The notes below the pieces were generated by a model, which did no database searches, was not told the DNA's origin, and saw nothing but the letters and a program-made list of their open reading frames with translations. Below, in pieces: positions 1 through 64,000 of a DNA stretch of 64,000 bases (position 1 is the stretch's first letter; each line of letters opens with the position of its first letter). Origin of the DNA: Muricea muricata (taxonomy: Eukaryota > Cnidaria > Anthozoa > Malacalcyonacea > Plexauridae); assembly GCA_963855995.1 (NCBI GenBank), contig OY979719.1, forward strand, positions 4,030,001 to 4,094,000, given 5' to 3'. Made by a program: the position numbers and the translations under genes.

Positions 1-20
1 TTATCATAACTCAAAATTAG

Positions 21-3000
21 AACCTAATCCAAGCTCGCTTTCCTTACTTGTTGACCATACATGTGAAAGGTACTGTATATCAATTGCTTTATTTGAATTG
101 TGAACTAATATTTTGAACTGGCATTGCCAGTGTCAGTAGTGCAATGAAAAACAGTGACAAGCAGAATTCAATGTTTTGAACAAATACCAAAACAAATTCT
201 GCCTTTATTATTTCTGGTAGTGAAGATAAGTGTAGAGACAGTGGCAGATTCATATGGGTGTCATAAATTAGACAGAAATTTAAAATTCAAAGTATTTTAA
301 TAGCAACCTTTTTTGTCAGTCATGCCTGAAGAATAATTTAAATATCCAATAGCATTGTTATTTGGGTATTTTGAATTTCAAATTATAAGTTGTTAATTTA
401 TTTGATTGGCCTTTGGTGGATCCTCAGCTGAGAGAGACCTGATAAGGTTTATTTTTTGTGTCATCAATTAAGCATGCATTATAACTTGCAAACATACCTT
501 ATGTCTGACTTAGTAAATAGTGTGAGTTATAATATAGGTTTTTTGTCATTGTAGGAGGCAATTTCCTTGTGAAACTAAACATATTCTCACAGAACATTGC
601 GATGAGGTATTAAGATTATACATGTTTAGTTTAACTTTCTTCCCCCATTCATCATCATGTCTTGTGCATTTTGGAATTTTGCTCAACCTTGATAGTTCAA
701 CTTTCGACTTTCCAGGTATTATTTTTACAATTTTCACATGATGGTACAAAGTTAGCAACAGCATCAAAAGATAACACAGTCATTATTTGGGAAGTTACAG
801 TAAGTAAAACTGCTAACTACTTAAACATAGTCTGCAGCCTGCACTGTGAATTGGTCCTGCTCATGACAAAGGGAAAGTCCCAGATATAAAGGTTGCCCAA
901 ATTTTGCATTTTTCCCACCTTTCTGAATTGAAACTCTGTTTTAATTTAATTTATTAGGGTAGCAAACAAAAATAGTGTTAGGTATTAATATTTTACAAAC
1001 CTGGAAGTTTAAAATGTAAACAAAACAGTTGTGTACTAGATAACTAAAAGTACATCATTGCAAACAGACATCTCTCACTTCTTTATTTTGTCTAATGTTG
1101 GACCATTTCAACACATTAATGGATAAGCATGTCATTACTTAGGAAGATGATGTTAAAAAACTACGGGTATTAGATGGCCATGAACTAGGAGCTTATTATA
1201 TATCATGGAGTCCTGATGACCAGCATCTTATTGTCTGTGGTCCTGAAGACTGCAACGAACTCTGTGTATGGGATATTGAGGTAAATGGTGGGGCGTGTTC
1301 TTTCCTAATGTGTATATAGGTGAATAACAAAGAATAGGTAAATACTGTAATCTGTGCACAAGAGGGATGGTCTGGCAGGAGGGGGGGGGGGGGGTGCTCT
1401 GCTAGCTTTAATAACTATATGCTTGACATACATAGTCTGGTTATTGTCACAGTGACATAGTTTGGGTATCATGTTACTAGCTTTGCAAAGTACTTAAATT
1501 ACTGTAGAGTATAACATTATTTCTCTAATACTTTTCTGTTTTATCATAAAAAATAGCACCTTCCCCCCCCCCCCTCTTTATGTTGCCTGGACTAGTGGGT
1601 GCACCCTCTTCCCCCCTCTCCTTGTAATTCCATCCCTGGTACATAATCTTCAAATGTTTCAACATAGACGGGAGTTCTGCGATGCCGGGCAACTCAAGCG
1701 ACTGAGGACAGTCTCACGGTTTGCTCATGGAATCCAGATGGTAAACGACTGTACACTGGAGGAAAGAGGGGCCAGTTCTTTCAATGTGTAAGAATGGAAG
1801 AGTTTTCTTATGTGATACTTCAACAAATTTTAGCTATTTTTAGACGTTAAAAGATTGTTGTAAATGGATAATGCAGATGTAAACAAAGTTCTAAGTAACC
1901 AATGAATGTTTTGACTTCGTGTTCCAGGAAGCAAAAAACCCAGCTTGCCCTGGATCTCACCCCACTGATTTACTTGAAATCGATGTTAAAATGACGAGTA
2001 GAGGAATTATTGCTTTTGATGTAGGACAAAAACTTTAAACAATAAATAGAAAATTAAATGAGGAAGTATTGATAAGAGTTGACGAGACTGTACAACACAC
2101 TGCTGTAAAAGTTTATTTAAAATGCACTAGAGTCAATGAAGTTTGATTGCAATTCCAACTAAAACTTCGGCTGCTGAATCATTGGTTGCAGAAACGTTTG
2201 CAGCTTGCTGATAGAAAGCAAGATAAAACTGTAAAATCAGAAAACTCTTAAAGCGAAGAGTAACAGAAAGGGAGATTACGCCATTAAACTAATAGTTCAA
2301 CTTTATGATAGCGACTAGTTGAATGATGAGGACAGATCATCAAAGAAGCAATCTACTACTGTATGATCAAGGAAAGGGTCACTTTTTACCAGCACAAAAT
2401 GTAAAGGCATTCATTAGGAGTAAGATTGGTGTATGTTACTTTTGAACTGCCTTATAAATCTAGTTTAGCGGTGAAACGATTTTTCAAAATGAACGATTTT
2501 TCAGGGTATACTTGCAGAAACGATTTTCGTGGACTTTGTGCTCCTGGAAGATGTGGTCCTTGAAATATCAGTTTCTAAAGCCACGTTGCATTGACAGATT
2601 AGAGCAATCAAACTGGTGGAGCTAGGGAATCTTGGAGGTCAATGGAATATAGCGTATTATTTTATATTTTTCTCTTCTAGGATTTGGATGGTAACGTGTT
2701 AGAGCAATGGGAAGGCGTTCGTGTTTGTGGTTTACATTGTTTGAAAGATGGGAAAACCGTTTTAGCCGCAGATAGTCATAACCGAATTAGAACTTATAAT
2801 TTTGAAGATTTATCAGATAGTAATTTGTAAGTAGTGATTTTGTTGATATGGGGCTGGGATGGGATAAGCATAGCGTTGCCTGACTGTTTTCAAACGTACG
2901 AAGTAAAAACATTTGCTTTACGATTGCGCCGATGAGCCATCTCAGCAGTTTTGGCTCGTTTGTACGTAAGGTGATTAGCGGTATTCTTCGGATAATGATT

Positions 3001-4531
3001 TTCTCTATCTTTCAAACCATGTTCAGCAACCGGTAGAACTCCGGCTAAAGTTCGGCATTTTCAAGTTAAAGTTACGTTTTATCTTTTGCGAGTTCAATAT
3101 TTCTGATGTCACTGCTTATGACATTCTGCGGCAGTTGAAAAATCACTATCCCGTGGATGGCGCTAAACAAAAAACAAAACGAGAAAATGCAGTGAAGTTT
3201 GCGATACAAGCACGGACATAATTATAAGAATAAAGGCTCACACAGACCGGACGCGATGATTTGCCAACGCGACGCGATTTCTCGATTTCTGAAAGCAAAT
3301 AAAACCATCAACGGAAAGAAATTTGGTTAGGCATGTGCACCAAATAGCTTAAATTGCTGAAGTCCTTCCGAAGATTGGACAAAAATAGAAAAAGATTAAA
3401 GTTAAAGGACGTTGAGAAATCAATTCGCGTCACGCTGTCAAAATAATAAGCTTGATACTTTAAAATTTGCACAGCAGTACTAAAATGTCGCGCAGGCTAC
3501 TTACTGGTGTACTCACTACTATTGACGGGTTTTGATTGTTACCTTGAACAGAATTCAAGAAGATGATCGGATAATGTCGTTTACTGTCTCAGATGATGGT
3601 CGACATATTTTAATTAACGCCGACGCACAGGTGCGTACATGTGATAGACGCTTTGAAGACCCTGTCACACGATGCCATTTTTCATGCGACTTGCAATGCA
3701 ATTCTACCCTTGGGAGAGGTAAAATTGGCAAATACAAGTTTCCATCACAATTTGCTATTATATTTTTAACATACCAAACATTTGCTACAAATTTACATCT
3801 CTTAAGAGTAAAATTGCGTTGCAAGTTGCAAGAAAAATTGCGCCGTGAAGCAGGGCCTTAAGTTCTTTTTGTACCAGATAGTTGTTTCCGAACTATTTCT
3901 CTCGTCTATAAGGCTGAATTCGCAGAGTCATGCTGCTGTAATGTCCTTTCCTAGGGTCTTCATCTCTGGGACGCCAAAGATCGTGTTCTAATACAGAAAT
4001 ATCAGGGTAGTACTCACGGATTTTATGTTATCTATTCGTGTTTTGGTGGCCTGGGTCAAGATTTCATCGCAAGTGGGAGTGAAGGTATGGGATGAGAAAC
4101 ATTTATAAAGTTGCGACGTTGCTCAAGACTTTAAATTTTAGATTTTAAATTTTATCTTGGTGCGGTGTGGTCGGCGTACGAATCCCAATCATTGAACTAC
4201 ATCGCGAACGAGTGGAAAAGAATATAAGACGTAACTTTCTCATTTCAGATCATCAAGTGTACATATGGCATATTAAACACAGCAAACCAATCATGGTTCT
4301 CAGTGGTCACACAAGGACGGTTAATTGTGTCCACTGGAATCCACAGATACCCAGCATGCTAGCATCTGGAAGTGACGATGGCACGGTCAGGATATGGGGG
4401 CCTGGCGACAAATTAGAATCAAGTAAGTATTATAAAAACATACGTTATTTTGACAAGACAAAGCACAAAATCGAAAATTTCATCTATTTTTTCCCGTTCT
4501 AGGTAGTTCCAGTGTTAGCACCGCTGTGTAA
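21..4531 (+). CDS. WDR26: WD repeat-containing protein 26, 3' part (5' exons off window)
   Basis: WDR26 is a WD40 subunit of the CTLH/GID E3 ubiquitin ligase. Ten exons are visible: 21-69, 555-606, 716-799, 1143-1280, 1668-1787, 2681-2826, 3552-3630, 3955-4084, 4249-4422 and 4503-4531. All have GT-AG introns and consistent phases. The product covers the end of the CTLH region (LLVDHTCER) and all the WD repeats. Diagnostic segments are [66 protein letters not shown] and [20 protein letters not shown], which match vertebrate WDR26 nearly residue for residue. The last exon encodes a short Ser-rich tail ending SSSVSTAV. The LisH domain and most of the CTLH domain must lie upstream of base 1. Intron 3552-3955 carries a small fold-back element. 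The assignment is firm; exact boundaries are by eye. Confidence 0.95.
3655..3860. mobile_element. Fold-back MITE in WDR26 intron
   Basis: The segment starting CCCTGTCACACGATGCC is matched, inverted and with about 75-80% identity over roughly 55 bp, by the segment ending GTGAAGCAGGG. About 80 bp lie between the arms. This is the form of a non-autonomous inverted-repeat element. No clear target-site duplication was found, so the superfamily is unknown. The open frames across it come from the repeat and are not exons. Confidence 0.6.
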
Positions 4532-6178
4532 TTATTGTAAATAGACTGGTAATGAGGTATATATATTAGTTATGTTATATTACACTTATGTATCTTCAAC
4601 GTACGTACTTAGATTCGATCAGCACCGCGACAAGTTGTTTTTCGATATCCGGAGTAAAAATTCGAGTTGAAAAAGTTAGTCCAAATGGTGAAAATTGGCT
4701 AAAAATGCTTGGAACGACTCTGGTTTTTACTCCAGATAACTTATAGCTCACTAGGTTGATATAATATTGGATGGGGGTAATGAGGGATAAATTGGGACAG
4801 ACAGGTAGAATCGTAGTTTAGGTCACCTCTATTCCTCCTCACCAGTTGATCTCCAGTTATATCCCCATTACTATTTGTAAGTAGTTGCAGCTTACTTATT
4901 CGATCTGTTCAGTACTGTTTCTAGTGATAAGCTATTTAAAACTTTTTATAGCAATCAAATTTACTTTTTATATGTCAAAAATTAGGTTTAAGGCTTAGGC
5001 TGCTGTGTTGAAATTCGAAATATAGGTACATTTGGCATTTTATACATTTTCACAAGCTTGAGAAACTGTTTATACAAGCATGGCTAATCGGCCTGGGATG
5101 TTTGAGAAGCAATAGCCCATTACATTTAATACTGAACCTGTAGTAAAACAGGACTGGACATTGTTTTGCTGCTCACACTGTTCATAGTTGTCATCAATAT
5201 TGAACAATAATGTTAGACCGGAATCAGGCTCAACAACGCTGAACAATTGGTTATCTCAGACAAATCTTCTTTTTACTAATATTATTTGATCAAAACGACA
5301 AAAAAAACCCCAAATCTTTTGATGCTTCAACCTGGAAATTTTTGTTCAATAAGATGCATCTAAGACAACCAATTTATTTTTTACGGTACAGCATCCCAGC
5401 CCGGCAGACCTAGTTTGTATAAGTGGCCCCCTAAACAATCCCCAAAATTGCTCTCGGTTGAGAAAATAAAAACCAGAGCGCATGCAGAGTATTTGTGAGG
5501 AAGAAACACTCCCGAAATTATTGCTCGACATTTTTTATACACTTGTGGTGGGTAATTTTCAGTTGTGTTTAACGACGAAATAAAAAGGTACCATTGAAAG
5601 TAATGTAGCCAGTTTTAAATGCAAGTCACGCGCGTGTAAATTTGTCTTGACATTTAAAGTTTATTAAGTACACACGTAAAGATCTGACAACTTATATCAA
5701 ATCTGTAAACATGCCGTCGACAAGTTGTGTTCGCACTGCTAGTCCTAAGTTAAAACAAATGGTCAACAATTGCATGGTAACAAGATTGATGGGAATATTA
5801 GAGTCGTTACAAGGTTGTCCTAACAACTTTGATACAGACCTGTTGTAACAAGTTTGTCACAAAATTGACAACGCAAGGTTACAACAATTTGTTATGATCA
5901 GTCTCGTTGAAACAAACTTGTACGCAAGTCTGAATTACCGTGAAGTTTTTTGTATAAGTTCTTAACAGTTTGTTCCAAAAGTGTTTGTTCCAATGTAGAA
6001 CAAGCAGTACGAAACGAACTTGCCAACAGACTCGTGTGCAGGTTTGTTACAATTTGAGCCTTTCTGCTTCTGTACATGAGTTCAACTTCATGACCTGTTC
6101 CTAAAGAGTGACTTTTATTTTTGATTGAATTTTATTACATATTAGCAAATCCTTATCCTTTTTGAGCTTCACTTAAGT
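4532..6178. other. Intergenic, convergent WDR26/FMO 3' ends, with GTTGTAACAAG-type repeat
   Basis: No coding exon is seen. From about 5690 to 6060 the DNA is a degenerate repeat rich in GTTGTAACAAG, GTTTGTCACAA and AACAAACTTG words on both strands. The same sequence type occurs at 13260-13340 and 13745-13990. It is probably a dispersed, decayed repeat of the host. Confidence 0.5.
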
Positions 6179-9100
6179 TCATAGCCATTTCAAGGCCGTG
6201 AAAGCTAAGCACACGAGGCACAAACAAAACAAGAAGCCAGTGATCACAAGATATCTTCGGTAATTTGGTCCCAGACTTTTCTTTTTCATCGGCGCGACAT
6301 TTCTTTCGTGTATCTCCATAATTGCCTGTCTCGCTCCGTCCCAGTTACCTGGCCCTGTCAGACGGTACTGTGGTGGCGAACACGGTCCAAAATAACAGCG
6401 AAGAGCTAGCAAGGGATCTGAAAGCAACATTGCACTTAAACGAGGCTTGCATCCAATCATGTCGGCTAGGCTGTTGCAATATGGAATGTAGTAGACCTTG
6501 AAAAGCGAATATTTATTCGTTATTTTTATGGATATTAAACATTTACTCATTTATATGCATTCCTCCTCGAATCACGATGGGAGTAACTTTCTTATAGTAA
6601 CTTCATCTTTATAAATTTTGAACTTATCTACAGACGGTTTGCTCTTCTCGCCCAAGTGTGGTATTTTGAGGCAACCATTCATGCAATAGTTGGTCGTGTC
6701 TGTTTGCTCAGCCAATGTCTCACCGTTTGCGGTTAGTGCCCTGTGCAACCTTTTCTCGTGTTTCAAACACGTTTGATATGTATACATATTTATTTATGTT
6801 TAGCTGGTTTGCATGTTGTATAAACAAACCAGCTAAAGTTATTTGACTTGAGAAGAACAATTATATATAAAACTAAATATTTGCTTAAACACCTTTGATA
6901 CAAACGGCCCCAGGTATCAAATTAATATGTGTGCTTTGGTGCCCTTATACTTTGCACTAAGAGACGCCTGGGTACGAGGCTGTCCATCAATAGTGTTACC
7001 CTTACCGAAGTTGCGTGTGTCTTCACGTCATAGGTCTCGCTTTCCTTCGTTGTCAGGTTTTCAACAATATCTCGTTGCATTTCATTCACACTCGGTAATT
7101 TAACCAAACCCTTGAATACTCGTGTAGCCAGCCGAGCTTGGAGTTCCGCTACTGAGAACATACACCCGACCGGCTCTGAGGACCCTATGAATGCGATGCT
7201 CGGGTTCTCTTCAACTCTGAACATGTGCTTGTACAGCACGGGAAAGTTGTGTTGGAATTCGACCATGTCTTTATCCAGAAACGGAAAGGTGTAATCGTAG
7301 CCCGTTGCTAAGATGATGACGTCAATGTCATCGGCAACTGAACCGTCCACGAAGTTAACATCTTTTGGGAAAGAAATGAATGTTTTGATAAAGGAGAAAG
7401 AGTTATGAATGAATAAATATAGACGCTGACATAGTTAAAATCTTTGCCGCATTCCAACCGTTCTTCCTAGTGGTTCAATCGTTCGACTGGCGGGTGTATA
7501 CAGACAGGTTATACCATGCAGAGAAACTATACTACTGTTCTAAACTTTTTCCAGTAGAGCTAATACTACGTTATTACGGTATACAAAAATAAACTAGAAG
7601 CAGACTTAGAGGAAGCATTGGTGACACAAACGGTTAGTGCGTTGTGACTCCCAATGAAAAAGTTAAACCAGGACCAGGAGTTCTTGCAGTTAATCTCTCC
7701 TGTGCTCTGGGTACTGGTTTTTCTCCCTTTAAAATCAACACATATAGGACATCCAGGAGCTGCCAAGTTATCAGTATCCATAATACTATCAGGTGTTGCC
7801 CCATCCCTTATAAAATTAACTCACTAATATGACCTATACCCAGATTCTACTCATCGACTCAAGTCTTGCCAGGGGACTTTTGGTTTCAATTTGCGTATAA
7901 TAACTACTCGAGATTTTCATCCTCAGGCAAGCACTTGACTTTACCTAACTTACATGTCCCTGTCTCTATTAACAATGACTTTACCTTTCTCAGTCAACGT
8001 GGAGACATTTGGCTTAATGATTACTGCACCGCTTAAGATCTTATATGGTAGAAAGTCGTTCACAACTGGTTTCTGCTGCAGATAGCTGTTGCTGGGCACC
8101 AGACCAAAATCACCATGGTGGAACTTCAGGTTGACTATCTCCATGCATGCGCCGTCGAGCAGGCGGCGAGGCAGATCGAAGAAAAATCGTCGTTGTAAAA
8201 ATTGATCGCTTGGCATACCGTACGCTTGAATTCTTGAGGTAATCCAGGACCCACGCCTTGTGCTAAGATAGACTTTGTTCACTACTTGACTTAGCTCTGT
8301 CGCTATCGAGGCAGCCGAATCGCCAATGCCTGCAGGAGAGATTTTTATGTACACCTGTTGTTCTGAGTCGATATCCGTTATCCACACCGGGCAAACTGAA
8401 AGATATGTTTGGTCAGGGCGGATATCGAACCTCGGATCCAAGAAATGCTCCGCCAACTGACCTATACGAAACCACGTCGATTGCGACTGAGGCCAGGTAT
8501 ATTTTTCAGCTTGCCCAGTGTGGATCTTTGACTCAGTGTAACACCTCAAACATTATTTTTACCTGCTGACATAAAACGAGGACACAAAAAGATTCGTGCT
8601 AGAAAATGTCACGGGAAGACATCCTCACTGCCCACCCCGGGAAATGTTGTTAACGCAATAAAATTTCCTGCTCTAGAAAAATGTTTCTGATCTAGAAATG
8701 TTTTTGTTATGGGGAGAATAGGGAATGTCATGAGAATGTAAAATCCCCGCAACTTGCGAAATTTCGGTCTCAATAAAGACAACCCTTGTTTTTGAGTGTG
8801 TGTCTTCTGTGCAGCTTAGATAAGGCGCATCCAGCATTCGAGGATTGCCTTTTTAATTGCGATTTCTATACGTTTAGGAGCAAAGGTTAGGATTGCCTGC
8901 TTCGCAGACTGGTCACTCACTCCTATTAGTTAGAGATTATTAACTATGGCTTGACGCCGTGTGACTTAATCGCTTCGCCGACTGATTAAAACCATGTGGC
9001 CGATAACAGGGTCCAACTGGATGCATCCAGTTTACGTCTGACCCAAATTAATACATACTGTTAAAGCTTTTCGAGAGATTTTTGAGAAAAGAGAAACTTG

Positions 9101-10277
9101 CTGTTCAGTAGACAGTGGATACTGGAAAACCCGCTCTCAATTGCAAAACATCGAGTTGTTTCTTTTTTGACTACTTGGCAAAGATATCTCGAATGTGGAA
9201 TACCGCCGATCATTTTTTTCAAGGCTCAATACAGGTCGTTTTCAGTATTTCTGGAATAATTTCAAGCCTCGTTGACATGTGCATGACTATTTGAAAGTTT
9301 TTTTCCGAAAGCGTTGTCAGTTGATACTTACCAACGACAAGCACGTTTTTACCATAGAAAGATGTAGCTTCTTTAAAACAACTGCTATGAATGATTTTAC
9401 CAGCGAATCCATCTGCGCCGGGTAACTTTGGGATATGTGGTTGCCAATGATGACCGGAGCAAACCAGCACCGCGTCAAAAACTTGTGAATGTTTCTCCGA
9501 AGTGTCAGTTGGCTTGTCCTGAGCCGGTCGTTTTGTGTACGTGATTTTCCATTGATCTTTGCCTGGAAGTTTGTCGTGAGTGACTTCTATGACTTTGCTG
9601 TTGAACGAGATGTAGGGACGAAGATTGAAGTTGTCCGCGTAGAGGTCGAGATACTTCTTGGCTAGGGCGTGGGGGAGGTAGATGGGGTAGTCTTTGGGAA
9701 CTGGGAAGTCACTAGAATGAAAAAAAAAAGACCAAAAGAATTTAACGTAAAATTTCGCCGGGGATTGGAAACACTACACTGGATATACAATGTATGAGAT
9801 GACTACCTTGAAGGAAGGATTTATGCTGTATAAATTAAAGACCGGTATATATTCCACTTTCGAGTTAATATCTGAGATATTTGTTTTTTGGTTTTCGAAG
9901 AAGAATTTTTAGATTTCTACACAAGCTTCATCAATCAGAGTTAGTGATCGTGCGGTACATGATTATGATAGAAAAAACCGCCCTTTAAAATGAAATGAGA
10001 ACAGGCAAAAAACACTCTAATAAAACGAAGTTTACTTTAAATCTAATTTATCCCACTGTTTCGCTTACAAATTTTACCTGAAACAGGACATCTCTTTACT
10101 TGTGACCATGACACAGGCACTATAAACACTTGCATGATCTTTTTCCGTCGTGGTGTACCTCCATAGACCGCCTAAGTCGGTCCCTTTTTCAAAACACACC
10201 GGCTCTAAGCCTTCATCGAGACAGCATTTTATAGAGGTCAATCCGCACGGACCGGCACCGATTATTGCTACTTTCAT
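6179..10277 (-). CDS. Flavin-containing monooxygenase (dimethylaniline N-oxide-forming)
   Basis: FMOs use FAD, NADPH and O2 to oxygenate soft N and S nucleophiles and are anchored in the ER. Five exons on the minus strand (10277-10078, 9711-9332, 8329-7985, 7361-7006, 6496-6179) join in phase to 532 codons, the normal FMO length. The start [13 protein letters not shown] is the FAD Rossmann motif. [11 protein letters not shown] fits the FMO signature FxGxxxHxxxF. VVGIGDSA is the NADPH-binding motif and is split by intron 2. [12 protein letters not shown] is the conserved ATGY motif. [16 protein letters not shown] and a hydrophobic C-terminal anchor ([21 protein letters not shown] region) complete the family features. 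The FMO1-5 subtype cannot be assigned. Its start lies 450 bp from the divergent DLST start, so promoter sharing is possible. Confidence 0.95.
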
Positions 10278-10727
10278 GGCAAGCTAAGTGGTCTGGGAAA
10301 ACCTATAAAGAATATAGATTATACCAGACATTCGTTTCCCGGAGCCCTGATGTAATGTGAATGTTTTCATCAATTCCCTGTGTTTTATAAGCGTTTTCAT
10401 TAATTAACTGCGTCATACGCACGTGCAATTATTAGAAGCTTAAACCTCGCCGAACAATGAACGCTTATAAGTCTGTGCGTCAAACGTATAATCGGCTTTA
10501 TGAGGCGGTCTTATTTTCTTAAGAACTCTAACATGCACTTTGTGACGTTTTTCATTGAGGCGTTTGTGGGTGGCAAAGCTCCGTTGCTCCGCCCCCCGTG
10601 TTTACGGTTTTTGTACCAGAATCACGGAACCGCGTGCAAGATGAAAAGACTGGGCTCTATTCTTCCTGAAAAATCAAAACATATAGTTTAAAATAGTAAA
10701 ATTTTAGTTTTTATTTCATCAGCAAAA

Positions 10728-13700
10728 ATGCTGTTTCAAAAAGCATCAAAAATATTGCAAAGAGCAAGCCTACGGAATACGTTTAGTATTTTTCCTGTAA
10801 GTATTCAATGTGTTTGTAAAAGTGATTTAGTTCTTGACTTGTGCAATACATGCGAATGATGTTTGATTTGAATATTCTGTCACGCAGTGTAGAAGCGTTA
10901 GTTTGGCCAGGGCTGGTCCGCAACCTATATCAAGTATGTATGCTTGAGTTTTATAAAGCTAGTAGAGTTATTAATGTACCATGTCCAATGACCTGACATA
11001 TTTCTTTGGTTGAATGTTATTTTCCAAAATTAGACCTTATATCAAGACCAGTGTGTCAAACTAGCAGCCAAGCTAGAAAGTACAGTTTCTTGTGGTGAGT
11101 GGTGTACAGTACGCAAAATTATGTAATAAATATATATCAAGGTCATCAGCAATGGTTTACTAATTACTGTAATAGCTCATGCACTATTCACTATAAGCCT
11201 AGAAAATCATACATAACGTCGTACCTTAGTTTTGTTATTGCATTCCATCAGAAATGGCTAGAATCTACGACTTGATCCCTGTTTTGGAAAGAAATAGTTC
11301 GTAAAACTGGCATAACTTACATTGCGTTAACAGCCAGACTGCATAGTTTTGTCCTGTGCAGTATAAGCTTTCCATTCTGAGTGAACTGTGTGTTTAATGT
11401 GATAATTGTACATATATTAGGTTTGAAATTTCATCATTATTTAGGAAAAAAAATGAAACATCACAGTATTTTCATTACTCTGCTGTAGTAGGTAAGTCTG
11501 CATAATCAGCAAAGTTTATCTTTATATAATATATGCCCAGATGCACGCCTAGTTCTTTGGTGTCAGAGCTACTTTTTGTCACAGTATGCTCTGTTAATCA
11601 AGTCCTACACTTTATTCTCCGGGGTTCAAATTAGTGGATTCCTATTTGCAATTGGTGAATTTATATACTTTTTCGCAAGAGCGAAACTTCTGTGTTTGCA
11701 AGATGTGTTTCCACTTTCCACAAATAAAATTTCTTTTAATTAAAATTTTCCACTTTAGATTGAAATTTTCCATATTAATTTGAACCTTGAATCTCAATCT
11801 GCTTGTTTTTCAAAACATCTTCAGGTGAAAACATAAAAACCGTCTCAACGCCACCATTTCCTGATTCTGTCACGGAAGGAGATATTACATGGGAGAAAGG
11901 TATCTTCAAATCAAATTGATATAAAATATCAAGAATTCTAAAATCTGATTCATCTTAAAATCTGATTCATCTTAAAATCTGATTCATCTTAAAATCATTT
12001 CATTTGAACAGGTGTGGGAGACCAAGTAGAGGAGGATGAGGTCATAGGAGAGATTGAAACAGATAAGGCAAAAAATTCCTTTTCTAAATTCTGTTTTTCT
12101 CAATCATAAACAGTCTACCTACAATTTCTAATCAATCAGTTTTACCCCTACCTGCCATTCATACAATCATGCCAATTTGCCCAGTATAATGTCATATATG
12201 CAAAGGATCTATATCAAGTCTATGATACCATGACACTCCATTGACATAGTTATGTTGTTGTTTACAGACAGCCTTACCAGTAAGCTCTCCAGCAGCTGGT
12301 GTAATCTCTGAGCTTCTTGTGGCTGATGGTGATACTGTGGAGAAAGGACAGGAACTGTTCAGAATTGATATTTCAGGTCTCAAAAACATATATACTAGGA
12401 TAATAATGTTAAGTAAGAATGTCCCAGAACTCATCACACCACATAGCATCACACCACATAGCATCACACCACATAGCATCACACCACATAGCATCACACC
12501 ACATAGCATAGAGTCTTGAAATATGGCCCTGCTCATTTTCGAAATTAGTGGTCTTAAGGAGTGGTTACTTTCGAGGGGCCACTTACTTTCGAGACTATGC
12601 AGTATATAAATAAATTTGGACTGTACAACCACTGGAAGTATGAAAGATTGTTATTAATTCACTTTATTATCTGGCTAATGCATCAACTAAACTATCTGAT
12701 AGTTCAACAACTTCTATGACTTCAATAACTTCAATCTATAGTTAAGTAACTGTATATAGCTCACTGACCACATCTTGTTATTCTGAACACTCAATCACCC
12801 AGTTTGCTGATGTAGTGGCTTAAACATTACTGAGCTCAATATACAGGTTTATTAGGATCAGTATGTCATACTAACAGTGGGTTGTCAACTTGGCTTAGGT
12901 GTTGCCCCACCCAAACCAACAGAAGCATCGCCACCAGAGGAGGCAGCAAGTACACCAGAACAAACATCCCCTAAGCCTGTTGCTGAGAAAGTGGTGGAAC
13001 GAGAAATTCCAACTATACCTCCACCAGGTTTGTACTTAGTCCCATTCATGCATGGCTTTACATCATGTCTTGTATTTAACATTTTGATTTCATTTAGTTC
13101 CAGAGATTCCAAGGGAACCATTAAAAACTGTGACACCCACTCCACCCCCTCCCCCTCGGGCACCTCCAACAGCGTTGTCTGGTCCACCAGCATCGAGCAC
13201 TGCAGGACTGCGGAGTGAAACTAGGGTGGGTGAAATGCACACGCACACGCGGGCAAATCTCACAGTTCCTCAGCAAGATTATCTCGCAACACGTTTGTGA
13301 CAAACTTGTCAATGCACTAAGCATTCGCAATGTTGTAATTGTGTCAACTGCTCTAAGGTAATGGACCATTACCCTTTTAGGCAAACTTTTCAGTTAGGAA
13401 TATTCATCAGCACAGCTGAAAAGAGCATTCTTAATTTAGTGAAGTGGTGAAGTTTGGTTGCAAAACATTGTAAAATGTGGAAAATAAAGCCCAGTGAAGT
13501 TTGCAAATTTTGTATACTTTAGTATTATGCGGGGAAAAATGCAATCAGATTTCGAAATGTGATTACACTTTTCTCGCAATAATACAAAAGTATACAAAAT
13601 TTGCAATTTTCACTGGGCTTTATTTTCCACATTTTACAATATTTTGGAACTAAACTTAATAATTTTACTTAATTTAGGATGCTCTTTTCAGCTGTGCTAA

Positions 13701-15952
13701 TGAATATTCCTAATTAAAAAGTTTGTCTAAAAGGGGAATCATCCATTGTCACTTTTTGGCACAAGTTGACAAGTTGTTCCAGGGATGGATGGGAAAGATG
13801 GATTTAATAATTTCTCTGCGTTTACAACAACTCATTGATGACTCAACAATTTGGAAACCAGCATGCGCGCACATCCTGGTTAGCAAATAATTTGGCATCG
13901 TCAAAAAGCTTGTTACAAGTTTTTCCCTGTTTATGCATGCACTGTGAACAGGTCTTGAAATTAAATGGTGTTTTAATTTGTACATAGGTGAAAATGAATC
14001 GTATGAGACAGAGAATTGCAGCGAGGCTTAAAGAGGCACAGAACACGGCAGCCATGTTGACGACATTTAATGAAGTTGATATGAGGTTAGACATGCGAGA
14101 TTTATACACGCAGGTGTCAATGTTACGCCGAGCGCTAGAAGGGGGATGGGCATACCCCAAAGGGGGATGTGATGTTACTCTCTCATGTCAAACACCCAGC
14201 CAAACAGACAAAAGTTGGTTATACATTGGGGGGGGGGGGGACTTGAAGTATACAAGGCTCTATGCAGTACATTGATTTGTTTCTGCAAACTTAGTGAAAT
14301 AATATGTTAAATCCCCTGGGTAAGCTCCCCCCTGCCCGGAGGCTTTTAACATTGACGGGGTCATAGTAGATTAAAGACTTGCGTCGCGTTACGACAGAAT
14401 GAGTTAGAAATACAAGTTTTGAAAATGATTTGCACTCAACGAGGCAGTTTTCTGTTCCTTTAGTAATATTATGGAAATGCGTAAACAACATAAGGACGTG
14501 TTTTTGAAGAAACATAATGTCAAACTCGGATTCATGTCAGCATTCATCAAGGCTTCGGCGCATGCGTTACAAGATATTCCAGTCGTTAATGCAGGTATTT
14601 GTCATCAGGAATAGTTTTTGACAAAGTTGAAGGTTATAGGCGGGCATAGAGAGAGAGGTTAGGAGGCGCCCCGTGCCAAAAAAATTCTCTCTGTTCCTCC
14701 CACACTTCCGCCCCTCTTCCACCCCTCTCCCACCCACCTCCCACCATCGCTAATTTTTTAACCTACACCATTCTTCTGGGTTGTCTTCCTAGTGATTGAT
14801 GATGAAAATAATCAGATAGTTTATAGAGATTATATAGATATCAGTGTTGCTGTAGCTACGCCAAAGGTAAGATACTTTCAAGCTGTTTGTCTTGTCAACA
14901 TCCAGTCTATAACAATGTTTAGCTCTGCTTAGTACAAAACACATCCACGTGTTCTGATAGGTTTGTTTCTTGACGCTTCCCTACAGGGTTTAGTGGTTCC
15001 AGTCATCCGCAATGTGGAGAGGATGAATTTTGCTGATATCGAGAAAACTATTAACGCTCTAGGAGAAAGGGTACTCAAAGTCTATTTTATTCCTTTCTGA
15101 CGTTCTTCGGCATGTATGTAATGCCATCATCATACACAAAAAATGATGTTTTACTCTGTGTTATCCCAGGCACGTGACGGTAGCCTCGCTATCGAGGAAA
15201 TGGATGGTGGGACGTTCACGATATCAAACGGTGGAGTGTTCGGCTCTCTCATGGGAACACCAATTATTAATCCTCCTCAGTCAGCCATCCTTGGGATTCA
15301 TGCTATCAATGATAGACCTGTTGCTATTAATGGCAAGGTATTGCATTGAATTTTTTCGCGAAAATTTGACCATGTGAACGTTTTACTGCGCTGCTAGCCC
15401 AGAGTAGAGTAGCGAGTATTTTGAAAAAAACTTTTAAAAAGCGTTTTTAGCAAGGCCTGCATTCGATCTTTTGGATTCTCTTATGCTTGAAAAACATGGC
15501 AATGTTTCCTGGTTTGTCTACCTTCAGGAAACATGGCTAGGAAACAATTTTTCCTGGTTTGTCTACCTTCAGGAAACATGGCTAGTAAAAAATGTTTTCT
15601 GGTTTGCCTACCTTCAGGAAACATGGCTAGTAAAAAATGTTTTCTGGTTTGTCTACTTTCTGGAAACATGGCTAGTAAACAATGTTTTCTCGTTTATCTT
15701 CAGTACCTTTAGGAAACATGGCTTGGAAACAATGTTTGTTTCTGCTCTAACTAACATTAATCCTATCAAGTAACAGCAAAAAAACGAACATCAGCGATTG
15801 ATTTCTATTTGTTCCAGGTTGAAATCCGACCAATGATGTACCTTGCCTTGACTTACGATCATCGTTTAATCGATGGCAGAGAAGCAGTGACATTCCTACG
15901 AAAGATCAAGTCGACAGTTGAAGATCCTAGGACTATACTACTTGATCTCTAA
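10728..15952 (+). CDS. DLST: Dihydrolipoyllysine-residue succinyltransferase (2-oxoglutarate dehydrogenase E2), mitochondrial
   Basis: DLST is the core E2 of the 2-oxoglutarate dehydrogenase complex and transfers succinyl from lipoamide to CoA in the mitochondrial matrix. Fifteen exons: 10728-10796, 10888-10933, 11034-11094, 11445-11491, 11825-11899, 12012-12067, 12268-12376, 12899-13027, 13098-13225, 13988-14085, 14464-14594, 14793-14866, 14987-15070, 15170-15337, 15818-15952. They give about 469 aa (human 453). The N-terminus ([19 protein letters not shown]) is basic and hydroxylated, a mitochondrial presequence. The lipoyl domain carries the lipoylated lysine in [15 protein letters not shown] Pro/Ala-rich linker follows. 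As in animal DLST there is no peripheral-subunit-binding domain of the PDH-E2 type. The catalytic domain has [12 protein letters not shown] and the active-site HRLIDGREA near the C-terminus. The intron after ETDK appears to use a GC donor. Confidence 0.97.
12425..12515. repeat. 15-bp tandem repeat, about 5 copies, in DLST intron 7
   Basis: The unit ATCACACCACATAGC is repeated about five times without visible divergence, which indicates recent expansion. The intact frames across it on both strands follow from the 15-bp period and are not coding. It lies just downstream of the exon 7 donor. Confidence 0.9.
13360..13755. mobile_element. Fold-back (long inverted repeat) MITE in DLST intron 9
   Basis: Arms of about 160-170 bp, inverted relative to each other, flank a short centre near 13550. 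Left arm words such as TTAGGAATATTCATCAGCAC, CAGCTGAAAAGAGCAT and GTGGAAAATAAAGCCCAGTG reappear as reverse complements on the right. It interrupts a GTTGTAACAAG-type repeat, which continues on both sides, so it inserted there. The central words GTTTGCAAATTTTGTATACTTT-like and GTATTATGC are shared with the element at 23440-23740. Confidence 0.75.
15490..15740. repeat. About 44-bp minisatellite, 5 copies, in DLST intron 14
   Basis: A unit containing GGTTTGTCTACCTTCAGGAAACATGGCTA is tandemly repeated about five times (copies begin near 15510, 15555, 15600, 15645 and 15690). The last copies are more diverged. Open frames on both strands here are repeat translations, not genes. Confidence 0.9.
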
Positions 15953-16504
15953 GAAACACAACATAGCAAAATAATGTAGAAATTATAACCTATTTAAGAC
16001 GACACGCTACAGTAAACGTTTCGACCACTGTAATTTTTTACCAGCATGGCTGTTTACTAACGTTCAATTTGGAGTCTGAAAATAGTATTGTGCACGCGCC
16101 ATTTCCTTTATAACTGCTTCACGATTAAATCGATGTGCTGATGAATTGTTCAATGTAAAATGGTTTTGACCAGAATATTCGAAAAATTTTTCATGTTATT
16201 ACATCTATTTTTAAATAACTTTCTTAGGCTCGTGTATATTTGAAGATCCTCCCAACGTAAACTCTAGGCTGAAACTTGTTGGTTTCCTCTGGGTAATTCG
16301 GTTTCCTTTCAAACACTTAACTGAGCCAACAATCGAAGCTGTGCTCCGTGATCAGACATGAGTCATAAATGCCTTCGACTGGATCAGGTTAAACAGCGTC
16401 TTTTGCAATTCACTTATTATAAGCACTCAGCTGCTAGTAAGGATGGTTAGAGCAAGCCTACTGAACACTATAAGAACAAACAACATCCAATTCAACCATA
16501 TATC

Positions 16505-16570
16505 CAATCTCGTACCCAGAGCAATGCCTGTTCGCGGGTTAGGCTGGCATTGGCTCTGGGTACGAGATTG
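16505..16570. mobile_element. 66-bp mini-MITE with 9-bp target-site duplication
   Basis: The element begins CAATCTCGTACCCAGAGC and ends with its inverse, GCTCTGGGTACGAGATTG. It is flanked by the identical 9-mers CCATATATC at 16496-16504 and 16571-16579, the mark of transposition. It belongs to the same family as the elements at 36514 and 55910. It lies in the 5' flank of the RING/TPR gene, about 85 bp before the ATG. Confidence 0.85.
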
Positions 16571-16653
16571 CCATATATCCAGTGACGTCACAGCGAACTT
16601 GTTACTAGGACGCTGTTGGCCAGGCAACTCGCGCGACAATTTCGAAAAACAGC

Positions 16654-19600
16654 ATGGATGACGCTTCTCTTAAAAAACTAAGCATTTCTCCAGGGAAACT
16701 TGATCCCAAATTTAACAAAGATATTGCTGAGTATTCGGTGGTTGTCGGAAGCAGCGTTAAAGAACTAAAAGTCAGCCCTTTGACGAGTGATAACAATGCC
16801 TGTTACTCGATATCTGTGAGTAAATTTCACACGTGGCTCCTTACAATAATTGTCAAGCGTTCTTTTTGATGTTTAAACTATTTATTGAACTTTATAATTG
16901 ATGAACTTCGTTATTTATCAAACTTCATTAATTATTTATTGACTTCATTATTTATGTTTTTTAACTTTTAATCAAAAACCATGCCTGCATTTCCTGCATA
17001 TTTGTTCTTTGCAGGTCGTAAAAAAATTTTGCAGCTAGCCTTGCAGGGTTCAAACGTGCCCTCTTTGCTGGAAGCTTACAAATTGCAACTTGTTTAAGTC
17101 ACCGAACAATTTTTTTCAGTTGTGTATGATATGGCCAAAGATGGCTAGTGGACCACAATGCATTCTATGTAAACTTGACACGGGTGATAAACCAATGTAA
17201 TATTAACTATTGTGATTTGCTAAATCCATGCCGAAGATCTCCAGCATGGGATGCATTCTGGGTGCATGAGTATCTGCTTATTTATAGTTCAAACCCAAGA
17301 TTGTGTGAGACATTCTGACCATGAAATTCAGTTTGTTTCAGAGGTACTTGCAGGTAGTTCTTCTACCTACTTTAAGATCCCAACATTAAATAGGAATGCC
17401 AAAAACCAGTTGTATTAAAATATAATTTTGTGGAAACACCATGTAGGTTGAATTTTTAGGTGTCTAATTAAATATGACTTTTAGCCTAATACCTATTAGC
17501 AAGCAAAACACATGCAAATGGCACATGTACAACACATTAACCTTTTGTGCTATTTCATATTGCATATCACAATAACAAAATATTAAGTTTAATTTAAGAC
17601 TTTAAGTTTAATATTAAGACTTGTTCACTTAGGGTTCAAATGGTGGCAAAACTGTACCACTACATGAAGGAACATTAACCATAATCACAGTTGAAGTAAC
17701 ATCAGAAGATGGTACCATCAAAAACTATGTTATCAATGTAACCCGCCTGTCCTCAAGTGATGCTTCCCTTTCTGGGATAACATTATCCTCAGGAACTTTG
17801 TTGCCCTCGTTCACCCCGAACTGTATTTTGTATACATCAACTACCCCCTACCACATCCCAACTATAGAAGTCAAAGCTATGGCACCTGACAAAGGGATTG
17901 ATGTTGTCATCAGAAACAACCCTGATGGAAAACCTCTGCCGTTAAACTGTGGTGAAACAAGCATATATATTGATATAACCTCTCCTGATAAAACAACATC
18001 TAAAACCTATCAACTTCTGATTCAGAGAGCCAAAATCCCATGGCATATTACTATGATAGACAGTAGCACTATTCCTAATTTTACCTGTCCAATTTGCTTA
18101 GCAATTGTCCACTGCCCTAAGTCTATTGCCGAGACACAATCAAAACATGTGTTTTGTAAATCTTGTATTAATGAGCTAACTAGGACAACCAAACGAAATC
18201 CTCTTAACGAACAGTTGCTAATGGGTGATTGGCTCGTTAGTGAGTCAGCTTTGGAAGAGAAGTTGACCTTGCTGGAAGTACGCTGTGTTTTTGCTCGTTA
18301 TGGTTGTAATGAGAAGCTAAAATTTGGTGAGCTTGGATGTCATATGATGCAGTGTGAATTCAGATTATGTTATGTTGATAAATCAGAAGAACTAACTGTT
18401 AACAAACTTCTGGAAGAGAAAATGAAGGTGTGAATGCTATCAATTTTCTATGTGATCATGTGAATTCTATATGTAATGACATGAATATCACATCAACATG
18501 ATGTGATTTAAAAATATGCTATGTGCCTCCTAGCTAATGAATGTCTTGTGCTCTTGTATAGAATCTTTGTATTTCATGTACAGAGTGTAACATGAATGTG
18601 AGGTCTGTTGAGATTGAAAACCATCAAGCCAAAATGTGTTGTGCCAAACAGCATGATGATGCCAGCTTGCCCAAAGTTCCTGTGAGACAGTGGGAGAAAA
18701 AACTGCAGCAAGAAACCAGTGAGAAATCAGTGGATGTTATTTTACAAAATGCTGAAGAGCAAGAAAGATTATATTTTCAGAGTCTAAGTGTATTTGGTAG
18801 GTTGGTGACCTATTTCCTGGGGAAATTTCACCAGAGTGCTAAGTAACACATAATCACCACTATATTTCCAGGTCAGAGCCGTCATTGTGACAGTGGTTCT
18901 TCTCCAATGAAGTACCTAAAGTCAGCCAATGAACTTTATGCTACAGCAATCAAATTCTCATCAAAAGATGCGAAAATTCACTTTAAACTCGGACAGATTC
19001 TTGAAGAAATGCATTTTGTTGAAGATTGCTTTGGATTTAAACAAGAGGTATTATTGACTTAAAAAATGAATACAAAACAACATGTTGCACTTGAAATAGT
19101 ATTGTCCATCTTCTGATGGGCCCTGCAATTTCTAGTCATATCTTCTTTTTGATATAAATGCAAAAGCTTTAAGGATTATGTGGTCAGGTTGGTTTGAACA
19201 TGTGATATTTGAGGCCATGGGTTCTATTTTTACTATGGTCAGGAATATTTTTCAGCTTTCCTGGGGTGGGCAGAGACTTGAATGACACCACACACATCAT
19301 TGAGTACATTACGCCAAAACACATGAAAATCAAGGGCTCATAAATTCAACACATGCTATAACAACACCTAAAGACCTATTTATTACTATCTCTTGTAGGA
19401 AGAAGCAGAAACGCCAGCCATCGACTTCAACCAGCAATCTCGAGATAGTAGTAAAGAGGATGACATCCAAGCTATTTGCGAGCAACGAGGTTTTGGTAGA
19501 AATCCTCCTCTGGCTTTACAACTGAAAGCTATTGATCAGGAATACCATTATCTGTTGGAAAGTCAGCAATCTGACAGATGTGAATATGTGCAGAAGTTGT

Positions 19601-22600
19601 ATGCCTGGAAATCGAAACAGGCGACGCAGGTTCGTTTTTGGGTATAAGTACGATCAATGGAATGGGTTGGAAACGCAGGCTAACTACCAATGAATCATCT
19701 GTGATACACTGTCCTAGCCTGGATAGCCAGTGCTTTAGAGGGAGGGGTGGTTGAGAACAGGATAAATGAAGGGGGGGGGGCACATCAAACATTTCCAAGG
19801 CCTAAACAAGGCTGCATATCACCATTTTGTTTTGGTAAATCTTTACAGGATGGTAAAGTCGCTCAGCTTGCATCCGACGAAGAAGGAACGTATGGTAAAG
19901 CTTACTTGAAGTACTCTGATGCGGTATCGTTTTCATCAGATAACTATCTTTACCATCTGCACGTTGGAAGATTTCTCTTGCTTCAAGAAAAACACGACGA
20001 GGCCGTGAAGAGATTGCAAATTGCTGTAGGTTTGAAACCTGTCAACATCGAATCAAGGTGCGTTTTAGCAAACACGGGTAGTGGCATGCGGAGCATGGGT
20101 AGCGTATGCGGAGCCTGGAAAACCTGAGTCTGGCATCCTTTTTCACATGAGAAAGTTCTCCTACTTGACCTCTTGTGTGTTTGAGGGGGTTTTCAGTATC
20201 CAAAATGCTCTCATGTGTTTCCCTCGTAAAATAAAGTAGCTTTATTTTCTAACTTTTATTTTTCGTCCACGCGTGGTAAGAGTGTGAAAATCGGTTCCTC
20301 GGCAATCCTTGTCTCTAGTGCTATATTTATCGATTTCAGATTTTACTTGGGTCTAGCTCTGTTGCGACAAACGTGTCGCGACAGGGAATACGAAGCTGTG
20401 CAGTATGTCCACGAAGGACTTGAACACCTCCTCTATAAACTGACATTGCAAGCGGAATCTCTCTCGAACGAGCCATCAAACCAACTTCACTCCAATGTAC
20501 TACTAAACATCGCCAACGTTCAATGTTTAAAAGGCTTTCTCGCTCTCGGGAAAGTGCTGACAAAGACGACAACCAAACTGCCAAGTCATTTCATGAAACC
20601 AGATGAGATATTTCGATCGGTAGCGTCACTCGCCGTCCGCGGCCTGTGCTCGATCAATCATAAAGGAGAGCTGTATCACCAGATTGAAAGGACATTCCTT
20701 GAAGCTCATTCGTGCCTCTTGCAATGGATGGTTGAAGCAAAGAAGAATAATGGTGCAGGGATACCAGAATCACTCGTGGCGACTCATTGTGATCGTTTAT
20801 GTTCGCTTTTAAAAGTTCTCTCCTTGCCAAAGGATAACGCCTTGTTGGAACTACAAGAGAGGGTTAGTCATGAACAGTAAGATGCATAATTTTAACTAGA
20901 TGTTTCAACTAGGTCCAGTAGGGCTTCTTGGGCAAGGTTACACCTCTAAGGTCGGGAGTTCGATTACCCTTTGGGTCTTCTGAATTTGAACCCAGTCTTC
21001 TTAAGAAAGGGACACAAGTCAACTACAGGGAAAGTTGACAGGATAGCTTAGATAATGGGTCCACAGTACTTGCCCTGTTGTGGTAACCCTTCCCTTGTGG
21101 CGAAACTGAAACTTTTGAATCGGACGATTATATATGTTATCGTCGATTTCAGCTAACTATACCACACTATCTTAACGTTATCCACTAATTAACCGAATCC
21201 GAAGGCTGCCTTAACCTACCTTAACCCGCCGTATCTTAACCTCTTGCATCTCTTTGCAGACTTGCCAACAGGGTGTGGTCCTACGGCCTCGAAACAGCCG
21301 AGCATTGTACATGCTAGGAGATGCACAGCTGAGCCGGCATGATAACGACATTAACAACAACAACAACACTAAAGTCTTGGAAGAAGCCGAGAGGAGTTTC
21401 AGAGCGAGTTTGGAACTTGAAGAAAAGTCAAGCGGTGGAAAGGAGGTGCCAGTTTTGATCCAAGAACAACGATGGTGGAAAGACAGACAGGCCGCAAATG
21501 CTAAAGCAAGTGATCCGTCCTCGAGCAAGACTGCTAGCACTTCGAAAGGGAGTCAGAGAGTTTCCCCAACCAAAACTACAACAGCCAGGGGACGGGGTAA
21601 GATGGCGAAGTCCGCATAATTGTACAGAGGTTAAGATACCCTGGTTCCTGTAAATGGGTCCGGGCAGCGATATTTTGTTTATAAAATTTATGGCAATGTC
21701 TGTGTATTCACTTTCAAATACCGTATGTGTTCTTTCGCAGAAGGGTTTAGTCTATTTCAGCAAGCAGAAAAGATGTGGTCAAACATGCAAATACCGGAGG
21801 AAATTGAAAAAAAAATGACGCTGCCCATACCCGTTTACCGGAATATCTAATCCTTTACCGGGCAGTTGCAGACAAGGACGGTTTAGCCGTTATTGACTAA
21901 AATAGGATGGCTCGTAAGGATAGCAAACACGCTTATACCAAGCCGCCCGTCATGTTTGATGGTGGCGGGAAGCAAGCGTACCTCGCGTGTCTCGATAGAG
22001 CGCGAGTAGACTTTTCACATGGTTGTCAATACTGTTTCATCTCTGTCATCTTAAGGTCGCGGTACAACTCCTGCGAGGACTACTGCAGCGACGACAACAA
22101 GAGGTCAAACCAAACAACCGCCTTCAAAACCAGCTCCAGCAAAGACAAGTGTCGCTGCGAGAACCAGCAATGTTAAAACAGCCCGAACAAGTACCTCGAA
22201 ACAGTCAAGTAAGAAATATAATACTTTTGAGTGGGACTTGCTAGAGGGGACGGGGGCTGAATGTGGAGATCGCAAATACGGTACTTCTATTTAGCAACCT
22301 TTGGTCTACCTTTTGAATGAGGGATACTAGAATGGGAAGGAGGGGGGGGGGGTTAAAGCGGAAGAAAAGAAACACAATACTTCTATTTAGCCTCCTGGAG
22401 CTATCTTCGCAATACCGCTATTTTGTCCCCTGGAGCTATCTATAAGTAGGGGGTAATTAAAAGGTGAAGGAGAAAAAATACGTTACTTATACGTGAAAAA
22501 GATATTAACCCATTTTGCGGCATCATCGACAATAATAATAATGCATATCTCATATAATCACCTTCATCATAATATCAAGTAAACAAGTGGCTTATATAAG

Positions 22601-23353
22601 AAACATGTTTAAACTGCTTCTTAAAGAAGAAGCCTGAGCTACTGCTCTACGGTTTCGTATTATGTATCCGCGGTCGCTCGCTGCGCTTTTGTGTCAAATG
22701 TTTGAAGGTGGAATTTTTGCTACGTAGCTCCTGCTGCAAAACCAACACCTGGAAAAGCGCCATGCCGCACATGCAGTCACACTCGCGCAGAAGCAGACGC
22801 TCCTAAACAACCTCCGTCGTCCACTAGCCCAACCACTCCCACCGCACAATCCACTCCTGTGGAACCGGTCGGTCCACCCAACCCGAAATCCTTCCATCCG
22901 CGGCTCGGCTTGGCCCGTGTTCTCACCCGATTAGGTTCGGATCCCGAAGCTGCCCGACGATTCTACGAAGAATGCATTACCATAGAACCGAACCTTCATG
23001 ACGCGTACATAGAACTTGGGGAAATCTTGGTTAAATCGGATCCTCTAGGAGCAGTCGAGGTTTACTCGAAGTATCCATTTCCGCAACCGCTGACCTACGA
23101 CGATGCTTATCTTCATGGCGAAATCGCGCGACTTTTGATTAAGCACGAGAAGTTCGATGATCCAAGGCTGGGTTCAAGTATGATTGCACTGGGGAAAGTC
23201 ATGGGTTTCTCTGTCTTAGAGAAATATGTTGAAATTCTTGATAGTAAGCTGAAGTACAGTAAGTTATTGATGGAGATTTATGCTCAAGTGAACGGAAAGA
23301 CAGTCGACGACCCAGATTTGCAACAGTTCTTCAAGTTTAAATGTTGGATATAA
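16654..23353 (+). CDS. Cadherin-like beta-sandwich / RING / TRAF-type zinc finger / TPR protein, putative E3 ligase
   Basis: Ten exons join in phase to about 1148 aa: 16654-16815, 17633-18427, 18562-18796, 18872-19047, 19399-19629, 19849-20057, 20340-20862, 21260-21596, 22056-22208 and 22728-23353. Residues 1-200 hold two repeats of the kind LKKLSISPGKLDPKFNKDIAEYSV followed by VTSEDGTIKNYVINVTR, typical of the cadherin-like beta-sandwich domain (PF12733 type). Residues about 220-260 are a RING-like finger: CPICLAIVHCPKS, then HVFCKSCINEL. After it come TRAF-like Cys/His fingers (CVFARYGCNEKL..CHMMQC and CISCTECNMNV..HQAKMCC). The rest contains TPR-like helices (YLYHLHVGRFLLLQEKHDEAVKRLQIAVGLKP; AARRFYEECITIEPNLHDAYIELGEILVKSDPLGAVEVY). 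A Thr/Lys/Pro-rich linker near residues 770-860 separates the TPR blocks. Orthology is unknown. An alternative end is the stop at 21617 if exon 8 is read through. Confidence 0.85.
20890..21140 (+). repeat. tRNA-derived SINE-like element in RING/TPR gene intron 7
   Basis: The segment GGTCGGGAGTTCGATTACCC resembles a pol III B box, with a weak A-box-like stretch (CCAGTAGGGCTTCTTGGG) about 35 bp upstream. Its 3' half (GGGTCCACAGTACTTGCCCTG, then CCCTTGTGGCGAAACTG) is recognisably similar to 32620-32700. This suggests a dispersed SINE family. No target-site duplication was identified. Confidence 0.5.
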
Positions 23354-23439
23354 CAAACCGCTGCTGTGACGTGATATTGGCGATATTTAAAGTGTGCAGT
23401 CGGACAGTTTGCATGTTGGGCTAGTTTTTGTTTAGACAA

Positions 23440-23740
23440 CAGAAAGGAAATCCCAGGAAACAACGTAATGAAATTAGTAAATGTGGAAAATTTGATGGCG
23501 AAATGCTAAAAAGCAATATAGCCTTGCAAAGTTTGCAGATTTTTTATACGATTGTATTACGTGTGGATATTGTTACCATGCATTTTTGAACATTTTCCGT
23601 GCATAATACAAATATGTACAATATTTGCAAACTTTGGAAAGCTACATTTTGCACACTTTACAACATTTCGCCACCAAACTTCGTAATTTCACTGATTTCA
23701 CTGTGTTTTGTTCTAGTTGTGGCGATTGACTTGTTCTTTC
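23440..23740. mobile_element. Fold-back MITE downstream of the RING/TPR gene
   Basis: Left-arm words GATGGCGAAATGCT, GCAAAGTTTGCAGAT and ATTACG recur inverted on the right (AACATTTCGCCACCAAAC, ATTTGCAAACTTTGGAAAG). The arms are about 110-130 bp and imperfect. The central sequence resembles the fold-back at 13360-13755, so the two are older and younger members of related families. The rest of 23354-24255 shows nothing coding. Confidence 0.65.
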
Positions 23741-24255
23741 AGTCGATAAATTAGTATTTAGTCTAACATTCAAATTCTCCAGTATACTTACGAGTAGACG
23801 TCTGACTGTTGCTGGAAAATATGTGATGTTTTATGCATTTAAAAAGCCTCATGAAGACTGATTTAAACTCTTCTACTGTGCGCTGACCGTGCTATGCATG
23901 TTTTACATTTGAAATAGTTTTGAATTTTAATCATCCGTGTAACAATTAAGTGTGTTAATTAATAAACAAAATGGAAGGTCTACGATATTATTTTTTAAGT
24001 TTTGACGTATAAAACAAGGATAACCGCACTATCAAGCTATTAGTATATTGGGCTTGGGGAAGGGGGGGGAGGATATGTTTGGAGAGGGGGCAACAGGAAA
24101 TCTTTACCATTTAGGGCCCTTAGAGACGCACATCGTCGAACATAGACAAGACATTTATGACCAACAGGTATTTTTTAACTCATCAAATCTTGATACAAAA
24201 TTTCTAGAAACGAACATTTCCATGATTACTTTCATAGAATTTTCAACACGTATTA

Positions 24256-25959
24256 CTAATGTTTCTTTGTCTTTTCTACAAGTTCATATTCCAGTTCAAG
24301 AATTCGAAATTCTAGGACTTCATTCACTTCTCGTAAATTTTGTTCGATATTCTCTTGTTTGGTGGCTCGCTCCTCCAGTTGATCTATCTGAGAGCGCAGC
24401 TTCTTCTTGTCCATTTCCAGCAACATGATCTTCCCTTCGAATTGTTTCTTCTCTCTCTTCCACAACGCTTCTTCGCTGGGCTGTTGCTTCAAACAAGAAT
24501 ATTGTGTTTTTGAAGGTCGGGATGTCTCTGCTTCGGGCTGTGGTGGCTTCGTGGTAGGCCCCCAAAGTTCCTGCTCCGCGTTGAAAGGTGGAATTTGCGA
24601 TGGCTTTGGGACTTTTTTTGTCTGTTCGTCGCCCCAGTGGACTTTTTTCTGCCCGGGTTTTTCATGAGTATTTTGATCACTTTCATCTGGCCCTTTACCC
24701 CAGTCCTTTCTTAGCTCATCCCGACTTTTCCCCAGTTGCACATCGCGATTCTCGCATCCTAACTCTTCGCGAATTGTTTGCAGAACCAATTCCAATTCGA
24801 CATTTTTTGCAATTTCAGTTGAACATTCTTCCTTTAGTACTTTCACTCTTTCTCTTTCCTCGATGAGTTTGTCCTCGTTGGATTTCAACGCAAATTTTAA
24901 TGATTTATTCTCGTCAGAAATCTCATCGACCTTTTGCTGTAAATTACGTCGTAGCTCTTCAAGGCAACACACTCGGTTGTCTAGCACCTCCTTCTCGCGT
25001 ATGTGTTTTAGCAGCTCTTCCTTTTGTTGAGCAAGCAGTGCTTCCGACTGTTCCCGACGTTCTTCCGAACGTTCCACGAAGGTAGATAGCTTCTCAACTT
25101 GCGTTCGGAGTCTGTCGATCTCCTTCTGCTGGCTGTCTGAGTAAGTATCAGTCTTGAGGTTGATGGTCAATGGCGTCAAATTATCTTTGTTGAATTTGTA
25201 CTGGTACGCTGCTACGCATTCCTTCTTATCATCTATGTTCACACGTTGATCCTCATAGTACACTTTCTTATCCTTCAATCCATTAATCTCCCATTTTCTG
25301 TTCGTCGTTTTCGTGTCACTCTGTCCCTTTTTATCCCCGAGGATCTCCTTGTATCTGTCATCGTTACAGCTCGTCTTGTCCACCAATTGTCCAGGATTGT
25401 CCCCAACGATCTTCGTCGTTTCGGTTAAAGAGACTTTCTGGTTATTCAATTCTCCGCTCAAATAGAAATACTTGCCCTCGAATGGGAAAATGGCGTTCTT
25501 TAACACGTTGAAATACGATTTTGTGACCGTTTTCTCCCTCGCCATTTCTGCGTTTCGTTCAAAAGCAGTTCCTAAGACTTCTCCGTTGTTTTTGACGACA
25601 TTTTCGCTGTTAGCTTTGCTAGAAAGCTCGCCAGCGCGGGTACAAAGGTTTGTGTTATCCTCCACATAGCATTCGGTATATTTGTCCGACGTTTCGCTGT
25701 TTTTATTAAGCCAATCAAAAACATCCACTCCAATATTGCGTTGCTGTTCCAATTCCAAGTTTGCAGTCATGTTACCTTTTTCGGAGTGAACTATCTCGAC
25801 CGTATTGTTGACATTTTTCGCCGAGAATTCTCCGCTTGTGGAGTAGCGTTTTCCGTTCTCGTTCGTCCGAAATGATTTGTTCCTCTTGATTTTAGAAATG
25901 GGAATTCTGCTTCCCAGTGATGGCTTTGTTTCATTACACGGTTTAGAGTAATGTAGCAT
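24256..25959 (-). CDS. Uncharacterised coiled-coil protein, 567 aa, single exon
   Basis: One uninterrupted ORF runs from ATG at 25959 to the stop at 24256. The N-terminus (about residues 1-40) is basic and Ser/Thr-rich (PISKIKRNKSFRTNENGK). Residues about 40-270 are polar and low in hydrophobics. Residues about 275-400 form a long heptad-patterned coiled coil (EIDRLRTQVEKLSTFVERSEE onward), then a Pro-rich linker (KVPKPSQIPPFNAEQELWGP). A second coil (QFEGKIMLLEMDKKKLRSQI to the end) finishes the protein. No enzymatic motif or membrane segment is seen. It lacks introns while every neighbour has them, so it may be a retrogene, a lineage-specific gene, or the large exon of a gene whose small exons I cannot see. 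Family unknown. Confidence 0.65.
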   Translation of the reverse strand: MLHYSKPCNETKPSLGSRIPISKIKRNKSFRTNENGKRYSTSGEFSAKNVNNTVEIVHSEKGNMTANLELEQQRNIGVDVFDWLNKNSETSDKYTECYVEDNTNLCTRAGELSSKANSENVVKNNGEVLGTAFERNAEMAREKTVTKSYFNVLKNAIFPFEGKYFYLSGELNNQKVSLTETTKIVGDNPGQLVDKTSCNDDRYKEILGDKKGQSDTKTTNRKWEINGLKDKKVYYEDQRVNIDDKKECVAAYQYKFNKDNLTPLTINLKTDTYSDSQQKEIDRLRTQVEKLSTFVERSEERREQSEALLAQQKEELLKHIREKEVLDNRVCCLEELRRNLQQKVDEISDENKSLKFALKSNEDKLIEERERVKVLKEECSTEIAKNVELELVLQTIREELGCENRDVQLGKSRDELRKDWGKGPDESDQNTHEKPGQKKVHWGDEQTKKVPKPSQIPPFNAEQELWGPTTKPPQPEAETSRPSKTQYSCLKQQPSEEALWKREKKQFEGKIMLLEMDKKKLRSQIDQLEERATKQENIEQNLREVNEVLEFRILELEYELVEKTKKH

Positions 25960-28831
25960 ATTGTTCGACTATGCGTCCAGTCCTAAAAAAGGACAGTAGA
26001 TCGATATACGTTAGAAACGGAGGCATATCACAATATTGCAAACACTTACAGCCCCAGAAAATACTCAGCTTGTATACAAGAGCTATTCGAAGGATTCCTC
26101 TAGACGACCTCTTGGCATTTCTTATTTTTTTATTCTTTTTGTGCTTGTGTAATGTTATATCGATCCGATATCAGTTCGGTTTTGAAAAACAGCTGTTTTG
26201 ACCGCATTCTAATTACCTTTGATTCATGTAGGTACTCTTATTAATATCTATAGATACAGCGGAATAGATCAGTTTATATCGCTTTTTTTCGAATGTAATA
26301 ATGGATGTAGACCTTGAACAGCCTCGCTGTTAAAAGTAAAATTTGGGGTCTATACTATAAGGGTTTTCCAAACGCTATTAACACGAAACAAGCGTGCGCC
26401 TCATTAATGTAGTTATATTCTCGTCTTCTTTGTCTAATGAGAGATTATTATGTGGTAAGGGGAATTAGATATAGACGCTATGACGGCTTTGAATAAAGAG
26501 AAACCTAGCTTAATCATTCTGACAATGAAAGATTCACAGATTTGGGGTGTGTTAGCTGCGCTTGGTAGGAATTTATGTAAATGTGTACATGGATCTCTTA
26601 GGATGGCAGTTTGTATCTTTGGCAAGAATCGCTGTATTTACGGATAAAATACGATCACTTTGTTTCTGAAAATAAGTTGAAGTACAGAGAAATCGGATCG
26701 ATCAAATCATGGGTGGGATTTTGTGTGGATGGGAGGGGAGGGGGTAGGAAAGTTATAAGGCAGTACGTCAGCCCATGCATGCGAGCCACAATAGGAACAG
26801 TTTATAAAGCTTAGTCCATTGTCCAGCCATGTGCAAAGCTTCTGCGACTTATCTTTATCCCTACACTTAACTAAAATTCCTTAAATCCTTTCCTCTTGCA
26901 CGTGTTCGCCCGACTAGTCTTTGTGCGCTGTCTATTTTTAGAGAGCTTTTAGAATTAGGATTTTCTGTGCGACCATGGGTGGTCAATGTTGTTGCACTAG
27001 CGGCTAGTTGCGAAACAGCAACTAGAATATTTATGGCGCTTATATGCAACATATTGAAGTGTCTCTAATAAAAACACTCTTACACTGTTTAGCAACGAGT
27101 GTAACTGTTCAAAACAGCGATTTCGGCGAGATTAGTGTAAATTTGACCTTTGTACAGCCTTCTAGGATCTAGGTTTAGCAGTGATTTACTTTTGAACATT
27201 CGACTTAGAAATCGCATTCGCGACCTAGTTTTCAAATTATTATATAGCAAAATAGATTTATATTTTTTTTAACTATTATGTCGTGCTCTCTTGCCATGAA
27301 CTAATTCGTAAACAAATGCATTAAGTTTTGTATGCATAAAATATTGTGTTTAAAAATATTCGTATTCTAAATTATATTATTGATAATTAGCACTGTTATT
27401 TAAGGAAAATAGATACTTTTTTTACCTCGCTGAAAAGAAATAGTTTCCGCTCTTTGTCCCAACGATTTCTCTTCAGAAATAGCAGGCTTGCTCATATTGT
27501 ATCAATGTAGCATTCTCGCACGACCTGTTACACACTATGAAGTCATAAACACAACGATAGGCCTTGACACAAGAACACCGGACAAGAGAACAAACGCATG
27601 AATGGCTAACATCTACACTTCATGCCCCATTTTAGCTTTATAGTCAAACAAAATATAGGAATGCTGTGGTAGGGGATGAAAGTGCTGGAAAATGTGATGA
27701 TGTATATCGGCCTGTATGCGATTTCATCAGCTGCAGGAGTAGATAAATGTTCTGGCGTGTTTTATGGATATCTTTAGAGCTGTCTGAAAAGTCACCGTTG
27801 GTTGAGCATCAGACCAAACAGACTGTCAAACCGTGCAGTCCTGTCAATAAAAAACTCTTTGCTTCACCAAAGTCTTGCGTCAAGACAAAGTGACCTTTAC
27901 TCAGGTGGCTGAACTTCGTGTAGTACTTACTAGTCTTTACGTGATTTTAACTGTTCGCTGTGGAGGTCCGGGAAGAGAGATTAAGGCCTAGTTGTTATTT
28001 GGTCGTAACTGTTGTTGCAAAGTTATTCTCGACGATGTGGTTTATTTTGGTCTACCTTTTATTTTTTAGGCAACGTTCAAATTAGTCAAATTAAGTGTAG
28101 ATCGGCGCACTTATATTCTTACTATCACTTCGGTCACTTTGATATATTCACGACAAAATTGACATGCAGTCCTAGACATGCAGTAGGGGTCATGTGTGTT
28201 GCCACAGTTTGGTGAAAACGTGAGTAGAATTGAAAAGCGGACTATCTGTACTTGGAGTTTCTGTGACGCAGGCCGACACAGCAACAACCTTTGAGATTTT
28301 GAATATGACATTCGTCGGTCCTTGACTGACGTAAGCAAGTCAACGCTCTGTCGAAAGTCGTACGTGAAGTTTTTTGCGGCTTCCCACCCACATACAGAGA
28401 CGGTTGATAACATAACATGTGCTGTAATTAGAATAAAAACGTTTGAAAGAACTGGTGTATTAGAAATTAGTATCACGAATGTTATAGGATGGTTGTTGGT
28501 ACGAGGACGCATAGGTTGATGCCATCGAGTACTAAGAAGCCTCGAAGAGGAGTCGTTTTGAAATTGAACATAGTCAATGAAGTCTTTGATCAATTGATTT
28601 TAATGTTTACATTCCGAACTCTCCGATCAATTGATTTTAATGTTGACAGAGTAATGTTTTGATCCAAAATGGGTTGCTTGCAGAAGTCAGGAATGATATT
28701 GGTCAACTATACTCATTAAATCCCATGCAGATCTCGGATATATTTATATAGCTTTTTATTATAAAACGATTACCTCTAGTTATTTACAATTTTACAAGCT
28801 AATATCGGTATAGCATTGACACAACAACCTC
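25960..28831. other. Intergenic, no gene seen
   Basis: Short open frames exist but none shows domain similarity or paired splice sites. The stretch is AT-rich and contains the small inverted-repeat element listed at 27988. Confidence 0.5.
27988..28167. mobile_element. About 180-bp MITE, copy 1 (degraded)
   Basis: This is similar along its length to 55599-55773. Shared blocks are ATTCTCGACGATGTG, AAATTAAGTGTAGATCGGCG and TCGGTCACTTTGATAT. The left end (CTAGTTGTTATTTGGTCGT) matches the other copy's TIR. The right end has decayed. Confidence 0.7.
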
Positions 28832-29600
28832 TTAATCTAGTTTTATAGAAAACGACACGCCACAAGAACAACCCATTTCTGCCCGTGGATTCTTGACAAC
28901 TCGAAAAGACGACCGTATTAGTTCTTCACTGTAGTCAATTTCTGAACCTTTCAGTATATCCAGCGACATTTCATCTACAACAACCTTGGCACCGTCGCGT
29001 TCAAATACTCTGAAAAATATATTGTGAAGTTGAAAAAAAAATTAGTCCTACAAATTGATTGCTTATCCAAACAATGGATGCCTGCGCCAAATGATTCCAT
29101 CCTGTGCTTGCCGTTTTTTCTATAACCCCCCGTCGGAGTGTTCCTTTCCGTAGGAGTTGTTCCACACGGGGGAAGGATGGGGGGAGAGGAAAGGAGGGCA
29201 ATTTAACTGCAAAACATCGTTAACTTAACTAACTTGTCGTCATCTTGCATCTTTTCATCCACCTCAAATTTGTACTGAAACCCAGAACAGCCTCCACCCT
29301 CTACCAGCACACGAAGAAATTTGTCTGTGACACCAATCTTGTGTAGTTGCTAAAATATAATAACACAATGCAATACAAACACAGTATGTCAGAAATTAGT
29401 TGATCTTTTCAGAAGCACAAGTTACCAACCTTAACACAATTATCACTAAGACTTAACCCTTGTTCTTGTTCTTGTTCAGCATTCGTAACAGTACTTTGAT
29501 GTAAGAGGCCATAATAGTGTTTAAAACCGGTGGATTTGGTACAAAATAGTGATAAAACTGTAGGACGAAATAATTTCGAACTCGTAATTTTCGTCGCCAT
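28832..29600 (-). CDS. ISCA2: Iron-sulfur cluster assembly 2, mitochondrial
   Basis: ISCA2 is an A-type scaffold acting with ISCA1 and IBA57 in late mitochondrial [4Fe-4S] assembly, needed for aconitase and lipoyl synthase. Three exons, 29600-29430, 29349-29234 and 29009-28832, join in phase to 154 aa, the same length as the human protein. The N-terminus [19 protein letters not shown] is a basic presequence. The HesB/IscA core begins [16 protein letters not shown]. The three ligand cysteines are present: one in [13 protein letters not shown] and two in [11 protein letters not shown] near the C-terminus. An in-frame TTG-initiated extension upstream is possible but the ATG at 29600 fits the family. 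A hAT MITE sits about 65 bp upstream of the start codon, in the 5' UTR or promoter. Confidence 0.96.
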
Positions 29601-29665
29601 ATTGTTCTCCCCAGTCTCCGCACTTTGTCTGTCTGTGCTTCCATGTTAGTAGGAGAAATTTTAAC

Positions 29666-30082
29666 TAGTGGTGGGCGATATTGGGATTTTTCAGTCGATT
29701 CGATATTCGATAATTTTTCACCGATATTTTCGATATCGATATTATTAAAGTTAATAATTAACTCTTACAAAAGTAATAAATGATGGATTTGAAGTAAACT
29801 ACACCAGAAAACAGAATTTCCAATTATTAACATTAACAAAAATATCTATAGCCCTCGTAAGTAAATCATAGTGCATGGTATTGTTCACTAGACCTCCAAA
29901 TATTCACTCGATGTTTCTATTTAAGAAAGGAATATGTTAACATTCTCTGGTTTTATGCGGTTTAGTGTGTCATGTAAATAATATCGAATTCATCGATATT
30001 GAAAATAATATCGATACTGAACGAGGATTAAATTTTGAATATCGACAATATCGATATTTTTTCGATATATCGCCCACCACTA
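29666..30082. mobile_element. hAT-type MITE (417 bp) with 8-bp target-site duplication
   Basis: The ends are TAGTGGTGGGCGATAT and its inverse ATATCGCCCACCACTA. The 8-mer ATTTTAAC flanks both sides (29658-29665 and 30083-30090). An 8-bp duplication and TAGxGGTGGGC-like termini are characteristic of hAT elements. Subterminal regions are rich in ATATCGAT and GATATCG words, which look like transposase-binding repeats. There is no transposase, so it is non-autonomous. The intact duplication indicates a fairly recent insertion just upstream of ISCA2. Confidence 0.93.
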
Positions 30083-30719
30083 ATTTTAACTTTGAGTTAT
30101 TTTCCGACAACAATCTAATCACAATGTTGTATTGTTGTGTTAGTTTATTTATCTTTCTCATTTCTTTTTGTTAATGACGCATGTGAATTGTGGTATTTAA
30201 GTAATGTCGTAAACATAACTCGTTTATATCAATCCAGCACTGAACAGTACTTGGTTCGACAATGATATGTGATGAACATATGTGAAATATTGGGGGGGGG
30301 GGGGGGGCTTTGGTTTGTCTATGCTCTAGGTCCTGTAGCGTAATCATCTCGACGATTTAGTCCTGTTATGTAAATATTTCCGTGTACCTACCGTGTCAGT
30401 TTAGGTTTATTATTGCAAAGCTTTCGATCCGCAAGCTCGAATATCTTCATCAGTCCTAATCATTGAATGTAAACGCCTTTTTCAACACTTGCTAGAGAAT
30501 CTCTAAAAGTAAGCTTTTCTCAAAAGTAAGCCCTCTCTGTAACCTAATGGCAACTGAAACTCTCTAAACCATATGTATACCATAATGGATTTAAACTTGG
30601 CCGATGCAATAAACTCGAAAGTAGGCGCCCCTCGATAGTAAGCGCTCCTTGAGGCTTTTACTCGAAAGTAAGCAGAGCGCTAACTTTTAAGACTCTACGG
30701 AATTGATGAAAACTTGTAC

Positions 30720-31130
30720 AAAGAACGTAATGCAAAGTGCATCCGCAATTGTGTCACAAACATCTCAACAATTAGCATAAATCTTACTTTACTACTTTTG
30801 GCGACAATTTAAAAATGCCATGTCGTCCATATCGTGCTTTAGGTGCTTTGTGTGGCAACGTGGTCGCCATCTCAAGTTCCTGGAGTTCAAAAAAAGAATA
30901 ACTTTTTGCCTTCGTAGAAAGCTTTTGGAAAAGATGCCTCACATATAACTAAAAGTGTTACGAGAGATTTGTGTCATGCTGCATTTTAGCTAGATTTGTA
31001 CTTGATTACTCAACTATGCAATGCTTTCTGAAACTGTAATTTAACACTGAATGTAATAAGAACTCTGATTCATTATTCTTTATTGATGAAAGGATTAACT
31101 CGATCAATCATGTCTTGGCAGATTCCATTT
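30720..31130 (-). pseudogene. Relic of two-pore channel exon 2 with flanking intron, downstream of the gene
   Basis: About 410 bp here match 37610-38035 in the same orientation. It includes a copy of TPC exon 2 at 30879-30788 with intact AG acceptor and GT donor. The copy reads ELEMATTLPHKAPKARYGRHG and so on, in the same phase as the functional exon but with three extra codons and several replacements. It lies 3' of the channel's last exon (31361), so it cannot serve that gene. No further channel exons were found at lower coordinates. It is either a relic of a tandem duplicate or the 5' end of a truncated second copy. Confidence 0.8.
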
Positions 31131-31360
31131 CAGAACTTTTTTGAGGGGGGGGTGTCATTGACAACGGTACTTGTTAAAATTGTAACTTATTTCATAAATA
31201 GTGATATACAATCTTTTTTTAAAAAATTTGTTGTAAAACTGTTTACAAACGTCGCGTTCATTATTCTGGATTTGGATGTCAAATTCAAATTATTATATTA
31301 TACAAAATTAACATTGTTATGGAAGTGGATGTCAAATTTCTCTTTCTTTTTGAAATCATT

Positions 31361-34300
31361 CTACCCAATAGTATCAAAAGTCATTTTCTTCCAGTCCACT
31401 TCGACTGGCTCTAGTTCTTCAATTTCATTCAACGTTTCAGGACCCATATCTTCCGATCCAATCTCATCTTCAAACATTTGTTGGAGTAAATTTTCTGCAG
31501 TCTTTATTTGATTCTCTACCAAACGGTAGCGTCTCTCTTCATTCATAGCGTATTCCTGCACTGTCATTTGACTTTGTGTTCGATTAAGATCGCCATTGCC
31601 CATTTCTATATCTAAATCTCCACTCAGAGTTGTTCCAGTGCGGCTGCGTTCTGTAATTGGCGTCCTGAAGGAGAATTAAAGAGAGCATAGAAGTGATTAA
31701 GTTGCAATAGCGAAAATTGGAGGATGACCCAGGCAGTGCATTCGAAAGTACACCAAAGGTATAAATTATTTCAGTACCTGAAACGAAAAAGGCCCTCAGT
31801 AAGGCCCTCTATTTGTAATGGCCCTCTATTTGTAATGACTTACTGACTTTCAGGTAGTGAAAGGATCTATCTATACCTTTCGTGTAAATATCTATATTTA
31901 CTTCACACACAATTAAAGCTCTAGATCTATCTATGCTCGGCCCAGATCTATCTTGGATGAAATGGAAAGATATTGTCAAAAGAGATATTGAATATAAACA
32001 AGGAGGATGCTACGATGGAAAAATGAGGTTGACGAAGTTAATATGATGGCAATTCTGCTTACATTCCAATGCCAACTTTTTTTTCTTGAATGACTTTCTC
32101 AAGTTCAGACTCAAACTTTCCAGAGGAAAACGTGTACTGAAGCATGAATGCCTCGAGAACGAACGCCACGAATATGCTGCATGAATAAAAAACACGTTTC
32201 GTTCAGTGTTTGGTTGATAAAATACAACAGTTTTTGGTAATATCAATGTCTACTTACTTTAAAACTAGTATTACGCAAGTGAGATGGAATGAGACGAAGT
32301 ACAGTCTAGCAGCCTTGCTGGTCACCAGCACAAAACCTTGAGTGAGAACTGAGCGATGTTAAGGATTCATCTAAGCAAACCTTGCTGCGGTAACACGCAC
32401 GAGCAGCGAGGCAAAACCTGTTGGAAATTTTGTGATGTGATAGCTAATGTATTACGAATGCATAATTGATTCTCATACTATGTAGGGTCTTTTCGATGTG
32501 ACTCGAACGGTTTTCCTCATATAAGAAGAGTATAAGTCAATTTTCAGCCGAATGTCGTTGGTTTCCATTGGGTTCTCCGATTTCCTCCCACAGTCTCTTT
32601 CCTCCCACAGGGAAACTTAACAATATGAGTTTGGTTTTACGGGTCCACAGTAAATGGCATATGTTGTTGTGATAGCCCTGCCTTCGTGCGGAAGCTTATA
32701 TATAAAGTATAATAAAACAAAAACGAAATAGCATCTGCTTCGGGATTGTCTGATTATAAAACTGTGAAGAGATAGAAATGATGCTTTCAAAAGGATACTG
32801 TGCCATTGATTAACGACCAACAAGTCAAATAAAATTTTAAAAGATTTCAAAATATTGTTGAAATTATCCCCACAGTAGTGTTCGTTATAATATTCGGAAT
32901 TCCTTAACTTCACATCTCCGCAGAATGATTCCGTTTCATTCGCTGTTCCATTTGGATAGCCAAGCATTTTAATTCTGCTTTGAAATAATTCCATACCAAG
33001 TATAGCGTACGCATAAAACAAGATCTGCAAGAGAACACAATTGAATTGAACAAAAAATAAACTAATCCCTCGGATTTCTTTCTTCAATTTTTTTTCTTAT
33101 CTGAGTCTGTTTTCAGAACTAGCTTTTCAGGCAAAAAGACACGAGAAAGAGATTGCTTACAAACACAACTCCTCCGTATATTGCTATTGACGGTCCTATC
33201 TGCATAACTGTATTCACTACAACTTTGAACCTTGAAATTAGAAACGAAAAATGAGTACTTTTTGTGGTTATGATCGATAATCCGTGTCTACTTTGACATG
33301 GTTTTAAGAACTCAGGTTCGTTACCTTTCAATTGCCCCAATGACTTTAATCATTCGTAAGACTCGAATGATCATTAGGAAGTCCACTGCAGCTTGACTTG
33401 CTGTTACTAAAAATAAAGATACGTTCGGTTCAGTAAATCACAACAACAAAGTCCAGAGTGGATGTAAAACAGACGAAAATCAAACAAAGATTAAGTTACT
33501 TCATGATTTCACAACTTGCACGGTCGCACCTGAATCTAAGACCAATTCAACAATAAATGCAATGGTCGCCCCTTCAATAACGATAAAGTCGAACCTAGAG
33601 TTGTCAAAAAAATTAGAGAAAAGAAGATTATGCCTTCGACTGATTGCCGTTCTTTTTAGGGTGAACTGGCAACGGTGCATGGAAACATAAGATGGTTGTC
33701 CAATACTATTTCAGAACCATCCTCTGAGATATGAGTTCGAATCCCGCTCGAGACAACGAATTTTTCGTTGTTCTCTGCAGTATCAGATTAATATGAATCT
33801 AGTTTCATCCAATACTGTCAAAAGTATACGGATCGTGAATGTGATAAATTTCTCCTACGATCCTTGCAGTTTGTATGGGTCGTAAAATGACTTCACGGAT
33901 CGTACAAGCCGTACGGTTCGTGAAAATGACTCACGGAGCGTGAATCAGTTTGTTAATCAGTGACTGAGTCAGTTAGTGGTTAAGAGAGGCTCAGAAAAAT
34001 TCGTCGATTTGTACGGATCGTACGGACCGTACGAACTGAAAAGTGACTTCACGGATCGTATCAACCGAACAGTTCGTGAAAATCAATTGTCAATCCGGCG
34101 CTGAATGAAATCGGTGAATTTCACCCCACAAGCGTTCGCCTCACGATCTGTGACGGACTGTGAATTGACTCACGATCCGTACGAACTATTGGCATATCTT
34201 GCTGACTAAAGCAACGCTTTACGCGACAACCTACAGCGCTGACAAATAGATACGGACCGTATGTTCACGCTTCGCAACAGTTTGTCGAATCGTGAAGTAG

Positions 34301-37300
34301 ATTGACGATCCGTAACAGTTTGACAGTACTGGACACGTTTGAAACATAAACACATGCACAAAACGTTCCCCTTTCATCTCAAGTCTAAACTCCAGGAGGG
34401 TTTAATCCACGTAATAACGTCTAAGATGGCTACTATACATCCTGCCTCTCCCCCCTTCCCGCTCCCATCTGCCCACTTTCCGTCTTTTTATATACTTACG
34501 CATTCCAGAAGTTCGTGAAGAACTCCCTGCACCCATATGTGTAGAATTTTAGAAACAGTTCTGCGTTGAAGAGTAGAAGAAAAGCTGCCTCCGCCATCTC
34601 CAGGGACAGCGCGATAAAAATGGCATTCACAAATATGACAAAGTCAAAGAAGTAGAGAAAATATCTGAAATGAAAGAAAGAACATGTTCTAAATCGCTCT
34701 TAATAAAAGCAATGACTGTATATAGTAACCAAAGCTCCATTTCAATCGCGCAGTAGGCAGATCTTCACATCATTCCCTCATATACCTCCCTTACTTCTTT
34801 CTTACTTCCTTTCATTTCCTACACACTGAATATTACTGTTCCTGTACTATACCTGTGACAAACCATTTGTCTGATTTTCACACTCAGCCACGACAGGTAA
34901 ATCGTAGAACATCTCTTTTCAAACAGATGCACTTCTTCTTTGACTTCGATCACGCGAATGTTAAGCAATTCCGACACTTTAACGAAATCTTTAGCTTCTG
35001 TAAAACAGTTGGATTTCTTGGGGGAAATTGAAATCTATTTCTCGATTCAAACTACTAAATTCCTAATGGACTATTTCTAATGGACTTATAGTTTACTGAA
35101 TATGATTACCAAGTTTCAAAAAGTTTTATCAAGCAAAATAAAATACAAGTGACTAAACACAGGTATATGGATTTCTGTTTGGTAGCTGCTTCCAGGCCAA
35201 ACCCAACAGAAACTTGTTATTAAAACAAGTACTTACTTATGTAATCCTTGTTATCTCGATCCAAAACATGCCATAATAAACTGACTTTTCCAGGGCTGTA
35301 ACTTGGACACACCACTTGGAGGAGAGCTTTCCATCTCTCAAATTTCAACACCCATTCTCCGTTCAAATTTTCACAAATTAAATCAAAAGCTAACTTTAGT
35401 TGTCTTCTCTTACGGTACACTGACTTACGTACTTCGTTCTGTTGAAAGAGTTAAAAAGAAATAGCGATTTTTAACTGGATCGCAAAGCATCCATTTCGTC
35501 GATTGTTTAGAGGGACAACGCAAGGCTAAAATTGGCGAAGGAAAAAAGCTTGAAAGATCTGTGAAGCTCTCATCGCACTGTTTCTTCAAACAACTCGTGC
35601 ATGCTTTGCAGCCTTGATTAGAAAATGGCTAACTTACATAAAGACCAAGGCCAGCTTACATAAAGAGAAACCTCTATGAATGATATTTGCGCACATTTTT
35701 GACTTACAAATGTAATAACAACAATGGAATTAAATCTTATACAATGTGTTAAATGATAGCTCATAATTAGGTCAAACAGAAGGACATATTATAAGTTCCA
35801 TTGCCACGTACACTGTCATTAAAAAGGAAGTTCATGAATATTTTACCTTTAAATGCTTTCTGTAGTTAGCATAGACAACGGCCAATAGAATGCTGAGGAA
35901 TATGTACATGCATATGACAAGAAAAACAATGAAGAAAAGCGCAAACCAGTTGTTGCTATCATATGCAGGAATCCTGTAAGAAATAGAAGACAATTTATAA
36001 AATAGTGAGGTTTACCAGATATGTAAACAAGATTACGCTAGAAAAATGGTAGTAGTACTTACCCAACATCCGGACTGTTAGCTGTTGTAGTGAAAATATA
36101 GAGCTGATAATAAGACTCAAAGAAATTGTGAAAGTAAGGATTGCCATCAATATCTTTTAGATTTCTATACAAGAAAAATTCATTAGGAAATGAAGAGACA
36201 AGGAAAAAATGCGTAAATATCGTTCGAAGAAAAATTCCACATGGCATGTTCCGAAATCACATATGAAATTTACATGATTATATGTAGAATTCATGTGATC
36301 GCATGTGAAACATTCATAATTATATGTAAAATTCATGTGATCACATGTGAAATTTGCACGATTATACTTTGAGAAAGTCTAGATTATATGTAGAATTCAT
36401 GTGATCACATGTACAATTTCCATGATTACATGTGGAATTCATATGATCATATGTGAAATTCACAAGGCTTTGTGTTTATATCTGATTAGTGGGCGATTAC
36501 TGGATGTCACCATCAACCTCGTACCCAGGGCTACGAGGTTAGGATGTCAATATGGAAGCAAAATGCCCTGGGTACGAGGTTGTGTCACCATGTTACCTAA
36601 CCAGAACCATGCAAGTTCCAGCAACCCATGAGGGTCTGCGGAGAAGGCTGATATAAAGAAGTGTTCGCATCGATTTTCCCAGGTATGTTAATAAAGGTAC
36701 ACTATTACTTTACCTATGTTCAAGTAGTTTCGTAGCAAGCAATGCAAACAAGGCAATCGCAAGGAGCAGTAAAACCAACACATTGATGACACTGACTATT
36801 GTTCTTCTGATGTTTCTAAAAGCTCGACGAACCTGGTGTTAAATAATATTGGTGTTAATTAGTTACGAAATTAGTATGTCACCACAAGAGACTTTATTTA
36901 CCCCCTAGAAGACCCTCTCTATGACGAATGGAAGCGTTTCTCACCTGTCGTCCTTCAAGATTTATAATAAATGCAGGGCGAAGTATTCTGGACCAACGCA
37001 AAGCTTTCGACTCCAAACCATTTTCCATAAAAATCGAGTACAACAGCATGTCAAGGAACGTTATCTGAAAAATGTTAAAAATGTCATATTCTTACGACAA
37101 TTTCGTAAAATTCATGCTAGTAAGCCTGTGCCACAATTACAAATTGCTTACAATTATAGTGGTCGCTACTATTATGTTTTTCTTATCCTTCCAAAAACAA
37201 CCGTCGGGCGCTATATACCACCGATGGAAAAGACACAGGGCGAATAAGAACATACAAACATATTCCATCATCATTGTGGCCTGGGAAAAAAACGGAGTTT

Positions 37301-38373
37301 AGATCAGTTTTGGCATGTTTAACGTAGAATGTTGAATTGGCAGACCCTTACCCAATATGGAAGTTCGTAGCCGGTGACTGCGGGCTTCTCAAAAATTGCC
37401 AAAGCTAGGTTGAAGCAAACTAAGATGAGTACTAAATAGTTTATGTAGAATGTGTAGTAGACGTTGTAGAGCCTAAAAAGAAATATATGAGAATTAAGTA
37501 ACGAATAATATGTATTCAAATTGCGCACAATACTCTGAATTTATAATATATTGAAATAAATAGAACCTTGAGAAGTTAAAAAATGATGTTCAACATGCAA
37601 GCTTGCAAAGAATGTAATACAAACTTTATTAGAAATAGTGTCAAAAACATGTTAACAATTAAAATAAATCTTACTTTACTACTTTTGGCAATAATTTAAA
37701 AGTGCCGTGCCTCCCATATCGTGCTTCGTTTATTAACGTGGTCGCCATCTCAAGTTTCTGAAATTCAAAAAACCCATCTTTTTTGCATACGTAGAGAGCT
37801 TTGGGAAAAATGCCTCGCGTATGAATGAATCATACGAGTATGAAATTTAGCTAAAGCTTATTTTTCCTTCCCTATATATCGAACTTGTACTTGCGTACTT
37901 TGTTGCTTTTTATGAACAGAGTATGTCTGAGACTGTAATAAAAACACTGTATGTAATAAGACCTTGTCAGTTGTCATGTATTCTTTATTGATTAAAGGAT
38001 TAACTCAATTAAACAAGTCTCAGATTCGATCAGTGTCAGAATAATTCTTTCGCAATCTAATTCGTAACTTCATCTTTCCTATGTCAAAAATGTCATGGAA
38101 AAACTCATTTATCAAACTACACAGCATAGTTAATGAATATTTGCGATATCAAGCTATCTAATTAGCATAATTAGCAGCGATGCGACTTCGTATTTACGCG
38201 CGAGTATAAATTATATATTTTATCATTTTTACCGTGTCTATCGGAAGTGAAGTGTCATTATTCTCGTCAGAATAGTCCAGTCCTATCGAAATCTCTTCCG
38301 CAGTATTTTCAAATGTGACTGAGCTGCTTGAAGAAGGAATGAGTTCGATATCATCATAGTATGTATTAGCCAT
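31361..38373 (-). CDS. Two-pore (cation) channel, TPC family
   Basis: TPCs are endolysosomal or plasma-membrane cation channels with two 6-TM repeats that dimerise. Eighteen exons join in phase to about 797 aa: 38373-38233, 37757-37675, 37472-37352, 37280-37152, 37064-36945, 36832-36714, 36164-36063, 35973-35847, 35438-35237, 34997-34853, 34664-34500, 33594-33530, 33406-33325, 33230-33161, 33024-32799, 32336-32258, 32176-32063, 31664-31361. Repeat I ends with the filter TTANSPDV followed by IPAYDSNNWFALFF. A cytosolic EF-hand-like linker follows (exons 9-10). Repeat II S4 is RVLRMIKVIGAIER, with Arg/Arg/Lys at three-residue spacing, and its filter is LLVVNQWH rather than the usual VNNW. A glycosylatable loop (NGT, NET) precedes the second pore. 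The C-terminus is a charged helix. The charged S4 suggests voltage dependence and perhaps a TPC3-like member; the subtype is unproven. Confidence 0.94.
32337..32798 (-). other. U12-type (minor spliceosome) intron of the two-pore channel
   Basis: On the minus strand the donor is GTATCCTTTT, an exact U12 GT-AG consensus. TCCTTAAC, the consensus U12 branch point, lies just over 20 nt before the AG acceptor (TCACTCAAG). Splicing here joins VVNQWH to SFVLVTSKAARLYF in phase (A|GT). No better U2-type donor exists nearby. Minor introns are known in voltage-gated cation-channel genes. Confidence 0.85.
32560..32710. repeat. SINE-like fragment, second copy
   Basis: GGGTCCACAGTAAATGGC and the following GTTGTGATAGCCCTGCC...CGGAAGCTTA resemble 21055-21110. 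It overlaps the start of the U12 intron on the minus strand. Another B-box-like word (GAGTTCGAATCCCGCTCG) lies at about 33730. Both are decayed. Confidence 0.4.
33820..34330. repeat. Degenerate repeat with TCACGGATCGTA / TACGGTTCGTGA motifs in TPC intron 11
   Basis: The motif TGACTTCACGGATCGTA followed by a CCG(T/A)AC(G/A)GTTCGTGAAAAT block occurs at about 33888 and about 34048. Shorter direct and inverted ACGGATCGTGA words fill the interval. No reading frame persists through it. I cannot identify the element type. Confidence 0.55.
36250..36470. repeat. Palindromic short tandem repeat in TPC intron 6
   Basis: Units of about 22-50 bp are built on AATTCATGTGATCACATGTG, itself palindromic (CATGTGATCACATG), alternating with TGATTATATGTAG. 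Five or more copies vary slightly. Such arrays can fold into hairpins. No coding content is seen. Confidence 0.75.
36514..36582. mobile_element. 69-bp mini-MITE with 9-bp target-site duplication
   Basis: The ends are CAACCTCGTACCCAGGGC and the exact inverse GCCCTGGGTACGAGGTTG. The identical 9-mer TGTCACCAT flanks both sides (36505-36513 and 36583-36591). It is the best preserved of three copies here (16505, 36514, 55910). It lies in TPC intron 6 next to the palindromic array. Confidence 0.9.
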
Positions 38374-38485
38374 TGCTTGTATGAAAATACTCCAGCCTGT
38401 GTTTTCGTCCTTGCCTGAGTGCAGGCTGCATGTTCGTGACACCCCGGATTATCTTCGGATAAGACACGTGTTTTTTATATCGAAG
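38374..38485. promoter_or_regulatory. Short divergent promoter between TPC and FKBP3
   Basis: Only 112 bp separate the two start codons, so the genes very probably share a bidirectional promoter. It contains a CACGTG E-box near 38465. AAGATGGCGGCC overlaps the FKBP3 start codon and is a good match to the YY1 core, common in TATA-less housekeeping promoters. Confidence 0.65.
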
Positions 38486-41400
38486 ATGGCGGCCGAACCG
38501 GAGCGCAAATATTCCAAAGAACAGTTAGAAAGTGAGGAGGTTTCCAAGAAAGACATACTTTCATTCCTGCAGGAGAATGCATCTAAGACGGTATGTGTAG
38601 CTACGCGTCCTGCACAAATCGTCGCGCTATTCTGTTTTGGCTGTTCTAAAAATCTTTGTCTTTTTATTTTAGTTCTTGAAAGCGAATAAACTAAATGGAA
38701 AACTTAACAATGTCGCTAAATCTTTCAAGAAAGACCAAGCAATCGCTTTGTACAACAAATTGTTTGAAACAAAGGTATAAATATTGATTTGATACTTAAT
38801 TGCTTTGAATTGGGCACTCTGTTGTTTTATATAGTTCAAGTTTCACAACTCCATTTTCCAGACTGCAGAGTATGGCTTTGGCGCACCCGAGATTTATTTT
38901 GTAACAATTTTTGGCGCTCCTAAGGTGCATTACGTAATAATTTCGAATAGCCTTGAATGTCATGATTTGCAGCAAGAATCGCCATTTGTTTATAATTTCG
39001 GGCAATTACCTTTCGGAGGCCGCCCCTAGATCATTTTTGCACCCCTGCCCTGAGATCTCGGGGGAAAACGGCCAAACTCTGCAGTCTGGTGACCATTTTC
39101 AGATGGATATAAATTATGTAATGTTATTAAAGTCTCTCCTATTCCAGAAATATTCAAGCTAGCATCTCTTCATCTTTGCACAAAATATGTTCTAATTGAA
39201 TTTATTAATTTTCATCACATCATTTCGTTTTTGTACCAAATTTATCAACTGTGAAAAATTTATCAACTGTACAAACCTGACTGGTAAGTTTGCAAATTGC
39301 ATGCCCAAGATTTCGAAAATTACTATAAAATATATAGGGAACATTAAAACTGTGCAATACAAACTTCCACACTGGTATACAAACAGACGAAAAAATAGGT
39401 TCATTTCTCCATATTGTACTCCGCAAGGGCGTCTAAAAAATAAACCACACCCATTCTGAACCCATTTGATTGAATTTTCATGCTCATATATCCAATGGTG
39501 TAGCCAGAATTTTTAAAATTACATTGGAGGGGTTAATATTCATATATTTGTGTTCACATAGCTTAAAAACACAAACAATTTCAAAATGTGTTCATGGTCC
39601 AGGACTTGGTATATCTATCAATATTTGCCCCTCCAGGTATCCGTGCTAATTCTGTCACTGCATATATCTTCATTTTGTAGTCATTCAAAAGTGATGCAGA
39701 TGAAGAGGAAGAAGCTGTGAGTGTGGCAGAAGTAACAAAGAAAACAGCGGCCGTGAAAGTGAGTGATAAAGAAACTGCTGCTCCTCCTGAAGTAAGTTTG
39801 TTTTCTGCCATGTTATTTACACTAATTTCACTTTCCTTAATTCCGATCCAAAAATTGATTCAAGAGTGAAAAAATAACCATGTTGCAGTTGTTGAAGGCA
39901 TTTCCTGCTTGTTCTGTTATTGTAAATGTCCTGCCTGTATCATTTTTAGAAACCAAAATACACCAAGAAAATTTTAAAGAAAGCCAGCAAGCCAGATCAC
40001 ATTCCAAGGAAAGGTGACCTTGTTAGTTGTTTTTACACTGGAAAACTGCAGGATGGAACTGTATTTGACACAAATATTGGAAAAGGTGTGTTAAACATGG
40101 CACATCAATGTGGCTTTTAAAAGTGGATGTCAGTTTGTCAGATAGATTCACACCAGTGAAATAATGGGCAGGTTACCCTGGGTCAGATACTTGTGAAGGC
40201 CCCCTGGTATGCAAGGCCTAATCAGGGGTTTGGGAGGATATAAGTTGAGACTGCATGTGTTGTCTCTTTGAAATGTCACTGAGGAAGGGGCCTCTGTTTA
40301 GTTAGCCCCCCCCCCCTGGTCTAGGACATTTACTGGTACCATTTCTATCCAATGTAAATATTTCTCACACTTTCAATACAGTACTGATCTCCTTCTTGAT
40401 GCACTTCTCAGTTTTCTTTTATTACCCAAACAGTGGTTTCTTTATCGCTCCTGAAAAACCATGCCATCTGTTTGCCTTGAGATATTCAGGAATGTACCTG
40501 CATTAAAATGCTTGATATTTGCTAAAACAGATGATAAAATAGTTAATCTTATATGTAATTTTAGACTTTGCATGGTGAATTTTATATTAATTTATAAACA
40601 ATTTGTGGAAATCTTGTTAGGCATTGGTTAATTGATATGCCCATTGCAACATTTAGGAATATCTTACAATTCTTGGCTTATAGATGCAGAAAAGATTACA
40701 ATTTGTTTTTCTACATGAAGCAGCTACATTTTTCATCATATGTAGTTGATTTCTTATGATAGGCTCAAAGAAGAGAAATGGTAGTTATGTTCCTTTAAAA
40801 TTCAAAGTTGGAACTGGTCAAGTAATTCGAGGTTGGGATGAGGCTCTCATGACAATGGGGCTAGATGAAAAGGCAGAACTGACCATTCAACCTGAATGGG
40901 CTTATGGTAGAAAAGGCCTTCCTGACCACAAGTATCCTTTGAAAGCTTCATATTTCCCCATTCCTCTTGAGTGTTATGTAAAAACCTGCATCATTACTTT
41001 AGTCATAATCAACGGAATAGATTGTGCGAAAACGTATGTTTTTGTTCTGGTTTATGCAGGAATAAGATCCTTCATCATCAGATGAGCATTGTATTCTCCA
41101 CTAACTAAACAATGCCAAGGTTTTGGGAAAGTTAGGCAATTTGGAAAATCAGGCAATTCAAGAATTGCAATATTCTTTACTGGATGTGGCAAAAACACAA
41201 TGCACATGTGGCAATGAAGGACTATATTTTAATTTGCATAAACATTGACTAACACAGATAATAAGTGATATTATTAAATTTTGTATTTTAATGAGTTTCC
41301 AAATCATCTATAAATAAGATTTTATTGACTATGCATAGTGACTTGTGAGATATATAGAAATATGATTAAGAAATCTAATTATTATAGTCTAAATCAAACC

Positions 41401-41547
41401 CAAATGGCAGAGTTGAAGGATAGAAACTGTCAACAGCTTGTCATCCTAGCATCTCACACTTCCAAATAAATTCCTTGACTTGTGTCACACAGAATTCCTC
41501 AAAACGCCACTTTAATTTTTGAAGTTGAGTTAGCTGGCATCGAATAA
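38486..41547 (+). CDS. FKBP3: FK506-binding protein 3 (FKBP25), peptidyl-prolyl isomerase
   Basis: FKBP25 is a nuclear prolyl isomerase that binds nucleic acids and ribosome-biogenesis factors. Six exons, 38486-38590, 38673-38774, 39681-39791, 39950-40085, 40763-40931 and 41493-41547, join in phase to 225 aa (human 224). The N-terminal basic helical domain (KEQLESEEVSKKDILSFLQE, then FLKANKLNGKLNNVAKSFKK) is unique to FKBP25. A Glu-rich linker (DADEEEEAVSVAEV) follows, then KPKYTKKILKKASKPD. The FKBP domain has GDLVSCFYTGKLQDGTVFD, FKVGTGQVIRGWDEAL, EPEWAYG-type QPEWAYGRKGLPDHKIPQNA and the final FEVELAGIE. The isomerase residues Tyr, Phe, Asp, Val-Ile and Trp are all in place. Confidence 0.97.
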
Positions 41548-43200
41548 ACTATGGATTTGCTTCAACGAACAACGGTACTGTATGACAATTGCCATGACAA
41601 TTGTGTCACAACAGTGTGTCATCTTTCTTCATAGTGTGATATCCAACTGATGTTTTGTGGATAAACAATTCATTTGACTTGTTTTGTAGCATATACTGTA
41701 GTTTACTTTGTTCACTCATTTAATTGGCATCCAACACCTGGGTAGGGGAAATTTGGTCTGTATTGTGGGCAAATTTTTCATATTGATGTAAATTTCTAGG
41801 TTACATGCACTTGGCTTGTGTGTTTGTCTTGTTAGCAAGCATATTGATTCGTTTTTGATAAAATCACACATCCTTTATGACATTACAGTGGCTTTATATA
41901 GTACAACCAGAACAATCAATAGTTGATAATTAGTCATGCGTCCCTATTTTTATGATTCTGCATGATTTAAAAATAGCTCAGCTATCGTATCACAATTAAC
42001 GCTATCATTTATACTGGCCTCCTTAAGTGCTTACACTACATTTACATTTATTCAGACTGCAATGGCATTTACATTTTTGATTCGAAGTTGAAATCAATAG
42101 ATTAAAGACTTCGTTGTAAACAAAACCATGCGGTTATTTTTGTGAAGTGCTCGTGTTTTTCTTGGAAGAAACAGTGTTCTCAAAGCTAGGGTCACAGCTG
42201 GAAAACATACTTGACATTTTGCAAAGTATAACAAAAAACATATTTCCTGTCGCATCACCGCAATTTTAAATATAAAGAAAAGAAAAAAACACTCTAAATG
42301 GTAATGCCTTTTTGTCAAGATATGAGCTATTTTAAAAATAGAACAAGACACAAATTATCTTGAGTTTTTTTTTGTTTGCATCATGAACAACAATGTGTAG
42401 TTTGTTTGTAAGCTAAGTGGCAATTACGTGGTGTTTCTACATGGAAAGCTAGACATATAAGACACAAAACCCCAAAGAAATGTGTATTTTGCTTGTATTG
42501 TGTGCTTGGGGTATACGCTACTGAGTAGTAAATAAATATGTGGAATGGGATTTGTGTTTTTGTAATATATCAATATTGATAATAAGTCTTTCTTGTGCTC
42601 AACAACAATTGTTTCAAAAGTTGAACAATTCCTTTGCGTGCGGTAACTAAACAGTGGACCCCACTACTTGACATTGAAGCTGGCATTCATAAAAACAAAA
42701 TATTGGCCATTGGTCTGACTAGAGTCACAAGGCACCTGTGCCCTTAAGCTGTCTAAACATACCAACGTATTTCCGCATTTTCTTGCGGTTTTTTTCTGTT
42801 TTTTCCTTTTACTATGTAAATGAAGGCTCATTTATAACTCATTAACTGTGTAGGGGTTCTTCGGCTTTGGGAAGGCCCCTATAATCCTTATATCCTATGT
42901 ATCCTTGGTAGGTTATTTTTAATCATGCATAGTTTGTTGTACCGTTTTATAAGCTAAGATTGTAAATTTTGTAATAAGTTCATTTTTGTAATGTGTAATG
43001 CGCTTGTGAGCATCTTTCCATGGAACACGCGCACTATAAGTAAATAAATTATTATTATTATTATTATTATTATCCAGAGTAGACAGCAATTTTTAGGTCG
43101 ATTTACAATATTTTCACTACAGTCTAATGGCTCTCGCCAGAACTACATGCAACGCGCTTCCAGCCGAACATGCATGTTTCCACGCTAGACACGAGTAATA
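41548..43200. other. Intergenic, FKBP3 3' flank
   Basis: No exon is recognised. From about 42850 the sequence resembles the 3' tail of a retroelement (listed separately). Confidence 0.5.
42850..43075 (+). mobile_element. Probable non-LTR retroelement or SINE 3' end with (ATT)n tail
   Basis: The segment ends GCGCACTATAAGTAAATAAATT followed by about eight ATT units. Tails of the type GCGCTATATAAATAAATTATTATTATT are common at the 3' ends of animal LINE-mobilised elements. No reverse transcriptase is present, so this would be a 5'-truncated copy or a SINE. Confidence 0.5.
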
Positions 43201-43208
43201 TATCTTGT

Positions 43209-45050
43209 GGGTTAGGTGGAAAACGCGGACTGCGGACAGCACTGCGGACAGCGGACTGCGGACACGCAAATAAGACAATTTCTTACGTGTCCGCATTTTC
43301 CACTTTAGTGGAAAACGCGGACACCTTAGAAAATGCTCACAAAATGTGTATAAACGTCAGAATAAGAAAATTTCTTACGTGTCCGCATTTCCCACTTTAG
43401 TGGAAAACTCAGAATAAGAACTTTAAGTAAATCAGTCGCTTGACCAGGTCTAGCAGTAAAAAAATTGTAAATTTTTACAGCAACCGCGACGCTAAATTTG
43501 AATTAAAGACGATGGAGAGACAAACGAGGAGAAAGCGCGCGTTATATATACACCATGCAAGTAAATTAGTTTAAAACCTTTAACATAAGACTGACAAAGT
43601 AACTCCATTACATGTCAAATCTTATCTGCTAACACAGTCACAGTCTGTGACATTGCCGAATTCAAACAACTCAAATTGCATTTCGCGTTGGTGTTCTTAG
43701 CAATATGTTCATAAGCTTCCGTCTGTCTTTGGAAAACTACAGTATTTTTGTATGTGGCTTATTTATTTTCGTATATTTACTGTTCTAAATAATTAAGGTC
43801 AGGTTTAGTGGTTGGTGATTAGAAGACCTCTTATAAGAGATGTAGAATCGAATCATACCTTTGGAATCATACGGTCTACATTGACTACAATCATGTCGGG
43901 TATGTCAAAGAGCTTTAAATTCCCCGGTATTATAAAAGAGCGAAAAGCTGTTAGTCATGAATTACCCACCTTTGATTTGGGAAAAGTCACTAATCTACGC
44001 AAGCTTGGTCTTGGTAGTTTCGGTTCAGTCCATCTCGGGGACTATGTATGCGGCGTTGAAATCCAAAGTGTTGTTGTAAAGAAACTTAGAGGCGAATCCG
44101 AGGACGCTAAGCGTCGATTCGTTAAGGAAGCCAAGCTTTTGAACGGTATTAAGCACCCGAATATTCCGAGCTTTTTAGAATTTTTCGATGTACCTTACGC
44201 GTTAATGATGGAATATGTCGCATTCGACTTCGCGCCTTTTGGGCTTCAAAAGACTTTTTATAATTTGGAAGATTTCTATCATTTTGTTGACTGTGAGTTC
44301 GACTTTAAAATGTTTGATGATGTCATTACAATCTGTATGCGAGATATCGTGAAAGGCTTGGAGTTTCTGCATGGTATTGAAATTGCACACAGAGATCTGA
44401 AACCAAGCAATATTTCAGTGTCGAATCAACACTATGCACAAAAAGAAGAGTCGGCAGTTCAAAAGGAATACCAAGCTTGTCCTATCGTTTGTAAGGTTGT
44501 AGATTTTGGCTTAAAAATACTGTAGGTTTCCAAAGACAGACGAAAGCTTATGAACATCTTGCTAAGAACACCAACGCGAAATGCAATTTGAGTTGTTTGA
44601 ATTCGGCGATGTCAAAGACTGTGTTAGCGTTAATGATTTGACATGTAATGGTGTTACTTTGTCAGTCTTGTGTTAAGGTTTTAATGTAATATATAATGCG
44701 CGCTTTCTCCTTGTTTGTCTCACCAGCGTCTTTAATTCAAATTTAGCGTCGCGGTTGCTATAAAAATCTACAATTTTTTTACTGCTAGACCTGGTCAAGC
44801 GACTGATTTACTTAAAGTTCTTATTCTGACGTTTTTGTGCATTTTCTGAGCATTTTCTAAGGTGTCCGTGTTTTCCACTAAAGTGGAAAATGCGGACACG
44901 TAAAAAATTTTCTTATTCTGACGTTTTTACACATTTTGTGAGCATTTTCTAAGGTGTCCGCGTTTTCCACTAAAGTGGAAAATGCGGACAGGTAAGGAAT
45001 TGTCTTATTTGCGTGTCCGCCGTCCGCATGTCCGCGTTTTCCACCTAACC
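43209..45050. mobile_element. Long-TIR transposon-like element carrying a truncated protein kinase
   Basis: Two arms of about 540 bp (43209-43750 and 44513-45050) are inverted copies of each other with high identity. They start GGTTAGGTGGAAAACGCGGA and end with its inverse. Flanks are TATCTTGTG (43201-43209) and TATCTTGTA (45051-45059), an 8-of-9 duplication. Inside each arm are palindromic GTGTCCGCATTTTCCAC / GTGGAAAACGCGGACAC hairpins, two per arm. The roughly 760-bp centre holds a kinase ORF and no transposase. The structure resembles Mutator-like long-TIR elements (9-11 bp duplications) that capture gene fragments, or a fold-back element. The class is inference. Confidence 0.85.
43893..44525 (+). 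CDS. Truncated Ser/Thr-type protein kinase inside the long-TIR element
   Basis: From the first ATG the ORF is 210 codons. An in-frame open stretch continues upstream to about 43812. It has a canonical N-lobe: glycine loop GLGSFGSVHLG (residues 39-49), VVVKK with the catalytic Lys at about 63, and a helix-C Glu at about 79. The C-lobe start has HRDLKPSN (about 166-173) and DFG (about 204-206). It then stops, lacking the activation segment, APE motif and the rest of the C-lobe. The last codons (KIL-stop) are supplied by the right inverted arm, so the truncation matches the element boundary. All core catalytic residues are intact, but half the C-lobe is missing, so activity is doubtful; a pseudokinase-like or decoy role, or a non-functional captured fragment, are all possible. 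Confidence 0.7.
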   Translation: MSGMSKSFKFPGIIKERKAVSHELPTFDLGKVTNLRKLGLGSFGSVHLGDYVCGVEIQSVVVKKLRGESEDAKRRFVKEAKLLNGIKHPNIPSFLEFFDVPYALMMEYVAFDFAPFGLQKTFYNLEDFYHFVDCEFDFKMFDDVITICMRDIVKGLEFLHGIEIAHRDLKPSNISVSNQHYAQKEESAVQKEYQACPIVCKVVDFGLKIL

Positions 45051-45910
45051 TATCTTGTAAGTAAACATCTGAAGCTAAGAATAAATCGCAACATGATCAT
45101 GTTGTTATTGCTGATGAAAAATCGGCCAAAGTTCAAAGAACAACTGCGCGTATGAGGAACTGAGCTTGAAAGACAATACAAAAGATTGTTTTTCGTCCGT
45201 AGTAAGGCTGTAACAACAGATGTTGAAATTAAGGAAAATTGTTGACAAAGCAGTTTTAAAACACGCTTGACAAGTTTGAGTACTTTGCATAATCTCTGCA
45301 TTCTTATCTTTGCGCATGCGCAATCGTAATAGTATGATAGTATCCCCAAAATGGAAACATTTAATAGTCGCAAATTGGCAACCGAATTGGCTCAGAGTCA
45401 ATTCAGTTCTCTGCATTTCAACGTCTGCAATCACCTGGGATTATTTCAGTTCAATTCTTGAGCGATCAGCTTTATTTTAGTGGCTTTTATCAAGTCAATG
45501 GCCGAATAGAGAAGCCCCTATGACATTTTGTTACTTATGTATCATATCAAAATGCACTCATATGGTAAATTTGTTGTTGAACAAATAACTTACATCACAC
45601 TTATATTGTGAACACGAAACAAATGTTACGAATAAATCAATTTTAAAACTGGATGAATCCGCGTTAAATCTGGTTAAATCAACTGGTTAAATCAACGTTA
45701 ATTACTGTAATGCTAATTAGAGCAATCGGGGTAACGTGCAACAACTTCAGTTTATTATTTGATTAATGGCTAAAACTCTCTCAAGTTAAATCCGAAACGT
45801 AGACATCAATGTGCACAAGTACTTTTTTTATGAATCCTTGATTGACTTTGAATTTAATCGCATCACGTTGGCACGCAGCTTTAGTAAAGAAAAAATGTAT
45901 AATATACCGA

Positions 45911-46740
45911 CGCATTTGGCTAGTATGTAAATCAATGTTAAGGTATTTCATCACTGTGTTAAACTTTGCATCATCTTTAGTGTTACTATGACTTGCACAT
46001 TGCTGCCTTGCTGGTGATATCTTCTGATTCCCGTGCGATGGTGGTTGGGGATGGGTGATCAGTGACGGTGAAGCAATATCTATCACCCAACCCCAGCCAC
46101 CATCGCACGGGAATCAGAAGATATCACCAGCAAGGCAGCATGTGCAAGTCGTGGTAACAGTAAGGATGATGCATAGTTTAACACAGTGATGAAATACCTT
46201 AACATTGATTTACATACTAGCCAAATGCATATACATATCTATATGGAAAGCCATCGAGTATCTTCTGATTCCCGTGCGATGGTGGTTGGGGTTGGGTGAT
46301 CAGTGACAATGAAGCAATATCTATCACCCAACCCCAGCCACCATCGCATGGGAATCAGAAGATATCAACAGCAAGGCAGCAATGTGCAAGTCATAGTAAT
46401 ACTAAGGATGATGCAAAGTTTAACACAGTGATGAAATACCTTAACATTGATTTACATACTAGCCAAATGCATATACATATCTATATGGAAAGCCATCGAG
46501 TATCTTCTGATTCCCGCGCGATGGTGGTTGGGGTTGAGTGATCAGTGACAATGAAGCAATATCTATCACCCAACCCCAGCCACCATCGCATGGGAATCAG
46601 AAGATATCAACAGCAAGGCAGCAATGTGCAAGTCATAGTAACACTAAGGATGATGCAAAGTTTAACACAGTGATGAAATACCTTAACATTGATTTACATA
46701 CTAGCCAAATGCATGTACATATCTATATGGAAAGCCATCA
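45911..46740. repeat. Large palindrome followed by 242-bp tandem units with hairpin heads
   Basis: Each unit has a palindromic head (ATCTTCTGATTCCCGTGCGA ... inverse ... GGGAATCAGAAGATATC, about 105 bp) and a tail of about 135 bp ending CTAGCCAAATGCATATACAT. Heads start near 46018, 46259 and 46501. The tail of the first unit also occurs inverted at 45911-46015, making a 320-bp palindrome centred near 46067. Units are about 95% identical. The repeated open frames (QPQPPSHGNQKIS...) translate this array and are not taken as genes. It may be a satellite seed or a fold-back element. Confidence 0.85.
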
Positions 46741-48137
46741 AGGTTTCGAGCGAACGTTCTTCGTGAGGAAATTACGTAGTGGGAAAACCTGTATCTTTCC
46801 GCACTGTCTGCACTACGTACATTGGCAACTTAAGTTCGAGATGTTAAGTCATTGCTGTTTTAATATCTTGCGATTCACATGTGATGTAGATGGGTGAAAT
46901 AGTGTTAGGGTTAGGGTTTTCATTTGTCGTTGAGCTGATGTGTTGTTTGTAGGGGTGATTTAATATGGGTATGGCTTACATATCCATGCATTTTGGGTGT
47001 TCGTATATTGATTGTAATGTAGACTTAAGCATAATAGGTCAGCCATAGGCCTTTTCTAAAATAAGAGAACAAGATGCATGCTGGTATAGCTTCAGTACAA
47101 GCAATTCCATATAAGGTATGATAAATTCATTATTTTGTACTGAAGCTAAACCACAATGCACCATGCTTTGTAGTTCAGAAAAGGTCTTTTTCGTCTACTT
47201 CTGTTTATAGCTTTTTTACGGCTTTTAAAATGCGTTTGATGAGAGTAGACTTGGATCATGACTTCATTGACTTGGACAAAGTCCGTATCTCCATATGGTC
47301 CGAGGAATCCCACTCGGACCTTACTCGGACCGTACAGAGACGGACGTGATCCAAGTTTCGGCGAGAGCTGCAGCATACTAAATTAGGCCGTCACTTTTTT
47401 CAATGAAATCAATTATTTATCGTTTGTGCTCATTTACATTTTTTACTACAAACTTGAGAAGCGCTGAGTCATGGTGCAATCTATGCATGCTTAATTTCAT
47501 CAGTTTTTGACATGCTTCCATAATTTACGCCATTTCATGGTGAATTTCTTCAAATTCCTTACGTTTGTCAATGTCCCGTGATGGTCTGTTGATAGAATGA
47601 GTATCGCGCCGTGTGTTTCCAAGCCAACGGAAGTCTTAAAGTCCAGTCACGAGTGCTTGAATATTTAACGTATGTGTTTGTGTTATTTACATGTGGCAAC
47701 TACGTGTGCGACATGTATCCCCATTTCTGTCACGAAAATCTATTCCCCTAAACTATTTCCATTGAACTGTAAAACACGAGAAGAGCACGGCTTGTTTCTA
47801 CAAAACGATCAGCTTACATTTCGGTTTCATTTTCGAGCGGAAAAATCATTTCCGTTCCATTGTAAGTGATGAATTAATTCATTGGCACACAGCGTGAACG
47901 GCTCGCGAGTCATGTGAGGCATTTGTAGGGCAGGTTGTAAACAATCCAAGCCGGTTCTACTAATACACGTAGGCATCTGTGTGGCACTCAGTTAGCCTTT
48001 GTACACAAAGCCGTGAGGAGCTTCGTAAAGTCACACAAGCACTTTGATATTAGTAAGCGAGAAACGCTTGAAAGCAGCCAACGAAAGAAAGATCGAAGAT
48101 ATTCACATATAATTCAAGTTCTGAAAGAGGAAAAATC
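46741..48137. other. Intergenic
   Basis: No exon is recognised. A short inverted repeat (TAGCTTCAGTACAA / TTGTACTGAAGCTA) lies at 47085-47148, and ACTCGGACC repeats at 47290-47330. Confidence 0.4.
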
Positions 48138-48497
48138 ATGGTAAACGGCGCCTTCAAAGTTCCCTCGTTCTTGAAGCGAAAGCAAAACCCGAGCCAAAGA
48201 CTTGACAACGTTGAGTCTACAGAGTCTCTGCAACCCCAGAAGAATCCCGAATCAAGCTCAAAGTCAGGGGAAGTGTCGGCCAACATCGACATCCCAAAGA
48301 AAAGTGGACGACGAGAACGGACGGTTTCTGGTTGTAGTGCTCATTCAACCCCTTCTGAATCGACCCCGCGCTCAAGAAGGTTTCCGAACTTATCAGCTGG
48401 CTCAAACTTCTCTGGCGATTCCATCATGCATCATCTTGATAAACTCAGCGAGCGAGACCAGGTTTGGTTCCAAGCGTACAGATTTGGCGGGCGATGA
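48138..48497 (+). CDS. Orphan Ser-rich ORF, 119 aa
   Basis: The ATG at 48138 follows AAAATC. The product is basic and Ser/Pro-rich (MVNGAFKVPSFLKRKQNPSQ; GCSAHSTPSESTPRSRRFPN) and ends LDKLSERDQVWFQAYRFGGR. Composition is unlike random translation of the AT-rich flanks, and local GC is higher. This suggests a real exon or small intronless gene with a long 3' UTR (an AATAAA lies near 50093). There is no signal peptide, TM segment or known domain. It may be the first coding exon of a larger gene whose later exons I did not find. Confidence 0.45.
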   Translation: MVNGAFKVPSFLKRKQNPSQRLDNVESTESLQPQKNPESSSKSGEVSANIDIPKKSGRRERTVSGCSAHSTPSESTPRSRRFPNLSAGSNFSGDSIMHHLDKLSERDQVWFQAYRFGGR

Positions 48498-51400
48498 GAA
48501 GCGATGAGTCGCTGTAATAATTTTGAACACCAAATTTCGTTAGCAAACTTTGACCCCGGAACAGGGAGTTCCCAATTCAATTGAAGGAACGGAGTGTTAG
48601 ACTAAACTTAATCGAATGGACGTATTGGTAAACTATAACTTCGTATAAAAATAATTTGTATATAGCAAGTTCGTGTTTGCTTGAGTAATTCTGCGAAATC
48701 CTTCAGGGGAACATATGTTTCCCGCCAACGTTGCCTTTGGCTAAAGTTTCGCTGCAGACTTGAAGTGAGTTTTGAAACGAGAGTTATATTTTGGGCAGAA
48801 TTTCACTTTCGGGTGCGGTTTCCATAGCATTTTAAAACGAAATTCACTGTTAAAAACGGGGATTTTTTAGTTCGAAGGCGTTGCTATTGCGTAAGCCAAA
48901 TACAATTTTGCGAGAATGTTCGTTTCAAAATAAGTCTGCGGATAAAAAGAGCTTGTTTTTGGTTTTGAGTGAGTTTGTTCTGTGTTTTGCGGGATAAACT
49001 TCATTTCCTAGTCGATATTTAAGTATCAAAGGGAAATACGAAAGTTTTAACAGGGAATCCGCGAGTCGTAGTTACTCAATGTAAACATTACTCATTGTTT
49101 TGATATTTGCGGTTTATTCTAGTATGCTAATTTCCGCGTGTTCGTTTACGATAGGAAATTGCACGCACAATCTGTAACAAAATATGCATAAATTCCGTCG
49201 GGGCATGCTCAAAGCGTAAGAACATGTAATTTTTTGAATGACCATGTTATGTAATAACATGGCAAAGATTATATGTTTTGTACGACTTCCATTGTCCTGA
49301 ATGTATATATGTACATATAGAATGGTAAGAGTGTCATGTTTTAGTCGCCCGAAGGTATTTGGAATATATTAATATAAGTACTTGACACATGTTAATTGAC
49401 AGTATTAGCGCGTACCATCGCAAGAAAGATAAGTATTTTTAACTGAAGTAATTTAATTAAAGTACAGAGAGTATTCAAGGGCTGTGTTGTAATCTTTGCG
49501 CGTTTTTTATGAAAGGACATGTTCTTTGCGCTCGAATGCTGCATGTGCTGAACAAACACATCTAAATTCGTTGTTGCAACTCTCGTTGTCTTGCTAAACC
49601 GGGTAGGTTTAACTGTGGTTAAACAAACATGATTTATTATCGGTACTAGAGTTGTTAATCAATAAAGATTGATCGATCGACTACCTACATCAGCGCTGCC
49701 ATGGACAATATTTTAGCGCTCTTATACATTTATTTTGATCTAATGTTCAGCTTTGAAAGATGATTTTTCCTTGACACACTTAAAAGCTGCTAATTTTGCT
49801 AACGTTAGCATGGAATGCCCCATTGCACTATAAATTTCCACAATCATTAAACACATATGGTCATATATGAGATATACGTAATTCCAACGAACCAGAATAG
49901 TTCCAAAATATCATGACTAGTCTGCGTTCCATTCTTATCTGTTCAACGGAATAGGATTAAGTTGAGGTTCGTCCAAAAACCACGGCCTGGCTTTTCAGAC
50001 TCTTGCTCTGTTTTAGCAGTGTTTTCGCTCTCTTGCTCTGTATATATGCTGTATTTAAAGTGTTATAATTCATTCTGTCTGACGATGACTTTGAAATAAA
50101 GTCGAAAATTCATGAATTGCAAGATGACTTTATTTTTTGGAATTTGTTTCTTTTTATATTTTCTTAAAAGAGGTTTTTGCTCCATTCTACGGGTGTTGCG
50201 GCCATAAATTGTTAAACAAATATAAACTCGGGAATCATCTTGGCTTGAGAGCAATAGACTTTGGAACAATATGACCGATACTTATGAGTTGTTGCCCATT
50301 CTGGTGTTGAAAGATCTGTGCGGTTCCTATTTTCACAGCACTGCTCTAAGTGGAGACGTATCTGTTTGAGAGGGGAGATCTGGAGGGGGGGGGGGGAGGG
50401 TGATGTACCAACAATATCAATTCTGTTGATAAATTGGTTAACGTTTTGCAGTCGATATACCGACAACTCTTGTTTCTCTCAACATAAGCTCAAGAGAGAG
50501 GGTTGTTACAGGGAGAACGCTCAGCCTCCATACGCTTGGTAGACATTCAGCTGAAAAAGGTGTAGTTAGTCCAGAATTTCTATGATACCTTGAGTGTTTC
50601 TGTATGATTTATTTTGACCAGTCTTTGTTTTATTTTCCATCAGGCTGTTTTTCCAGGAGTTTACTTCTCCGTGGTCGTGTCAACGGTCACTGAGATGCAC
50701 ACTGACAACTTATTCAGGTTTTATGATTGTTTATTAAGAATAAAAAACTAGTTGCCTTGCAGTTCCAGTTTTACTCTTGCATAACATCAGACAAACCAAG
50801 GATCTGTCGAATTCCATCACCCAAAATATATTCCATTGGTTTCATTTGAACATATGTGTCAGTTCCATGTATTATTTGTCCCTAGTGACTTTTATAGATG
50901 TAGTAGATGCAGCCAGCAATCAGATTTGCGTATACCGGGATGAATCTCATTAGAATACATTGAAGAGAGGGGGAGTTGGTGGCATTGACTACAAATCTGT
51001 TTTAACAGTTCATATATTTACAAGTACAAATATTGAGTGCAAATTTCAAAGATGTTTTATAGCCCGTCATTGTGTTCAAAATGTTATCACTGACCAAATT
51101 ATCAGGAATAATTTTATTGCCTGCCATTTTCCCCTTCGGCCCACTACCCCGTGTGGAATTTATGCCAGTTCCTTGGCATATTACTATGCAAAGGTATGGT
51201 GGCAACGTTAACAAATAATTGTCAAAATCTGGAGTGAAGGATTTTCCCTTCTGTTGATATGTCATTGTTGTTTTCTAGACGAACAATTGTTGCGAAATAT
51301 TTTCAACTATTCTAACTGGAAAAGGTAAGTTAGTCAAGAATTTTAGAGAGTCGCATGATAACTTAAGTTGTGTGCGTGTCATTTGATTCAGGGTTTGTTT

Positions 51401-51520
51401 CGTTTTCGATCAGTGTTTGTATTGTCGCTTTAAATATTTGTTGAGAATTTTTTTCACTGCTCCTTACTAGCGGCGATTAACCTTTTGCCTAGCTTTTGGG
51501 CAAGCCTTAAACAGGGTGGA
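48498..51520. other. Intergenic or 3' UTR
   Basis: AT-rich, with no open frame of note. AATAAA at about 50093 could end a transcript from the orphan ORF. A poly-G tract lies near 50385. Confidence 0.4.
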
Positions 51521-51525
51521 TTAAG

Positions 51526-51812
51526 TAATACGCGGCCACAGTAATTCGCATGTGTATGCTGTTCCGTTGACCCTGCTCGAAATAAAAATACTGCAAAATG
51601 TGAAGGGCTGGCTTCATCCAGGTGTTCCTCAACATTGCCCGTCTCTATATTATCCATCTTCACAATGTCCATCTGTACATTGTGTCTTTCTCTTGTACAT
51701 TGTGTCTCTCTCTGTCCTGCTCTTCCTCATCTTAATACGCGGCCACAGTAATTCGCACGTGTATGCTATTGCGTTGACCCTGCTCTACATAAGAATACTG
51801 AAAAAGTGAAGT
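51526..51812 (-). pseudogene. Duplicated fragment of the SIDT repeat region between 80-bp direct repeats
   Basis: Bases 51607-51732 match 54173-54332 of the SIDT gene in the same orientation. On the minus strand they read like its VEMDNV...NVEEHLDEASP segment. The fragment is flanked by two direct copies (51526-51606 and 51733-51812) starting TAATACGCGGCCACAGTAAT, so the units are about 207 bp apart. It lies 3' of SIDT and is not spliced to it by any visible signal. It is probably a relic of a local partial duplication. Confidence 0.7.
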
Positions 51813-52802
51813 TTTTGAAAAAAATTTGAATATTAGCATGCTGACACTTAAGCACGGGTGTTTCAGTTGTGTTCGAACTATGGTTCGAATCAGGCTTTGT
51901 TTTAATTAGTCATGATATAGGAATGCTCATAAAATATCTAGTACGATCTAATGTAATCTGACATGATCGGACACGCAGCCAGCACTCTTACAACACAATT
52001 GTAGAAGTTAAAAGAAAGTCATGTGTATAAACACAGTGAAAGAGACGTCTTAAACATATAAATCAATGCGTTGTCAAAAGGTCAAAACCTTCATTTGTAG
52101 TATTACCAATTAAACGTCTTGCCAATTTGTAATATGAGAACGTGTCAACTGATATTTTCATTACTTTCGTGTAGAATATTTTGTTGGCAATGAATTCAAT
52201 GGAGAGCATTGTGCGAAATTCTACATTTTGAGCGAGGCCCTGGCTTAACATTCAATAAAATTGTCGACTTGCACCATCCCACCACAGGATAGTAAATCCA
52301 CGCTGTGTGGCAGATCCTATACCAGAGACCTCAGACCACTAATACTGACTTGCATGAAATGACATTTTATGTTGTTTCCAGGAGATTAGCTAGCAGTAAA
52401 ATAAAACTTAGTCATCGCAATTATTGTCCCAATCCACATTGAGCCTGGTTTTCATTTGGCCGTAAACATATCAAGGTACCAGATGTAACAAGGTATCAAC
52501 ACAGATCTGCGCTCAGTAATGACTGATTTGAATACAGAACAGAAAAGATAGGTCTTGCCTAAATCCCATCGTCGACGATGACTTTGCAGCGAGAATTACG
52601 ACCAAATGAAAGACAGGTCCAATCGGGGAAGAATACAGACATAAATCATACACTATACAGTCGCGTATATTAACTCTTCAGCAGACAAGAATCCATAATT
52701 TAGAAATGCTAAGCAAGAACCAGATTGATCAACACGCAGTAATCCATGTTATAACCAGGTATGAATTGGGCAGAAATCTGAGCGATGAAGAACAAAATGC
52801 AG

Positions 52803-55494
52803 TTAACCAATGCACCATATAATTACATACGCTGTCGACAGAAGAGCAAACGAGGACAGGATATGCCACAGGTCATGGTCGTCAAAAAACTCCCATAGAG
52901 AACACTCTGCGTTGAATTCACGCGACTTGCTCGCCACGTTAACTTTGTCCGTAACCGGCCTGTTCAGAAAGAAATGAAGTGCGATCAACCAACAAATAAC
53001 TGTACCAACAGCATACAGAATGACGTGCAAATTCACGATCGGCCATTGCAGGTACATCTTCCATATGAGTTCTCTCCTTTCATGTGCTGTCACGCCTTGT
53101 ATCCGTGTCACGTGTACGTATACACGCTGTGAGCATACTATTACACCATAGCCAACCACAGTACACATGACTGCCGCTAAGCACGTGAATAAGAAGAATG
53201 TAGACCAATCTTCCTGAAGGCTTACTGTGTACAACCCGATGAAAAGCATGACGACTGGAAACAACGCACATAGCCATCCGAACTTGCACCAGAATGCTGG
53301 CTCAGGGCGTGGCTTCCATGGCATCATGAGGCGACGGAATACCCAGGAAAACATGCACGTTATCCAAAAAATACTCGAAAAGTAAAATAATGCATCGGGA
53401 AGCAACAGGAATCCGTCTGTATCTCGAATTGAACCCATATAATTTAGCAGCAATAAAGGTATCACCACGAACAAGAATAACTTGACATCGTAAACTTGTT
53501 TCTTCCGTGAGCCTTCTTCCGTGCCCTGTTGACGCCTTGACTTGTCCACGTGGGCATTATAAGCAGCAACGAGAACGAGGGCACAAATAACGAACATGAA
53601 GGCTGAATCAAACTGGAACGTCATGCGGCTAGGGCAAACGTGATAAAATGAGGAGAAGATACCTTGGACCACCACGGACCATGCGAACGCGTACATAATT
53701 GAAAACGATTCTTTGCGCACGGCCACGTTTGAGCTACGCTCGTTCGCGCGACACGTGGCCTCTCTCAGCGAGATCGATAGCGCGAGAATGAGACCGTGTA
53801 TTATGTAGGTTAGGTTACTGGTGATCAGATTGAAGGGAATATCCATGCCAGGTGTTGTTCTGTAACATCCCTCGTTATAGTAGCATATGTCACGATTCCC
53901 ACTATCGATCATGTCCCGCCAGTTGGAAACTATAAACTGAATGGCGCCAGTAAGCAGGCTGAATGCAACAATGGCGGTAGTGTATGCATAGGATCGTTCA
54001 TCGCCGTGAAACCAATCAATCATTACACGTCCCCAATTTTTAAATCCTGGCCAATATTTTGGTATCCTAAGATTGGCAACGTCGTCATCGTAAGGTACTC
54101 CTGAATCTTGATCATGATGTAAACAGATACTACCGGTCGGTACTCTGTTTGGACCATTACTCGAAGACCTAGGACTGGCTTCATCCAGGTCTTCTTCTAC
54201 ATTGCCCATGTCTACATTGTCTATCTGAACATTGTCCATCTCCACTTTGTCTCTCTCCACATTGTCCATCTCCACTTTGTCTCTCTCTACATTGCCCATC
54301 TCTACATTGTCTGTCCTGCCCTTGCTTATCTTAAATTCACGCGAATGCACATACTTTCGTAGGTTGTGGATAAATTGGTGTTCGAATTCAGGATTGAGGA
54401 AGAAATCGGCAAACACAGCGATCACAACACCGCCTAAAACCGAAACTAGTATAAGAAGCGCCACTGGTGTAGCGAAATCACCTCTATTTATTACACCAGC
54501 GAAACCAACCGACACTTGGACAGTTTTTGTTACACTTTTTAAATCCTTGCTTTGATCTTCCTTTAAGAATACACCGATATACCAACGTCCCGTCGAGAGT
54601 TGTGGTTTAGATGCGCGGGTTAAGGTGATTCGTCCAAATGTAGTGAAGGTGAGATGAAGCGCGCTTCCAGCCGATTTCCTGACGTTCACAGCCCGAGGAT
54701 CCATGTTAACAACACTACTACAGTCATTTGAAACGTACAGTAAACACTCCTGGGTATCGTCATCAGAACGGACAGTCACTTGGAAATGGTCAAACTTTCC
54801 TTGTATCGTCGATACATCAAAGACAAGCAACCGTGAAGTGACCTTGTGTCCAAACTCCAGCGTTTTGATTTCGCTTTCACTCAGAATGGACTCGTCCACT
54901 TGGACTATGAGATTGATAGCTAGAAATCAAGAGAACAAGACGGATCAATAAGACAAGTCATCACTGCACTTATGATTCAATATAAATCACATATGAAACT
55001 ACAACCGTAACAAGACGAGATACTAGTCATATCGATTTACTACTACTAATTCTACCTGTAAGAGATGGGGCGGACAGAAATAAGGAATATTTGGAATAAT
55101 TTCGGCCGGTTGGCTCATCCAGAGATGGACAGATGTGGAATGGATATGTTACTTGCGGCTCCGCCTCCGTCACGTAACCCGATAACATTAAAACCCCATA
55201 TTCATTCATAACGATGATAATCAGCGATGATTTTGTTCGGTTGCTGGTTTGCTGTAACCCTAATCGAAGTATGCCTCTAAAGGAGTTGTACCATACATTG
55301 CAGTTTGTGTTGTTCAGCAGGGTGGGATTGGGACTCTTCGGGATCAAAATAGAGGCTCTCATCTCATTCCGTTGCGGAAAGGTGGGTTTAGCAAAGTTAC
55401 AAGTACCGTGGACTGAGACCTCCTGCATATCCGATGTCTGGGAAGCGGAAAGCCGACAAAGCACGAGGACAATGCAAACGACAGATACCTGCAT
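52803..55494 (-). CDS. SID-1 / SIDT family transmembrane protein
   Basis: SID-1 family proteins are multi-pass membrane proteins of the CREST superfamily linked to dsRNA and nucleic-acid or lipid transport. Two exons, 55494-55056 and 54919-52803, join in phase (ACA G|CT) to 851 aa. MQVSVVCIVLVLCRLSASQ is a signal peptide. A glycosylatable beta-rich ectodomain follows, ending at the first TM segment (TPVALLILVSVLGGVVIAVFA). A long cytosolic loop carries degenerate 10-residue repeats (VEMDNVERDK). Then come about ten TM helices. The CREST metal-site motifs are present: FYHVCPSRMTFQFDSAF, and near the end DDHDLWHILSSFALL. The protein ends soon after the last helix (YVIIWCIG), about 10-15 residues shorter than vertebrate SIDT, which could reflect an unseen last exon. 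SIDT1 versus SIDT2 is undetermined. Confidence 0.94.
54200..54325 (-). repeat. In-frame 30-bp coding minisatellite in SIDT
   Basis: The cytosolic loop repeats a 10-codon unit of the type DKVEMDNVER about four to five times. The DNA unit contains CCATCTCCACTTTGTCTCTC. The period is a multiple of three, so copy-number change would alter loop length without frameshift. A shorter array of the same unit occurs in the relic at 51607-51732. Confidence 0.85.
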
Positions 55495-55598
55495 CGCGAT
55501 CCAGCCCGATCTAGAAGATAAACAACAGTTATTGTTTAGCGATCGTTGATACTTGTTGGTATTACGTTGGTACAAGTCAAACAGCTCTTTTCTAAAGT

Positions 55599-55773
55599 CT
55601 AGTTACCATTTGGTCGTACTGTTGTAGCAAAGGCATTCTCGACGATGTGATACAGTGTAGATTTACCTTTTCTGCTGTGAGCTGTATTCAAATTAATCAA
55701 ATTAAGTGTAGATCGGCGTACACACTCTATCACATCGGTCACTTTGATATACTCACGACTAAATGGAAACTAG
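55599..55773. mobile_element. 175-bp MITE, copy 2, upstream of SIDT
   Basis: The left end CTAGTTACCATTTGGTCGT and right end ACGACTAAATGGAAACTAG are imperfect inverted repeats. A TA at each end could be a Tc1/mariner-type target duplication. It is homologous along its length to 27988-28167. It lies about 105 bp upstream of the SIDT start codon and could contribute to its promoter. Confidence 0.75.
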
Positions 55774-55909
55774 GCTAAAATTCTCTTTTGTGAAATTTCT
55801 TCCCGCTAAAAATTACCTTGGGCCAGCTTGACCACGTGGCTATTTGTTTACGCAGTTTTTGGAAAGTAGTTTTGGAAGTAACAGCGCAGAGAGTTAAAGA
55901 CGAAAAGGT

Positions 55910-55975
55910 CATCCTCGTTCCGAGGTTTTTCCTCTATGCGAGGATGCAGAGGAAAGATAACTGGGAACGAGGTTG
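55910..55975. mobile_element. 66-bp mini-MITE, third copy
   Basis: The ends CATCCTCGTTCCGAGG and CTGGGAACGAGGTTG are diverged versions of the CAACCTCGTACCCAG termini. The flanking 9-mers CGAAAAGGT (55901-55909) and CGATAAGGT (55976-55984) differ at one base. It is an older copy of the family at 16505 and 36514. Confidence 0.75.
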
Positions 55976-55984
55976 CGATAAGGT

Positions 55985-58900
55985 GAGGAATTTAATAATA
56001 TAGGGTGAGCCTATTTCGGTCCTGTTACGCCTATCTTAATCTAATACATTCACTGATTCGTTATTAAGTCAGTAAAGATAGGATAAGATAGGCGAAATGT
56101 ATAGCCTTGCCTTATGTTATTGCGTGCCCACCGGACGAAAACGAGTCTGAATACCTACGAAAAAGTGCTTTGCGGAACTGGTCTGCTATCGTCAATTGTT
56201 AAGCCGGATTTCCATTCAGAGCAATTTAGCGAGCGCGCAGATAGTACGATTGCTTGCTTTTGAAACCTTTAGGCAAATTTCCATGAATTAGAACGTATTT
56301 TTCGCTACGTATCCCAGCCATCTCGTTTACCCCAGGCTAACAACTCGTGTCTAAATACTTCCCAGATGTGAACTTTGAAACCAACGTGCCAACAATAGAT
56401 GGAGGGTGGTAAAGGGTTTTTTCGTGAGCCGTGAATTGCCAATATTTGTTGTTGTGAAATGAGATTTGACGAATTTTTGTGTCGTGAAATGTGATTTACA
56501 TGCCTATTCCCGAGCCGTGATTGGCAGCTGGACGAGTAGGGATAAGTGCTAAAGAACAACGTGCAATGCATTGGTTACAACAATTTTACTAAATGCATTT
56601 ATTTTCTTCATTTTTTTCTACATATAGGCTATTAATTGGCTGTTTTTACAAAAATTCGTCCGAATATGAGCTTTCAATGGTGCTTTTTACTTTCTACAAC
56701 GTAAAAATAGGCTGACGGGTTAAGAAATGCATTAAATTTACACAGTTAAAAATGAGTTCATTAAATTTCGTGAAATTACTAATTTTTTACCTGTGAAATG
56801 TGAAATGACTGTTTTTCCTCTCATGAAACGTGATCCAAACCCCCCCCCCCCCCCCCCGTTACCGCCCTCTAGATACGCCTGGGTCAACTAGCGTGCCAGC
56901 AGTGGATATATTTAATATTCGACCATAAACACGTGTCATATGGCTCTTTATCTGCAATGATTTATATGCCTTGTATATATTTTATGAAGGAAATAATAGT
57001 TTTTGCCTTCAGCTGCGACTCTTTCGTCTTTTAAAATAATATAATATAGTACTTCTTAATATAATACTTTGTCCACTGAGAAGACGTAAAGTCAATAACT
57101 CGGATCGAGTTTCAGGGTCAGAAATATTGACATCCCGCGAGTCCATGTTATACTTTTGTAATTGTTGTTGGCATAAATTCTAGATAAGTATGTTAAAAAA
57201 ATGTGAAGCTTACCGTTGCTTTTAGGTTGATTTGAATACGCCGAACTGGACGTGATGAGGTGCACGTATAATGCTTGACTTGAGTGAGCTGAGCCCACAA
57301 AGCAGCTTTTCAACGGATACGAGCAAATCTGTTGAACTAACAACAAATAAAACTGAGTCAATCAATTTTTAATTGCTGTAAAACATGCATTTTTAAACGT
57401 TTTGACTGATGGCAGTTTTCGAATATAAAAATTAAACAACGCTCCAAAGTCGATGGTCAAGTGGATTATAATTGAAAATACAAACACAATACAACCAAAC
57501 GAAAACTTTTGTGTTGAAAAATACTTTTACAAAACCAAGTTCGAGAAGTCAAAAAAAACAACAATAATACCGATTTTGAAAAAGGCAAAGCGCTTGGTAA
57601 CGAAGTAAGTGGCTACGATAGGCTAAGCCTTTTCAATAGTAGTTTTGATGTTTGAAAATTAAAATACTAAGATTTTCCTACCTTGTTTTGCAATTTATTT
57701 CATGCGTTTCATTTTTTTTTCTCCATTATGCAATTTACAATTGTTGCAGCCTGCAAACTATTTGTACGACGAATATGCGAAGTACGTCATGCCTTTACAA
57801 TATTTGGTAGTACGTGATTCGAATCTGTCGTTACTTCCCGGTTCCCGGTCAATTTTATCACTGTAATATTTGCAAACATAAATTATGGGCGATTGCTGAA
57901 TCACCGCAGTCTAATGATCAATTTGATTACTTTATTAATATAGTTATCGTACCAGTTTTAGATGTTTTTACTTCTTGTATGAAATTATGTATTGCTGTAA
58001 AATAGTGTCCTTAAGGTGCTACACCACAAGTGAATAACTTTTTTTTAAAATAAGATATTTCATTGTTTTATTTACATAAAACTACTTCTGTCATAAAATA
58101 ATAAGCAATGACATAGTTTCTACAGTCACCGTTGCCATGGTTACCAAAATAATTACCCCCAATGATGAAAAAATGGTGTCACGCCAAAAAGAATTACAAA
58201 AGAACAAAACATGATATCTAAAAGTGGTACAAATAGATACTACAATGTCACATCTATGCTGTGAACCAGGATCTTTGCAAAATATTTAGTTTTAGTTAAT
58301 ATCGCAAAGATTTTCCTGCCTTTTTCAACAGAAAAATGGCAATTATGTCAAAAGTATATCTCTAATCAAAAACATCCTGATTCATAGCATAGATAGTTAT
58401 CTTAGAAAGCTTCACCAAAAATTTCAAGTGAATTGGTTGAATACATTTTGAGATATCATTTTTGGCGCACTGCTTATTACATTAAAGTTTGAAATCGCGT
58501 AAATTTGTTCTAAAGTTTTACACATTAGGCATTTAATAAGAAAGTACCTGTAACTTCAATTTTTTATTTGAACGCTTTGCAATACTTCATCTAAAGCCTT
58601 TTGAACGAGAGCGAAGGATACTACGACCATAAAGAATTATGGGTAATTGTGAAAAATTTTAGCGTGACCCATGGCCCCCAGCCAAAAACAACAAATTATA
58701 TAAAGTCCACAAGCATTGTACAATACAAATGTTTCGAAACACTAGAGCACTACTTCAACACCTCTAACTTACGGATATGAAGCCAGTTTTCATATAATTT
58801 CAAATGCTTGTGGACAGATTTAACATCAGCTTCTCAGCACTACCGAGTCATGTATAAATTCGTAAAATATTAGACGACTTACGAAATGTTTATATCACAC

Positions 58901-59150
58901 ACTTCTTCGTGCAACAGAGATCGGGCTCCTCGGACTTTATGATGTCCTCACCCAACTGATTCTGGTTAAATCTAGGCAGTAAGCACTCAACTGCCGTAGG
59001 CGAGGCGGAGTTTTAAATACGCCCCGTTTCTGGTATTTTTTTTTTTTTCTTTTTTTTTTTCGGTGTCGCAAGTTGGCGCAGCGCACGGTAGATACTTTAA
59101 GTGACCCCCCATTATAATGTATCATTACAGTCGATATATTAATATATACT
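55985..59150. other. Intergenic upstream of SIDT
   Basis: AT-rich. It contains a long poly-C tract near 56839-56857 and a T-rich stretch near 59035-59060. Apart from the possible exon at 57214-57337 nothing coding is recognised. Confidence 0.4.
57214..57337 (-). pseudogene. Possible SIDT-like exon upstream of SIDT
   Basis: An open segment is bounded by an AG acceptor (TTGTTAG) and a strong GT donor (G|GTAAGC), both phase 1 as at the end of SIDT exon 1. It reads QQICSYPLKSCFVGSAHSSQ and so on. The spacing of YP, C, Y and L resembles the end of SIDT exon 1 (TYPFHICPSL...YSKYSLFLSAPS). It could be a relic or a live exon of a neighbouring paralogue. Similarity is weak and the call is tentative. 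Confidence 0.3.
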
Positions 59151-61850
59151 TATACATACATAGATATCCTTAGTACTCCTTAGACTTTCTTAGCTATACT
59201 TATCTTTGTAATATTTGTAATCATTGTAATATCTGTTATCCCCGTAACCCTTGTAATCTTGGTTATCTTTGTAATCTTTGTAATCATTGTAATATCTCTT
59301 ATCTCTGTGATCTCCATAACTCTTGTAATCTTGGTTATCTTTGTTATCTTTGTAATCATTGTAATATATGTGATCTCTGTAATCCCTGTGACTCTGTAAT
59401 CTTTGTAATCATTGTAATATCTGTTATCTCCGTGATCCCCGTAACTCTTGTACTCTTGGTTATCTTTGTAATCATTGTAATATCTGTTATCTTTGTAATC
59501 ATTGTAATACCTGTGATCTCTGTGATTCCCGTAACTCTCGTAACCTTGGTTATCTTTGAAATCTTTGTATTCATTGTAATATTTGTTATTTCTGTTATCT
59601 CTGTGATTCCCGTAACTCTTGTAATCTTGGTTATCTTTGTAATCTTTGTAATCAATGTGATATCTGTTATCTTTGTAATCATTGTAATATCTGTTATCTA
59701 TGTGATCTCCGTAACTCTTGTAAGCTTGGTTATCTTTGAAATCTTTGTAATTATTGTAATATCTGTGATCCCTGTAATTCTTGTAATCTTGGTTATCTTT
59801 GTAATCTTTGTAATCATTGTAATATCTGTGATCTCTGTAATCCCTGTGACTCTGTAATCTTTGTAATCATTGTAATATCTGTTATCCTTGTGATTCACGT
59901 AACTCTTGTAATCTTGGTTATCTTTGTAATCTTTGTAATCATTGTAATATCTGTGATCTCTGTAATCCATGTGACTCTGTAATCTTTGTAATCATTGTAA
60001 TATATGTTATCTCTGTGATCCCCGTAACTCTTGTAATCTTGGTTATCTTTGTAATCTTTGTAATCATTGTAATAACTGTTATCTTTGTAATCATTGTAAT
60101 ATCTGTTATCTCTGTGATCCCCGTAACTCTTGTAATCTTGGTTATCATTGTAATCTTTGTAATCGTTGCAATATCTATGATCTCTGTAATCCCTGTGACT
60201 CTGTAATCTTTGTAATCATTGTAATATCTGTTATCCTTGTGATTTCCGTAACTCTTGTAATATTGGTTATCTTTGTAATCATTGTAATATCTGTGATCTC
60301 AGTAATCCATGTGACTCTGTAATCTTTGTAATCATTGTAATATATGTTATCTCTGTGATCCCCGTAACTCTTGTAATCTTGGTTATCTTTGTAATCTTTG
60401 TAACAACTGTTATCTTTGTAATCATTGTAATATCTGTTATCTCTGTGATACCCGTAACTCTTGTAATCTTGGTTATCTTTGTAATCTATGTAATCATTGT
60501 AATATCTGTGATCTCTGTAATCCCTGTGACTCTATAATCTTTGTAATCATTGTAATATCTGTTATCTCTGTGATCCCCGTAACTCTTGTAATCTTGGTTA
60601 TCTTTGTAATCTATGTAATCATTGTAATATCTGTGATTTCTGTAATCCCTGTGACTCTGTAATCTTTGTAATCATTGCAATATCTGTTATCTCTGTGATC
60701 CCCGTAACTCTTGTAATCTTGGTTATCTTTGTAATCTTTGTAATCGTTGCAATATCTATGATCTCTGTAATCCCTGTGACTCTGTAATCTTTGTAATCAT
60801 TGTAATATCTGTTATCCTTGTGATTCCCGTAACTCTTGTAATATTGGTTATCTTTGTAATCTTTGTAATCATTGTAATATCTGTGATCTCAGTAATCCAT
60901 GTGACTCTGTAATCTTTGTAATCATTGTAATATATGTTATCTCTGTGATTCCCGTAACTCTTGTAATCTTGGTTATCTTTGTAATCTTTGTAATCTTTGT
61001 AATATCTGTTATCTTTGTAATCATTGTAGTATCTGTTATCTCTGTGATCCCTGTAACTCTTGTAATCTTGGTTATCTTTGTAATCTATGTAATCATTGTA
61101 ATATCTGTGATCTCTGTAATCCCTGTGACTCTGTAATCTTTGTAATCATTGTAATATCTGTTATCTCTGTGATCCCCGTAACTCTTGTAATCTTGGTTAT
61201 CTTTGTAATCTTTGTAATCTTTGTAATATCTGTTATCTTTGTAATCATTGTAATATCTGTTATCTCTGTGATCCCTGTAACTCTTGTAATCTTGGTTATC
61301 TTTGTAATCTATGTAATCATTGTAATATCTGTGATCTCTGTAATCCCTGTGACTCTGTAATCTTTGTAATAATTGTAATATATGTTATCTCTGTGATCCC
61401 CGTAACTCTTGTAATCTTGGTTATCTTTGTAATCATTGTCATATCTGTTATCTTTGTAATCATTGTAATATCTGTTATCTCTGTAATCCCAGTAACTCTT
61501 GTAATCGTAGCTATTTTTGTAATCTTTGTAATCATTGTAATATCTGTTATCTTTGTAATCAATGTAATATTTGTTATCTCTGTGATCTCTGTGATCCCCG
61601 TAACTCTTGTAATCTTGGTTATTTTTGTAATCTTTGTAATCATTGTAATCATTGTAATATCTGTTATCTTTGTAATCATTGTAAAATTTGCTATCTGTGT
61701 AATCTCTGTAATCCCGGTAACTCTTGTAATCTTGGTTATCTTTGTTATCTTTGTAATAATGTAATATCAGTGATCTCTGTAATCCCTGCGACCCTGTAAT
61801 CTTTGTAATCATTATAATATCTGTTATCATTGTAATATCTGTTATCTACG
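59150..61850. repeat. Satellite A: TTGTAATCATTGTAATATCTGTTATC-type array with ~120/224-bp higher-order period
   Basis: The array is built of short words (TTTGTAATC, ATTGTAATATCTGT, CCGTAACTCTTGTAATCTTG). A marker, GACTCTGTAATC, recurs about every 114-125 bp or about 221-226 bp, which shows a higher-order repeat. It is AT-rich and strand-asymmetric. Long frames such as VIPVTLVILVIFVI are translations of the array. The left edge is gradual; the right edge at about 61850 abuts satellite B. Confidence 0.95.
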
Positions 61851-64000
61851 GTATAAGACAGGTAAAATAAGAAAGGTATAAGACACGTATAATAATAAGA
61901 CAGATATAAGACAGGTATAATAAGACAGGTATAATAAGACAGGTATAATAAGACAGGTATAAGACAGGTATAATAAGAATGGTATAAGACAGGTATAATA
62001 AGACAGGTATACGTATAAGACAGGTATAATAAGACAGGTATAAGACAGGTATAATAAGACAGGTATAATAAGACAGGTATAAGACAGGTATAATAAGACA
62101 GGTATAAGACAGGTATAATAAGACAGGCATAAGACAGGTATAATAAGACAGGTATAAGACAGGTGTAATAAGACAGGTGTAATAAGACAGGTGTAATAAG
62201 ACAGGTGTAATAAGACAGGCATAATAAGACAGGTATAAGACAGGCATAATAAGACAGGTATAAGAAAGGCATAAGAAGACAGGCATAATAAGACAGGTAT
62301 AAGACAGGTATAATAAGACAGGTATAAGACAGGTATAATAAGACAGGTATAAGACAGGTATAAAAAGACAGGTATAAGACAGGTATAATAAGACAGGTAT
62401 AAGACAGGCATAATAAGACAGGTATAAGACAGGTATAATAAGACAGGTATAAGACAGGTATAATATGACAGGTATAAGACAGGTATAATAAGACAGGTAT
62501 AAAACAGGTATAATAAGACAGGTATAAGACAGGTATAATAAACCAGGTATAAGACAGTTATAATAACACAGGTATAATAAGACAGGTATAAGACAGGTAT
62601 AATAAGACAGGCATAAGACAGGTATAATAAGACAGGTATAAGACAGGTGTAATAAGACAGGTGTAATAAGACAGGTGTAATAAGACAGGTGTAATAAGAC
62701 AGGCATAATAAGACAGGTATAAGACAGGCATAATAAGACAGGTATAAGAAAGGCATAAGAAGACAGGTATAAGACAGGCATAATAAGACAGGTATAAGAC
62801 AGGTATAATAAGACAGGTATAAGACAGGTATAATAAGACAGGTATCAGACAGGTACAATAAGACAGGTATAATAAGACAGGTATAAGACAGGTAATAAGA
62901 CAGGTATAAGACAGGCATAATAATACAGGTATAAGACAGGCATAATAAGACAGGTATAAGACAGGCATAATAATACAGGTATAAGACAGGCATAATAAGA
63001 CAGGTATAAGACAGGCATAATAATACAGGTATAAGACAGGCATAATAAGACAGGTATAAGACAGGTATAATAAGACAGGTATAAGACAGGTATAATAAGA
63101 CAGGTATCAGACAGGTACAATAAGACAGGTATAAGACAGGTATAATAAGACAGGTATAAGACAGGTAATAAGACAGGTATATGACAGGCATAATAATACA
63201 GGTATAAGACAGGCAAAATAAGACAGGTATAAGACAGGCATAATAATACAGGTATAAGACAGGCATAATAAGACAGGCATAATAAGACAGGTAAAAGACA
63301 GGCATAATAAGACAGGTATAAGACAGGCATAATAAGACAGGTATAAGAAAGGCATAAGAAGACAGGTATAAGACAGGCATAATAAGACAGGTATAAGACA
63401 GGTATAAGACAGGCATAATAAGACAGGTATAAGAAAGGCATAATAAGACAGGTATAAGACAGGTATAATAAGACAGGTATAAGACAGGCATAATAAGACA
63501 GGTATAAGACAGGCATAATAAGACAGGTATAATACAGGCATAATAAGACAGGTTTAAGACAGGCATAATAAGACACGTATAAGACAGGTATAATAAGACA
63601 GGTATAAGACAGGTATAATAAGACAGGTATAAGACAGGCATAATAAGACAGGTATAAGACAGGTATAATAAGACAAGTATAAGACAGGTATAATAAGAAC
63701 GGTATAAGACAGGTAAAATAAGAAAGGTATAAGACACGTATAATAATAAGACAGATATAAGACAGGTATAATAAGACAGGTATAATAAGACAGGTATAAT
63801 AAGACAGGTATAAGACAGGTATAATAAGAATGGTATAAGACAGGTATAATAAGACAGGTATACGTATAAGAAAGGTATAATAAGAATGGTATAAGACAGG
63901 TATAATAAGACAGGTATAATAAGACAGGTATAAGACAGGTATAATAAGACAGGCATAAGACAGGTATAATAAGACAGGTATAAGACAGGTGTAATAAGAC
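61850..64000. repeat. Satellite B: 25-bp AGACAGGTATAAGACAGGTATAATA-type array, running off the window
   Basis: Near-perfect alternation of an 11-bp (GACAGGTATAA) and a 14-bp (GACAGGTATAATAA) unit gives a 25-bp period. Variants include GGCATAAT and GGTGTAAT. Blocks of several hundred bp recur almost identically: 62160-62270 with 62640-62760, and 61860-62040 with 63710-63880. The minus strand has no stop codon in any frame, so large overlapping ORFs (up to about 700 codons) are artefacts. Confidence 0.97.

Follow-up and report, generated by a model that had tools for sequence, protein, structure and literature searches.

The genome of the cnidarian Muricea muricata contains, within the 64,000-nucleotide stretch analysed here (the window), a short element in which the 5′ part of a protein kinase gene lies between two long inverted arms. 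The locus raises the question of where this kinase piece came from, and whether it is selected or just carried. A first-pass annotation of the same DNA had compared it to the gene captures of Pack-MULEs, with a fold-back duplication around an old kinase exon as the alternative. The element is very probably a non-autonomous fold-back derivative of a MULE whose larger relatives carry a transposase together with a kinase gene of about 590 codons.

Architecture of the window element

The element and its parts were delimited as follows, in window coordinates:

43210-45050, whole element, 1841 bp (C4:4073210-4075050)
43201..43209, no strand, left target-site duplication (TSD) TATCTTGTG, 8 of 9 bases identical to 45051-45059
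43210..43749, plus strand, left arm, a terminal inverted repeat (TIR) with tip GGTTAGGTGGAAAACGCGGAC, from the inverted-repeat comparison; its interior has palindromic sub-repeats GTGTCCGC..GCGGACAC, followed by a left-specific subterminal part from arm position ~265 to 540
43750..43892, plus strand, unique leader between the left arm and the kinase ATG
43893..44512, plus strand, 5′ kinase segment spanning codons 1 to ~206 (to DFGL), Pfam Pkinase
44513..45050, minus strand, right arm, which repeats the left arm in inverted orientation and joins the kinase within codons 206-207
45051..45059, no strand, right target-site duplication TATCTTGTA, 8/9 match to the left copy

The inverted arms of about 540 bp described in the first pass were recovered at 43210-43749 and 44513-45050. 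Their tips form a perfect 21-bp inverted match, and they pair in ungapped inverted blocks of 163 bp (95%), 146 bp (95%), 120 bp (93%) and 66 bp (86%), or in larger gapped BLAST blocks at 88-96% identity. The arms make up 1078 of the 1841 bp and have internal palindromic repeats, an architecture of the foldback type. The near-perfect 9-bp target duplication was also found as described, its two copies having TATCTTGT in common and differing at a single base (G/A).

The kinase ORF runs from stop to stop at 43809-44525 on the plus strand, with an ATG at 43893, and includes GLGSFGSV, VVVKK, HRDLKPSN and DFG. Its last codons, K-I-L-stop after DFGL, are supplied by the right arm, in agreement with the earlier reading of conserved motifs and an arm-derived end. 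The Pfam run within the element was made on this ORF alone and matched Pkinase with an E value of 4.8e-18, covering just profile positions 3-144 of 263. The window kinase is without activation loop, C-lobe and C-terminal domain; full-length relatives reach ~590 aa. As the first pass had noted, no transposase was seen in the element: none of the ORFs of at least 60 aa in the 1841 bp looks like one.

The surroundings of the element were also inspected. A palindromic satellite lies 0.9 kb away (45912-46739), with a unit of ~242 bp and strong inverted repeats from 45912; three copies of the unit, at 96%, occupy 46018-46739. Degenerate minisatellite arrays cover nearly 5 kb up to the window edge (59202-64000). 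The window also contains a gene of the SID-1 family of dsRNA channels (52803-54926, minus strand, Pfam E 6.4e-45), which fits the animal host that the first pass had supposed.

The arm family and the kinase junction

The genome (453 Mb, 74 contigs) was searched with one arm, which gave at least 74 matches (40 of 89 candidates scored) at no fewer than 25 loci. This number of loci is a lower bound, since two further decayed family copies missed by the arm search were reached through the kinase. In the decayed window-family copies at L077:445-814 and L078:1-566, arm pieces adjoin kinase pieces. A sister set of 21 elements in 20 stretches, some of them partial, was assembled, with three of the 25 arm loci left out.

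Family arms measured ~265-540 bp, in keeping with the long TIRs of the MULE superfamily. At L015, L017, L019 and L020 the second end differs, and likeness to the left arm is limited there to arm positions ~1-265. Among the 14 complete elements, including that of the window, nine were flanked by perfect 9-bp duplications and two by duplications matching at 8/9; the others matched at 7/9, 6/9 and 4/9, one each. The 7/9 and 6/9 elements have common flanks and look like the result of a 1-bp indel. Two of the nine perfect cases occupy one site (L013, C14:9.01-9.02 Mb) and are a local duplication. Copies with common flanks, at L013 and at L041 and L042 (C1:95.3 and 95.9 Mb), stem from local or segmental duplication of DNA that bears the element. 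Since nine of the 14 complete elements carry perfect 9-bp duplications, the family is mobile, and the mobile long-TIR family that the first pass had proposed to look for with one arm is therefore real.

Kinase sequence was detected by tblastn (E 1e-3 or better) in 17 of the 21 sister elements, and at that threshold was absent from L018, L024, L026 and L028. An identical kinase cut and arm fusion was present in seven copies: the window element, L009, L010, L011, L012 and two in L013. The junction in L010 has one base change at the same position, and five junction sites (window, L009, L010, L011 and L013) have duplications of their own. We read the seven copies as products of a single fold-back that was later amplified. 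In L014, L016 and L022 the kinase continues beyond DFG, and in L022 it reaches deep into the C-terminal part. The window copy therefore descends from a longer kinase gene by truncation.

L014, a 6.9-kb copy with its right tip missing, has two other pieces between its family arms, both in the orientation of its kinase. One, at L014:3165-3467 (minus strand), is from a PP2C phosphatase (Pfam E 1.4e-20); the other, at L014:2182-2994 (minus strand), is from a PF20700 transposase. They were either captured or nested. PF20700 was set aside as the family transposase because its 35 matches resemble a separate TE family; the transposase fragment in L026 is of another type.

The kinase gene in larger elements

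The kinase protein was used for a genome search that ignores introns, a spliced host parent being beyond its reach. It gave at least 150 matches (150 of 314 candidates scored); in some cases several matches belong to a single copy. In six copies that were read, the kinase is an intron-free stop-to-stop frame of 592-635 codons. A short kinase piece at C1:9246819, the third of its kind, is a candidate host exon.

A complete element of 10.56 kb on C4 has tips GGCTATCTTTAAAACAGGGAAC, inverted minisatellite arms and a perfect 9-bp TSD, ACGGCGAAA. It carries a 590-codon kinase protein and, downstream, three transposase ORFs with a SWIM-like motif, for which Pfam gave no match. A transposase fragment in L026 adjoins an arm of the GGTTAGG family and matches PF10551 (MULE) at E 0.0014, below the cut-off; it is 50% identical to L068, a relative of 1035 codons that also matches PF10551 below the cut-off (E 0.024). 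Read by eye, L068 has motifs that we take to be DDE-like (D..D..CxxH..E) and SWIM-like (CxC..CxH). The search for an autonomous copy and a parent kinase, suggested in the first pass, was thus answered in part: a larger relative with both kinase and MULE-like transposase exists, and the genome yielded no full autonomous copy with the tips of the window's own family. The transposase of that family is known from the L026 fragment and a twin match at C1:22.1 Mb.

When the genome was searched with the C4 transposase ORF, at least 103 rows were obtained (102 of 296 candidates scored), corresponding to 99 loci after neighbours were merged. A kinase match was present within 13 kb of 40 of the 103 MULE-like transposase rows listed, and in 39 of these 40 the kinase lay upstream on the same strand, with a median gap of 5.1 kb and 37 distinct kinase matches. 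If placement were uniform, about 0.9 near pairs in any order would be expected, a rough figure because transposons cluster; order and strand provide an internal control. As 63 of the 103 transposase rows had no kinase match within 13 kb, and 113 of the 150 kinase matches listed did not pair with a linked transposase row, pairing is common but not universal. A single TIR/TSD unit was verified for the C4 pair alone. Many of these MULE-like elements, though not all, thus carry the kinase as a standing accessory gene.

These results bear on the proposal that the window element is a Pack-MULE, which captured a fragment of a host kinase and may express it. A truncated kinase between long TIRs, with 9-bp duplications and no transposase seen, is what such an element would look like, and Pack-TIRs exist in animals (370 across 100 genomes, according to the accessible text of PMC8277862). 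However, the kinase is resident in the larger relatives, where it precedes the transposase on one strand in 39 of the 40 nearby rows and is complete in the C4 element; its cut end extends into normal kinase in L014, L016 and L022; and two short kinase pieces (65-75%) regarded as host-exon candidates proved to adjoin family arms. It is therefore very unlikely that this element captured a host kinase. The likeness to Pack-MULEs remarked on in the first pass holds for a gene piece between TIRs without transposase, but not for its source, since the internal sequence derives from a gene that the related full elements own.

The constraint on the kinase was estimated in 11 longer frames (350-625 codons, six of them above 585 codons; 435 aligned columns), which gave an omega of 0.075, with lnL -10929.8 compared to -11514.7 at omega 1, an improvement of 585 units. 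Fold-back copies gave 0.80 (three clean copies) and 1.25 (seven copies, masked), neither different from 1, and 1.48 when unmasked, a value probably inflated by frameshifted copies. By pairwise NG86, comparisons among the three clean fold-back copies, which rest on 14-16 changes, gave ratios of 0.34-0.58, and four near-identical pairs drawn from the longer kinases gave 0.20-0.66, so that the measure of recent constraint is weak for either group. The GGCTATC fold-back copies L040, L043, L044 and L047 gave 0.90-1.69. As few changes separate the fold-back copies, weak constraint could still act on them. The dN/dS check did not bear out the earlier suggestion that the cargo is selected in this copy (0.80-1.25 in fold-backs compared to 0.075 in the longer frames), and the window kinase piece is most likely an unselected remnant. 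In the 11 frames checked for catalytic residues, the VxxK-type lysine and the HRD motif were present in 11/11, the MAPE pattern in 10/11 and the glycine-loop pattern in 8/11, and the L032 kinase was the sole case in which DFV replaces DFG.

The ~590-aa protein consists of the kinase domain and a conserved second domain. Seven sequences of the latter have N59, D60, C65 and D194-T-H196 in common, five of them being 40-44% identical to the first. Neither Pfam (best E 0.052) nor viral contigs gave a convincing relative, and the best match among PDB sequences, E 0.0018 over 58 aa, was judged to be due to chance (best 0.17 in another search). From its common residues, the second domain is a possible papain-like cysteine hydrolase.

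Kinase and transposase trees were compared for ten pairs. Nine were genome neighbours 3.0-5.3 kb apart, taken from the 37 linked kinases; in the tenth, that of the window family, the two genes come from different copies joined via the family arms. The transposase tree had three groups with support of 100/99 or better and long branches. A kinase clade formed by the window family, C4 and C1:93.6 Mb (98/97) has one member in each transposase group, and the kinases of C1:103.0 and C1:86.4 unite (99/95) across groups. A transposase tree constrained to unite the window family with C4 was rejected (p 3e-39). The idea that kinase phylogeny tracks transposase phylogeny was also set aside: a 7-pair Mantel test gave rho -0.1 (p 0.68), and an AU test rejected kinase monophyly for transposase group A, named beforehand (p 0.000125). 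Over 27 linked pairs (30 of the 37 had a kinase value, minus three near-identical ones) the identities were weakly positively correlated (rho 0.37, p 0.058), which indicates that exchange is partial, not total. The conflict points to a kinase gene that was partly exchanged between deep transposase lineages, with the long branches as a reason for caution.

Conflicting trees would also arise if the kinase were a host multigene family beside which the transposase often inserts, and the 113 of 150 kinase matches listed without a linked transposase partner could be read in the same way. However, such a family would hardly keep strand and order nearly fixed (39 of 40 rows), and both genes lie within one TIR/TSD unit on C4. 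Inspected window-family kinases were found between or beside family arms, and others in fold-backs with GGCTATC tips; the six intron-free frames of 592-635 codons likewise argue against a host family, which we consider extremely unlikely.

Origin of the fold-back and relation to known systems

The preferred reading, descent of the window element from a kinase-bearing MULE, suggests the following course. An ancestral copy would have lost all sequence 3′ of kinase codon ~206 (the rest of the kinase, the transposase and the right end) and received in its place the inverted left 540 bp, presumably by template switching. The product, with two good ends, could be moved in trans by the family transposase; the fold-back copies would now be decaying, with the kinase piece as a passenger. 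The fold-back architecture proposed as an alternative in the first pass is thus retained, but it was the left end of the element itself that folded. The kinase protein of full elements would most likely be an accessory factor aiding the element via the transposase, silencing or the state of the host cell, a role proposed because the kinase is kept over deep divergence and has apparently passed between transposase lineages.

Foldback elements (FB) have long inverted arms with internal sub-repeats; the window element has both, and two copies of one end. Mu killer of maize, which according to the available text of PMC3440606 duplicates part of mudrA in inverted orientation and holds one TIR region twice, is similar in its doubled end and its partial inverted duplication. 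The window copy differs from FB and Mu killer in retaining a unique kinase loop. By analogy with Mu killer, the fold-back kinase elements might act as hairpin-RNA silencers of full elements. Among the 150 matches listed, inverted kinase pairs within 2.5 kb were tail-to-tail at 12 loci and head-to-head at none, and the tail-to-tail arms, where inspected, reached ~1.3 kb with blocks at 96-99%. However, any fold-back with two left ends also yields a tail-to-tail duplication, and the arms of the window copy are without kinase, so that such a silencing role is unlikely. Flanks of the GGCTATC fold-backs L043-L047, L051 and L052, counted at four loci, fit a 10-bp rather than a 9-bp duplication.

More tentatively, the kinase and the putative papain-like cysteine hydrolase (invariant N59, C65 and D194-T-H196 in seven sequences) might together be an exchangeable fitness module of animal MULEs, crossing transposase lineages about one substitution per site apart and aiding elements by modifying the transposase or host silencing; the derived fold-backs may in turn feed hairpin-RNA silencing. 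A conserved MULE kinase suggests that phosphorylation matters to these transposons, and that genes are traded among transposons themselves besides with the host. Calls of gene capture need a check for transposon-resident genes, and a single-exon kinase in such a genome may belong to a transposon rather than to the host kinome.

The window family agrees with the MULE superfamily in its 9-bp TSD (8-11 bp being the superfamily range) and its long TIRs, and a relative has a transposase with putative DDE- and SWIM-like motifs, read by eye; the family differs in that the larger relatives carry a gene for a kinase with a second domain. Extra ORFs of MULEs include FAR1, SET, OTU and others (Table 1 of PMC6446971, as accessible). 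Rehavkus, compared by description only, has a minisatellite near the TIR and a 9-bp TSD according to the same accessible text, and GGCTATC relatives have minisatellite TIRs; Rehavkus has a PHD where L068, by eye, has a SWIM-like motif, and one ORF in that table compared to two genes here. Pack-MULEs and Pack-TIRs likewise have a gene piece between TIRs with no transposase seen, and presumably moved in trans, but here the source of the piece is a gene of the transposon itself and not one of the host.

In the accessible main text of PMC6446971, PMC13359780, PMC8277862 and PMC6431247 the word 'kinase' does not occur, and its single mention in that of PMC12220107 is unrelated. No MULE-resident kinase gene was found in the literature searched, Repbase and most subscription journals lying outside the search. 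Second genes of autonomous MULEs are known in mudrB and vanC (accessible text of PMC6446971), from which the present gene differs in encoding a kinase with a second conserved domain and in having apparently been swapped between transposase lineages. Accessory genes such as mudrB, vanC, SET and OTU were thus already known, and a kinase that persists in deeply diverged MULE-like lineages within one genome is not among them in the literature searched, so far as its text was accessible. The fold-back in the window is ordinary in itself; the finding is its source, a group of MULEs with a conserved and apparently exchangeable kinase gene.
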